Positions 1-64,000 of a DNA stretch of 64,000 bases are shown here, piece by piece; the stretch's first letter is position 1; each line of letters starts with the position of its first letter. This DNA comes from Diphasiastrum complanatum (taxonomy: Eukaryota > Streptophyta > Lycopodiopsida > Lycopodiales > Lycopodiaceae): the NCBI GenBank assembly GCA_029204225.1, contig CM055100.1, positions 5,033,512-5,097,511 of the forward strand, given 5' to 3'. A program made the translations under genes and the position numbers. Under the pieces are notes generated by a model. That model had not been told where the DNA came from and ran no database searches. It worked only from the letters and a program-made list of their open reading frames with translations.

Positions 1-1029
1 TAGCAGCATGCATGATAGATCCACACAGTACATTGGCGTGAGAGAAATACAGTTCTCTCATGAATTGTGTCTCGCTTACTAGTGGACTTTTGGATCTACT
101 GATACTCTCAAAATTGTCTCGTATTCTGAATATTTTTGTCTTTTGATTTCTTCTTGCTTGCTTGCTTATGCATCAAACAGAAAGTATATAGTTCACAAAC
201 AATTTCTGTCATGTCGTGTAACTTCCAGATTAGAAAGATTAAACATCTACAACTAATCATGAATTGCAAGAGTGGCAAATTAGCCACGATCTAGATTACT
301 TCTGCTGATGTCATGATATTTGATCAAATGCTTGTACCCCATGGTACATGGCTGATCTTCTTGATCCCTTGAGGAGCACGACTGATTTCGTGTCGTGTTG
401 TGTCACGTTCGTGTCGTGTCATTTGTCAAATTTTTTAGAATTGATAGCTAGCAATGCTTTGGGAATAGAAACATTTTGTTTCTTCAATACATTCTCCTCA
501 ATATGTATAGTATGACCAATTGCTAAATACTTATCTTAAAGCTCTAGGTCCTTTATACAGTTTTAAGATGTCGAAGACTAATATAGGTCTTTCCCTTAGT
601 AAATTAGATACCGGTGAATTAGAAAGTAGAGATAACATGTTAGGCGACAATGTGGGGGGGGGGGGGTGGGGGGGGTGGGGGGTCATTCAATATTGGATGG
701 AGTTTTTTCAGACCCCAATTTTTATAGATGTCGCATTGTTTTCTCTACAATTCATGGATGTCTTTGATTTTCCTGATTTTTTTTTTCTTGGTGGGGTGTA
801 TTTGCTATAACTCAAACAAATATTACAAGGCTTATCCTACTTGACAACTGCTACAAAAAGTGAGGTTGGTTGAGTTGGCCAGAAACTGGAATCCAACTAG
901 CCACCTCCTGAAAACTTGCTTCCTTTAATACAATGATTGGGTTCATAGCCTTGAGCTGATTGGCTCTCATTACATGTGCTGCCATAGACTATCTCTCTCT
1001 TACATAGGGGGGCTCCCCCTTTCGGTCAT
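1..1029. other. Unassigned intergenic DNA
   Basis: I see no gene here. The stretch is AT-rich with short simple repeats and one pure G tract near 654-682 (listed separately). A short open frame over 520-810 runs straight through the G tract and has no recognisable domain, so I do not treat it as a gene. Confidence 0.5.
654..682 (+). repeat. G-rich tract, potential G-quadruplex
   Basis: The plus strand has thirteen G, T, eight G, T, six G without interruption. Such a run can fold as an intramolecular G-quadruplex and is also a common site of length error in assemblies. No gene or element boundary coincides with it. Confidence 0.8.
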
Positions 1030-1115
1030 ACAAGGAAGATACAAGAACAAATGTTGCCAACATCCTAACCAAACAAACCCCAATACAGTCGGGTGGCTTG
1101 TGCTTAGAGCTCGAT
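1030..1115 (+). pseudogene. Possible remnant of a copia RNase H C-terminus
   Basis: One plus frame reads EDTRTNVANILTKQTP, which resembles the conserved end of Ty1/copia RNase H, where a 'xxVADILTKPLP' segment follows the last catalytic region. Nothing upstream or downstream extends the similarity convincingly, so this would be a short, isolated relic. The call rests on one motif of about 16 residues and could be chance. Confidence 0.3.
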
Positions 1116-1845
1116 GATGATTGTGGTTCCTCTCCCTTACATCGCTTAATCATATTCGTCATTCTAGTTGTTGCGATTGTTCTGAAGTGGCCGGGATGTC
1201 TGCCCACTTCCTTTTGGGGGGATTTTTACTTTCGTTAGTTGTAGACAGATCGTGGTTTGTAGTGTCTTCTGGCATCTGGCTTTGGACTCCCGGTTTCTGC
1301 TTGCAACGTTTGCCTCGAAACCAAGCATAGAGTAAGGACACAAAAAATTTGCAAACAAAAGGCGCTTAAAATCGATACCAAAATTGAATATCGATTTCGA
1401 ATGCAGGTTTACACAACAAGAAAAAAAAAAAAAACAAGGTTCGCGCTCGAAAGCGATATCGGAGATATCGCGGTATCAATCTCGAGCGCAGGGGGCGATG
1501 GTGAATACGAGAAGGCAAATAGACACGCTTGAGAGCGATATTGGGAGGAAACAAAAAAAAATTTGTGATGAAAATTGAAAATTCCGTGGAGGTATTTATA
1601 ATTTTTTTTTGCACGTGTGAAAAACAGCCCGGGACACATGGCATCCCTTTGTCAATGATGAGAGTGTGTGTAATCCAATTTGTATAAAGATGAACTCTAT
1701 TACACACACCCACAAAATAGCGAGGAGCCATATCAAAAAAATACTGGAACTCTTTCCAGTACCAGGTGCAACAGCCTATACGATTCTCAAAATGATTGAT
1801 GCACATGTAAAAATTTTAGAATATCGGTTCGACGCACGCGCTTTT
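1116..1845. other. Unassigned DNA left of the TRIM
   Basis: No gene found. A piece near 1441-1550 has several copies of a GAGAGCGATAT-like word, and the bases just left of the TRIM (near 1818-1838, TATCGGTTCGACGCACGCG) partly resemble DNA on its right (near 2293-2310). This may be the intron of the host gene whose last exons start at 2415. Confidence 0.4.
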
Positions 1846-1998
1846 TGTTAGAAAGTGTCAAGGCTATAACCCTTGCACAACACTCCTGGAACACAAATGG
1901 ACGGGTAGCTCAGTGGTAGAGCAGCCCACCGGAATGGGGGAGGTCCTAGGTTCAATCCCTAGCCCGACCACACACACCAAGTGTAAAAACTTTTCACA
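1846..1998 (+). repeat. 5' LTR of the TRIM
   Basis: This 153-bp LTR begins TGTTAGAAAG and ends CTTTTCACA. It contains the tRNA-like segment 1899-1970 and is abutted by the primer site at 1999. Compared with the 3' LTR it differs at four positions (about 2.6 percent), suggesting an old but not ancient insertion. Confidence 0.92.
1899..1970 (+). ncRNA. tRNA-like sequence inside 5' LTR of the TRIM
   Basis: The segment has a near-complete acceptor stem (GGACGGG against CCCGACC, one mismatch), D arm GCTC/GAGC, and T arm CTAGG-TTCAATC-CCTAG with a perfect stem. A box TAGCTCAGTGG and B box GGTTCAATCCC fit the Pol III consensus. The anticodon arm is abnormal: the stem has a mismatch and the loop CCGGAA lacks the invariant U33, so no usable anticodon can be assigned. 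I read it as a tRNA-derived internal promoter rather than a working tRNA gene. Confidence 0.85.
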
Positions 1999-2011
1999 TG
2001 GTATCAGAGCC
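1999..2011 (+). other. Primer-binding site of the TRIM
   Basis: TGGTATCAGAGCC follows the 5' LTR with no gap. It is the usual primer site of plant Ty1/copia elements, complementary to the 3' end of initiator tRNA-Met. Confidence 0.92.
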
Positions 2012-2061
2012 ATGGTTGTGGGTGTGGTCTAGGTGGGCGGTAGCTAAAAGGGCTATGCCTT

Positions 2062-2070
2062 GAGGGGGAG
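2062..2070 (+). other. Polypurine tract of the TRIM
   Basis: GAGGGGGAG lies immediately before the 3' LTR, where plus-strand synthesis is primed. Confidence 0.88.
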
Positions 2071-2223
2071 TGTTAGAAAGTGTCAAGGCTATAGCCCTTG
2101 CACAACACTCCTGGAACACAAATGGATGGGTAGCTCAGTGGTAGAGCACCCCACCGGAATGGGGGAGGTCCTAGGTTCAATCCCTAGCCTGACCACACAC
2201 ACCAAGTGTAAAAACTTTTCACA
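2071..2223 (+). repeat. 3' LTR of the TRIM
   Basis: This 153-bp LTR has the same length as the 5' LTR. It is followed by CTTTT, the right-hand copy of the target duplication. Confidence 0.92.
2124..2195 (+). ncRNA. tRNA-like sequence inside 3' LTR of the TRIM
   Basis: This is the second copy of the tRNA-like segment, with intact A and B boxes and the same perfect T-arm stem. Here the anticodon stem is fully paired (CCCCA/TGGGG), but the acceptor stem has lost pairs (GGATGGG against CCTGACC). The 6-nt anticodon loop again lacks U33. Confidence 0.83.
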
Positions 2224-2414
2224 CTTTTAGTGTTTGTAGATTTTCATTTCACATCATGTGCGCTAATCCAATATCTCATCAATATTTTTTTTATATCGAT
2301 TTGACGCGTGCTTGTTGCCTTTGTAGATTTTAATATCATCTCGTGCGTGTTGATTTGGTATTGCATAAATTTAGGATTTTGTTACTAACTTTTGTATATA
2401 TCTGAATACTGCAG

Positions 2415-2795
2415 TCCTCCTAGCAGCTTGATTATGTTAGCTGTGGTTGGTATAGTATTCAATGCCAAATATTTTTTTAATTGGCTTGCACAACAAGATA
2501 AGCTTCTGAATCTGCTAGAGGTAATCTATTAATTCACAATCAAATTCAAATATTCATAATTCCTGATAACTGATCCTTGATTAATAACATGTACTTGTGT
2601 TTTTGTTTGTTTCAGTTCAAATGCCCAAAGATCTCCCTTATGGAGATAATGCATTTCCGGCAGGAGACAATAAAACTTATGATCGAAAATTCATATCCAG
2701 TTTCAAGTGTAGAGTGTTCTTCACCAGAGTTACTTCCAACTGGAGAAATGGATTTACAAATCATAGAAAAGAAAGACCCTGAACTTGAACAATGA
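2415..2795 (+). CDS. Last two exons of an unidentified host gene
   Basis: Exon 2415-2520 follows an acceptor (ACTGCAG) and ends at a good donor (GAG then GTAATC). Exon 2616-2795 follows a T-rich acceptor (TTTGTTTCAG) and ends in TGA. Reading across the junction keeps one frame (phase 0) with no stop: 35 residues containing a hydrophobic stretch (LIMLAVVGIVFNAKYFF), then 59 residues with an acidic, Glu/Pro-rich tail (EKKDPELEQ). The first exon starts in phase 2, so further exons lie upstream, perhaps left of the window or beyond the TRIM, which would then sit in an intron. I do not recognise the family. Support comes from splice sites, shared frame and composition; no homology was checked. A family E motif array starts about 50 bp after the stop. 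Confidence 0.5.
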
Positions 2796-2843
2796 TACTC
2801 AAGTTGAGCGGTTCATATATTATCAATCAAGATGTATACAGAA

Positions 2844-3065
2844 ACGATCAAATCTCGACCGAAGGGTTTCGATCAAATCTCGACTGAAGGAAACGATCAA
2901 ATCTCAACCAAAGTAAGCAATCAAATCTCGACCAAAGGGTTTCGATGACCAAGGCATCTAGGTCAATTCTCGACCGGAGCAAATAACTCCCATCTCGACC
3001 GGACCAGATCCACACTAGAGCACATAACTTTCGATCAACACCTCTGATTGCCATTTCGACCGAAC
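2844..3065 (+). repeat. Family E motif array upstream of gag
   Basis: About ten spaced copies of ATCTCGACCGAAG-like words (variants GACTGAAG, AACCAAAG, GACCGGAC), all in the same orientation with 10-25 bp between them. The same motif occurs at 6225-6490 (+), 41700-42010 (-) and 55130-55440 (-), always next to Ty3 family E sequence. Here it forms the leader before the gag start at 3310. Confidence 0.75.
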
Positions 3066-3309
3066 CACCATCTTCCCACAGCCTTAGATGGAAAAAAAAA
3101 GGCATGAATACCAAAAAAATTTCAAAAAATAAAACTCATACCAATAGAAAGCCCTTTTCATTCTCAGTCTCCCCCTTCACTTCCTTAAACACCCTAAAAA
3201 TCCAAAAAATCCAAAAAAACACCAAAAATCCAAAAATACCAAAAAACTCTAAAAAATACAAAAACACCGAAAACTCATACCCACCATAAAAAAGACACAA
3301 CAATATCCA

Positions 3310-3816
3310 ATGGACCAGCGTACAGATCCTAAAATCCCAGAAGATTATCCATACGAGGTAAGGTCCCCTACAACTGAACAAATCCAACGTCATAGGTTCT
3401 ACCGAATGCGGTCCCAACTCCAAGACCCATCCACAAACCCATTTGAGGGACTAGAACCTGATAGAGTTGAGTCCTCATGCACACAACCCCATTTTTATGG
3501 TGTTGAACCCTCACAGACCAGAACCAACCTTAATGGAGTTTCTGCTACCCACAGAGCTCATCTTGAGAGACGTACACCCAAGTTAGATCTACCCAAGTTT
3601 GACAGTAGTTCAGACCCTCAAAGATTTCTACAAATCTTTGAGAATGCATGCGATGTGTATGGCAAAACATGTCTCACTACTATGGTCCAACTGTTTTTGA
3701 TGACCATGATCGCTACAGCACGTGACTGGTTTTTTAACCTCGATCGTGAAGATAAGACAGACTGGTCAATTTTGAAAGAGCCCTTTATCAAGCGTTCTAT
3801 CAATGTTCATAAATGA
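3310..3816 (+). pseudogene. Ty3 family E gag, N-terminal part
   Basis: The frame begins MDQRTDPKIPEDYPYEV and contains the retrotransposon gag-type core LDLPKFDSSSDPQRFLQIFENA and ARDWFFNLDREDK. It matches, segment by segment, the minus-strand family E gag whose start is at 54837 (MDRPYDPNSTEDYPPEMVSP). Similarity stops near 3800 after PFIKR, where unrelated sequence follows and a stop comes 10 residues later. The capsid C-terminal half, zinc knuckle and all of pol are missing, so the copy cannot form particles. The start codon follows the motif-array leader, as in the other copy. Confidence 0.85.
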
Positions 3817-4962
3817 AAGTTTTGTTCAACAAGTGCTATACAGTTCTCACTCTCTGTACAGTTTGTTTGTTTCTTTGTTGCTCTTCATTCCTAGTGTGTG
3901 ATTGATTTTTGCATGAGAAATACCTACTGCACAAGAGTCTTCCGTAGAGCATCTCAAGGACACATTTTCATTCAACCTTGCACAGAGTTTATGATCTTCG
4001 AGCATACTGAAACTTTGCAAAATCTTTGTCACGTTAGAGTTTATTCCTTAATCTCATCATCATATTCATTTTTGAGTCAACTACAACAAGATTGAAACAA
4101 ATTTAGTTAAAATTTGTTCACTCTTTAGTCCAGTCACATGTTCAACGTGTTTCAACTACATGTTCCACACGCCGATCCAATCCTGAGCATGGACAGTTAC
4201 TAGCAACTCAAAAGAAACTCTCTGGAGCAATGATAGTTGAATCCCCTCCTATGAAGCCCAAAGAGATCCAAAAGTAACGGATCAAAAGAAAGAGCTGCAG
4301 AAAATGAAAGATGAAGACAACTGTGAACCTAGAAATAAAGTGAGCTCCTCACCCAGCAAGTGGTGGTCAAAGCTCGACATTGCAAGGGTCCAAGGCTACA
4401 ACTGTAGAACTATCAGTTCCTTCACCCTTCCACCAAGCATTCATCATGTTTCCTTGCCACCACCAAACCATTCATCCGATCTGTTTTCACCACCAATGTG
4501 TGGATGAGTCCATTCCCTTGAAGACTGATATACCAAGATTTGTGCTACCTATCAAGAAAGAGCATCGACAAGACTGGAACTTCAACTAGGAAAAGAATTA
4601 CGAAACACCCAGAAGCAATATGGAGGATACAGACCTCCCAGAAGTTAGAATCTGCCTAGAAATTAGGAGTGAAATCATCCATGGCAGATGCAACGAAAGA
4701 AAGAGACACGAGGAAAGCATTCAAGCATGCAAATTGTGAAGCTGCCGGGAGCTCTCCAAATTTTGAAAATGTCAACCACCTATAGCAATAAGACATTATG
4801 ATCAAATTGCAAAAAACAGTTTTTTGATAAAGATTGACAACAATAAGCACTTGGTTTTATGCAAGCGACCGAGGATCTACGCTTTTCCAAGTGGTGATCG
4901 AAGATGCCAATGAAGCAGAGCGACATCGTCCAATATGAGTTGCAATGGGTCCTGCAACACAT
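3817..4962. other. Unassigned DNA, probably degraded interior of a Ty3 element
   Basis: No intact gene. Its right end abuts a polypurine tract and an LTR start, so the right part should be the 3' interior of a family E element. Short open pieces such as 4304-4589 have no recognisable domain. Where the truncated gag at the left gives way to this sequence (about 3800-3816) no LTR terminus is visible, so the joint is probably a deletion. Confidence 0.4.
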
Positions 4963-4973
4963 TAGGGGTGGGA
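4963..4973 (+). other. Polypurine tract before family E LTR
   Basis: AGGGGTGGGA lies just left of TGTTGGCTGA, the presumed LTR start. Position and composition fit a 3' polypurine tract. Confidence 0.55.
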
Positions 4974-4976
4974 TGA

Positions 4977-5985
4977 TGTTGGCTGATTTTGACGAATCCC
5001 CAAGATACTCAGACAGAGCAACTCAAGAGCACCTCTCACCTTAGACCGAGGAGGTCTCTGAGAAGACGAGACTAACGAAGACTGAGAGCTGAGTATGAGA
5101 GCTGAGGAGTCTAATTAGTAATGACAAGCCAAAACTATGTAAGCCTCATGGTGAATCCTGGAAGATGGAATGACCATGTAGGAACTAGTATTTCTAGGCA
5201 AATGTAATAAATGCAAGTAGAACCCTCTCAAAGAAAGTAGAGTGAGCCACCTTTTGATGGTGACCTCTAGTGGAGAGCATTATTCCACTTGTAATTTGTG
5301 AAATGTGGAAATTTCACTAGGATGCCACCTAAGGAGCTCTCTTGCTTATTTAAGAGACTCCCTCTTTGTGAAGATGAGATTTTTGCATTGTATCCACTCC
5401 ATGCTTAATAAGAAGATTTTCCATGAGTTTGATGCTACATTAAGCTCCTTGATCATAATGGTTTTTTTGAGTGATGCCCCTATGATCATGCCCTTCCATT
5501 CATATTGTTTGTGGTTGTGGACTTAGAGTGGATTAGTATTCTTACTTTTCTAGTTGTGGATTAGATTTCCTTTCTGCTTGGTGGATTAGTGTAGGTTGCA
5601 GGCATCCAAGAGATTTGTAGCCAATAATGTGGTATAGATCTTGCACATTCATTTACGTTTTGGTTTCTTCAGTTTTCTGGAAAATTCAAGAATCAAGAAG
5701 ATGGAGCTTCTTGATTCTTGAATGCTTGTAGAAGTGTTTTCTTGGTTTTTATATGACGTGAGGCATGTTAGAGTAATAGTTTGGTTGTCCAAGTAGATTA
5801 GCTTTTTGAATTTGGTTACAGCCCTTAGGATGGCAAATCTGAGTTTGTTCACCATGGCTTGCCTTATAATCTAAGTAGTTGACCCATTGGCAAGTGCTCA
5901 TTTATAAACAACAAAGTGTTTGAAGCCTTGAAGTCATCCTATGACAGGCAGGGTGAATATACTACCATGAACACCTATAGAACTG
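4977..5985 (+). repeat. Ty3 family E LTR (3' LTR orientation +)
   Basis: The start TGTTGGCTGA follows a polypurine tract. A TATA-like TTATTTAAGAGAC near 5346 is followed by a CATGCTTAATAAGAAG segment near 5402, closely matching the layout of family A LTRs (TTATAAAAAGGCACC then CATGCTTAATGAGAAG). The right end is uncertain: GACAGGCAGGGTGAATATACTAC near 5945 resembles the end of family A LTRs, so I place the terminus near 5985. An inverted, diverged partial copy lies at 43010-43845. Confidence 0.6.
5684..5723. repeat. Perfect 17-bp inverted repeat in family E LTR
   Basis: ATTCAAGAATCAAGAAG, then ATGGAG, then the exact reverse complement. In the inverted copy at about 43439-43480 the stem is kept (16 bp) although the loop has changed, so the hairpin survives divergence between copies. 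Confidence 0.85.
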
Positions 5986-6224
5986 ACTATCGTGATCCTG
6001 CATGCAAATAGAAATGATGTAGAAAAAGAAGTTTATGTTCTTCTCAGGCTCAGAAGTTAGGCTGCTGGGCAGAGCATCTGAGACTGAAGAGCATCATAAA
6101 ACAGTCCTTGCAAAAACACCTCAACATCTTCCGCTTTCACACTTTACCTTCCCTCTTTCTTTCCCAACCTCATTCCTTCACAATCCGTTCCTACCGCAAC
6201 ATACCTCGCTCCACACACATCTTC

Positions 6225-6490
6225 CAATCCCTTCTCGACCGGAGCCATTCCTTTCCATCTCGACCGGGGTCATTCCATCCCATCTCGACCGAAGCCTCTA
6301 TCAACTCTCAACTGATGCCTCCATCAAATCTCAACCAAAGCCTCCCTCAAATTTCAACCGATGCCTCCATCAAATCTCAACCGAAGCCACCATCAATTCT
6401 CAATCGATGCCTCCATCAAATCTCAACTGACGCCTCCATCAAATCTCAACCGACGCACCCTTAACCCTGTCTCAAATCTCAACCGACACA
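6225..6490 (+). repeat. Family E motif array upstream of the accessory ORF
   Basis: Twelve or so copies of a roughly 20-bp unit with core ATCTCGACCGRAGCC or ATCTCAACCGAAGCC, many separated by TCCATCAA. They run up to about 40 bp before the accessory ORF start at 6528. It matches the arrays at 2844-3065, 41700-42010 and 55130-55440. Confidence 0.78.
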
Positions 6491-6527
6491 CTTTTTCCAA
6501 ACCCCTATTTTTTCCATTTTTTTTACC

Positions 6528-9500
6528 ATGTCATCCAACCCCAGTTCCAATTCTGATGACCCCGATGCTAATAAGCTCAACATCCAGCTGTGCAAATTGG
6601 ATCTTACACAGATGCAGACCTGGTACCAATAGGCAAAGTCATTCTTCAAGGCAATTGAGTTCCAAATCCCTATCCTGATGGGGTATCAAAGTCCGTACCT
6701 AATACATATGGCATATGCCAATTATAATGCTACGGCAAGGTCGTGCCAACTCATAGTTCCTCCTGTCAAGAACTATGTTTATAACATATCTTTTGCGGTG
6801 GCCAACTTGCAACCCTTTTCCTCAAGGGCCAAATGATGTCACAAGAACATTCAAGAAGATTGAGCAGATGGCCTTTTTCAAATACATAGATCCCTCAGTG
6901 GACAAATGAAAGAGTAAAGATGGGTACCGAGCTGAGGCCATCAATGATCAGCAGCTGCAAGCGACATGTGCCTATTTGACCAAATGGACACAAAGACCAA
7001 GGACAAAAGTGCTGAGGGTACCCATGTCCCTCTTCCACATGATGGCAGATTCACGATTGCATGTCCAGAACCTTTATGATTGGGCATAGTTTGCTTCGAA
7101 CTGCCTTCATGAGTGTGTTAAGAACAAGTAGCCAATAACCGTACTGGGGTATCTCATGACTGATATCACACTCCAGCAAGTACAAAATGGGCCCAGACTC
7201 AAACAACACCTACAACTTGCGGACAAAGCCTAGGACATCCCAATAGGGTCCAAATAGTCCAAACATCCATGATCACGGGCTACTTCACCATCGGGGCTTC
7301 CACCCAAAAGGGTCAACACCAATATTATTCTGTTGGTACACAAGCGACAAAGCCCACAACCAGATCTACAAGCAGCCGCATCCTCCGAAGCTCAACAGGC
7401 CGATACCTCCAAGGCCCAGTTGCTAGACACAAGGCAACAACGAATACATCGAAAGCTTTAAGCTAGGAGGAAATCACCTGATAGATCATCATTAGACAAT
7501 TCAGCTTCAGATGATGAAAGCTCGAATGCAAACTCTTTGACACACTCCTCACCCTTACACACCATCGACGGGGGTGATGGAGCAGCCACATCGTCCGAAG
7601 CAGCGGATATGGACACAACCCATGTCATGCCACCAGACGAAGTCACTACCCTACCCATGCTGATAACCACGCCAACGTCGCCAACATCACCAACGGCATT
7701 TTTTTCGAGGGGGGGAGAGAAGTGGGGAGTTCCATTCCCCAAGACACGGAAGCGGCCCAGCAGCCACAAGATCAACAGCCACAGACCCAACAAGTCCACA
7801 CCTTGGACACTTTGCAATATTTTGATGTTGCGGACCTGATGGAGATAAGTGATGACGAACCAAAGAAAGATGATCAACCAGGAGGAAGTCTGACCCTCCC
7901 AATAACCACCACCACTACCACAACAACAACCACCATTGCTACTAACATTATTCCTCCACTCCCTCCACCTCCATCTTCATTCCCTCCACAACATCTATTT
8001 TTTGGATTAGCTTCACCATCCCACACCCATGATTAGTACCCAACTATCACTAACCCTGAGAAGTTCTCCGAAGTAGCTAAGCGCTCAATGATCCGCCTAT
8101 CCGAAGCAAGCTACCACATGCACTGGTTGGTAAGCCAGCACCAAATGCTCGAGAATAAGGTCCAGTACTAGGACCAAGAAATTGTGCAACAACAGAAGTT
8201 GGCCAAAGAAAAAGAAAAAGAGACAGAAGAAATCAGATCCGTGATGGCCGGGAAAAAGACCACATTAGAAGAGGTCCAGCAGCAACTGAAGCACCAGATA
8301 GTCCAGATCGACCAAATACGAGACGGATCATCGGGGGCAATGATAGTTGGTATTCCTCTAATAAAGCTCGAGGACATACAGTTCCAGGCCCCACAAGCCA
8401 CAGCCATCCGAATGGAGAAGTATGTGCGGCTGATCCAGGAACAGGAAGCCGAGAAAAGAAATTTTGAGAATATTGTGGACAAGCAGGAAAAGATCATCCT
8501 TGAGTCCCAGAAGCAGCTAGAAGATACAATGAAGGCCCTGCAGCAAGTCTTGGACAAGGTGAACCAGTTGTGGAACACGATGTGCAAGGCCCAATTAGGC
8601 GCTCATTCAAATAAACCACGGGATGATGATGGAGATGGCAGAGCAGGCAATAAGGACGGGCAAACCCAACCATCAGATGGTAGCTCGAGATTGGGTAGCC
8701 AGAGAGCCAAAGCTGCTTCCAGATATTTTCTCCTTCCCCCTCTCACTTTTAACCCTTCATCTTATTCAGCTTTTAATTTTTCTGAAACATTCATTCCGAC
8801 TTACCATGTTTCTTCATCTTCCCTCTCTCCACCACCTCCTAGCAGAATAATGGGTCCATCAAAAGGTCCAACTGACACATACAAAGCCCGACGGGATGAG
8901 TTCCTTCAACAACTCTGCTCTCCCGGTGTGGCGTATAATTTCTTGAACCCACCTCCTCCTAAACCTATCATTCCTGTACCTCCCTCTCCAGATCACTCCA
9001 TCCCGACCTTCCAGAAGTTAATACTGACATTGGGCGTGATGACGACTTCCTGGTAGATCTATTGGAGTCAAGAAGATTCTTGTCTAGACAAGACACGGGT
9101 GCAGCTGAGCCGTCAACGAGCGAGCGGGCGAAGGAAAAAGATACGGACACTAAGGCCTTGAATGATTACCTGGCAAGGCCACCACACCCACGTAGGGCAG
9201 CTTCTCCTACCAGGCCCAAGGGCAAGATGGCTGATACCAGAGAATCAAAGAAATTCAAAAGAAAATATTTTCCCAACATGAGGGGAGGCAAAGAGGAGAT
9301 AGATCAAAGCCAATACTCCACCAAGGTTGAGATCATTGCGGCACTACAATCGCAACCAGAATGGCGGAACAAGATCTTAAGGGGTAGCATATGGCTCCAA
9401 CAGTACCCCTAGGCACCGGCATAGAAGCGAGTTGATCCATTCTACATGCTACTCAAACAAAGAAATCCATGGTCGGTAGAAAAGCCATGGGTTGAGTTGG

Positions 9501-9748
9501 TGAACTGACCAGTGATTCTAGGGATTTCAGACAGAATTTCCCCGGATGACTTGAGGCTACAATTGCTAGACTTTGGGTACAAATACAAGACAAGTGCCAA
9601 TCTATGCATGCAAGAAAGTGTCGACTACTGTCGATCCATGGCCTTTCTAATGCAGCAAGAATGTTTCTGGGATCGTGGTTTGGATCCGATCAGGATCAAT
9701 CCCAACATAGTCCTCCAGTCAGAGGTAGATCATGAGATGATGGCCTGA
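6528..9748 (+). pseudogene. Ty3 family E accessory ORF (post-integrase position), decayed
   Basis: A broken coding region starts MSSNPSSNSDDPDANK. It holds a globular N-terminal part (6528-7250), a Ser/Thr/Pro-rich linker (7400-8030), a predicted coiled coil (8184-8590, rich in Glu, Lys and Gln, e.g. LEEVQQQLKHQIVQIDQ), a second low-complexity part, and a C-terminal part with ALQSQPEWRNKI (near 9340) and DFGYKYKTSANLCM (near 9573). The order parallels the accessory ORF of family A at 35875-38975, which starts MSSSSSEDSG and contains ALQPQPEWHQQL. At least six stops and shifts interrupt it. In family A this ORF lies between integrase and the 3' LTR, where other plant Ty3 elements (Athila/Tat) carry extra ORFs. 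Function unknown; the coiled coil suggests self-association. Confidence 0.6.
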
Positions 9749-9754
9749 CTATAC

Positions 9755-11013
9755 TATAGAGCGGCCGCCCTACGTTGTTGAGGCGGATTCGCCAGATAGT
9801 CATCTAGGGCCTTAGTGCCCGTATCGCTCTCTCTTCTCTGCTCACTTGTGGAAGGCTCTGCTTTGCCAGCATCCATAGGTCTGGATGAGAATCTGCGTGT
9901 TTCTAGCAGATCAGCCAAGAAGTCATCATCGCCACCAACGTCGGTGTTAGTCTCTGGAACGTTAGGGATGGAGTGATTAGGAGAGAGAGAGGCATAGGAA
10001 CGGCAGATTTAGGAGGAGCTGAATCTAACAAATTGTATGCTGCACAGGGGGGATTTGAGCTGTTTTAAGAACTCGTCCTGTCAGGTCTTGTACGTCTCAA
10101 CAGTTCCTTGATAAGGTTTCAAAAAATTTCTAGGAGGAGATTGAGAGGAGAAAGAAGGTGGACGAATAGGGTAAGTTGGAATGAATGTTTTAGAGAAATT
10201 AAATGCAGAGTAGGAAGAGGGTTTGAAGGTGGGAGGGGGAAGGGAAAAAGCTCCAGAAGCAGCCTTAGTTCTCTGGCTGTCCGAACCCAAACTACCACCC
10301 AATTGTCGGGTTTGCCCATCATTATTGCCCGCTCCATCATCTCTGTCATCGTCCCTTGGTCTATTGTCAAAAATTTATGCTTGGGCCTTGCACGCCGTGT
10401 TCCAAAGCTAGTTCACTTTCTCCAAGACTTGCTGCAGGGCCTTCATCATTTCTTCTAACTGATTCTGGGAATCGAGGATGATCTTTGCTTGTTTGGCCGC
10501 AACGTTCTCATAATTCATCTGTTAGGCTTCTCTTTCTTGAATCAACTATACGTACTTTTCCATTCGAATGGCTGGAGCTTGTGGAGCTTGAAACTGTATG
10601 TCTTCAGGTTTGACCAAAGGGGCATCAACTGTCGTCGCGCTAGATGATCCATCTCGTGATTGGTCGATTTGGGCCATTTGGCACTTAAGTTGCTGTTGAA
10701 CCTCTTCCAATTCTGCTATCTGCCCTGCCATCGCAGATTTTATTTCTTCTATCTCCTTTTCTTTTTCTTTTATTTGCTTTTTCTACTAAGAGATTGTTTG
10801 GTCCTAACATTTGACCTTATTTTCCAGAACCTTCTGTTGGCTCACCAACCAGTGCATGTGGTAACTGGTTTCGGACAGGCTAATCATCGAACACTTTGCT
10901 GCTTGGATACTGATCAGGAGCATGAGTGGTGATGTTTGTCCAAAAAATATATGTCGTTGAGGAAGTGAAGGTGACAATGGACGAAGTGGAGAGATGGCAT
11001 TAGTAGAGACGGT
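9755..11013 (-). pseudogene. Inverted second copy of the family E accessory ORF (middle part)
   Basis: Read on the minus strand this repeats the coiled-coil and linker part of the accessory ORF at about 7920-9190: AELEEVQQQLKCQMAQIDQ and KPEDIQFQAPQAPAIRMEKYV correspond to plus-strand residues near 8265-8420. The two copies face each other tail to tail, with the plus copy ending near 9750. They differ at many positions, so they are separate old copies rather than a fresh duplication. The right edge coincides with the start of the copia F LTR at 11014, so copia F either inserted here or ended it. Confidence 0.75.
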
Positions 11014-11658
11014 ATGTGAGAGATTTCAACAAGTTTAGTCATATTTTGGTAAATTGTCAATATGAGGCCAAACTCATTTTGGACTTAGAGATAAACTTTT
11101 TGAAGTTATATTAGTTTAAAATACATTCAATAAACACTTTTTGAAAGTGTGAGAAAGTTGGTAGTCAAGTTTGAGAGAGATTCAAATTTGAACTTTGGGT
11201 ACATTGAATCTAGACCCAGAAATAGTAGGGTTTATATTTTGGAGAGAAAGCCAAGTGGCCAAACAAGGTTTGGACACTCTATAAAAGGATGTAACTCATG
11301 GAGAGACACATCTTCTACCTTCTCTCTCTCTCATTTCATCATTATACATGGTTATCTTTGGATGCTACTACTCATTGGTGCACTCTCTTGATGATATCTT
11401 GTAATCTTATGTGTAGAATATTCATTTATTGTTATTTTTGGTTCCACACATGTAAAATATAGTAGGGTACTATAATTGTATGGATAGAAACTATATTCTA
11501 TTTTTTGGTTCATTTTTTATCAGTACCTCTTAGAGTTTGCATCTCATTTTGTATGTAGATGCTGATTTTTCTACATTGGCAGGATTGTTGGTTTGCTCCT
11601 TTTGTAACCAAAGATTAGGGACATGGATTGGATCTTGAATGATCTAAAATCATTCACA
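11014..11658 (+). repeat. 5' LTR of copia element F
   Basis: The proposed LTR starts TGTGAGAGATTTC and ends CATTCACA, directly before a primer-site-like TGTATCAGAGCTC. A TATA-like CTATAAAAGGATG sits at 11279. No matching 3' LTR was found in the window. The start is placed from the TG and from the end of family E similarity, so it could be off by a few bases. Confidence 0.65.
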
Positions 11659-11671
11659 TGTATCAGAGCTC
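11659..11671 (+). other. Primer-binding site of copia F (one base short)
   Basis: TGTATCAGAGCTC matches the copia site TGGTATCAGAGC except for one missing G. It abuts the LTR end. Confidence 0.7.
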
Positions 11672-12260
11672 TTGTGTTTCAGGTTATTAAAGGATCAGCC
11701 ATCTTTAGCAAGGATTTGGAGGAGTTACCAATGCTAGAGCATGCTAGATTGATCTCTACTCAAAAATCAGCATTTTTGCATGTGTAGAATCGATCTTTTG
11801 TAGGTCAAAACTCAATATAGGTTTATATACTTGATCAATTACAATTTCACACTTGGTTTACTGGAATTAGCCATTTTTTCATGCATTAGGAAGGTCTCAT
11901 TGGAGGCTACAAGATGATATATCAAGTTTCTAGAAATTGCATGTAGAATTTGAGATATTCAATTTTTTGTGATTTTGTCAAAACTCTGATTTTGATTGGA
12001 TCTCTAGTTTGTGAGGTTACTGAACTTCATTTGAGTGTGTTTCAATATTAGAAAGTTGCAAGAATTATTATATTGAGGATAGATCATAGGTTGATCAAGA
12101 TCTCACTATTCTATGTGTTGATTTTCTAGTTAGAAGTGCTAGAAGAGATTTGAGAGGTTCCATATCTTTGTGATTTCTTCTTGATTTCATTTTTTGACAT
12201 TCAAGAGAGTGCTTTGTGCATCGGAAAAAGGTTGAAAGAAGAAGATCAGGTCATTGTAAC
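11672..12260 (+). other. Untranslated leader of copia F
   Basis: AT-rich sequence between primer site and gag start with no open frame of note, as expected for a copia leader. Confidence 0.55.
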
Positions 12261-13012
12261 ATGGCTACAAATGGTGGATTCATGTTGGAAGGCAATGATA
12301 GGCTTACCTCAATCAACTATTCTACTTGGGAAGCAATGATAGGCTTACCTCAATAAGCTATTCTACTTGGAAGGTGAGGATGGAGTCCTTATTGGAGATG
12401 AATGAGTTGATGGAGATTGTTGCAGGTGTGGAGGAGAGGCCTCAAGCACCTCAAGATCAAGTGAGTTATGACAAGAGAGCTAAAAGAACTCTACACATGA
12501 TTAAGATGAATATTACCAATGAACTTACTCTTAGGAGAAAAATCTTTCAAAGTTTGCAAAAGAAATAAGAGAGTACTCATGATTTTGTTTTGAGGGTTAA
12601 AGCATTCAATGATGAGTTAGCATGTATTGATGAAAGCATTAAGAAGGTAGAACTTGTTCAAGTTATACTTAATGGCTTGTTGGATAATCATGCTAATCTT
12701 GTTCAAAGCTTTTCTATTCTTAAGACTTTGCCAAGTATTGTGGATTTGCAAGAGATTTTGGTGAATGAGGAGTATAGGCTTCAATCAAGAGGAGGTGGAT
12801 CTACATCAACATCTCATTATGAAGAGGAGGCTATGTTCATCAAAGGCAAGTTCAAGGGCAAAGGCAAAGGCAATTGGTCAAAAGGACAAGATCAAGGTGA
12901 GACTTCCTCTTCTGGCAAAAAGAAAGATAAGTCTAAGTTAAAATGCCTATGTTGTGGAATCAAAGGGCATTTTGCAAATGAATGTTTGAAAACTGGATCT
13001 AAAATTGTATAG
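12261..13012 (+). pseudogene. Copia F gag, frameshifted
   Basis: The start MATNGGFMLEGNDRLTSI is typical of plant copia gag. A 41-bp tandem duplication (12292-12332 and 12333-12373) shifts the frame; the second frame resumes NDRLTSISYSTWKVRMESLL. An in-frame TAA at 12566 interrupts it again, then VKAFNDELACIDESIKKVELV continues. The C-terminus has a CCHC zinc knuckle, CLCCGIKGHFANEC, which in this family binds genomic RNA. Protease, integrase, RT and RNase H are absent: copia sequence ends soon after the knuckle. Confidence 0.88.
12292..12373 (+). repeat. 41-bp tandem duplication at copia F gag start
   Basis: GCAATGATAGGCTTACCTCA begins at 12292 and again at 12333, and similarity runs through CTATTCTACTTGG. 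The period of 41 is not a multiple of three, so the duplication itself breaks gag. Confidence 0.9.
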
Positions 13013-13222
13013 AACCTATCCACGTGAGCTAGACCATCAGTTGTTGGCCTATAACACTCTCTGTGAATAGAGATGGATGAGATTAAAACATTATGTGGAA
13101 TAAGATGCAATAAAGACTAATAGAGGCAGTCAAAAAGCATAAACAAAAGAAGATACAAAAAATAACACCGATAAAGATAAAAAAAAAAAAATGTAACATA
13201 AAAATATGCAAGAACTATGGAG

Positions 13223-14141
13223 TTATATTGGGTCAATAAAAAACAACTCTTCGTAATACCGTCGTAGACGACCACCATTGACAACATTGACTAGGAGTAC
13301 TCCGTCAAGTGTTTGTAGTTGGAATACTCCATTGTGAGAGATTTTATTGATAACATAAGGTTATTTGCTTCTGAATTTTAGTTTTCTTGGATGCTTCTTA
13401 GACGTGTAAAAAAGCATGTGATCACCCAAGTATAAATCTTTATTGCGTAGGTGACAATCTGCTAGGCTTTTTGGCGACGTTTGTTAACCATTGTGCATGA
13501 TACGATATGAGTCGAGTCTCACACAATTGGGCTAACGTAAATAGCCTATATTTTAATTGCAGCATCCTCACAAAAATCTGTGGAGAAAGCTTGCATGACT
13601 CGCAAGCAGGGTACTAGGAATTCAATAGGCATTACTGCCTCTTGACCATATACAAGGTGGAATGGGATAACCCATTCGGTGGCCTTCTTGGGAGTTGTGC
13701 GGTACTCCCAGATAGCGGAAAACAGTTTGGCTTCCCAATCTGATCGGCTTGTTTCTGCTATCTTGGTCAAGATCTTACAAATCGTCTTGGTCGTGGACTC
13801 GGCTTGGCCATTACATCTAGGATAGTACGGAGTACTTTTGCGGTGAACAACAAGGTAATAACAGAGGAGATTATTGATCACTTCGTTTAAGAAGTGTGTG
13901 TGTCACGGTCACTAAAAAGCTCAATTGGATAGCCAAAACGTGTAATAATGTTTTCATATAGAAAACGCGCTACGGTCTTCACATTAGCGTCCTTTGTTGC
14001 ACGAGCTTCTACCCACTTAGTTGCATAATATGTTGCGATCAAGATATATAGTGCTTGGGTATTTTTGGCTGCTGGACTGATGGGCCCAACAAAGTTGATA
14101 CCCCACTTATGGAAGGCTTCGCCTTCTGCATTGGGTGTCAA
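13223..14141 (-). pseudogene. Ty3 family E integrase, minus strand
   Basis: On the minus strand the core reads WGINFVGPISPAAKNTQALY, then FLYENIITRFGYPIELFSDR, then YYPRCNGQAESTTKTICKIL, giving the D-D-E region. The first catalytic Asp appears lost: the family motif TDYATKWVEA reads TYYATKWVEA. Downstream, in broken frame, come RLISYHAQWLTNVAKKPSRL and a GPY/F-type end (GDHMLFYT, RKLKFRSK, PYVINKISHNGVFQLQTLDG, RLRRYYEELFFIDPI, stop at 13223). The zinc-binding N-terminus, RNase H and RT are missing: at 14141 the sequence jumps to protease-side gag-pol. Confidence 0.88.
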
Positions 14142-14628
14142 AGAGCCAAAGGCCCTAGCGACTTGATCTCCTGTGGAATGGATTTCGGCGGATAACGTTT
14201 GTTATCTAGATAGAAAATCACATGTTCATCCATCATTTCAACATCATTCATTGAAAGAATACCTTCTTTCGAAACTTGTGCAACAGAGACACTAGGTTCT
14301 CCAGGGTACCAAGCTATGGGAATAGGGTTGATCATCATAAGGAAAATGATGGGTGTGTCAATGTCCATAGAAGATGGTAGAATATACACTTCTTCTACAG
14401 CTGTTTCGATACGACACTATTGGAATCAGCACTGTCCACAGTGGCTAGTGCTTGACCCCAATTTATAATGTCGATTGATCTCGTATAGTGTCCTTTGGGT
14501 TGGATCAAAGACACTATCTAATTCGTCATAAGCTGTTGATGACCAATCATCATATACCTTGGCGGGCTTTATATGGCCAGTCGAGTCAACAATGACTCAT
14601 TTTTTATTATTGGTGAAGATTATCTTGC
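14138..14628 (-). pseudogene. Ty3 family E region between protease and RT, minus strand
   Basis: The segment YILPSSMDIDTPIIFLMMINPIPIAW followed by GEPSVSVAQVSKEGILSMNDVEMMDEHVIFYLD matches the minus-strand family E copy at 51739-52074 almost residue for residue. It joins integrase directly, so RT and RNase H (over 1.5 kb) were deleted. The right edge near 14628 meets a family A LTR that lacks its own first ~100 bp. Confidence 0.8.
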
Positions 14629-15358
14629 TTGGCCCAATGAGCACGCAAGTAAAGTTGTAAATAAAATAAACTTGACTTGGGCCTTGGAACTAAAATAAAA
14701 CTAGAGGCCCAAAGTCATTATTAAACTTAGAGATTATTTTTTAGAGTTGGGTCAAAATTGGGACTCACATGAATCTTGTGATTACCAATGTACTTTTTGT
14801 GGACCTTGGATCAAAATGGGTCCAAGATGAATGGATAGTATCATTGTGAATATTAGCCAATAGGATTGAGGGGCAAGGGCCTTTCCCATTTTATAAAAAG
14901 ACACCATTTGTACACTTTTCTCATGCTTAATGAGAAGGAAGAAACTCTACCAATTTTGGAAGAGAAGCATCCTCATTTGCAATTCAATGTTTGCTATTGC
15001 TCTTGTTGTTTTCTATTGCTTTCAAATTCATGCTTTTGGTTTCAATAGTTTATGTTTCTCCTTTAGCAAGTATAATGTGCATTTGAGCTAACCTCCACCC
15101 TCACTCTCTATCTCTCTCTTCTATCTTCTTTTCCCTCCATCTTTTCTAATCATTCCCTTCCTTTCACCTACAATCATGATGAATGTTAGTGTAGAGGAGT
15201 AGAGTTAAGGGAGAATAGTGTTAGTGGTGAGTAGAGTTAAGGGAGAAAGTAGGAAACTAACTAAAAATATCATCTATCCATAGTTAGGTACCTATCCAGT
15301 GATCTAACCCTTGTTGACAGGCAGGAGGGCTATACTACGCAAGATCTTTGACCCTACA
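14629..15358 (+). repeat. 5' LTR of A1, start missing
   Basis: It aligns with the complete LTR at 24331-25151 from about its 100th base onward and ends CCCTACA. The first ~100 bp, including the TGTTGGGG terminus, are replaced by minus-strand family E DNA. A TATA-like TTATAAAAAGACACC lies near 14892 and the CATGCTTAATGAGAAG segment near 14923. Confidence 0.88.
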
Positions 15359-15359
15359 G

Positions 15360-15378
15360 TGGCGCCGATGCCGGGGAT
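15360..15378 (+). other. Primer-binding site of A1 (tRNA-Asp type)
   Basis: TGGCGCCGATGCCGGGGAT starts one base after the LTR. It closely matches the tRNA-Asp-complementary site used by many plant Ty3 elements. Confidence 0.88.
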
Positions 15379-15659
15379 AGGTTTCCACTAACTAGTTTAG
15401 CTGCATTTTAGCTATTTTCTTGCTTTTTAGAGTAGTTTTAGGTAGATATTTGGGTGTTTAGAGAGAATTCTTTGTATTTTTTTGTGCTTCGAATGTTCGC
15501 AGCTAGCAGAGGAGGTGTGAGAGGGTAGAGGAGGCCCTGAACTGCCTCTAAGGGCTTTACACCCAAACCAACCAGCCAAAAAATCCAAAAAAACACACCA
15601 ATCTGCATTTTGGAAGGGAAAAAAGCCTAAAATCTCATCAAATTTTTATATCTCCAGAA

Positions 15660-16565
15660 TCAGTGAGAATTAACCCTTGCATGACTGGTAGCAGCTCCAA
15701 GGTACTGTCCCAGACCTGCATAGAAGCTTGCGAGAGTTAGTTTCAAGCAGATTGTAAAAATCAGAGAAAAATAAAAAAAAATACAAAAAACTCTTGAAAA
15801 AATCCAAAAAATTCAAATCTTCATAAGAACTCTCGCAGAGCCCTCTAAAGTTCCATCTCAGTGAGACCAGAACACAGAGAAGCTTGTGAGAGTTAGTTTG
15901 ATGTCTAAGTGTCTGTGCGAGAGGTCCTAGTGAAGAAAAAAACGGGAAAGTATTAGTGAACCCTCGCAAACAACAAAATTTTCAGTTTCAGTGGTCAAGA
16001 ACTCTCGCAGAGGATTCCAAAGTTCCATCTTAGTGAAACCAGGACACAGAAAAGCTTGCGAGTTATTTTGATTCTAGTGAGCAAAAAATTGGATTTAATT
16101 GCAAAAAAATCACTAAAAAGTGAAGATCCAGCAAATCCTTCTAGTAAGAACTCTCGCAGGCCCTCTGAATTGATTCAGAATGTCAATTCATATCATTGAT
16201 GAAACTTGCAAGAGTTAGTATGAAGATCTGGTGAAGATCAAGTCAGAAAAGTGGTTTTGAACCCTCGCAGACAATGAAATTTTCACTTCTTGCAAGAGTT
16301 AACTCTTGCAGAGAATTCTATAGTGAGATTTGACCCGAGTCCAGCTATTGTGAGCCTTGCGAGAGTTACTTCCCAGAGATCTGAAAGATATCAAGTTTTT
16401 TACCTGCAAAAAGAGCTAAAGAACCCTCGCACAGCCAACCCTCGCACAAGAGAACCCTCGCAGACTAGATCAGTGGAAAGATCTGCATCAGATCTAGCTA
16501 CTGTCAAAATATCACGTCAATCAGTGCAAGGAGTAAAACGTTATCAAGAAAAAACCATCACAAAG
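15660..16565 (+). repeat. Family A leader array of TGCGAGAGTTA and its reverse complement
   Basis: About seven forward words (TGCGAGAGTTA and variants, e.g. near 15730, 16058, 16356) and nine reverse-complement words (AACTCTCGCAGAG or AACCCTCGCAGA, e.g. near 15829, 16002, 16261, 16440) are scattered between the primer site and gag. Because the two are complementary, an RNA copy could fold into many alternative stems. A related set lies at 23250-23510 and 35215-35520, before the accessory ORF. Not a CRISPR: units are short, in both orientations, with uneven spacing. Confidence 0.8.
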
Positions 16566-16670
16566 AGCCTAAAATTCACTTTCGGCTGATCAGATTGATC
16601 AGATCCTTAGAGATCTTGACTGCATCCTTCTATATAAGCAAGATCCAATCACTTTGGAGCCCACCATGGG

Positions 16671-18355
16671 ATGAATCTGAGATCTGGACGGTCAATAGCA
16701 CGAAGGATAGCAAATCAAGCACCACACCTTCCCAGATTAGCAACTGTGCAACAAGAGGCAGAACCGAAACCAGCACCAATGGAACCAATGGGCCAACCTG
16801 TACCTGTCGCTCCCTTGCAAGCAGTCCGGAGAGCACCACGAATGAAAATACCAAAATACGACGGATCATCAGATCCCATCTGATTCCTCCATATCTACGA
16901 TCAAGCTTGTGAAATCTATGGTGAACGGACACCTACGGATAAGCTGATGTTGTTTTTCATTTCCTTATTGGCAGTGGCTCAGGATTGGTTTTTCAACCTG
17001 TCAGAGGAAGAAAAGTCCACCAAGCAAGTGGTTAAGGCGGTTCTCATTATGCGCTTTAAACCAAGAAAGTTCTTGAAAGACCCGTTCCTCCTGTTGAGCA
17101 AAGTCAAAATGGGAAAACGAGAAAGGGTCAGGGACTATATTGAGCGAGTCAAATACTTACGATCCGAGTGCAGTGCAGCCTGATTATGTGGTGATCATGT
17201 GGTTCCTAGCCGAGCTACCACGAAGCATCAGAAGAGAACCAAAACAACGGGAGCAGTACGCTACTCTACAAGAAGCTATGGAAGATGCCATCAGGGAAGA
17301 GGATGAAGGATCTGCTGACGAATATCCATCCACCCACACCCCTACTCCCTCGATCGCATCATAATCATCAAACGCATCTGCTCTATCCACATAAATGCTA
17401 TTGGAGCAAATGACAAAATTACACAAACAGTAGATGGAGCAACTTACGGCGCAGTTTGACCAAAAACTGAAAGCCTTACAGGGAGCTGTAGTAGTAACGC
17501 CACATCAACCGGAATCAAACCAGCTGCAGTATCCAAGACGGGAAAATGTATGATGTTCAGTGTGCACACAAAATTATACAACAAACAAGTGTCCAGTCCT
17601 AAAGCAAAATCTGAGACTGACACATAGATTCTGCCATCTGTGCAATGCAATATCGCATGATACGACATTTTGCCCATTCAACCCCCGGATTGTTCAACAG
17701 AAGAGAAGTCCTTATCAAACTTCCTATCCTTACCATCAAGGGGCACCCAACGCGGCATCAAGGTACGGCGCACCAAATTAACCACAGCGTATGGCCTTAC
17801 CTGCTCCACCAAGGCCAAACAATCAGCAAGTGGCCCATGTAAACCAGACAACAACAGAACCAGAGATGCAAATGCCACCACCAGCAACAATGGTACGGAC
17901 CCAATGAACCATTTACGGATCCTGCCATAAATGAATATGTTGCAGCCTATGCAGCTCAAACTCAGCGACAAGACGGAAGAAACTATGGCTGCTACGGATG
18001 CGACAAAGAACACAGAATTGCAGAATGTTTCTACAAGGGACAATATACATCCTTGTGTTGAGAATGCGGTTATGGACATTGTTACAAGAATTGTCCATTG
18101 AAACCTGGAACCAGTGCACCTCTTAACCTCATTGCCATACAGCAACCAACAGTTCCAGCAAGGATGCCATCGGAAGGACAACAATTCCACGCTCCTGTGT
18201 TAACTGCTACGCGAGCACAGAAGAGGAAGGAAGTGCCTCTCTCACCACCACCATCGGTCACTGATGACCATCGCTCAACTTCAGCGCCATATCCGAATGT
18301 GAGGGATGAAAGAAGACAGTACCAAAAAATAAGACACTGGGTACAGAAAGCATAA
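16671..18355 (+). pseudogene. Ty3 family A gag (A1)
   Basis: It begins MNLRSGRSIARRIANQ, continues through RMKIPKYDGSSDPI, then AQDWFFNLSEEEKSTKQ and the capsid C-terminal KRERVRDYIERVKYLRSEC (17113-17170) and AELPRSIRREPKQREQYATL. Two zinc knuckles of the form CX2CX3HX4C are visible near 17995-18090 (CYGCDKEHRIAEC, and one with its first Cys followed by a stop, ECGYGHCYKNC). Gag would build the particle and bind element RNA. At least six stops break the frame. The start was chosen because it follows the leader array and opens the longest homologous frame. Confidence 0.85.
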
Positions 18356-20276
18356 GCGGAGGAAAATGAGCAAGAAAGAGATAATCCTACGGAACCTCCA
18401 GTTGGCGTCGAACGGGAACCACAAACAGGCTCATCACTGCGCACTGATCAAAATGATCGGTTGCACGAACATGAACCACCTTTTCACATGGTGGAGCCCG
18501 AGGAACCATGCACTGAAAGGCTCGCACTTTTAATGTCAAGCCATGTTAGTTTACCACTCGGAGAACTACTGTGGATTGCACCACAAGTGAAAAGCCTTCT
18601 AGCTGAATGGGCCAAAGCAGATGAGGATCCAGTAGCGCCTGAGCCCATATATTGTACGGGCTATGAAGAAACAAATAACGTCCTCCACATCAGAGTAGCA
18701 TGAGAAAGTGAGGAACACACCATTACTTTGCCAATCAAACACAAGAGATACGAGGACGAGGCGGCAGTAGTAGATGGAGGATCGGGTGTCAATTTGATCT
18801 CCACTAATTGGTACAAAAAATGGGGTCTACAAGGATTGAAGCCAGCAAGATTTGCCATCAATCTAGGACATCAATCCTGTGTGAAACCAAAAGGTGTAGT
18901 TGTCGATATCCCTGTAAAGATAGCAAACATGCAGTTTGTGATTACTTTTGTAGTCATGGATATACCTGAATCTCCTTCTGCATACCGTGTTTTACTGGAA
19001 AGACCATGGTTGAAGACTACGCAAGTAGTACACAACTGGGGTACGGGAAAACTCACCTTCGAGAACAGAGAGCAGGCTGTAAAGGTTGATCCAACCACAT
19101 GGGCGGTGAAACCTATTGCACCCAAAGGTGATGACGGATCATCCACGACAGATTACATGATTGATCACCCAAGGGCAACCAAGGGGGGTCACTATCATTC
19201 AGAGACGGATGTCATGATATGGACAGACGCATTAGCAACTATTGACTGCCAGGCATGTCAATATGAATCAGATTTGGAACCTAGTACATTTTCACCCAAG
19301 TGTTACACTATGGACACACCCATCACATTTGGGGTGAATATGATAAACGTAGCATGGCTGTCAGTGGAACCTATTGAGAACCCAGTGGACGATGATTTGG
19401 TTCCTTGGAAACATGCTCTAACTTATTATAAAGAGATTGAGCTGACTGATGAACAGGTCCTACACCACATGGACCCAGATCGTTACATAATCAGGAAAGT
19501 ACCAGCTCAACCATCGCAAAAGTCTGCTATGGCGAAGGTATCAAGGATCGATCCACCCAAGGCACCTGCGAATAAGAAGAATCGGTTGAAGCAGCGCTAC
19601 AACCAGGTGATACATTGGAGTGATCTACCTGATGAGGTGATAGCTACAGTGGATGTGGATATTTTCAACCATGAGGCGAATGTCACGGTAGTCCTGATGA
19701 AGGATAACAAGGACGAATCCACCAAGATGACAAACAAGAGCAAAAAGAAAGTCCTTCAAGTCAATCAAGTTGGACTCAGATACAACGCCATCTTCTACAC
19801 AGGTGAAAGAAAATCAAAAAATGACTAGTCAGGCTAAGATCAATATGCTGAAAGAGGAATCTTGACGAGCACCAGTTCACGAGATGCCTGAGATTTTCAA
19901 GAACTATACCTTGGACAACGTGGTAATCATAATGCTGCAAGCCCAGAGAGAAAATGATCAAAGTCAGGCACCAGCGAAACAAGTCTTCGAGGGACCTGCG
20001 CGAACACAGCCGATGAACCTTGCTGAGCCAGGTGAAGAAGAAAAGATAGTACATGTGGGATAGCAGTTAACACCCACATAGTTCAAGAGACTACGATCAT
20101 TGTTGGTGGAGTATAAAGACTGTTTTGCCTGGAGTTATAGTGACCTGAAGGGCATTCCACCAACAATAGTCCAACACACCATACCATTGGTGGACGGAGC
20201 AGTCTCCAAGGTAAGCCGTTACTACTGCTGCAACCCAAACTATGCAGAATTGATCAAGTAAGAGTTGTAGAAGCTG
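18356..20276 (+). pseudogene. Ty3 family A protease and protease-RT linker (A1)
   Basis: The longest frame (18728-19828) holds the retropepsin-like motif AAVVDGGSGVNLIS with the presumed catalytic Asp codon at 18773. The usual D-S/T-G is D-G-G here, whereas family E has D-S-G-S-G-I-N. Downstream, a long linker (DALATIDCQACQYESDLE, MDTPITFGVNMINVAWLS) has no recognised domain but is conserved in A2 and in form in family E (DIDTPIIPLMMIDPIPIAW). Around 19760 the frame shifts relative to A2. Several stops then precede RT. Confidence 0.82.
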
Positions 20277-20790
20277 ATGGATGCAGATGTCATCTATGAA
20301 ATCGAACACACGAAATGGGTATCAAAGATAGTTATAGTACCCAAGAAGAACGAAAAAATACGGATTTGTGTGAATCTGAAGGTGCTAAATGCAGTCACCA
20401 AAAAGGACCATTTTCTTTTACCATTTACGGAAAGTGTCCTCAACAGGGTAGCTGGCGCCAAAGCCTACAGTGCTTTAGACGACTTCAACGGCTACAATCA
20501 AGTGAAGATAGCCCCCCAGGACCAACCCAAAATAGCATTCGCCACAGAATGGAGAACTTATGCCTATAAAGTGATGCCATTCGGACTTTGCAATGCCCCA
20601 AGCACTTTCCAGCGAGTCATGCAGGCGGCATTCAAAGATTATTTGCAAAAAAATTTGGAAATTTTCTTGGACGATCTGTGCGTGCATGGACCAGATTCAG
20701 AACACTTATCTAATTTGGAGAAGGTGTTACAAAAATGTCGCGAATACCAGATCTCCCTGAATAAAAAAAATATGTCAATTCTGGGTGACA
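20277..20790 (+). pseudogene. Ty3 family A reverse transcriptase (A1)
   Basis: Conserved RT blocks are in order: IVIVPKKNEKIRICVNLKVLN, DHFLLPFTESVLNRVAGAKA, DDFNGYNQVKIAPQD, YKVMPFGLCNAPSTFQRVMQ and the catalytic FLDD block (EIFLDDLCVHG, near 20660-20692). RT copies element RNA into DNA. A length change in an A tract near 20763-20772 shifts the frame relative to A2, which keeps PKKCQFWVTHGLILRHIVSRHG. FLDD in place of YLDD is seen in all three A copies (LLDD in A2), so it is a family trait rather than decay. Confidence 0.92.
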
Positions 20791-21642
20791 CATGGCTTGA
20801 TTCTCGGCCATATAGTGTCAAGACACGGGATCACCACGGATCTATCAAAGATCAGGACCATTATTGATCTACCACCATCGGGGACGATCCGCGAGGTCTC
20901 CATTTTCATGGGTCATGCTAACTATTATAGGATCTTCATTTTTGATTTTGCGGAGTTAGCCAGACCAATCTACAAACTCACAACGGATCCACATTGGAAC
21001 GAAGAGGCCCTAAAAGCTTTCCAAAAGCTTAAGGATGCATTGGTTTCAGCACCAATCTTACGCCCACCTAGTTGGTCCATTGAGTTTCACATGCATAGGG
21101 AGGCATCAAAGTATGCAGTTGGAGCAGTCTTTACCCAGCCAGGTGAACACAAAAAGGATTTTCCAATCCGGTTTGCAAGCCGACAGCTCAGTGATACTGA
21201 AATGAACTATTCAACCACAGAGCGGGAAGCACTGACAATGATCTATGCGGTTAAGAAATTTTGACATTACTTGATGGCCAAACATTTTGCTTTTTATACG
21301 GACCATCAACCCTTGCTCTATCTCGTTAATAGAACTTGCAACACCGGAAGAATCACCAGATGGCTACTTCTGTTATTGGAGTTTGATTTTCGGATAGTAG
21401 TTCGCAAGGGAAAACAACATTACATGGCAGATCACGTGTCACGAATCAAAGGGAAGGAGATTGCAACCCAAACCAACGATGAGCTAGTAGATGCTGTCTT
21501 GTTTTACGTGGACACAGTACCAGAATGGGCTGCCAACATTGTTGAATATCTAATGCAGGCCCAACCAGACAAATCTTTACCAAAGGCGGAACAACGAAAA
21601 TTGATCTTAAAGGCTAGACCTTATCAGCTGAATGTCGGCTAG
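20785..21642 (+). pseudogene. Ty3 family A RNase H (A1)
   Basis: After the RT connection (FMGHANYYRIFIFDFAELAR, LKAFQKLKDALVSAPILRPP) the RNase H block follows: HMHREASKYAVGAVFTQPGE, FASRQLSDTEMNYSTTEREAL, FAFYTDHQPLLYLV and HYMADHVSRI. The D-E-D-D acidic positions can be recognised by motif. A TGA at 21262 interrupts between KKF and HYL. The same stop occurs in A2, so it predates the split of the copies or arose at the same methylatable codon. RNase H removes template RNA during reverse transcription. Confidence 0.9.
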
Positions 21643-22773
21643 TTGTATCGAAGAGGTCCAGATGGAATTCTTCGGTAGTGTATTCTTCCTCATGAGGCCA
21701 CCCAGATCATTTCGCTTTCACATGAAGGCATGGGTGGGGGTCATTTTCCATCTGACATTACAGTTTGCAAGATTCTGCAATCAGGATGTTGGTGGCCAAC
21801 AATTCATAAGGATACGGAGGAATACTTGAAAAAGTGCGATGTGTGCGAAAGGGCAAGGAGACCAACGAGATTGAATTATGACTTACTACACCCGGTCTTA
21901 GCCCAAACACCATTCAAAAAGTGGGGATTGGATTACATCGGTCCAATTCACCCTGCAGCAAAGAGTTCTCAGGCTCGATACATAATCACAGCCACAGACT
22001 ACATCACCAAATGGGTCGAAGCCAAGGCAGTAAGAGTAGCTGATTCTAGGACCACTGCCAAGTTCCTTTATGAAAATATCATTATACGCTTCGGATGCCC
22101 GGTGGAGCTAGTTAGCGATCGCGGAAGCCATTTCATCAACGAGACCATCAAGGTCCTGTTGGAAGAATTCTTCATGATCCACATAACCAGTACGCCTTAT
22201 TATCCTCGTGGTAATGGGCAAGCAGAATCATCCAATAAGATCTTGTGTAGCATGCTCACGAAAATAGTTGAAGCTAGCAGATCGAATTGGGAACATAAGT
22301 TGCATGCTGCACTGTGGGCATTCAGGACATCATATAAAGGAAGCGTTGATCAAACACCCTTCCAATTGGTATATGGTCAGGATGCTGTAATGCCAGTAGA
22401 GTTTTTAGTTTTTTCATTAAGGATTGCCACCACGCAATGTCTTAATGAGTCCAAATCTCTACAACTACGCCACGAAGCTTTGCATAAACTCTGTGAAACA
22501 CGCTTACTAGTTGTGCACGCACTGGCAGCTGAAAAGGAAAGACGCAAGGCATGGCATGATCGCAGGTTACAAAAGAAGGATCTTCACTTCGGAGATCTGG
22601 TCCTGATGTATAAAACCAAAGTGATCAAGGGAAAGTTAAAATTCACAAGCGAAGGTCCTTATAGGATCAAGAAAATTCTTAATCATGGAGCCGTGAATTT
22701 GGAAAAGCTAGATGGGACACCATTCGATACACCCATCAACGGTAGCCGGTTGCACAAATATTGGCCACCGTAG
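21643..22773 (+). CDS. Ty3 family A integrase (A1), nearly intact
   Basis: The frame from 21730 encodes 347 residues. The zinc-binding N-terminus ends in EYLKKCDVCERARR; its His pair lies partly upstream, across a stop near 21642 and a shift near 21680. The catalytic core shows the first Asp in TATDYITKWVEA, the second in LVSDRGSHFINE, and the Glu in YYPRGNGQAESSNK. The C-terminus has a GPY/F-type module (KLKFTSEGPYRIKKIL) ending RLHKYWPP. Integrase inserts the cDNA into the chromosome. No chromodomain follows. This is the best-preserved reading frame of the family in the window. Confidence 0.92.
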
Positions 22774-23868
22774 TAAGATAGATCCAGATTGGCGATGTCA
22801 CATTATGAAAAGCTATTCTACTAAACCATCATCGCTAGATCTAAGAAGGTCAAGCCAAATCAAGCTAGATCCATCCAGATTCAGCCAGATTTGGCAAGAT
22901 CAGGAGAATCCATCAGAATCCAAAAAGGATCCAGATCCAGATAGGATCAAAGAAGGAAGTAGATCATCAGACTGACTGATGAATCTACCACCAAGTATCC
23001 ATTAGAACTTCCAGAGAACCACCAACAGTCAGATCAAGCATGGATGAAGTTGGTTACCAGTTTACAAAAGTTAAAAATCAAAACATCTTGAGATCTCATC
23101 AAAAAACACTCTAAAAGAGCACTCTTTTTATGATTATTTGAGATCCCTTGGGAGATAGCTCTTGAAACATGGACAGTCACCAGATCTAACCCAGATGCAT
23201 CCATGAAAATCTCTACGAGATTTCTGATAGAGGAATTATCATTTTTTAGTGTATGCGAGAGTTCCTAGAAGCTAAATTTTCAGAACCCTCGGAGAGCCTC
23301 AAGATCATCTTACCAACCCTCGCAAGGTGCCTAAATGGAATCAGAACAGTGAAATTAGCCTGCCTACGTGATCTAATCTTGAAAATCCAATCACAGGAAC
23401 AAGTTGTGCAAGAGATCACTTCCTGCGAGAGTTGAACCTCGCAGACAGCCTAAACCCTCGCAGAACCTTCGCACAACAATCAAATCACCTTCTGAACTCT
23501 CGCAGACCTCCCTGAGGTCTTAGAATTTTGTGAAAAGGTGCCTGCCAAAAATTGAGTGGAACTGAACAAGGAAAAGTGGGTTTCACCTAATACGCACTCT
23601 AAATTCCGCTATATAAGGGCTGAATTTGAGTCATTTGTCACCTTTGCTACCGAAGCTCTGCCGAAATTTACACTGAATTTACCAAGTTCTCCGTTTGCGA
23701 CCAAACTTCCTACTAGCTATCATTTGATCGTACTGAACACCGATTTGCACTCTGAACTACACTTTTTGTCATCCAACACTCGTTATTCATAGTTTTTTGC
23801 TGCTTCCACGCCCTTTCCATTTTCCACCGTTTTTCCTATTTTTCTGACCTTTAATCATCACTAGTAGC
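22774..23868 (+). other. Spacer between integrase and accessory ORF (A1), with motif array
   Basis: About 1.1 kb without coding capacity, collinear with 34783-35874 in A2. It holds AGATCCAGAT-like repeats (22780-22980) and, at 23250-23510, two TGCGAGAGTT and about six AACCCTCGCAGA-like words, the same pair of motifs as in the gag leader. A TATA-like GCTATATAAGGGC lies near 23608, about 260 bp before the ORF start, and is kept in A2 near 35620. Confidence 0.75.
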
Positions 23869-24330
23869 ATGGCGTCCTCATTCTCTTAAGACTCTGGTGC
23901 CAAATAGGTGATCCAGCGTGACATCCCCGAGGCCACACAGATTTGGCCTCTACCCTCTGATGCTCTGATCCAACCATGGCTACAGACAGCCGGTCCACTT
24001 CTAGCGGCAATGGGTTTTACCCGGCGCACTTCCATTCTGAGATTAACATGGGCCTCGCCCTTCACGCTTACGCCACCTGAGACGAGGAAAAGACTTGTTT
24101 CCACTTCCTGTACCAAGGTACCACGTACAAGGTGAGGATTAATGCCCACTCAATGGTTACCATTGGCATTATGTCTGGTGATCATCAGCCCTTCTCCCAT
24201 CGCAACGCCAAAACTCTGATCAAGCCTTTCGTCACCCAAACCGCACCAAAAATTCCCATACAAACTAACAATGGTTACTTGATAGAGGCTATCACGGAAC
24301 CTGTCATTCAGACGACTGCGCATCTATTGA
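23869..24330 (+). pseudogene. Stub of accessory ORF (A1)
   Basis: ATGGCGTCCTCATTC at 23869 parallels the start at 35875 in A2. The decayed frame includes VIQRDIPEATQIWPLPSDAL and WLQTAGPLLAAM, then reaches CATCTATTGA and passes straight into the LTR at 24331. About 2.7 kb present in A2 (36344-39021) is missing. Stops and shifts are present even in the remaining part. Confidence 0.85.
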
Positions 24331-25151
24331 TGTTGGGGGTATTCCCAACAAAGTGTAAATAAATAAAATCATCCAATAAAATGTGTTGCGAGGGCATGAC
24401 ATCCTGCGTGTATAAGCCCATGGCCGAATGAGGACGCAAATAAAGTTGTAAATAAAATAAACATGACTTGGGCCTTGGAATTAAAATAAAACTAGAGGCC
24501 CAATGTCATTTTTAAACTTAGAGATTACTTTTTAGAGTTGGGTCCAAATTGGGACTCACATGAATCTTGTGATTTCTAATGTACTTTTTGTGGACCCTTG
24601 GATCAAGTTGAGTCCAAGACGAATGGATAGGATCATTGTGAGTATTAGCCAATAGGATTGAGGGGCAAGGGCCTTCCCCATTTTATAAAAAGGCACCATT
24701 TGTACAGTATTTTCATGCTTAATGAGAAGGAGAAAACTCTACCAATTTTGGAAGAGAAGCATCCTCATTTGCAATTCAATGCTTGCTATTGCTCTTGTTG
24801 TTTATGATTGCTTTCAAGTTCATGCTTTTTGGTTTCAATAGTTTATGTTTGTCCTCTAGCAAGTAAAATGTGCATTTGAGCTAACCTCCACCCTCACTCT
24901 CTATCTCTCTCTCTTTCTCTCTTCTCTTCTCAATCTCTTCTTTTCTATCCCTTCCCTTCACCCAAATCATGATGAATGTTAGTGTAGAGGAGTAGAGTTA
25001 AAGGAGAATAGTGTTAGTGGTGAGTAGAGTTAAGGGAGGAAGTAGGAAACTAACTAAAAGTAGCATCTATGCATAGTTAGGTACCTATTCAATGATCTAA
25101 CCCTTGTTGACAGGTGGGAGGGCTATACTACGTAAGATCTTCGACCCTACA
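24331..25151 (+). repeat. Complete family A LTR shared by A1 and A2
   Basis: This 821-bp LTR starts TGTTGGGGGTATTCCCAACA, a small inverted repeat, and ends CTACA. It has a TATA-like TTATAAAAAGGCACC near 24693. A degraded primer site (TGGCACCATTGCTAGGGAT, 25153-25171) follows at once and the leader of A2 continues, so the same LTR closes A1 and opens A2. Confidence 0.92.
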
Positions 25152-25439
25152 GTGGCACCATTGCTAGGGATAGGTTTCCACTAACTAGTTTAGCTGCATT
25201 TTAGCTATTTTCTTGCTTTTTAGAGTAGTTTAGGTAGATTTTTGGGAGTTTAGAGTTAGTTTTTTATATTTTGTTGTGTTTGGAATGTTCACATCTAGCG
25301 GAGGAGGTGTGAGAGGGTAGAGGAGGCCCTGAACTGCCTCTAAGGGCTTGAAACCCAAACCAACCAACCAAAAAACCCAAAAAACACACCAATTTGCATT
25401 TAGGAGGGAAAAAGAGCTTAAAATCTCATCAGATTTTTA

Positions 25440-25835
25440 TATCTCCAGAATCAGTGAGAATTAACCATTGCATGACTGGCAGCAACTCCAGGGTACTGTC
25501 CTAGACCTGCATAGAAGCCTGCGAGAGTTAGTTCCAAGCAAGTTGTAAAAATTAGAGAAAAATCATAAAAAAATTCAAAAAACCCTTGAAAAAATCCAAA
25601 AAAAATCAAATCTTCATAAGAACTCTCGTAGAGCCCTCTGAAGTTCCATCTCAGTGAGACCAGGACACAAAGAAGCTTGCAAGAGTTACTTTGATATCTA
25701 AGTGCATGTGCGAGAGTACCTAGTGAAAAAAAGACGGGAAAGTACCAGTGAACCCTTGCAGACAGTAAAATTTCCAGTTCCAATGGTCAAGAACTCTCGC
25801 AGAGGACTCTAAAGTTCCATCTCAGTGAGACCAGG
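25440..25835 (+). repeat. Family A leader array (A2), truncated
   Basis: Collinear with 15660-16040 of A1, with the same TGCGAGAGTTA and AACTCTCGCAGAG words. At about 25835 (GACCAGG then TTCGCCC) it jumps to sequence equivalent to about 19160 in A1, an internal deletion of about 3.1 kb. Confidence 0.85.
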
Positions 25836-26760
25836 TTCGCCCAAGGCCAGCCAAGGGAGGTCACTATCACCAGAGATGGATGTCATGAAATGGACAGATG
25901 CATTAGCGACTATTGACTTTCAGGCATGTCAATATGAATCAGATCCAGAACCTAGTACATGCTCACCCAAATGTTACACTATGGACACACCCATCACATT
26001 TGGGGTGAATATGATAAACGTAGCATGGCTGTCAGCGGAGCCTATTGAGAATCCAGTGGATGATGATCTAGTCCCTTGGCAACATGCTCTAACTTATAAT
26101 AAGGAGATTGAGCTTACTGATGAACAAGTCCTACACCACATGGACCCAGATCGTTACGGAACCAAGAAGGTACCAGCTCAACCACCACAAAAGTCTGCTA
26201 TGGCGAAAGTCTCAAGGATCAATCCACCCAAGGCACCCGTGAATAAGAAGAATCAGTTGAAGCAACGTTACAACTAGGTGATCCGATGGAGTGACCTACC
26301 CAAAGAGGCGATAGCTACAGTAGACGTTGATATTTGCAACCATGAGGCGAATGTCACAGTAGTCCCGAAGAAAAACAACAAGGATGAATCCACCAAAATG
26401 ACAAAAAAGAGCAAAAAGAAGGTGTTTGATTTCTTAAAGTCAGTCCAGTTGGAGTCAGATATAGCGTCATCTTCTACACAGGTGACAAAAAATCAAAAAA
26501 TGACCAGTCGGGCCAAGATCAATATGCTGAAAGAGGAATCTCGATGAGCTCCCGTTCACGAGATGCCTGATACTTTCAAGAATTATACTTTGGATGACGT
26601 GGTAATCATGATGCCGCAAGCCCAGCGAGAACCTGATCAAAGTCAGGCACCAGCGAAACAAGTCTTTGAGGGACTTGCGTGAACACAACCAATGAATCTT
26701 GCGGAGCCAGGAGAAGAAGAAAAGATAGTGCATGTGGGAGGGCAGTTAACACCCACGTAG
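25836..26760 (+). pseudogene. Protease-RT linker of A2
   Basis: The frame carries DVMKWTDALATIDFQACQYE, TMDTPITFGVNMINVAWLS and VNKKNQLKQRYN, matching A1. It lacks the protease active site because of the upstream deletion. Stops at 26275 and near 26545 correspond to CAG and CGA codons changed to TAG and TGA when compared with A1. A2 reads FDFLKSVQLESDIASSSTQV where A1 is shifted, so A2 shows the likely original frame here. Confidence 0.85.
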
Positions 26761-27932
26761 TTTAAGAGACTACGATTCTTGTTGGTGGAATATAAAGACT
26801 GTTTTGTCTAGAGCTATAGTGATCTAAAGGGCATTGCGCCAATAGGAGTCTAACATACCATACCCTTCATGGACGGAGCAGTCCCCAAGGTGAGCCGTTA
26901 CTACCGTTGCAACCCGAATTATACAGAACTGTTCAAGCAGGATTTGCAAAAGCTGATGGACACAAATTTCATTTACAAGGTCGAGCACACGAAATGGGTA
27001 TCGTCGATAGTTATAGTACCCAAGAAGAATGGCAAAATGTGAATCTGTGTGAATCTGAAGGCGCTAAATATAGTCACCAAAAAGGACCATTTTCCTTTAC
27101 CATTTACGGAAAGTGTCCTCGACAGGGTAGCTGGCACCGAAGCCTACAGTTTTCTAGACGGCTTCAGCGGCTACAACCAAGTGACAATAGCCTCCCAAGA
27201 CTAGCACAAGACAACATTTGCCATGGAATGGGGAACCTATGCCTATAAAGTGATGCCATTCGGACTTTGCAATGCCCCAAGCACTTTCCAGCGAGTCATG
27301 CAGGTGACATTCAGAGATTATTTGCAAAAATTTCTGGAAATTCTCTTGGATGATCTGTGCGTGCATGGACCAAATTCAGAACACTTACACAATTTGGAGA
27401 AGGTGTTACAAAAATGCCACGAATACCAGATCTCCCTGAATCCAAAAAAATGTCAATTCTGGGTGACACATGGCTTGATTCTCCGCCATATAGTGTCAAG
27501 ACACGGGATTGCCACAAATCTATCAAAGATCAGGATCATTCTTGATCTACCACCACCAGGGACGATCCGCGAGGTCTACATTTTCATGGGTCATGCTAAC
27601 TATTATAGGATCTTCATTCTTGATTTTGCGAAATTAGCCAGACCAATCTACAAACTCACAACAGATCCACATTGGAACGAGGAGGCCCTAAAGGCTTTTC
27701 AAAAGCTTAAGGATGCATTGGTTTCAGCACCAACCTTACGCCCACCAAATTGGTCCATTGAGTTTCACATGCATAGGGAGGCATCGAAGTATGCAGTTGG
27801 AGCAGTCTTAACCCAGCCAGGTGAACACAAAAAGGATTTTCCAATCCGGTTTGCAAGCCGACAGCTCAGTAATACCGAAATGAACTATTCAACCATAGAG
27901 CGGGAAGCACTGGCAATGATCTATGCGGTTAA
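26761..27932 (+). pseudogene. RT and start of RNase H of A2, cut by element B
   Basis: It shows TKWVSSIVIVPKKNGK, DHFPLPFTESVLDRVAGTEA, YAYKVMPFGLCNAPSTFQRV, the active-site block LLDDLCVHG and, beyond A1's shift, WVTHGLILRHIVSRHG. RNase H runs to NYSTIEREALAMIYAVN, where element B is inserted with duplication of GTTAA. Stops (TGA at 27041, TAG at 27202 and others) lie where A1 has CGG, CAG or CAA. The frame otherwise stays open for 238 residues from 27223. Confidence 0.9.
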
Positions 27933-28764
27933 TATGTAAAAAGTACAAAAAGGACCAAGAGTGGATCCTAATCTGATCCTTAAGAGAGATTGGTTGTCAG
28001 ATTACTTGATCTATCAATCTACTTCAGATTAAGATCAATCTAGATCAATTCTAGACACAAAATCCTAACAAGAACAATCATTAATTGAAGGTAAGTGTAC
28101 TTTATGGTTTCACACGTGTGAAACACTGTATGAGTACGGACTCCAACCTGAAAATCAAGTATACATTGATAGAACCCCAAAACAATCAAAACAAATGTAG
28201 ACAAATGGAGATAATCACTCAAAATTGCGTCCAAAACCAAGATTGGTGTCTCACTTTGATTATGGCCAAATGTGGCTCTATATATAAAATAAGTGGGAGC
28301 TCGTGGTACTGATCATCCCTCTGATCCCACATGTGTGAAGGTACTTTGTCATATGATGATTCATCATGCAAAACTGACACTTGGACAAAACCTTCTATTT
28401 TGAGCACTTTTGGTCCATTTTCCTTCTATATGGAGATCTACTTGGAAATCTTCTAGAAGTCAAAATTCGCCCACTTCAGCCTATTCCACACATGTGAGCT
28501 GTCCTCTACACATGGGATATGACACCTAACCAAAGCATGTGGCTCATGCAATCAATAGATTGATGCCATGTGTCATATGTCTAGAAAACTAGTTTTTGGC
28601 CTTTTTAGCCACTAGAACTTGAATTAAATCATATGTACAACCTATATGATTATGGTACATGACAAGTACACTATTTTCACATGTGGGAACAGGCTCCACA
28701 CATGTGTGTTTATCTATATACAAGATTTCTGGCCTCTACCAAGCTTATTTTTGCATTTTTCACA
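27933..28764 (-). repeat. 3' LTR of element B
   Basis: In element orientation it starts TGTGAAAAATGC and ends CTTTTTACATA, where the other LTR ends CTTTTTGTACA; three transitions have changed the terminus. It has at least six CACATGTG or CACACGTGTG words. A TATATAAAATAAGTGG segment near 28279 could be a promoter on either strand. Confidence 0.93.
28108..28123. promoter_or_regulatory. 16-bp palindrome with G-box core in element B 3' LTR
   Basis: TTTCACACGTGTGAAA is a perfect palindrome centred on CACGTG, the core bound by plant bHLH and bZIP factors. Its copy in the other LTR is unchanged although surrounding bases differ. Regulatory function is inference. Confidence 0.6.
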
Positions 28765-28773
28765 CTCCTCCTC
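28765..28773 (-). other. Polypurine tract of element B
   Basis: On the minus strand GAGGAGGAG immediately precedes the LTR start TGTGAAAAATGC. Confidence 0.88.
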
Positions 28774-28890
28774 AAAAATCTAGCTTGATGGAAAACGTGA
28801 TGATCTTGAACTTGACTCCATGGATTGAATTGGTCTTTGCTGGTTCAAAGGGTGTGAAGATCAGCCAATGAGCTTGATGTTGATCTGAAA

Positions 28891-29595
28891 TCACCATATC
28901 CATGATAGTGCTTCTTTGATGTTGACATCTTTGATGAGCTTGAGAGCTTTGCACCATCCTAGCACCTCCAAAATTGATTCCTTCCAAATTTCATGTAGAT
29001 GCTTGACTTTGAGGCTTGCTCCTTCTTCATGTGCATGCTCCTTCATGAGAAAATAAATATTTCCTCTTGATTTATTAGGATCACAAAGATCTAACATCAT
29101 GTTACCACGATCTAGAGAATTAGACTCATCCAAATTGGCAAGACTATGCATGCTATAATAACAAAGTGTTTGCATCATATCTTCATGCTTGTTTACCATG
29201 ATAATCTTTGATCCATTGAGGCCAAATACTTCATTATGGAGATAAGTGTCTTTAGAAGATGATTCACTTACTCTCATAAAGAGTTTACAATTTGCCTCAA
29301 TACAAATTTTCAAATTATGAGTGAACAAATCACTTTTGCTCTTGCATGACTCAAGAGCATACATTTGATGAAATAGCCATTTGCTTTCTAATTGATTTAA
29401 AATCAATTTCAGCCTTTTAAGAACATCATCTATGTTCTCAAGAGAGACTTCATACTCAACTAGTATGGTTTTACTCCAATTTTGAGATGCAATGATCTCA
29501 CTAAAGCAAATTGATTTATCAAATGACATAAGAGAAATAAGTATGTGATTATACCACATGAGATATGCTCCTCTTTCCCTTGAAATGTGAGCCAC
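28891..29595 (-). pseudogene. Element B protein, C-terminal part (second domain copy)
   Basis: The 234-residue frame overlaps the end of the upstream frame by 136 bp in another phase; comparison of the two repeat units indicates a single ORF broken by an indel near 29570-29600. It contains the second copy of an unnamed domain: SFDKSICFSEIIASQNWSKT, ILVEYEVSLENID and CKLFMRVSESSSKDTYLHNE, matching the first copy's YEEPFCFEEIFVSQRWIKT and CKILMRISEASKVDAYIHKH. The rest (SLANLDESNSLDRGNMMLDL, LKVKHLHEIWKESILEVLGW) is acidic and likely helical. No enzyme motif is seen. Function unknown. Confidence 0.6.
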
Positions 29596-30842
29596 ATGGA
29601 CTCAACCATATTTCTTGAGTTTCTTTTTGGAATCACAATTTGAGAAGGTCTCTCCTCCTCAATCCTAGGCACACTTGAACCTTGAGAAGGATTCTCCTCC
29701 TGAATCCTTGGCACATTTGAACCTTGAGATGACTCCTTAAGATACTCTTCATGGTGCTCCTTTTTGATGGAAATTTGAGACCTCCATGTCTCATAATGAT
29801 CACAACAACTATGACCACACAATATGCACTTCCTATGATTATCAAAATTACTTATGCTAAAAACATAAGTCCAAAAATCACCACAACTTGGCATGATTTT
29901 TCTAATATTGAAATCAAAAGGCATTTCCATCTCAATAAGGCTAACTACATGCTTATGGATATAAGCGTCCACTTTGGATGCTTCACTTATTCTCATAAGA
30001 ATTTTACAACTTGCCTTTAAGATTGAAAACTTACAATTTTCATCTTTATGAATGAACACATCATTCATGATCTTATTGAAACCAAAGGATCCTACATTAT
30101 GAAGATATTTCCATTTCCTTGACTTCATAACTAATGTAAGCTTACAAGGAAAACATATTTTGCTATCTTTTAAGGCATCACACTCAACTAGTATTGTCTT
30201 AATCCACCTTTGAGATACAAAAATCTCTTCAAAGCAAAATGGTTCTTCATAAGTTGACATGAGCGCATAAATGAAACTATTTTCATTTTGTGATTGCTCC
30301 TTATTCTTGATTGATTTCTCTTGGATAATAACAATAAGTTTGAACTTATCCAAAGTTCCAAGCAAAATACTTTCCAAAGACATGAAATAAATCCAAGTTA
30401 CTTTCATGAAAGTGACATCTATCTTTGCATCTTGAACCAAACAATGCACTTCCAAATGAAAAATTTCAGAAGATTTGACATGTGTTGTGATGGACTCTTG
30501 AAGACAAATCTTGCAAGTCCTTGTGAGACTCCAAGCCTCATTCACCTTTCCACAAAGGAAACACCTTTCCTTGGACTTGTCCTTCTTGTATTTGCATTTT
30601 GAGCTTGAAGCTCCATCCTTCACCTCGGCCCCATTGCTTTGGTTCTCCTTGGATGGACTGGTCTTCTTTTTGTAGCATCTTGAGAAAAAATATCCTCTCT
30701 TGCCACAAAGGTTGCACTCAGGATCCTTTCTTTCCTTCAATAGGATGCCACCTATTGATGCCATGTGAATAAAAACATGTGATATGATTCTACAAATGTA
30801 ATTTGTGACTTTCAAGAGACTAGATTTGAACATCTTCAACAA
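29460..30842 (-). CDS. Element B protein, N-terminal part: Cys-rich, unknown function
   Basis: The 460-residue frame has, after a likely internal start MASIGGILLKERKD near residue 28, a zinc-knuckle-like CNLCGKRGYFFSRC (residues 43-56; the usual His is Tyr). A basic stretch leads to CFLCG and CKIC (94-113), then the first copy of the unnamed domain (about 190-300), then CILCGHSCCDHY (339-350) and two 14-residue repeats (SQGSNVPRIQEENP, SQGSSVPRIEEERP, 372-399). Three CXLCG words suggest zinc binding. The knuckle and position behind a copia leader suggest descent from gag, but no capsid fold can be recognised. The last ~45 residues are probably read in the wrong frame after an indel. The long frame surviving in a decayed neighbourhood suggests recent constraint or a young insertion. 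Confidence 0.6.
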   Translation of the reverse strand: MLKMFKSSLLKVTNYICRIISHVFIHMASIGGILLKERKDPECNLCGKRGYFFSRCYKKKTSPSKENQSNGAEVKDGASSSKCKYKKDKSKERCFLCGKVNEAWSLTRTCKICLQESITTHVKSSEIFHLEVHCLVQDAKIDVTFMKVTWIYFMSLESILLGTLDKFKLIVIIQEKSIKNKEQSQNENSFIYALMSTYEEPFCFEEIFVSQRWIKTILVECDALKDSKICFPCKLTLVMKSRKWKYLHNVGSFGFNKIMNDVFIHKDENCKFSILKASCKILMRISEASKVDAYIHKHVVSLIEMEMPFDFNIRKIMPSCGDFWTYVFSISNFDNHRKCILCGHSCCDHYETWRSQISIKKEHHEEYLKESSQGSNVPRIQEENPSQGSSVPRIEEERPSQIVIPKRNSRNMVESMWLTFQGKEEHISCGIITYLFLLCHLINQFALVRSLHLKIGVKPY

Positions 30843-32419
30843 TCTAGAGGATCTACAAAAGATCTACAAACCTAAGAATCAATCTTCACAGTAATGACTA
30901 GTCACTTGGAAACTTTGCTTTGATCACTAAGACAAAAGCACACAATCTTTGAATCAAATCACTAAAGAAATCAGATCCAATCTCCTATTGGAATCATCAA
31001 ATACCAATGACTCTTTCTTTTGAAAGTTGAAATGGATATGAAAAATATTTGACACCTAGATTTTCCTTTTCACTTGACTAGTTCTCTCAACACTTGAGAT
31101 TCTTGAACAAAAGATGGGTTTTGTTTCAAATACATGAAAATAAAACCTAATCACTTCTTTTGGACTCACTCTTGACCCAAATAATCTCACACTTGAGATT
31201 TAGAATGAATTTGATTTGATTTGACAACAAACTATACCACCAATTTCTCACAAAGCTTAAAAAATTAGACAACTAGAGATTCACAAAGATCTCAACCATG
31301 CATGAATACTCAAATATGGATCCTCCTCATTCTAGACATCCAATGGGATCTCAAATGGACCCTCACACTCTCACAAAGAAAGTTGAATAGAACTAATTTG
31401 AGTTTCATACATACTATGTCAATTTTTGCTCAATAAATTGATTCAATCACCCCTATTGGATTCCACCAATTACTCTACCTCTTAAGACTTGGAATGAAAT
31501 TCAAAATCAAAGGTTGTGAATTTTCTCACTAAGATATTGTGCTTCAAAGATCTAATGCCACTTAAAAAGATTTGATCACCTGGGAAGAGATGAACTCTCC
31601 ACCAATAACAACACAAAATGAGCTTCTAGATCTTACCTTCTACAAAGGAAGGAACTCTTAGAAAATTGGATCTCTCTCTACACATTTGCCATAGACACCT
31701 TAATGAATCTTTTCAAACCTTACAATCACTCAAACAAATTGAGTAGGGTTGAACAATGTGACTTGGATCTCAATCTCTTTTCTAGAACTCTCAATTTAAG
31801 CCAATCTATGTCAAATTCTACAAAAGATTTGCATAGATGCTCTATATGCACTAGAAACTCTCAAAGGTTTCACTTGGAGGAGAGATCCAAGGATTTTTTC
31901 TAGCAAATTGATGCTTATAAACTTGACCCTATCACTCTTGAACAAATATCGAGTGATGGTACAATGGATTACAACCTCTCACCTTGCATATCACTCCTTA
32001 ATCTATGATTTTTAGCAAAATCTCTCTCAACTTCAACATGCACTCAAAAAATCAGAGATGATCAATTAATGCACCTATTTCAAGCTTCAAATTTAATTTC
32101 TTGGCTGATCTAATCCAAGAACTAATCAAGGGATTAGATTCTCTATAGAAAATGCTTGATTTTGCACCAAAAATCTCTCAAATTGGGTGTGTGAGTCAAA
32201 TTGTACAAATTTTTGAATTTTCTCAGCCAAAATCGGAGATGTATGGCCTCACACGTGTGAAAAGGGTTCCTACAGCCCACAACAAGTTCTGGTCCAAAAA
32301 TTTTGAGAATATCTATCAAATCCAACTCGCTACCCAAAATTTGACTAGTTTTCAAAAAACTGCTAATTTTGGCTTTGATTTGGATTAACCCTATCAATTT
32401 TAACAAAACCTCTTGTACT
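30843..32419 (-). other. Long leader of element B
   Basis: About 1.6 kb between primer site and ORF with no long frame. It contains a CACACGTGTG word at 32250-32259 and many short ACTTGACT/TCTCACA runs. A piece equivalent to 30951-31760 is also present in the rearranged copy at 49875-50687. A leader this long is unusual for copia elements. Confidence 0.65.
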
Positions 32420-32433
32420 AGGCTCTGATACCA
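32420..32433 (-). other. Primer-binding site of element B
   Basis: On the minus strand TGGTATCAGAGCCT follows the 5' LTR directly: the tRNA-iMet-type copia site, shared with the TRIM at 1999 and with copia G at 44644. Confidence 0.92.
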
Positions 32434-33265
32434 TGTACAAAAAGTACAAAAAGGACCAAGAGTGGATCCTAATCTGATCCTCAAGAGGGATTGGTTGTCA
32501 GATTACTTGATCTATCAATCTACTTCAGATTAAGATCAATCTAGATCAATTCTAGACACAAAATCCTAACAAGAACAATCATTAATTGAAGGTAAGTGTA
32601 ATTTATGGTTTCACACGTGTGAAACACTATCTGAGTACGGACTCCAACCTGAAAATCAAGTACACATTACTTGAACCTCAAAACAATCAAAACAAATGTA
32701 GACAAATGGAGAGAATCACTCAAAATTGCAACCAAAACCAAGATTGTTGTCTCACTTTGATTATCGCGAAATGTGGCTCTATATATACAATAAGTGGGAG
32801 CTCGTGGTACTGATCATACCTCTGATCCCACATGTGTGAAGGTACTTTGTCATATGATGATTCATCATGCAAAACTGACACTTGGACAAAACCTTCTATT
32901 TTGAGCACTTTTGGTCCATTTTCCTTCTATATGGAGATCTACTTGGAAATCTTCTAGAAGTCAAAATTCGCCCACTTCAGCCTATTCCACACATGTGAGC
33001 TGTCCTCTACACATGGGATATGACACCTAACCAAAGGATGTGGCTCATGCAATCAATAGATTGATGCCATGTGTCATATGTCTAGAAAACTAGTTTTTGG
33101 CCTTTTTAGCCACTAGAACTTGAATTAAATCATATGTACAACCTATATGATTATGGTACATGACAAGTACACTATTTTCACATGTGGGAACAGGCTCCAC
33201 ACATGTGTGTTTATCTATATACAAGATTTCTGGCCTCTACCAAGCTTATTTTTGCATTTTTCACA
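32434..33265 (-). repeat. 5' LTR of element B
   Basis: It is 832 bp, the same length as the 3' LTR. Comparing the two by eye, the part 32434-32817 differs at 21 places while 32818-33265 differs at one. The 16-bp G-box palindrome recurs at 32609-32624. Confidence 0.93.
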
Positions 33266-33668
33266 GTTAAGAAATTTTGAAATTACTTGATGGCCACACA
33301 TTTTGCTTTTTATACGGACCATCAACCCTTGCTCTATCTCGTTAATAAAACTTGCAACACCAGAAGAATCACTAGATGGCTACTTCTGTTATTGGAGTTT
33401 GATTTTTGGATAGTAGTTCGCAAGGGAAAACAACACTACATGGCAGATCATGTGTCACGAATCAAGGAAAAGGAGATTACAACCCAACTCGATGATGAGT
33501 TGGCAGATGCTGTCTTATTTTACGTGGACACAGTACCAGAATGGGCTGCCAACATTGTTGAATATCTAATGCGGGGCCAACCAGACGAATCAGTACCAAA
33601 GGTGGAACAGCGGAAATTGATCTTGAAGGCTCGACCTTATCAGCTGATTGCCGGCCAGTTGTACTGAA
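33266..33668 (+). pseudogene. RNase H of A2, right of element B
   Basis: The frame resumes GTTAAGAAATTT after the insertion: FAFYTDHQPLLYLVNKTCNT, HYMADHVSRI and the tether DELADAVLFYVDTVPEWAAN. It continues the RNase H interrupted at 27932, and the same TGA seen in A1 follows KKF. A stop at 33665 ends the frame after GQLY. Confidence 0.9.
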
Positions 33669-34782
33669 GAGGTCTTGATGGAATTCTTCGGCGGTGTATT
33701 CTTCCTCATGAGACCACCCAGATCATTTCGCTTTCACATGAAGGCATGGGTGGGGGTCATTTTGCATCTGACATTATAGTTTGCAAGATCCTGCAGTCAG
33801 GATGTTGGTGGCCAACGATTCATAAAGATACAGAAGAATACTTGAAAAAGTGCGATGTGTGCCAAAGGGCAAGGAGACCAACGAGATTGAACTATGACCT
33901 ACTGCACCCAGTCTTAGCCTAAGCACCGTTCGAAAAATGGGGATTGGATTATATTGGTCCAATTCAACCTGCAGCAAGGAGTTCCTAGGCTCGATACATA
34001 ATCGTAGCCAAGATAGAGGGGTCAAAGCCAAGGTAGTAAGAGTAGCTGATGCTAGGACCACTGCCAAGTTCCTTTATGAAAATATCATTGTGTGCTTCAG
34101 ATGTCGGTGGAGCTAGTCAGTGATCGCGGAAGCCATTTCATCAACGAGACCATCAAGGTCTTGTTGGAGGAATTCTTTGTGATCCACAAAAACCAGTACG
34201 CCTTATTATTCTCGTGGTAATGGACAAGCATAATCATCCAATAAGATCCTGTGTAGCATGCTCACGAAAACAGTTGAAGCTAGCAGACCAGATTGGGAAC
34301 ACAAGTTGCATGCTGCACTGTGGACATTCAGGACATCATATAAAGGGAGCGCTGATCAAACACCCTTCCAATTGGTATATGGTCAGGATGATGTGATGCC
34401 AGTAGAGTTTTTAGTTCCTTCATTAAGGATTGCCACCGCGCAACGTCTTAATGAGTCCAAATCTCTACAGCTACGCCACGAAGCTCTGCATAAACTCTGT
34501 GAAACATGTTTACTAGTTGTGCATGCACTGACAGCTAAAAAGGAAAGATGCAAAGCTTGGCATGATCGTAGATTACAAAAGAAGGATCTTCGTTCAGGAG
34601 ATCTGGTCCTGATGTATAAAACCAAGATGATCAAGGGGAAGTTAAAATTCACTGGCGAAGGTCCTTATAGGATCAAGGAAATTCTTAATCATGGAGCCAT
34701 GAACTTAGAAAAGCTAGATGGGATGCCATTCGACACACCCATCAACGGTACCCGGTTGCACAAGTACTGGCCACCACAATGA
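33669..34782 (+). pseudogene. Integrase of A2, decayed N-terminal half
   Basis: The zinc-binding region (EEYLKKCDVCQRARRPTRLN, near 33835-33894) and the start of the core (KWGLDYIGPIQP) are present. The first catalytic Asp segment is scrambled by small changes near 34000-34040, the second block near 34115 is shifted, and the Glu motif reads with a stop (GGTAATGGACAAGCATAATC). From 34258 the frame is open for 174 residues through FQLVYGQDDVMPVEFLVPSL and GEGPYRIKEIL to RLHKYWPPQ. This copy could not integrate. Confidence 0.9.
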
Positions 34783-35874
34783 GACAGATCCAGATTGGGG
34801 GTGACACATTACAAAAAGCTAATCTGCTCAGTCATCACCGCTAGATCTAAGGATATCAAGCCAAATCAAACTAGATCCATCAAGATTCAGCCAGATCTGG
34901 CAAGATCGGAGAAATCCATCAGAATCCAAGGAGGATCCAGATCTAGATAGGATAAGAAAGGAAGCAGATCATCAGATTGATTGATGAATCTACTACCAAG
35001 AATTCATCAGAACTTTCAGAGAACACCAACAGTCAGATCAAGCCTGGATGAAGCTGATTACCAGTTTACAAAACTTAAAAATTAGAAAATCTCGAGATCT
35101 CATCAAAAAACACTCTGAAAGAGCACTTTATTCATGATTTTTTGAGATCCCCTAAGAGATAGCTCTTGAAAATTGGACAGTCACCAGATCTGACCTAGAT
35201 GCATCCATGAAAATCTCTGCAAGAGTTCTTGATGGAGGAATCATCATTTTTAGTGTATGCAAGAGTTATCAGAAGCTGAATTTTCAGAACCCTTGCAGAG
35301 CATCAAGATCATCTTACCAACTCTCACAAGGTGCCTAAATGGAATCAGAGCAGTGAAATTTGCCTGCCAATATGGTTTGATCTTGAAAATCCAATCACAA
35401 AAACAAGTTGTCCAAGAGATCACTTCCTGCGAGAGTTGAACCCTCGAAGATAGCCTGAACCCTCGTAGAACCTTCGCATAGCAGTCAAATCACCTTTTGA
35501 ACTCTCGCAGACTTCCCTGAGGTCTTAGAATTTTGTGAATAAGGTGCCTGCCAAAATTTGGGTGAAATTGAACAAGGGAAAGTGGATTTCATCTAATACG
35601 CACTCTAAATTCCGCTATATAAGGGCTAAATTAGAGTCATTTGTTACCTTTGCTAGCGAAGCTCTGCCGAAATTTACTCTGAAATTACCAGGTTCTCCGT
35701 TTGCAACCAAACTTTCTACCAGTTGTCATCTGATACTACTGAACACCGATCTGCGCTCTGAAATACACTCCTTATGATCCAACACTCGTTATTCATGGTT
35801 TTTTGTCGATTCCACACCCTTTTCCATTTTCCACCATTTTTCTATTTTTCCGACCACTAATCATCACTGCTAAC
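34783..35874 (+). other. Spacer and motif array before accessory ORF (A2)
   Basis: Collinear with 22774-23868 of A1: AGATCCAGAT repeats first, then TGCGAGAGTT/AACCCTCGCAGA-like words at 35215-35520, then GCTATATAAGGGC near 35620. No coding capacity. Confidence 0.75.
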
Positions 35875-38800
35875 ATGTCCTCCTCATCCTCTGAAGACTC
35901 TGGCGCCAAACAGGTGATCCAGCGTGACATCCTCGAGGTCACACATATTTGGCCTCTACCCTCTGACACTCTGATCCAACCATGGCTACAGACAGCCAGT
36001 CCACTTCTAGCGGCAATGGATTTTTACTTGACGCTCTTCCATTCTGAGATTAACATGGGCCTCGCCCTTCATGCTTACGCCACCTGGGATGAGGACAAGG
36101 CTCGTTTTCACTTCTTGTACCAAGGTACCACGTACAAGGTCAGGCATCAGGATTAACGTCGACTCGATGGTCACCATTGGCATTATGTCCGGTGATCGTC
36201 AACCCATCTCCCATCGCCATGCCACAGCTCTGATCAAACCGTTATTCACCCAAACCACACCAGAAATTCCCATCTAGAGTAACAATGGTTACCTGATAGA
36301 AGCTATCACGGAACCCGTCATTCAGACGGCTGCGCATCTATTGAATAACTTTCTGATTATTTCAACATTTCGCAAGGACAGAATCCAGTCTATGCTGCTG
36401 AGTCAGATAGTGGTATCCTTTTTGGAATTCCCTAACCCCTCTGTTGTGCCATACGACTGGCATAGCTTCCTTATTCGAGAACTAACCAACTCCATCAAAC
36501 CTAACAATCGTGATCGAATTGCATCAGGCCCCCTGTTGTGTAACTTTGCATGCACACTTCTCGAGGTGAAAGTGCACGGTTTCCAACGCTCATCCCTTTT
36601 GTCTACCCTTGTGCCACACAGTAACCTTTATCCGCCATCTCAAGCATCCACCTCCTCCCAACCTGCAGTTATTAACACAACGGCCAACAAACGAATGTGT
36701 GGCGCTGCCTCTACATCCGCATCTCCACCTGCTACTCAAAGACGCACCTCCACTACCGCACTAACCACCCCATCAACAACCGCCACTTCTTCTTCCATGC
36801 AATCCCCCACTCCGATTTCTGTTATCGCTACCTCTCTTTCAGTTCCATCCACATCTGTTTCTGTCTCCATCCCCGTTTCTTCTGTTGATACCACTCCTAC
36901 TTCTCTTCCAATACCCACTACTCCATCCGTCACCATCACATCTTCCATCACTCCTATCGCCATCGTTGCTTCCATTCCATTCAATCCTTCTGATTCACAA
37001 TTGTCCTCCGACACTCTGGCATGGATGCAAGTTATCAAATTTTCACCCCCACGCCAGACACTTTCTGCTTTATCCTCACCTTCTTCTATACTCCACACCA
37101 CCCTCCAGTTTTTCTCTGTTCCTCCCATCCTCTCGTTCGGACAAACCGTCCTCACCCATGTTTCCATAGTTATTTCTCAAACCCCACCCGCTTCGCCAAC
37201 AAAGGTTGCCGAAGGCAACCAACCATTGCCTGATGATGCATTTGTCCAAACAATGTTTGTATCATCGCCAGATCGAATTGATCCTACCGCCCCAGATGGC
37301 ATCAGGTCCAATGAGAACCTGATCAAAGATAATGACAATGAGATTCCACAAGTCGTCGGGGCCGATACAACACAAGTCCCTGCCAGTGCCAGTGTACAGG
37401 CTGCTCCCACAGATCTAACGACGGCATACCAAACTTTGAGAAAATATATTCTGGATGCGGTAGCGGCCAAAGCTATTCTGGAAAGCAAGGTACTACACCT
37501 AGCAACAAGTAATACACAGCTGCAAGCAAACCTCACCAAGCTGCAGCAAGAGCTAATTTTGGCTCAACAACACGAACAAGCAGGGCACCAGGAGATTGCC
37601 AAGCTGCAGCAGAAGGAGGAGGGCCTCAACAAATATATCCAAATCCTCTCCAACTCGCTGATTGAGGCCTCCACGAAGGTGCAGGAGCTTCAAGCTGAAG
37701 CATCCCAATGGCTTGCTCCCATCCAGACGCAACTTACCCTTTTGGAAGTAGAGAATATGCGCCTGGGGATGGAGGTCAAAGCCCTACAAAATGAAAAGCT
37801 CGTCTGGTTAGCTCAACCTGCACTGGACTCAAGGCCGCTTTCCTAATCAGAGATGAATCTTCTACGATGTCAGGTGCAGGTTTATAGCCAAACCTTAAAC
37901 AGCTACCAAGCAGAGTTCAACAAGTATCAGGCAAGCGCAACACATGAGCTCGCCCAAGCCAAGCAAGCACTCAAGGCGTGCCAAAACTTCATGGACGCGA
38001 AGGCCCAGCCCACCCCCGTGGTAATTCCACCACCACCTAATTTTGACGCTACGCAGACTAGTACCAGCCAAGATCAGAACCAGCAGGCAGCAGGGGGATC
38101 TCAACCAGATCAAGGGTCCGAAGGCCAAGACCAAGGGCAGACGGATGCGGCTGCTGAGACGCGAAGGGGCCAAGGCGCAACCACCAGCCAAAGCCAAGCA
38201 ACATCATTCAAAGGTTCGCGTACGATATCTGTCAGCCGGGCCTTCTAAAGACCGAAGTCCGTGGAGGAAAAAACAATGAATTTTTATCAAAGTATCCCCA
38301 CGAGTCATCAAGACCATAAAGGAAAACGAACTGCAAGCATTGCCTGCCCTCCAACCACAACCAGAGTGGCATCAGCAATTATTTGAAAGAGACCCTGCGG
38401 CCATCAGGGCCTACGTGACAAGTCCACAACAATTACGGGTGAACGCGCACTTCCTGCCATGTCCACGAAGATCCAAATGGGCGAAATGCAGCACTCCTCT
38501 GGACAAGATCAAACTTCAGAATTTCAATTGGCCGGTTGTACAATCAGAATATGGGTGGACTACGGATGTAGATGCCAGAAGGGGTCTCACCACATTTGCC
38601 AACAAATACATCAATTGCCCTGATCCCACAGTCCGCGCGGCAGCCACTTACGCCCGGGATTTAGAACATCTGATGGGGATCAAAACTAAATGGGACAATT
38701 TTCTCCCATCCATATTCTTTGATGTTAATAAGGTGCTACATTCAGACAAAGTCGAAGATCAGCTGCCAATAGCTCGTGTATATTACCGAGTTGCGCTTCT

Positions 38801-38975
38801 GGGTGATCCATGGACACGCCGATTCCAAACATGGGTCGACCAAGATTGGCTGCGGGGGGTCCACAAGTCTCTTCACACGTCAAAGGACTTAAAAAAATTG
38901 GAACGCCTCAACTTTACAGAGGACGTCACCACCTACCTCATCCAGCAAAGGCGGGCAAAGAAAACGCTCTACTAA
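35875..38975 (+). pseudogene. Family A accessory ORF (A2), most complete copy
   Basis: It starts MSSSSSEDSGAKQVIQRDIL. The N-terminal part (35875-36600) has WPLPSDTLIQPWLQTASPLL, PYDWHSFLIRELTNSIKP and SGPLLCNFACTLLEVKVHG and looks globular. Next a Ser/Thr/Pro-rich linker (36620-37250), a strong coiled coil (37420-37810; TKLQQELILAQQHEQAGHQE), a stop after RPLS at 37844, more coil (37853-38000), a Gln-rich stretch, a frame change near 38245, and a C-terminal domain (38340-38975; ALQPQPEWHQQLFERDPAA, KWDNFLPSIFFDVNKVL). Three or four lesions break it. It sits between integrase and LTR, like extra ORFs of Athila/Tat elements. No transmembrane segment or signal peptide is evident, so I see no support for an envelope role. 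The N-terminal part may be distantly related to the 'putative plant transposon protein' domain of Athila-type ORFs, which I cannot test. Confidence 0.75.
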
Positions 38976-39021
38976 ACCGACAAAGTGCCGAGGGACCGAC
39001 ACTACTTCATGCCGTGGGTCT

Positions 39022-39740
39022 TGTTGGGGGTATTCCCAACAAAGTGTAAATAGATAAAATCATCCAATAAAATGTGTTGCGAGGGCACGGCATCCTGCGT
39101 GTATAAGCCCATGGCCGAATGATAAAAGTTGTAAATAAAATAAACATGACTTGGGCCTTGGAATTAAAATACAACTAGAGGCACAATGTCATTTTTAAAC
39201 TTAGAGATTACTTTTTAGAGTTGGGTCCAAATTGGGACTCACATGAATCTTGTGATTTCTAATGTACTTTTCAAGTTGGGTCCAAGATGAATGGATAGGA
39301 TCATTGTGAATATTAGCCAATAGGAGGCCTTCCTCATTTTATAAAAAGGCACCATTTGTACACTATTTTTATGCTTAATGAGAAGGAGAAAACTCTACCA
39401 ATTTTGGAAGAGAAGCATCCTCATTTGCAATTCAATGCTTGCTATTGCTCTTGTTGTTTTCAATTGCTTTCAAGTTCATGCTTTTTGGTTTCAATAGTTT
39501 ATGTTTGTCCTCTAGCAAGTAAAATGTGCATTTGAGCTAACCTCCACCCTCACTCTCTATCTCTCTCTCTCTTTCTCTCTTCTCTTCTCAATCTCTTCTT
39601 TTCTATCCCTTCCCTTCACCCAAATCATGATGAATGTTAGTGTAGGGGAGTAGAGTTCAAGGAGAATAGTGTTAGTGGTGAGTAGAGTTAAGGGAGGAAG
39701 TAGGAAACTAACTAAAAGTAGCATCTATGCATAGTTAGGT
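39022..39740 (+). repeat. Family A LTR shared by A2 and A3, end missing
   Basis: It starts TGTTGGGGGTATTCCC and aligns with 24331-25080, with small internal deletions. At 39740 (AGTTAGGT) it jumps to RT sequence, losing about 70 bp of LTR and all of leader, gag and protease of A3. Confidence 0.88.
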
Positions 39741-40557
39741 CATTTACGAAATTGAACACACAGAATGGGTATCACCGATAGTTATAGTACCCAAGAAGAA
39801 CGGCAAAATGCGGATTTGTGTGAATCTGAAGGCGCTAAATGCAGTCACCAAAAAGGAACATTTTCCTTTACCATTTACGAAAAGTGTCTTCAGTAGGGTA
39901 GCCGGCGTCGAAGCCTACAGTTTTCTAGACGGCTTCAGCGGCTACAAGCAGGTGAAGATAGCTCCCCAGGACCAGCACATAACAACATTCGCCACAGAAT
40001 GGGGAACCTATGCCTATAAAGTGATGCCATTCGAACTTTGCAATGCCCCAAGCACTTTCCAGCGAGTCATGCAGGCGGCATTCAAAGATTATTTGCAAAA
40101 CTTTTTGGAGATTTTCTTGGATGATTTGTGCGTGCATGGACCAGATTCAGAACACTTATCCAACTTGGAGAAGGTGTTACAAAAATGTCGTGAATACCAG
40201 ATCTCCCTGAATCTAGAAAAATGTCAATTCTGGGTGACACATGGCTTGATTCTCGGCCATATAGTGTCAAGACACTAGATCGCCACAGATCTATCTAAGA
40301 TCAGGATCATTGTTGATCTATCACCACCGGGGACGATCTGCGAGGTCTACATTTTCATGGGTCATGCTAACTATTATAGGATCTTCATTCTTGATTTTGC
40401 AGAGTTAGCCGGACCAATTTACAAACTCACAAAGGATCCATATTGGAACAAGGAAGCCCTAAAGGCTTTTCAGAAGCTTAAGGATGCATTGGTTTCAGCA
40501 CCAATCTTACGCCCACCCAATTGGTCCATTGAGTTCCACGTGCATATGGACGCATTG
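39741..40557 (+). pseudogene. RT and start of RNase H of A3
   Basis: The RT blocks are present and in frame: TEWVSPIVIVPKKNGKMRI, FSRVAGVEAYSFLDGFSGY, YAYKVMPFELCNAPSTFQRV (Gly to Glu in the conserved PFGLC) and FLDDLCVHG, then CQFWVTHGLILGHIVSRH followed by a stop at 40276. The frame continues FMGHANYYRIFILDFAELAG to IEFHVHMDALN, where similarity ends near 40557. This is a fragment without leader, gag or integrase. Confidence 0.9.
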
Positions 40558-41220
40558 AACTTACAGAATCAAATCAATTGCTATGGTTCCGAATACTTTT
40601 ACTCTCTCTCTATATGATCTCTAACTCTGAGGAGTCAGATACTACAAAGACCAGTTTTGGTCATTTTATTTCTATCGTGGATACTTATCAATTGATCGAT
40701 TTTTTATTCCTTTCTTCTGATCGCTCATTTTCTTATGTAGTTGTAGGATGATCTTATATTATTCTAATTACAAAGTTTAAAAGATCATTAATAGTCCTAT
40801 TACTGATCCGTAGATCGGTTATTACAGTGCAGCGCGAAGACGTAAGCAGGTGCAGAAACCCCCTTCATATGCAACCATAGAGCGTGAAGCTAGAACCGCA
40901 ATCTCCTTTGTATCTGAGTGGGAGCATGATATTGCAGTGGGGTGCAACCACATGTCGACCGCAATCGTTGACTTTGCAGTGTGCTACGACCAGTCTTCTT
41001 CGTAAGCTGTCATTTGTCCATTTCATATGGTGACCGCAAGTGATGACTTGTGGTGTCTTGGCGGTGCCTCAAGGTGAGCCATAGTCTTCGCACGTTGATT
41101 GCAAGTGATGACTTGGCGATTTTCTTCGGTTGGTGCCTTACCTGCTGAAGCTCATGTAAAACTGCAGACTGTGGTAGAAGTAGATCATTTTTGCAGACTG
41201 CCTTGAGAGAGTGATTTCCT
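40558..41220. other. Unassigned DNA with a possible RNase H scrap
   Basis: No gene. ATGCAACCATAGAGCGTGAAG near 40868 would read YATIEREA, resembling the RNase H block of family A, so 40558-40860 may be an insertion. A word GCAAGTGATGACTTG occurs twice (near 41036 and 41101). Otherwise nothing recognised. Confidence 0.4.
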
Positions 41221-41259
41221 TGAGTGAAGCGGAGGGCAGTTAGGATGAGTAGGAGATGT

Positions 41260-41682
41260 AACTCATCAATGACGTTTAGATATCACATCGAAAAACAAAT
41301 GCTCACTTTGATGCATTATTATAGAAGATGGATAAAATGCAAAAATGAGTGTAAGCCACTTGATCAAGATTTTGCAATAAACCATCAAGAGCAACTTCAA
41401 ATAACAGTGAGAAGAAATGACAACATTCTTGCTATGGTCAAGGTTGAGGAAGATTGGTGTCTCGAAACTAGACATGTTGCAATTCGATCTACCTCAGTAA
41501 TATCAAGTTCGATTGAATGGTGCAAAGGTACGTTATGCCATATAAATTTTTTTATTTTTTCTATTTCTTAGTGAATCAGTTTTACAAGATAAATGACCTT
41601 AAACAATTTCTCTTGTGCAGGTAAGAGCAAGGTAGGAAGAGCATATAAAATGCAAAGACATAAGAACATCCATCGAAATTGA
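41260..41682 (+). CDS. Two-exon tail of an unidentified host-like gene
   Basis: One frame is open from about 41224 to a donor at 41528 (GCAAAG then GTACGTTA). It reads HIEKQMLTLMHYYRRWIKCK, LQITVRRNDNILAMVKVEED and HVAIRSTSVISSSIEWC. After a 93-bp T-rich intron with acceptor CTCTTGTGCAG, exon 41621-41682 restores the phase (G then GT), encoding GKSKVGRAYKMQRHKNIHRN and a TGA at 41680. Splice sites, conserved phase and basic C-terminus support a real terminal exon pair. No family is recognised and the upstream exons are not visible; family A and unassigned DNA lie to the left. It may be a gene remnant, a live gene's end, or a fragment carried by an element. Confidence 0.42.
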
Positions 41683-41699
41683 AGATCCATAGAATTTGA

Positions 41700-42010
41700 A
41701 CAATGTAATCGGTCAAGATTTGATCGAAACCCTTCGGTCGAGATTTTAGAGAACACGCCTCTGGTTGAGATTTCATAGAAAACGCCTCCGGTTGAGATTT
41801 CACAGAAAACGCCTCCGGTTGCAATTTCATGGATAATGCCTCCGGTTGAGATTTCACAGAAAACGCCTCTGATTGAGATTTCACATAAAACGCCTCCGAT
41901 TGAGATTTGAGCAATGGGCTCTGGTTGAGAATTGAGCGATGGGCTCCAGTTGAGATTTGAGTGATGGGCTCCGGCCGAGATGGGAGTCAGTGCGTCGGTC
42001 GAGATGGGAG
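41700..42010 (-). repeat. Family E motif array, minus strand
   Basis: Around ten copies of TCTCAACCGGAGGCG or TCTCGACCGAAGG-like words read on the minus strand, about 30 bp apart. It corresponds to the arrays at 2844-3065 and 6225-6490. It begins within 20 bp of the stop of the host-like gene at 41682. Confidence 0.78.
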
Positions 42011-43009
42011 AAAGGTTTGGTCAGGAAAGAAGGCAGGGTGAGGTGCGTGGTTGTGAAGGGAACTTGGTCTTGTGAGGAGTGTGTGGAGGGCTGGGCTTGT
42101 GCAGGTGCAATGTCTGTCAAGGAAGGATGTCAAGAGTTCCGATTAGTGAGCCATCCATTTGTGCAGGTCGTGGAGGTGAAGGACGTGATGGCTCTGGTGA
42201 AGGTTGTGTTTTGTTTGTTTTTGTAGGTTGTTTGTGCAGGTTCGTGGGTAGAGCATTTTGCTTCTAGGGCCGTGGAGAGAGCGTGTGCAAGTCTCGTTGG
42301 CAGGCAGATCGTTGGCAAGCAGGTTGTGTTCTGGTAGAGAGTGTTTGCTTGCAGGTTGGAACTCAATTGCGAGCAAATTCGTGTGTTGGCAGATGTGTTT
42401 GCAAGCAGGGCATGGTATTTGTAGGTCATCAGCCAAATGACTTGGGTAGGTGATCATGGAATGTGTGATATAAGAGTTCTTTGGTAACTGTGATCAAATG
42501 AATGTGTGTGATAGTTGATCAGGCAAATGTTTGGCACTAGTTGATCAGTTTCTATGTTGCTTGGTTTGATGGATGGCTGTTTTAAAAATTTTAGGTTTCA
42601 ATGGTTCTTGACATGTTTATGATGGTCTGTTAGCTGTACTTAAGCTGACAGTCAGAAATATACAAGAAACAGAAAAGTGAAAAAGTGAAACATAAGCAAA
42701 TCATCCAAGAACATGGTAGATGGTAGATCAACTATAGATGAAGGTGTAGAAACAGCTACTATTGAAAAAGGAACTCAAATTCATGAAATCTTAAGTTTTG
42801 TTGTTTTGTTGTTTTCTTGATTTTCTTGAAACTTTTCAAGAAAATGTCAGAAACTGATTTTGTGAGGATTGTCGATGGAAAACAGATCAGACCATAGCAG
42901 ACAATGGTTCATTAGAATGCTCATGAGAAATAGGAAATTGTTCTCAAATGGTTTTGCAAGATGATCAAGCAAACATAAAAACAGAGACAATGTCTATTAT
43001 GGCAAGTGA
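42011..43009. other. Unassigned DNA between family E pieces
   Basis: No gene recognised. The left 450 bp are rich in GCAGGTTG/GGTTGTG words, the rest is AT-rich. In the plus-strand copy (about 6110-6225) only ~115 bp separate the corresponding LTR-side and array parts, so most of this stretch is an insertion here or a deletion there. Confidence 0.4.
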
Positions 43010-43845
43010 AACAACAATGGCAATGGGCAAAATGTTTTACGATTCTTTCCAGTTTCAGATGCTCTGCCCAACAGCCTAACTTCTGAGCGTGAGAAAAACA
43101 TAAATTTTCTTTTTTACATCATTTCTATTTGCACGCAAAATCACGATGGTCAGTTCTATAGGTGTTCATTGTAGTATATTCACTTTGCATGTCAGAGGAT
43201 GACTTTAAGGCTTCAAACACTTTGTTGTTTATAAATGAGCACTTGCCAATGGGTTAACTAATTAGATTATAAGGCAAGCCATGGTGAACAAACTCAAATT
43301 TTCCATGAAGCACAGTTGATCGATTTTTAAGATCCTACGGGCTGTAACCCAATTCAAAAAACTAATCTACTTGGACAACCGAAATATTACTCTAACATGC
43401 CTCACGCCATATCAAAAACAAGAAAACACTTCTACAAGCATTCAAGAATCAAGAAACTCCATCTTCTTGATTCTTGAATTTTCCAAGAAACTGAAGAAAC
43501 CAAAACGTAAATGAATTTGCAAGATCTATACCACATTATTGGCTACAAATCTCTTGGATGCTTGCAACCTACACTAATCCACCAAACAGAAAGGAAATCT
43601 AATCCACAACTAGAAAAGCAATAAAACTAATCCACTCTAAGTCCACAACCACACACAATATGAGTGGAAGGGCATGATCATAGGGGCATCGCTCAAGAAA
43701 ACCATCATGATCAAGGAGCTTAGTGTAGCATCAAACTCATGGAAAATCTTCTTATTAGGCATGGAGTGGATACAATGCAAAAAGCTCCTCTTCACAAAGA
43801 GGGAGTCTCTTGAACCATAGAGGTTGATGAGGAAAATCATCTTGC
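43010..43845 (-). repeat. Inverted partial copy of family E LTR and its flank
   Basis: Read on the minus strand it matches about 5345-6105: a shared segment GGGCAGAGCATCTGA, AATATACTAC with CACCTATAGAACTGA, the 16-17-bp hairpin, and GACTCCCTCTTTGTGAA. The first ~370 bp of the LTR, including its TGTTGGCTGA terminus, are missing. Confidence 0.82.
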
Positions 43846-44643
43846 TTGTGCATTTAAAAGTTGTAAATATTATTCTCTAGTATGTACAAACTCGAGCTAC
43901 ATGACATGCACAATGTCTAGATGGTCATATTTGAACTATATTCACTTTGTTCCATTGTATATATCAAAGGTATGTGAATTCAACACATGAACCTGAAGAA
44001 TAGGGTGAGTTTAAGTTAGGTAGATCTAGATTTGATGACATGCATAAAACTAGATGACATGCAAAATCAGTTAGATTGCATGCAACATGCAAGTCAGTAT
44101 ACATGTTCTACACATGTCCAAGTCATCTAGGGAAGTCACATGCAAGACATGCAAATTGACATTTGGACAAAGTAGGTAGGAGTTAGGTGCAATTTCAGCA
44201 TGCAAGCTGTTAGGTGTCAATATGGTAATAGTTTACACTCGATTAGGTGTAGGAAATGCATTGAATGCAAGGAGTACCACGAATTTTGGCTCTCCTATAT
44301 ATGTACATATCATTCTCATTTATATCTAATGATGAATCAAGCTTTGGTAATGTCATAATGTCAAAATTGGATCTCATGCTATTTTGCTTGTTTTGATATC
44401 CTCTCTCTAACTCGAGTAGAAGGCATTCTTCATACATGTTTCTTGGTTATGCATTATCTCTATTTGTGAGTAATTATTATTACTTTGATATGTAGCATTC
44501 TAGATTGTGCTCTAGCCTCAGATCTATTGGTAGATTGCAGAATTGCTCTTCAGATGATCTGTGTGCCACCACAAAGCATGGTCAAGATCATTCACACATT
44601 TGTTGTGGTTCCCCACATGTGTGAAGTTGCTGGATTTTTCACA
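43846..44643 (+). repeat. 5' LTR of copia element G (left end unresolved)
   Basis: The right end TTTTTCACA abuts the primer site at 44644. A TATA-like CTATATATGTACATATC lies near 44296. TGTGAATTCAACACATG near 43975 is a possible start, but nothing else supports it. It contains a CACATGTGTGAAG word. Confidence 0.55.
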
Positions 44644-44661
44644 TGGTATCAGAGCCATACC
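44644..44661 (+). other. Primer-binding site of copia G
   Basis: TGGTATCAGAGCCATACC directly after an LTR-like end: tRNA-iMet-type copia site. Confidence 0.88.
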
Positions 44662-45324
44662 ATGCTTTGGATGCAACCAACATCAGCTGTATGAAAATTT
44701 TTCTGTCAATTCAAGCTAGGAATTGTTTAGCAGTGTTTTGCTATCTTTTCTTGAACAGTATTTTGGTGAATGAGGTTAGAACTGATATTTTCAGTCCAGG
44801 ACAGAGGATGTACAGAATTCAGACTTTTCACACGTGTGAAAAACCAGAATACATCATTTGACTCTATCTCCTCTATGTTAGATCCAAAGATACTGACATT
44901 ATAGCTTGTTGGAAAGCTAGAAGAGTCCTCTTTCCATTGCAATTGGTTTCAATTAATTATGATGTTCCTAGTAGGAGTTATGATCTCTTAAAGAGGGTAG
45001 GGAGAGACCCAAAACCCGAGTGGACACTTTTGGTTTGAATATATTGCATGCATGATTCATCATTCACAGTTTTGGTACTCAATCTAAGATAGAATTGGAT
45101 AAGACAAATTTTTGTTGTCATAGACACATGATTCACACAAAGTGTTGTGTTTTGAGTTGAATGTGTGTTTATTGAGTGTGTTTCATTCATTTGAAACTCG
45201 TGGGAAAATTTGACATCCGAATTGTAAGTGCTTCATCAGTTGATAGAGGCTAGATCCAAATTCAAGTTGATTGATTTTTTGTTGTGAGCAAGATCTCTCT
45301 GATCAAGAACTAGACATGGTCATT
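44662..45324 (+). other. Leader of copia G, gag to integrase deleted
   Basis: No coding frame. An 18-bp perfect palindrome TTTTCACACGTGTGAAAA lies at 44825-44842. At about 45325 the sequence passes straight into RT, so gag, protease and integrase (about 3 kb) are absent. Confidence 0.6.
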
Positions 45325-45823
45325 AGTCGAAGCTCTTGCTGGCTGTAATCTTATCGATTGCAAATGGATCTTTAAGATAAGTACAATGCCACTAGAGCGA
45401 TTGACCAAAGGAAGGCAAGATTGGTAGCACAAGGATTCAATCAGATCCCCAACATTGACTACAATGAGACTTTTAGTCTAGTAGTCAAGCATTCATCAAT
45501 CTGAGCCCTCCTATCGTATGTTGTAGCAACCGTGACCTTGAAGTGGCATCAACTTGATGTACAAACAACTTATCTGAATGGAGCTATAGAAGAAGACATC
45601 TACATCATCCAGCCCAAAGGATACGTTTTGGAAGGTATGGAGAATCATGTCTATAAACTCCACAAGGTACTTTACGGCTTTAAGCAATCTGCCAGAGCTT
45701 GGGTTCAGAGGATCAACACATTCCTCATCCAACAAGGTCCAACCAAGCACTACTGATTGCAATGTTTATTTCAAGTCAGCGCAACAATCCTTCATTATTA
45801 TCATGTTATATGTGGATGATACA
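45325..45823 (+). pseudogene. Copia G reverse transcriptase, cut at its active site
   Basis: The decayed frame carries the N-terminal copia RT blocks (NLIDCKWIFKI, RLVAQGFNQIPNIDYNETFS), a stop at 45501, then WHQLDVQTTYLNGAIEEDIY, PKGYVLEGMENHVYKLHKVL and YGFKQSARAWVQRINTFL. After a further shift it reaches IIIMLYVDDT. The copia H LTR begins at 45824, directly after the YVDD codons. RNase H is absent here; a separate plus-strand RNase H scrap lies at 55451. Confidence 0.88.
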
Positions 45824-46533
45824 TGTTGATTTCACACGTGTGGATTGTCCACTACATGTACTTGTGATCTCCTAAGGCGTGTAGATGCACCAAGATCAAG
45901 ACTAGATTGAGATTCAAGATCAATCTTAGATCCTATGGCAAAAACACACTACTACATGCATTCAATCACTTCCAACTCTCACTCACACGTGTGAGAAGTA
46001 TTCAAAAATTATTCTAAGTAAAAACAAGCTGCTCTCCTCGGGTAGAGAGAGAAAAACCATCATGAGCTCTCGGGTAGAGAGAGAAAGCTAGAAATCTAAT
46101 AACACTCAAAATCCACATAATCACCCAATCAATTAGATCCAAAATGAGGAGTACAATGATACTAGTAGATCCACGAGCTACCACTATGCTTAACTATGAT
46201 TGGACCACACTTTGTCACCTCTTAATCCTATTGGACCATTGATCCATGCACCTCTTAATTCTATTGGACTATATTCAAGCACACCTCAAATTCATGTTGG
46301 ACCTCACATGGTTCCACCTCTAAATCCTATTGGACCTCTTAGAATTCATCAAACAAAAGCATTACACTTGTCTACACTCTAATTGGCACGAGTTTAGCCT
46401 CTTACTCTATTTTGGCTCAATAGTGGCATTACAAGTGGAAATTCATAATTTGCCATCTATGCCAAATTTGTTCCTATCAACATCCTACACCTAGATGCTT
46501 GATGTAATAGATAATCTTTTTCAATTCTTCACA
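45824..46533 (-). repeat. 3' LTR of copia H
   Basis: In element orientation it starts TGTGAAGAATTG and ends ATCAACA. It is 710 bp long. It contains CACACGTGTG near 45833 and the 14-bp palindrome CTCACACGTGTGAG at 45982-45995. The polypurine tract (minus-strand TTAGGAG) lies at 46534-46540. Confidence 0.8.
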
Positions 46534-46548
46534 CTCCTAAGAAATTAT

Positions 46549-46800
46549 CTATGAAGATTTGAGCATTGATCTTGATATAACTCCAAGATTAGATCTATGC
46601 TTGATGAAAGCACTTTTGCTCAAAGGCTTGGTGAGTAGATCGGCAATACAAGAGGACGAGTTGACATGCTCCAAATTGATTTCTCCTCCAATAAGCTTTT
46701 CTCTCACAAAATGGTGTGCCACTTCTATGTGCTTGCTTCTTGCATGAAATATGGGATTATTGGCAAGAGCTTGGGCCGAGATGTTATCACACTTGATCAT
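46549..46800 (-). pseudogene. Copia H RNase H, C-terminal part
   Basis: CDNISAQALANNPIFHARSK followed by HIEVAHHFVREKLIGGEINL and VNSSSCIADLLTKPLSKSAF is the diagnostic end of copia RNase H. It removes RNA from the RNA-DNA hybrid. The short join to the RT frame upstream (46800-46935) is broken by stops and a shift. Confidence 0.92.
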
Positions 46801-46934
46801 CTTCCTTGATGCACTTTAGCTCCATTAGTAACTCTTGATCCAAAGCACCTCTTTGGTAGTTGTAGTGAGTGCTTTGTACTCGGCCTCACATGAAGAGAGA
46901 GATATAGTATCTTGCTTTTTGGAAAGCCAAGATA

Positions 46935-47546
46935 TTAGATTGCCTCCAAGAAAGATAGTGTATGCACTAATAGACTTTCGATCCATCTTGTCACTTGCAA
47001 AGTTGAATCTGAGTAGCCAACAATGGATAGATCTTCACTTTTATAGAGTAGACCATAATCACAAGATGAAGATACATATCTTAGAATCCTCTTGGCCATC
47101 TTCCAATGATGGATCTTAGGATCTTGCATAAATTGACTCAATTTGTGCACACAAAAACTTAGATCGGGCCTAGTAATGGTAAGCCAAATCAAGGAGCCCA
47201 CAAGACTCCTAAAAAGTGTGATGTCCTCAAAGGATCTTTCATCATCTTTATTAGGATCTTTTACAATTTGCTCCATTGGAGTATCTATGCTCTTAGAATT
47301 TTCCATATGGAATTTTTTCAACATAGAGTGAGCATATCTAGATTGACATATAAAGACATGATTTTCATAAAAATCAATTTCTAGGCCTAGGATGTAATGT
47401 ATCTCTCCTAGATCTTGCATTTTAAACTCACATCCAAGTGCTAGCTTAGTTTCATCAACTAGCTTGATACAACTTCCACAAAGAATAATGTCATCAACAT
47501 AAATTAGAAGAATGACAATATTACTATCAGCAAACTTTAGATACAT
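46935..47546 (-). pseudogene. Copia H reverse transcriptase, palm and thumb
   Basis: The frame contains the catalytic YVDDIILCG, then MQDLGEIHYILGLEIDF, PMEQIVKDPN and GSLIWLTITRPDLSFCVHKL, and the start of RNase H (HHWKMAKRILRYVSSSCDYG, YSDSTLQVTRW). All blocks are in the expected order. It is broken at 47546 by a shift from the RT fingers. Confidence 0.94.
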
Positions 47547-47812
47547 GGAAGGATCATATCACTAAGAGTAAATCCTAGTGATATAAGAAAAGAATTAAGT
47601 CTTGAATACCATGATCTTGGTGCTTGCTTGAGTCCATAAAGACTTTTGAAGAGCAAGCACACTTTGGACTCATCCTTGATGAATCCTTGAGGTTGTTCCA
47701 TGTAGATCTCCTCCTCAAGATAACCATTTAGAAAAGCATTGGATACATCTAATTGGAACACCTTCCACTTGAAGAAACAAGCAAGAGAAATAAGAATTCT
47801 TATTGTCACCAT
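47537..47812 (-). pseudogene. Copia H reverse transcriptase, fingers
   Basis: [28 protein letters not shown] and [20 protein letters not shown] are classic copia RT blocks. Shifts at both ends separate it from the integrase-side and palm frames, so at least two indels are present within RT. Confidence 0.94.
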
Positions 47813-48789
47813 CTTTGCAACGGTGCACAGGTCTCCTCATAATCAAGGCCATGGATTTGAGCAAATCCTTTGACACATAATCTTGCTTTATGCTTGTTGA
47901 TGGTGCCATCATGATTGAACTTGATCCGAAATACCCACTTGCAACCAATCACATGCTTGTTGGATGGAGGATCCACAAGCTCCCAAGTATTGTTGGTGAT
48001 CAATGCATCATACTCTTGCTTCATGGCATCATACCACTCCTTGGTATTGAGTGCCTCTTGTACATTCTTTGGCTCTTCATGAGAGACATAAAAAACATAA
48101 TTAGTGGAATCAAGATCCACTTGTTTGCCTTTGTCAACATATGAGAGCCTCTTAGGCTCGGATCTATCTCTCATGGATCTTCTTGGTGAGAAAATCCGAG
48201 GAGAGTCTTCTTCAAATCTCGACCCCATCACATCACGATTGTCTTCAAAATCAATAATCTGTGATGCATCCATAGATTTCTTGATCTCGGCCTCTTCAAA
48301 AGATGAGTGTTGATCTTCATGAAAGACAACATCTCTACTTTCAATAACTTGAGAAGTAGAGAGTATAAAGACTCTATAGGCCTTCTTGGTGGATGAGTAT
48401 CCAACCATGATCCCTTTGCATGCACTAGGTTCTTCCTTCTTCCTTGTTTCCAAGGGAATATGGACAAAGCATATGCATCCAAAAACTCTAAGGTGATCAA
48501 CCTTAGGCTTCTTCATATATAAGATTTCATATGGTGACTTTCCTCCAAGAGCTATATGTGGGAGCCTATTGCAAAGATAATTTGGACAATTAATGGCTTC
48601 TCCCCAAAAATCTTTGGGCAAAGATGTCTCAATTCTCATAGATTTTGCACATTCACATAGAGATCTATTCTTTCTCTCGGCCGCTCCATTTTGAGATGGA
48701 GAGTAGGCACAAGAGAACTTTCTTTTGATGCCTTCAAGCTCACAAAAAATCTTGAAATTTATTGGAGATATATTCACCACCTCCATCAC
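47806..48789 (-). pseudogene. Copia H integrase C-terminal part and RT N-terminus
   Basis: The frame begins near the end of the integrase core, with AYSPSQNGAAERKNRSLCEC carrying the catalytic Glu. GKSPYEILYMKKPKVDHLRV and FGCICFVHIPLETRKKEEP form the C-terminal GKGY-like region. RT then starts with ALNTKEWYDAMKQEYDALIT and WELVDPPSNKHVIGCKWVFR. The 327-residue open frame shows relatively recent activity compared with the Ty3 copies nearby. Confidence 0.93.
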
Positions 48790-49489
48790 TTCTAAGAGCT
48801 TTAATCTTGAATGAGAATTGCTTCTCTACATTAGCTTTGAAAATAAGGAAATGATCAAACACCATAGATTTAGAAGCAAGAAGATATATCCAAGTGAATC
48901 TTGTGAAATCATCAATGAAAGTAACAAAACAAGTGGCTTCTCCCTTGCTTGTAGTTGATGAGAAATGCACATACGAGTGGATTAACTCCAAAGGCTGTTT
49001 GCTTTTGATAGAAGATCTTGTAAATGGCTTTTTGTGAGATTTAGCAATAGCACAAGCCTCATAAGTCTTGATCTTCTTGGAGAATGACTTTGGCAAGCCA
49101 ATAGTTTTGGCTTCTTTGACCATAGAGAGCATGGATTTGTAGTTGGGATGTCCCAACCTCCTATGCCATAATTCCTCCATAGAGAGCTTTTTCACAAGAG
49201 CAACATTACAAGCATTCACATACTCATTTGGATCTAGTTTATAGATGCCTCCAAATCTAGATCCTAATGCAAGTATCTCATCATTCTTCTTGATAGTGCA
49301 AGTATCAACATTGAATTTTACATCAAGGCCATTATCAAGCAATTGGCTAACACTAATAAGATTCTTAGTAAGCTTAGGTACATAAAGAACTTTAGAGAGA
49401 GAAAGAACTTTAGAGGATGCAAGCTTCAAGGGAATGTTAACTATGCCTTCAATAGGACATTCAAAATCATTTGCTGTGTATATTGACAC
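48740..49489 (-). pseudogene. Copia H protease end and integrase N-terminal part
   Basis: VLYVPKLTKNLISVSQLLD is the end of copia protease. LWHRRLGHPNYKSMLSMVKE gives the HHCC zinc-binding start, with ACAIAKSHKKPF in place of the usual C-x2-C (one Cys lost). FIDDFTRFTWIYLLASKS holds the first catalytic Asp and KALRSDGGGEYISNKF the second. A shift near 48745 separates it from the next frame. The protease active site lies upstream, in the missing part. Confidence 0.93.
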
Positions 49490-50687
49490 ATTGATAGAAC
49501 CTCAAAACAATCAAAAGAAATGTAGACAAATGGAGATAATCACTCAAAATTGCTTCCAAAACCAAGATTGGTGTCTCACACTGATTCTGGCCAAATGTGG
49601 CTCTATATATACAATAAGTGGGAGCTCGTGGTACTGATAATCCCTTTGATCCCGCATGTGTGAAGGTGCTTTGTCATATGATGATTCATCATGCAAAACT
49701 GACACTTGCACAAAACCTTCTATTTTGAGCACTTTTGGTCCATTTTTCTTCTATATGGAGATCTACTTGAAAATCTTCTAGAAGTCAAAATTCATCTACT
49801 TCAGCTTATTCCACACATGTGAGCTGTCCTCTACACATGGGATGTGACACCTAACCAAAGGATGTGGCTCATGCAAGAATCAAATCACAAAAGAAATTAG
49901 ATCCAGTCTCCTATTGGACTCATCAAATACCAGTGATTCTTTCTTTCGAAAATTGAAATGGATATGAAAAGATTTGACACCTAGATTTTTCTTTTCACTT
50001 GACTAGTTCTCTCAACACTTGAGATTCTTGAACAAAAGATGGGTTTTGTTTCAAACACATGAAAATCAAACTTAATCACTTCTTTTGGACTCACTTTTGA
50101 CCCAAATAATCTCACTCTTGAAATTTAGAATGAATTTGATTTGATTTGACAACAAACTATACCATCAATTTTTCACAAAGCTTAAAAAATTTAGACCACT
50201 AGAGATTCACAAAGATCTCAACCATGCATGAATACTCAAATATGGACTCCTCATTCTAGACATCCAATGGGATCAGAAATTGACCCTCACACTCTCACAA
50301 AGAAAGTTGAATAGAACTAATTTGAGTTTCATACATTCTATGTCAATTTTTGCTCAACAAATTGAATTCAATCACTCCTATTGGATTCCACCAATTACTC
50401 TACCTTTTAAGACTTGGAATGAAATTCAAAATCAAAAGTTGTGATTTTTCTCACTAAGATATTGTGCTTCAAAGAGCTAATGCCACTTAGAAAGATTTGA
50501 TCACATAGGAGAAGACAAATTCTTCACCAATAATAACACATAATGAGCTTCTAGATCTTGTCCTCTACAAAGGAAGGAACTCTTAGAAAATTGGATCTCT
50601 CTCTACACATTTTCCATAGACACCTTAATGACTCTTTTCAAACCTTACAATCACTCAAACAAATTGAGTATGGTTGAACAATATACC
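49485..50687 (+). mobile_element. Rearranged fragment of element B
   Basis: 49485-49875 matches the middle of the B LTR (about 28163-28550), and 49876-50687 matches the B leader (about 30951-31760). The two parts, 2.4 kb apart in the complete element, are joined directly near CTCATGCAA. It shows no B termini or target duplication. Left neighbour is copia H and right neighbour is family E RT, both cut mid-gene. Confidence 0.88.
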
Positions 50688-51221
50688 CAGATCGTCGAGA
50701 TAAATCTTGATGATCCGATGTAACAAGTCTTGGAAGGCCAGTTGCATGACCCTCTGAAATGTTGAAGGGGCGTTGCATAAGCCAAAAGGCATGACATTAT
50801 AAGCATAAACCCCGTTCTTTGTGGCAAAGGCCATTTTATGTTTATCTTCAGGGGCTATTTGAATAAGAAAATGACTGCTGAATCCATCCAAGAAGCTGAA
50901 AGCTTCAGCTCCTGCCATTTCCTCTAAGATTTGGGTCGTTAAAGGCAAGGGAAAATGGTCTTTCTTCGTAACCGCATTAAGGTTATTGAGATCGACACTG
51001 ATACAAAGTTTGCCATTTTTCTTGGGTACAACCACAATGGGTGATACCCAATCAGTATGTTGGACTTCATAAATGAAGCCAGCATCCAGCAATTTCTTGA
51101 TATTTTCATCGATTCTCTCATGATAGACGGGGTTACTTCTGTAAGGTTTAGCCCTAATAGGCTTAGCGTTGTCTTCTACAGGAATTGTATGAACCACTAC
51201 TTCAGGCGGAATTCCTTTCAT
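50688..51221 (-). pseudogene. Ty3 family E reverse transcriptase, N-terminal half
   Basis: Minus-strand blocks: HTDWVSPIVVVPKKNGKLC, DHFPLPLTTQILEEMAGAEA, FSFLDGFSSHFLIQIAPED, YAYNVMPFGLCNAPSTFQRV and the active site YLDDLGI. Element B DNA takes over just behind YLDD, so thumb, RNase H and integrase are gone. The frame is open over 178 residues. YLDD here contrasts with FLDD in family A. Confidence 0.93.
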
Positions 51222-52607
51222 TTCTGTATAGTTCCATGCAAATACGTCCCTGTATTTGTGAAGTAAAGTTTCTAGATCAGAAAGTTGTTAAAGCGAAAGG
51301 TGTGCACCAACATGAACTAAGCGATCCATGTCCCCGTCAAGATCTTTAAGGTTTAACGACATCATTTTAGTTGGTCCTTCAAAGGAGTTGGAACTTGGTG
51401 TAGGTTCCCAGTGTGGCTGCGGTAACTAGATAACAACGTCATCCAGTGTGAAATCTTTAAATTTTTGTGGAAGATCGAAAGGTTGTTCCACAAAGTTTTC
51501 TGGAACTTTGGGAATCATCTTTGTTGAGTCACTACCGGACGTGGAAGCTTGGTCTGAAGGTTTGGTTTTTGTCTCTTTAGACAAGGGCTTAATCAGTTGC
51601 TTGAGCTTCTCATGCATCTGTTTTTTGATGCTCAGTTAATTTTGTATCAATAATTTTATTTTTTTGTAACCGAGGTTTTTGAGGTTTTTGAGTGGGCGGT
51701 GTGGTTTCCTCACTTATCATGTCATCATCGATTGTATCTCAAACTTCGTCTGGATACACATCCCATGTGTATACTTTGGGTTTGGGCCTATACACCTGTG
51801 TGTTGGGTACTTTGGATGTCAGTTGGAAATGAGCCAATGGCCCTGGTGACTTGATCTCTTGAGGAATTGCTTTTGGTAGATAACATTGGGCATCTAGATA
51901 AAGGACATGTTCATCCGTCATTTCAGCATCATCCATGGAAAGAATACCTTTTTCGAAAACATGGGCGGTAGAGATGCTAGGTTCTCCTAGGCACCACGCT
52001 ATAGGAATCGGGTCAATCATCATGAGTGGGATGATGGGTGTATCAATGTCTATAGAAGATGGGAGAATATCCACAACTTCTGCAGTGGTTTCAATGCGAC
52101 ATCAATTTGAATCAGCACAGTCCACAGTGGCTAGTGCCTGACCCCAATTGATTATGTCCGTGGATCTTGTATAGTGGCCTTTTGGTTGAATCGGGTCATC
52201 ATAAGATGTGGATGACCAATCATCATAAACTTTAGCGGGCTTGACATGGCCAGTTGAGTCAACAGTGACTCATTTGTCATGATTGCCAAAGGTGATTTTG
52301 CTATGCTTCCAATCTTGGACAACACCTGCCATCTAGAGCCAGGGTGTACCAAGAAGGAGTTTATAAGTATTGGCATCTTCTGGTAAGTCTAAGATGACAC
52401 AATCGATTACAAATTTGACACTTGCTATTCGAACCTTAATATTTGATAAATGACCATTATATTGATGCCTGATCCGCTATCAAGGATAGCAGATACTGCA
52501 GGATAGTCTTTATAGGACAAAGGCAAGGTGATGCTAGTCCCCTTAGCAACACCTATATTCAGCAGATTCATAGGAATCTCGAGAATTTCAGGAATCTCTT
52601 CTGTTTT
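51222..52607 (-). pseudogene. Ty3 family E protease and linker to RT
   Basis: The protease active site ILDSGSGINIM reads on the minus strand at about 52455-52490. The linker with DILPSSIDIDTPIIPLMMID, GILSMDDAEMTDEHVLYLD and PKPKVYTWDVYPDEV (51739-52074) and a Lys/Thr/Ser-rich part (51426-51617) follow toward RT. Stops and shifts separate the frames. The linker is conserved with 14138-14389. Confidence 0.82.
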
Positions 52608-54837
52608 TCACTGTTCATCAAGAATAGTAGGCAGCTGAAAACTACGATGGATATATCGTTGAAGCCCGATGAAAGATTTTAGCGCACTATGGAATGGCAT
52701 AGTGAGTTGACCTTGCAGGAGGTCTGAAAATACTTCAAGTTCCTGTAGGGATTGCTCTTTGTCAGGGATCCGGACGGATAACAGACTCTCCGTATGTTCT
52801 TCCTCTCGCAAAAACTCATATGGAAATTCATTGTATTGCCTTTGTTCCACGTTTGGGTCTGGGTAGTCTTTGGGTAATGTGGAAGCTGTCAAGTGGCTTC
52901 CATGTGGGTCAGCTGATTTAGCATTGTTTTGTTGTTGTTCTTGTTGTTGGCATTGTGCTCTAGTGAGAACTCTAACATGTTTGAATGATATATGACGTGC
53001 TGGAAGTATCCTGTTAGGTTGTTTAGGGTAGTCTTTGAAACTGTATTTGTGAACACAGTCTGGACACTCCGCATGGTATTGGTTCTTAACTTTACAATCA
53101 GCCATGAAGTGGCCTGTTTTGCCACAAATAAGACAACGGTTGCTCATTGGGCTTGTGGCAATAGCATAACCATCTTGGATGGCTAGCTGTGCTAGATTTT
53201 TCGGTGGTGTGGAATACTCATCTCGTTTGCATGAGCATGAGTTGTCGGTTGGATATTGTTGAGAACTAAGAGATGGAAGTATTGGATCGTGATGATATGA
53301 GTGATCGTAGGAGTTTTCTACAAGATGTGTTTGGGCAGATTCGCGAGGGTGTCTATGTTTTTGTGCTCCTAGATCAGGTTGCCCCCTTGGAGGTGGTCCT
53401 AAGAGTGCCAGCTATGGTTGAGGTTCATGTCTAGATGGTCTGGGCACCTCTTGTATAGGGACTTGGTTGTTTCATGATGGATAGTGCTGATTTTGATTTT
53501 GTGAAACAAACTGATGTCTAGGAGGTTGATAATGTCCCCCTGACTGGTTGTGAGGCTGGTTCCTTGGATTATAATAGCAATAGAGGGATGTATGACCCAT
53601 AAAGTCACAGATGTCACATTTGATCAATGAAGTATTTGGGACCGGTTGGTATGAAGGGCACTCATTGCCAGTGTGTGCACCTTGACAGTGAGGGCACCAT
53701 GTGTTCTCTCATCTATAGTGGATTTGGCCAGTGGGTAACTGACCTGGCATCGAACTTTGGATAGACTTACGAGTGTTTTGAAACTCTTTTGTGAGTTTCT
53801 CCATCTGTTGTTGGTGTTGTTGGTTAAGAAACTCCATCTATGTTTTCCACAACTGTTCTCGTGTTTTCTCGTTTGGTCGAGCTTCTTGAACAGCACGATG
53901 TGCTCTCCGTTCACATGGTACCATGTGTTCTCTCGTCTATGGTGGATTTGGCCAGTGGGTAACTGACCTGGCATCGAACTCTGGATAGACTTACGAGTGT
54001 TTTGACACTCTTTCGTGAGTTTCTCCATCTGTTGTTGGTGTTGCTGCTTAAGCAACTCCATCTGCATTTTCCACAACTGTTCTCGTGTTTCCTCGTTTGG
54101 TCGAGCTTCTTGGACAACACAATGTGCTCTCCATTCACGTGGCTCCTCGACATCTGATCCCTCGTCTTCTTCCCAAATGGCATCAGACATGGCTTGTTTC
54201 AATGATGTGTATTCATCATTGGAGCGAAGTTCACATTGTATCCATCGTGGGAGTCCAACGAGGAACCAAATTATGAGCATAGATTCAGTGGGTTGTTCTT
54301 GTACCTGACTTTTGAATCTTTTAAATCATTCAATGCAGTCACGTACTTTCTCATCTTTTGTCATTTTGATGTTACTTAGCTTGACAAAAGGACTTTCGAT
54401 CAAGCAAAATGGCTTGAAGCGTTTGATAAATGCTTCCTTCAAGCGTGACTAGTCTCATTTATCTTCACAATCAAGGTTAAAAAACCATTCTCGTGCTCGA
54501 TCGATCATGGTCATCGAGAAGAGCTGTACCATGGCATCTGGTGATGTCTCACCATAGACATAGCATGAGTTCTCAAAGACTTGAAGAAATCTTTGAGGAT
54601 CAGTGTAGTCGTCGTACTTAGTAAATCTAACTTGGGAGTTCGTTTTTCAGTACGCGGAACATTATTTGCAAAATCTCCGTTTAAGTGAGCTCATGCTCTG
54701 TCAAATGGGTTGGTGGATGGCTCTTGGACTTGGGATCTCATCCTAGAATATCTATTGAAGTGAGCCTGTTCGGTAGATGGAGAGACCATCTCTGGTGGAT
54801 AGTCCTCTGTGGAATTCGGATCGTAAGGACGATCCAT
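52608..54837 (-). pseudogene. Ty3 family E gag, with internal duplication
   Basis: It starts at 54837 with MDRPYDPNSTEDYPPEMVSP, matching the plus copy at 3310. The capsid region is broken by stops (54300-54720). The frame 54280-53624 holds WFLVGLPRWIQCELRSNDEY and IWEEDEGSDVEEP. A zinc knuckle CLICGKTGHFMADC follows near 53095-53140 and a second Cys pair (CPDC) near 53065. Downstream are a Gln-rich stretch and an acidic segment (FPYEFLREEEHTESLLSVRI). A 223-bp tandem duplication inside gag shifts the frame. Confidence 0.88.
53698..54143 (-). repeat. 223-bp tandem duplication within family E gag
   Basis: CCATGTGTTCTCTC begins at 53698 and again at 53921, and the two units match over their length with about a dozen differences. 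The period is not divisible by three. The left copy has diverged enough that the event is not recent. Confidence 0.88.
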
Positions 54838-55129
54838 AACAACTCTAGAGTACCTTAGGATTCGGTAAATAGGCCTCTTGGACTCTTTGGTAACTTGATG
54901 GTGTTTGTGTTTTTGATTTTTGGTTTTGTTTTGTTTTTTTGTTTTTAAAATATTAGTCAGAAACTAATAATGTGATGGTGTCCAAATGGCACAGTTGTTT
55001 TGTTTTTTGGTGTTAGAGTTTTGAAATGGAAAGAACTGTGGTATTTGGCAAACATTGAGACCTAGTCAAAGAAGAAAGTTGACTTTGTCTTGAAGTTGAT
55101 TTGGTTCAGGTTGGAAGTCAAAGCTCGTA

Positions 55130-55440
55130 GTTGAGAGTGGATAGAAATCCTCGGTTGAGAATTGATAGAAAGGTCCGGTTGAAAGTTGATAGAATAGTCC
55201 GGTTGAGATCTGAGAGAGAGCTTCGGTCGAGATTTGATAGGATGCTTTGGTTGAGATCTGAGAGCAAGCTCCGGTCGAGATTTGAGAGGATGCTTCGATC
55301 GAGATCTGAGAGCAAGCTCCGATCGAGATCTGACAGGATGCTTTGGTTGAGTTTTAATAGGAATGCCTTTGGTTGAGATTCGATAAACAGCTCCGGTCGA
55401 GATCTGAAAGGAATGCCGTCGTTTGAGTTTTCAGCAGAGG
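55130..55440 (-). repeat. Family E motif array upstream of minus-strand gag
   Basis: About ten ATCTCGACCGGAGC or ATCTCAACCGAAGC words on the minus strand at intervals of about 27 bp, located 290 bp upstream of the gag start at 54837, as 2844-3065 is upstream of 3310. Confidence 0.8.
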
Positions 55441-55450
55441 CTTTGGTCTA

Positions 55451-55545
55451 TGCAAAATCTATTGGTTTGTCATTGGAAAAATGCTAAAAGGGTGTTGAGG
55501 TACATCTTGGCCACCAAGAACTTTGGCATTGTCTTCGATACCTAC
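55451..55545 (+). pseudogene. Copia RNase H scrap
   Basis: HWKNAKRVLRYILATKNFGI reads on the plus strand, the segment that links copia RT to RNase H. It is short and ends in stops. It could be the missing right part of copia G, displaced by the nested insertions, since strand and order fit. Confidence 0.65.
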
Positions 55546-57466
55546 TGACTCATCGATTAATTGACTAGATCTGTCGTGACAAATGATCCAACATGGTGCT
55601 CTTCATTTACTAAGACGTTTGTAGCGCTAACCGATAGCTCAAATGTGTCTCTCGACACTTTGAACTGTCACCACATGCACCTACATTTCTAACATACCTA
55701 TTTTTCTGGAATTCAGTTGCCAGAATCCTATCCTCTCTTGTATTCAGTTATTATGGTTCAGGAGCGAAGTTGATTGAGGTTTGATCTTCGGTTTATCTTT
55801 GGTTGGGTTGTTTGGCTCCACAGCTCTCCTTTTGGCATTTGCAACAAGATCTTAAGGATCTACTATTGGCGATCTTTACAAAGACCCTATCATCTTCATC
55901 TATATCTACATATAGTAAGGGATTTTCTCAACTAGCCACTCTCCCTTGAGCTTCTTAATATGGTCAATACATTCCATAAGTGACTCTTCTTTCCAATTCA
56001 TTTTAATTTGAACCAATTGTAAGATTTGATTTGATAAGAACCTTATGGTTTGAAATCAAGTAATTAACTCAGCTTTGAGTACCTTTACAACATAATTCTA
56101 ATATACTTTGAGGTCAATGGACTCTCAAAAGAGAACAACTTATCGTACTTAATTTTTGAAATCATTATATTTGTATTTGCTATCTACCTTGAAATAGATT
56201 CAATAACATTATGAATACAATGCTCAAGTAAGGATGTTGGAAGTTATGACAATGTTATAGTAATCACTAGTAAAATGGATGTGTAGCTAGGATCTTGGTC
56301 ATTTATCTACTTTAAAAGTCACAGTGCCTTGAAAATATATAAATATATTGTGAATTAGACTAGCCAGAAGTAGTGGAGGAATAAGGCACAATATAAAGAG
56401 TTAGTGAATATAGTACGTTTCTTGCAACACAATTGATCCATTTTCATTAATGTCCAACAATGTCCTCAAGTACAAAGAATCACCTTGAGTTGGATTTTGT
56501 GTCAAAGGGCCCCGCCATCTCATGTGTCACATGGTGGCAATTCAAGCTTAGTCTAAGGATAGTTTCAAACTAGTAACCACTGCAATTGCCTTAGCCTCTC
56601 TCTCTCTTGTTGGCAATTTTTATGCTTTAGCAAGTTAGATAATAAGCCAAACACCACACTTCTTTTAGTCTTCTTTGATTTGTGCACGGTTTAATCCTTG
56701 CCACATTGTTGGTCCCTTTTTCTCGAGCTGCGTTTGACACCTTAACTTGTGAAGAGATGGTCCCTAGGCAGAAAAAGGACCAAAAGTGCTAAGCACACAT
56801 CATGAGCCACATGGTGGCTTATAGGCCTCCATTTTGAGGGCCTACACTTTGAATAAAGGACTTTTGAAGCACCCTGCACCCTAAAAAAAAAAGAGAAAAG
56901 AGAGGAGATTCGAAAAGTGAGCAAAACTGAACTAAATAATGAAAAAGTATACGTTAGAAAAGGAGGAGGAGATGCGGCAGGAGGCAGTAGGGAGAGCAGT
57001 TTTCTGATTCATTGCGAGGATAGCTGATGATCTATATGGGTTTTATTGTCATTTCAGATCTGAGTTTGATTCAGATCAAAAACAAGGCTTTCATGGCGTT
57101 CTGTAGAGCAGTCAGGAGTTAAATAGGCGTTGCAGAGGCAGGGCAGGAGTTGATTAAAGCAACAGTTGAGATCTGTTGCAAAAATTTGATGGGAGTTGGG
57201 TGCGTTGATGCTCGTGATTAGGAGCATTAGATCCAAAGATGATGAAGCGTTAAAAAGGTTAACGAAGCTTATTGATAGTGGGTTCATGAAACGTTGCAAG
57301 ATAGGTAGGGATAGAGTTGGTTTGTGGGCACTGAGACCTGTAACTGTGAAAATGACGAAGAAATAGACGGTGCTGAAGTTTACATTAGACGGAGTTGCTT
57401 TCTAAAGAGGGCTGTATCTTGGGGATTTATACAGAGAGCTTTGGGTTCTTTTTCTTTGTTTTTGAT
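55546..57466. other. Unassigned DNA and upstream region of the host gene at 57467
   Basis: No coding region recognised. The left part is AT-rich. A purine-rich stretch (AGGAGGAGGAGATGCGGCAGG near 56960) and the 57000-57460 interval would include promoter and 5' untranslated DNA of the next gene, but no TATA box can be assigned with confidence. Confidence 0.4.
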
Positions 57467-60400
57467 ATGGATCCACAATCTATCGTTCAAATGGCTTCCA
57501 GACTGCAGAAAGCGATCAAGCAGTCTTCCGATGAAGCTATGGAAGGCTTGATATTGGAACCCTTGAAGGATTCTGAGGGTCCATCACTGCCGACCCTGGC
57601 AGATGTGATGAGCAGCAGAGCATCCGGCATGTATGTATGTGAAAAGTGCAAAGCCCATTTGATAAGAGGCCCAGAATCACGTATCTGCATCGCTTGCGGG
57701 GCTCCGCAAAAACCAACGGAGCGTAGATCATACTTTTCTTTGAGAAACTCGGTCACATTTGAACGTTTTATAGAATCTCTTCAGCCTCCGGGTCTGGTAT
57801 GGCTTCCCCTGCCTCTGTTTTATTGCTTTCCCTTTCTCTCTCCTATGCTTTCTTTTTTTTGGCTATCTCTTTTTTCTGTTGTGAGTCATTGCACAAGATT
57901 TACAACATTTCTCTACTTTCACAATTTTACTCTACCCCTTTTGTCATCATGAGAGTTATGAGCAGATTTATAAGGCCTAGATTGGATTGAAAACTCTTAT
58001 TTAACCATATAATCAAGTAGAAACCCAATCTTAGCAACAACCAGCAGCCTTGTTGGCAGAATTGCGCTTGAATTGGAGCAAGGGACCTGCGTGATTTCAC
58101 AATGGAATTGATGAGATTTTGTTGGAAACTTCTCTTCTCGTTCAAGTCATTGTTTTAATTTCTTGGGCAAGTATGCTTGCAAGTGCTTACAAAACATGAG
58201 TGCTTTTCTGCTGTAATATTCAGAACATTGTTGAAATGTTTTGCCTTGAAATGTTTTTTTTGACATAGTTTGAGGGATTATTCAATGGCGGTGTTAACCG
58301 AGTCCTGTCGAGTTTCAAATAGTATCCTGATTGCCTTGAGCGGTGAAAAGCTACAACTTAGAATATAATCATAACAAAGCAAGTTAGTTGTTACAGCCTT
58401 AGGGGCCTGCCCTACTTACAAGTTAGCTAACTGCCAGTTATGTTAGTGCTAACTTGTGCCAGTTAACTAATTGTCATTTTTGCTGGCTTACCTACAGTTA
58501 TCTGCCTCAGTTACGTTTTCTGTGACTGAGGTGCTGCCCCACTTGCAACTTGGCCATTCACAAGTTGGTAACTGAGGAGCAGCTATGAAGGAGAAGAGAG
58601 GTGCAGCACAAGGAGGCAAAGATGGCAGAACAGCGGACTGTGGCAGTTGGAGGAGAAGAGAGGAAGGCAACCGGCAGACTGTGGCAATTGGATTCAACAC
58701 TAACTGAAGCACAAGTTAGGTTAAGGAAGGTGTTTCACAACAGTTAAGAAACATCACAAAATGAACTAGTTCAAGTTAGTGCTAACCGAATCTATTAGCT
58801 AACTTGTGTGAGTTAACTGTAAGTGGGGCAACAGCATTAAGTGAAAATCACTAGCTTGAAGTGGGGCAGGCCCTTTATTCCCTTACCCAAAAATTGAGAA
58901 AAGTGCAATTTGTAAAATTTTTAAATCTTCCTTGAATATATGTCTTTATAACTTGATAATCAATGGTTGTTAGAACTCTCTTTCTTAATCAAGAAGACAC
59001 CGAAAGACAATTTTTGTTCATAAATCATGCCTAACAACAATCTAGAAGCAAAGAATTCCCTTACAAAATGAATCTTTGGTAGCAAATAATTCTTTTTGGA
59101 TTGGCTTCTTACTCAGCAAATTGTGGCATTGGAATGGCTGCGTTTACTCCAAGCTCGTAGAAGTTGGCATATGGGAGACAAAAGTGCTTTCTTTGGTAAA
59201 ACTGTAAGCCAATGGAATGCCAAAAATATAAGCTACTTAGCTAATAGACTATTTGTAAGAGCTCTTGGTGAAAGAGCTTGTAATTCTTGTTACCATCAAG
59301 TACAAAATGAGAGGAGACAATGCCTATTTATGCTAACTTGCTGCCACTTAGTTGGTTTGCCCTATCAGCCCTACCAATGTGTCTGGTCCTTGCCAAATGA
59401 TTTACTAGCCATGAAGTGGACCCAATATAATGAATTGCCCCCTTGGACCCAACCCCTAGGACTTGTTGGTTGACTTGACCAGTGACTCACAGACTGCTTG
59501 TATGCCACTTGTCATAAGCATGGCTATCTTGGCAAGGAGACACGTATCTTGATAGTATAGCTGGAGAGGGAAGATTCTCAACCATTCATTCTATCTACCT
59601 AGGAGAAGGTGGATGGCAATGTGCACATATATGCCTAGCCAAGATGGAACTAGCCGGAGGTAAATGATTGCTAAAGGTGCTGGCGGCAGTATGTTGGTAG
59701 TGCTAGAGGTTGGAGCTGCTTGATTCAAAGTCTCATGCTAGGGCACAAGGGGTGGATTTGGATTGGGTCCTATAGCAGGGTGGATTGTGAGTGTGCAGAA
59801 GCTATTGGTTTTTGGATTAGTAGTATGTAATAGTTGGTATCAACACCATTTGAAATCGAGTTATCCTCTCTTGGCGAACGGGTAAAATTTTTAGGGCTTC
59901 TTGTAAATTGTCACATATTGCATGAAAACCCCTTATTTATAGGGGTTTCCAAAAATAAAAAGGTCTCGTTGCATCGGTTGCAACTAATTACGCCAACTGC
60001 GTAGTCCGTAGCTGTGTTGGCAAGGGTGCAGTTAGCTGCGTTGCCAGCTGGCAGCCAACAACACAACTAGCTTTCAGGAGCTAGCAATGCACCTCCTTGT
60101 TGGTAGCCGCCTATCATGCATGTTGTAGGGATCAACGGTTGGGAGGGGTGGTGCAACGCCACCTAGCCAACAACTAGCATACTCACTTAGAGTACGTGGC
60201 AGCCATGGTCAATGCTATTGTGGCACTCTTAAGATTGCTAGTAGGTAGCATGGAGATATGAGATGGTTGTTTGTAGAATTGCCTTCTAGTTCAGTTGTGT
60301 GCGTTTTCTTGTTGAAGCTTTGCAATTGTGTCTTCTTTCCTTTTAGTGTTCTATTCCTCTTTATCTCCTCTCTGGCTATGGATTGTAATCAATCAAATGT

Positions 60401-62788
60401 TTCATTAAAATGTCTTTCATTCGATGAAACTTCGTTTTGAAAAGTTGAGACTACATATGTAGGCCATGACTTACTTGCTATTCAACTTTCTTACAGTGAG
60501 GATCTTCTTGTTGAGCCTTTCTTATCTTAGACAGTAAGTCATTTTCAATGACTACAAATGACGTTAATCGCTTGGTTCAAGTGCGAGTCACCATACCTGC
60601 ATGTTCATCAACCATCATAAGAAAAATAATCACAAACCGGGACATCTAAGTATAAATGTTTTTCAGATGGTATAAATGCTTTTCAGATGAGAATAATTCC
60701 TTCTATAAAGACATTGCTTTAGATCAGTGATCTGTGTGCTTTTAAGATGTCTTTCTAACTGTAATACTATTAAAGATTCTAGAAGCAAAATTTGCTAGCT
60801 AACTGTCATCCTCAGAAGCATATGTTGGGTATGGACAGGGTAACAGAAGATAATTTCATTGGGCATGCATAAAATGAATATAATCTCATGAAAGTTGGCA
60901 GGGAAGCAGGAAAAAAACTTCTACTATTGGAAAAGATAGAACCTCACTTGGACAGTTAAGAGTGCATAACACAATACAAGACAGAGAAACTGCTTCTGAC
61001 ATGAAATTTTCATTATTTGAGGCAAAAGCTAAAGAAAGAATTTCTTCAGGAGATCCATTTGCTCTATTCATATTAGGATTTGAGACAAACAACTTTCAGA
61101 CAACTCTGCTATGGGTTGCAATGGTCAAGAACCTCCAACCAGGGCAGTACCTGATACACTACGTGATACAGAGCTAAATTTGCCAGTTTCTGCAGCATTA
61201 AGCATTGAAAAAACGCTGTTGCATTTTGTTCATACACAAACCTGCAAACCTACAATCTCAAAGGCACCTGAGGAACTATCAATGTCTAATGAAAGTGCAG
61301 AAACTGTTTCTGTAGCCTACAGCGATTCAATGGATTTTGAAAAAGCTGCTCTGGTGAGAACAGATATTAATAGAACCTTACAAGCATGTGATTCTGACCC
61401 GAACTCATCCTCCCCCAAAGCTAACCATGACGCTGGATGCTTTGCTGTATCAATCAGCGGAAGTATGCCAACTTGTCAGTGTGTGAAAAATCTTTCTGAT
61501 GTATTGTCCTCTGGGGGAGGACTTCATAAAAAACAGAAAGCTGATGCAGATGAGCCCATTGCTGGGTTAGCCCCAGGGAATTCTCACAGTGCACAAAGCG
61601 AAGGCACAGTTACTCTACATTGTGTTTCTCCCTTCGAGCTTTTGCAGGAAAGGAACCCACAAGAAGCCATTCTTATAGTCGCACAAAACACAATTTGGGA
61701 AGAAGAGGAGAGGCACCATCCATGCTTAGAAAGACAAGAGCTTGTTGTCAAGGAGTGGGCTGATAAAATGAGCAATGGCTTGAAGCAGGATGCACTGCAT
61801 GGTGACACATCCTCACATGGCAACCTTGCTGGTGAAATTGTGGGTGCTCATAGGACTCTGAATTCACCCTTAGCAGATGAGTCATTGGATCCTCGTGAAA
61901 TGATTAGCAGTCATAATGGACGGGTGCAAAATGATAATTTTAACAAGTTTCAGCCATGTTGGCCAAGTGAAAGTTCAGAGTTCAAGGAGGAAGGGATGAA
62001 GACACAGGCAGATACTTTGTCAAAACTTGTGGCTAATTTCCCACAGGAAGGTGGATGTAACTCAGATCCAAGCAAAGACACATCATTTTCACTAGAGTCC
62101 TTTTTGGAAGTAGATGTGATTGCATCAGCAAGTAGGATGTCGGCTGTTGAAAGCTGTTCTTCCGAGAAACAGTTAGCGAATATTATGGTAGTGCCTCATA
62201 CAGACCTATCCTGGGAGAGAGCAGATATAAAACAGGAGCGCTTTGGAGCAAAGGCTTCCAATATACCTGAGGAAGATGTTTTGAGTAGCGGAGTCATGAC
62301 TATTGCGGTTACCAATGTGGATAATCTTACTTTCAACAATATTATATCACCATCAGAAAATTCTTATCGAGCCTATTCTATGCTCGAAATCAGTGAAGCT
62401 CTTTCTCTTAAAAGTGTTGACTTGAATGATCCAATATCTTTGGGGTATCCCCTTGCTTTGACCATTTAAAGCATCCACTTTCTTTGTCTTGCAGTCTTTA
62501 CTGTTTGTTCCCTTTTTGGGATGACCATTCTCATAGTGTAACAGGAAAATGATTGCTTCAGCCACTCAAAATGATTTCCTCTTAACTATTGGCCCAGTTT
62601 TATCGTTGACTATTTTGTTTTGGTAACTCTGCTGATTGCTTGTTATATGCTTGGAGCTGGCATCTCTTTTGTGTTCAATAATATTGTTGTATCATGATCA
62701 TGCAATTTCAACCTGGAAATTTATATTTTTTTGCGGTTTTGACAGCAACCCTGATTTGAATGCTGGGACTGTTGCTCCATGGAAAAAA
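57467..62788 (+). CDS. Host gene: zinc-ribbon protein, probably DUF7815 type (exons 57467-57796, 60902-62444, 62746-62788)
   Basis: Exon 1 encodes 110 residues from MDPQSIVQMASRLQKAI. A four-Cys ribbon (CEKC then CIAC, C58, C61, C74, C77) is followed by FERFIESLQPPG; this layout resembles the plant-specific DUF7815 N-terminus, from memory and untested. The donor is CTG then GTATGG, phase 0. Exon 2 starts after TTGGCAG at 60902 in the same phase (GSRKKTSTIGKDRTSLGQLR), and its main part (61084-62444) is a long polar Ser/Glu-rich region typical of disordered protein (e.g. LQERNPQEAILIVAQNTIWE). The two parts of exon 2 are in different frames that overlap at 61084-61175, so a base change, assembly error or unseen intron lies there. 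A donor at 62445 and acceptor at 62745 join in phase to exon 3 (NPDLNAGTVAPWKK). More exons probably follow. The start was chosen as the Met opening the conserved part; an upstream in-frame ATG (57395) precedes Phe-rich residues unlike protein. Confidence 0.68.
57797..60901 (+). other. First intron of the host gene, about 3.1 kb
   Basis: It begins GTATGG and ends TTGGCAG. It contains the MITE at 58402-58874 and, from about 59090 to 60250, old repetitive-looking DNA with no recognised terminus (for example the GCTAGC/GTTGGC-rich 59990-60180). A frame over 59096-59473 has no domain and I leave it out. Confidence 0.55.
58402..58874. mobile_element. Tourist-like MITE (PIF/Harbinger type)
   Basis: This 473-bp element has terminal inverted repeats GGGGCCTGCCCTACTT and, at the other end read inward, AGGGCCTGCCCCACTT (two differences). 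TTA flanks both ends (58399-58401 and 58875-58877), the 3-bp duplication typical of PIF/Harbinger. Subterminal AAGTTAGC/GTTAACT words recur in both orientations. No ORF. It lies in the first intron of the host gene and would need a transposase in trans. Confidence 0.85.
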
Positions 62789-64000
62789 GTAAATATCAAT
62801 TCTTTCTCCCTCATATATGACAAGGCAAGCCTGGTTATTAAGTAGTCATATTTGCAAATGCATGGCGTTTCATTTATGCTTTGCTATTCCTGTGGAAAAT
62901 TAAAATTTTGTTATCCTGGACTTGAGCCAATTTTTTTTTTTCAGTATATATTTTTACTTAACTGAGTCTCAGCTCCAATTTCTGAAGATGGAATACATGC
63001 AGTAAATTGGGCTATAAGAGTGATAAGCTCATCTGTTTTCTTCAAATTTAATGTCTGTTTTTGCTCTAATGGAAGAGGTAAGAACTTCTGCCATACCAAC
63101 ACAGCAAAGATCGTATAAAGTTATCACTTGAGATGTAGGGTATAATCCGTGGCTGTGTTATGCAAAATGATTTTGGTTAATGATTTTGTGGGTGGACTAC
63201 AGAAATTGCATATTCTTGTTGTTATGTTTGGGTTTATCAGGAACTTAACATCCATACATTGGCTAAAGTTTACACATCTATTTAAACATGGGGATGTTTT
63301 CATCAAACATAACTGAAATGCTTTGGTACGCAGTACCAAAGCCAAATTTCCAGGTGTGGAATGCCGTTGTTTTGTTCCACACAGCTAGGATCTTGTTGTA
63401 CTGCAACTCATCAGGGTCGTGCGACCATGTCTTTGAAAAACACAGGCTTTATATTAAGTAGTGCTCTTCAAAACTGTCTTAGGCTAAAAATTTTGCAATT
63501 AATTCAAGGGAGAGATGGATTACATGAAGGCAGATGTGAAAATATAATGAACCAAAGCTGAGAATGTTATGACAACTATAATGCAATGATATTCATTTGT
63601 GTCACATCTTTTTGACGAGATGGGAAATAGAAGGAACTTAAGGGAAGAGGATAATACTTCATACTACATGGTATTCAGTTCATTGAAAAAGACTAACAAA
63701 AGCTATTTTCCACGTACATTATTATAGGCAAGAATGCCTCCGGGCTCTGAAAAGGATATCCTGCACCAAGAAATCTGAACATTGAGATCAAAAGGTTTAT
63801 GGTGGAAGTATGAACTGCAATTGACAGAATACTGCATTTTGAACTACTTTTGGGCCTCTATGGACATTGCAATTTGTGTCAACATTGTATAAAGCTAAAA
63901 AGCTACTACAATATGGAAACAAGCCTCGTATCTGGTGCAAATAAATCTATGCAAAGCTTGTTATCAAATTGTGAAACATTGAATCTATATTTTAGACAAT
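62789..64000 (+). other. Downstream part of the host gene or its flank; one candidate exon
   Basis: An open stretch at 62973-63077 (PISEDGIHAVNWAIRVISSS, then KFNVCFCSNGR) lies between an acceptor-like CTCAG and a donor-like AGAG-GTAAG. Its phase does not match exon 3, so it is only a candidate. The rest, including 63361-63561, shows no recognisable coding or repeat structure. Confidence 0.3.

Follow-up and report, generated by a model that had tools for sequence, protein, structure and literature searches.

A Helenus-type TRIM with a tRNA-like module in its LTRs in Diphasiastrum complanatum, with copies joined to copia retrotransposons

The window, a 64,000-nucleotide stretch of the genome of Diphasiastrum complanatum, holds a complete LTR element of 378 bp at 1846-2223, and both of its LTRs carry a tRNA-like module. 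Many copies of the element occur in the source genome, where a second family shares the module, and several copies stand joined to copia retrotransposons of two families, which we call X and Y. We consider it likely that the element belongs to a family of Helenus-type TRIMs that is transcribed by Pol III and is copied and inserted by copia X, copia Y or their close kin.

The window element and its tRNA-like module

An initial annotation had described a complete 378-bp TRIM with a perfect target duplication, a copia-type primer site and a polypurine tract, and its coordinates proved exact. The LTR, internal part and LTR measure 153, 72 and 153 bp, the primer binding site starts at 1999, the polypurine tract extends up to 2070, and CTTTT stands on both sides:

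1841..1845, + strand: target site duplication (TSD) CTTTT, left, matching the right copy exactly
1846..1998, + strand: 5' LTR, 153 bp, TGTTAG...TTTTCACA, 97.4% identity to the 3' LTR
1999..2070, + strand: internal part, 72 bp, between the LTRs
1999..2012, + strand: primer binding site TGGTATCAGAGCCA, directly after the 5' LTR
2060..2070, + strand: polypurine tract TTGAGGGGGAG, ending directly before the 3' LTR
2071..2223, + strand: 3' LTR, 153 bp, paired with the 5' LTR
2224..2228, + strand: target site duplication CTTTT, right, matching the left copy

The element thus has the features of a TRIM: two LTRs, a length below 1000 bp, a primer binding site and a polypurine tract, and a non-coding sequence in that no listed open reading frame of at least 150 aa overlaps it. 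We take its primer binding site to match initiator tRNA-Met (iMet-type). The two LTRs differ at 4 of 153 sites (LTR positions 24, 57, 79 and 120); as read from the LTR alignment, those at 57 and 120 exchange C and T within CpG sites and fall in the acceptor stem of the tRNA-like module. This copy lies in duplicated sequence, since its TSD and flanks recur at three other places (G000 C9:4581181, C9:4856589 and C1011:60227), which represent either a segmental duplication or a separate haplotype contig.

The tRNA-like fold proposed for each 153-bp LTR was recovered both by covariance search, with scores above the Rfam RF00005 gathering cut-off of 29 bits, and by ARAGORN. The module and the putative promoter features around it are as follows:

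1864..1869, + strand: TATA-like CTATAA, about 34 nt before the module; putative upstream Pol III element
1894..1896, + strand: CAA triplet, 5 nt before the module; candidate start site
1899..1970, + strand: tRNA-like module of the 5' LTR (Rfam RF00005, 49.9 bits; ARAGORN)
1906..1916, + strand: A box TAGCTCAGTGG, 5' LTR
1949..1959, + strand: B box GGTTCAATCCC, 5' LTR
1991..1994, + strand: TTTT; putative weak Pol III terminator
2124..2195, + strand: tRNA-like module of the 3' LTR (Rfam RF00005, 52.4 bits; ARAGORN)
2131..2141, + strand: A box, 3' LTR, transferred from LTR positions
2174..2184, + strand: B box, 3' LTR, transferred from LTR positions

ARAGORN called a tRNA in both window LTRs and in the LTR sequence of each of the two families described below, whereas none of 1000 dinucleotide-preserving shuffles per family gave a call (those of family 1, the window's family, were built from its majority LTR sequence). 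The highest Rfam tRNA score within family 1 is 61.4 bits. No 5S rRNA of the Cassandra kind was detected, as only the tRNA model RF00005 attains its gathering score in the window. The boxes had been called consensus, which is slightly generous: the A box conforms to the usual pattern, whereas the B box departs once from the textbook GGTTCRANTCC. The majority sequence of the family folds with a six-base anticodon loop that is without U33; the 5' LTR of the window has a broken first anticodon-stem pair. We found no parent tRNA or SINE with the 72-nt module as query: the best 40 of 846 candidates were all 97–100% identical, and those that could be recognised were family 1. Viral contigs scanned with part of the module gave 0 matches.

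Family copies and a second family with the same module

We searched the source genome (1.74 Gb in 5176 contigs) for further copies. The family 1 search returned 43 matches at 40 places with 93–100% identity (the best 40 of 706 candidates), and a second query, which combined U5, the internal part and U3 but left out the module, added 17 new places (best 40 of 541 candidates). Merged on common flanks, the 57 places form 42 independent loci, a sample biased towards the query because the best-scoring candidates alone were scored. In the copies examined the module is intrinsic to the LTR. At the first 40 places 83/83 LTR matches span it, with internal gaps of at most 6 bases, and at the 17 places found with the module-less query U3 and U5 of the same LTR always flank module sequence, several LTRs being cut off within the module. 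The initial annotation had allowed that the module might be absent from most LTRs, or that no other LTR-internal-LTR copies might exist. Neither proved true among these best-scoring copies: the 83 matches span the module, the elements at the 17 further places carry it entire or truncated, and the 42 independent loci bear out a complete, multi-copy element.

Both outer LTR ends are present in 30 loci, and 20 of these are flanked by an exact 5-bp TSD, including one (L030) whose TSD carries little meaning because it sits inside a CT repeat. Of the ten without an exact TSD, L056 has a 4-bp repeat and L067 matches at 4 of 5 bases. We assign the window element to the Helenus-type TRIMs because of these 5-bp TSDs and the presence of the module in the LTRs examined. 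Tandem arrays also occur: L037 and L043/L044 have three LTRs, L082 has six in the same direction and one inverted, and L087 has six LTR matches with a single TSD around the whole array. As a separate observation, CTTTT is the target repeat at four independent loci (window 1841-1845, L041, L045 and L083, of which L041 is without the first LTR bases), and it spells the same letters as the T4 stretch at the LTR end; a target preference is possible.

The second family emerged from a pattern of B box, N25-55 and a 12-base primer site, which is shared among families and matches the genome 697 times, against 2 for the reversed pattern. By our own tally of 100 listed matches, which stand in contig order and are not a random sample, 79 belong to family 2, 19 to the window's family and 2 to others; family 2 is more abundant than family 1. 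Five places (L089-L093) were fetched, among them:

G000 C2:78731253-78731835: family 2 copy

In these five places the LTR is 144 bp and the internal part 116 bp, the primer site is the same as in family 1, and the polypurine tract consists of G's. An exact TSD is present in two of the five, one of them enclosing an array (L089). The middle LTR of that array is missing most of the tRNA-like module, so module-less LTRs do exist. L092 has 12 bases of the primer site after its 3' LTR (623-634) and is without a TSD. TACCA, the end of a tRNA with its CCA, stands before an intact family 2 LTR start in 4 genome matches. Among its one-base variants at that position (our own tally of 25 rows) TAACA occurs 8 times, TATCA 3 times, four others once each and the rest not at all; TAACA represents an LTR end abutting an LTR start.

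When the two families are aligned, the module stands apart from the rest of the LTR. Its two versions agree at 60 of the 72 positions aligned (83%), with a single gap of 1 nt, and give z = 13.7, while U3 and U5 give z = 2.5 and 2.2; the internal part gives z = 7.1, mainly through the primer site and polypurine tract (all z values against 500 shuffles). A BLAST comparison of the family 2 LTR with the window at 1e-6 yields a match confined to the module. At most of the places listed, the match from B box to primer site measures 62 bases for one family and 63 for the other. Retention of the module between families whose U3 and U5 have diverged fits selection on the module, but by our count from the alignment the A box is identical at 11/11 positions and the B box at only 8/11. 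This conservation is the strongest indication that the module is important; the capture of one source twice would produce the same pattern.

Within family 1 the picture is different at the level of the boxes, where the initial annotation had proposed selection on the promoter. We compared 86 near-full LTRs, a count that by itself is no proof of a universal module because shorter matches were left out. Outside CpG sites, substitutions amount to 3.1% for the A box and 1.9% for the B box; the corresponding rates are 2.15% for U3 and 1.8% for U5. In these 86 LTRs the boxes are therefore no better conserved than the rest of the LTR, and box-level selection was not seen in family 1. The pattern is as neutral decay after insertion would give.

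Composite insertions with copia families X and Y

Among the 42 loci, six show Helenus joined to a copia element, with the joint at an LTR terminus or the primer site or next to one of these: L013, L014 (duplicate L020), L024, L034, L062 and L029. As composites these copies are labelled L049, L050/L088, L048/L097, L007/L095, L051/L094 and L062. We derived families X and Y from sequence flanking these same Helenus copies, which had no TSD, and afterwards looked for them in every locus retrieved up to that point; the count of six is therefore not blind and would miss fusions with other families. Family X has a 702-bp LTR (TGTGAAG...CTTTCACA). The LTR of family Y is about 680 bp long, and in L048 an open frame of Y contains copia-type gag, zinc knuckle and integrase domains. 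No reverse transcriptase domain was detected in the X frame of L050, the single X frame scanned, and this X copy may therefore itself be non-autonomous.

The joints often include a piece of the primer site. In L013 and L034 this piece is TGATACCA, and in L014 it is TGGTA, with X lacking its first base or two. L024 has a 38-base piece with TGGTATCAGAGCC at its start and a purine run at its end. In L029 the ends of Y and of the Helenus U5 are joined with a few bases lost, and a polypurine-tract remnant lies on the other side; in L062 Helenus directly abuts the start of the Y LTR.

If a joined molecule had been inserted as one, the 5-bp repeat must enclose the whole composite. For L048 (L024 plus Y) AATTA was predicted beforehand and was found directly past the far end of Y. 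For L014 plus X the prediction was AGCCG and AGCCA was found (4/5). L049 (L034 plus the X LTR) has AGACA on both sides, as seen on inspection. In L050/L088 (L013 plus X) the repeat first predicted, AACAG, was wrong; GGATC was found instead, left of X and, after a 4-nt filler, right of Helenus, and in L050 an interrupted copia frame becomes continuous once the flanks are rejoined. L051 (L029 plus Y) has a 4/5 repeat after a 6-nt filler, seen afterwards. Of the five composites tested, three thus have exact TSDs (L048, L049 and L050) and two have near ones (4/5; L014 and L051). In L062 the Y end was not found at the predicted place.

The simplest reading suggested by these sequences is that Helenus and copia cDNAs were joined end to end before integration, at times with primer-derived ends attached. 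Together with the copia-type primer site and the 5-bp TSDs, this physical link makes X and Y candidate helpers of Helenus. Joining is no proof of co-packaging, because ligation in the nucleus could also link cDNAs that come from different particles. We advance only tentatively, at somewhat less than an even chance, the fuller proposal that copia X and Y share their particles with a TRIM lineage driven by Pol III, which is copied there, and that cDNAs of both kinds become linked through their LTR ends, in many cases with a tRNA-primer-derived end still present, and are inserted as one molecule. If this is true, the composites would physically document which element helps a TRIM with a tRNA promoter, and would be a route to the helpers of other TRIMs, such as Cassandra. 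Composite insertions offer a sequence-only means of naming a TRIM helper, and are the part of this work most worth following.

Transcription, alternative explanations and related elements

Several features near the module are consistent with Pol III transcription of the family. CTATAG occupies the TATA-like site in 81/86 family 1 LTRs, and CAA, a frequent transcription start before plant tRNA genes, lies at -5 relative to the module in family 1 and at -6 in family 2. TTTT is the single run of at least four T's in the family 1 LTR and internal part; it lies four bases before the primer site, and CTTTT is kept in 74/86 LTRs. In the part of a survey of flowering-plant tRNA genes drawn on here, CAA is found within 10 bases upstream in 36–45%, a TATA box in 22–32% and a poly(T) signal in 67–72% (PMC11700998); at such frequencies CAA, TATA and the T run fit Pol III but are not telling alone. 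No TTTT was found in the family 2 LTR, so a shared terminator is not a rule, and we rejected TTTT as a general Pol III terminator. In family 1 it precedes the primer site and could stop transcripts early; Pol III, starting in the 5' LTR, would need to read through this weak T4.

We infer the following sequence of events. The tRNA-derived module in the 5' LTR would recruit Pol III, which would start just upstream of it, probably at the CAA about 5 nt before. The RNA would cross the primer site and internal part and end in or beyond the 3' LTR. It would then be packaged and copied by proteins that copia retrotransposons of families X, Y or close kin, themselves with primer sites of the iMet type, supply, and whose integrase would insert the cDNA with 5-bp duplications.

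Other explanations were considered for the module and for the composites. The tRNA-like part could be a passenger, a SINE or tRNA piece that landed in an LTR and was then amplified, with transcription by Pol II as in ordinary TRIMs. Boxes that are no more conserved than the rest of family 1, and the TATA-like CTATAG in U3, would fit a passenger; the 83% identity of the module with its one 1-nt gap across families with diverged U3 and U5, and the nearly constant distance to the primer site (62 against 63 bases in most listed places), argue the other way, although each would also follow from a common source captured twice. We judge a passenger rather unlikely. A host tRNA gene that functions, or did so until recently, with the LTRs incidental, would agree with Rfam scores of up to 61.4 bits, but the family 1 majority sequence has a six-base anticodon loop without U33 and the module lies within LTR-internal-LTR units in the copies inspected, which makes such a gene extremely improbable.

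The composites, for their part, might have arisen after integration, by insertion of Helenus beside resident X or Y copies or by recombination with them. X and Y may be abundant, and L058 contains a truncated Helenus within an X LTR remnant, which would fit such events. However, the joints coincide with LTR termini or lie next to them, and fragments of the primer site are frequent there; in L048, L049 and L050 the exact 5-bp repeat encloses the composite and not Helenus alone. A post-integration origin seems to us quite improbable.

Helenus is defined as a TRIM with tRNA-like sequence in its LTRs (Kojima 2024, PMC10886601). The initial annotation had called reported cases few. That is right for plants, Selaginella moellendorffii being the sole plant host in the sections of that paper drawn on here, but not overall, since 113 families are described from rust fungi (PMC10886601). 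The same sections state that the Pol III function of Helenus was not validated and name no partner for the plant element; the helper argument there rests on primer-site similarity and, in one fungal case, similarity of the internal part, and Cassandra is given as showing no indication of a helper (PMC10886601). Our searches of the open-access literature found no further Helenus papers, and we met no report of helper composites in searches that were aimed at other questions.

Helenus-1_SMo shares with the window element a tRNA-like sequence in both LTRs, a primer binding site and polypurine tract, and the 5-bp TSD that is a feature of plant and fungal Helenus (PMC10886601). Compared by description and not by sequence, its LTR and internal part are 120 and 85 bp, against 153 and 72 bp here (PMC10886601). 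The source genome differs from what is reported for Helenus-1_SMo in having a second family and copia composites. Tandem arrays are also described for one fish Helenus family (PMC10886601) and for Cassandra (PMC7215508). Cassandra, also a TRIM of plants, likewise has a Pol III promoter of small-RNA origin in its LTR, and its published search pattern has the same primer site, TGGTATCAGAGC (PMC7215508), but its LTR carries 5S rRNA where the window LTR carries the tRNA-like module. Ajax too is a TRIM with a small-RNA promoter in its LTR; it differs in being 5S-derived and is described from two nemertean worms (PMC10886601). tRNA-derived SINEs have A and B boxes in a tRNA-like head but are without LTRs, primer binding site and polypurine tract, and are mobilised by non-LTR retrotransposons. 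A genome that combines two Helenus families with tandem arrays and numerous intact insertions would allow the Pol III question to be tested in a plant.

Elsewhere in the window, 44208-44658 contains the apparent end of another copia-type LTR (TGTTAGGTGTC...TTTTTCACA), which has the same primer site as the TRIM and 23 bases in common with it across the LTR-PBS joint. The genes of the window include copia and other retrotransposon genes and one with DUF7815, presumably a plant domain. Finally, an 18-bp palindrome, TTTTCACACGTGTGAAAA, lies at 44825-44842 and at six other places, giving seven sites with at most 3 mismatches against 0.07 expected; some of these sites fall within duplicated repeats.
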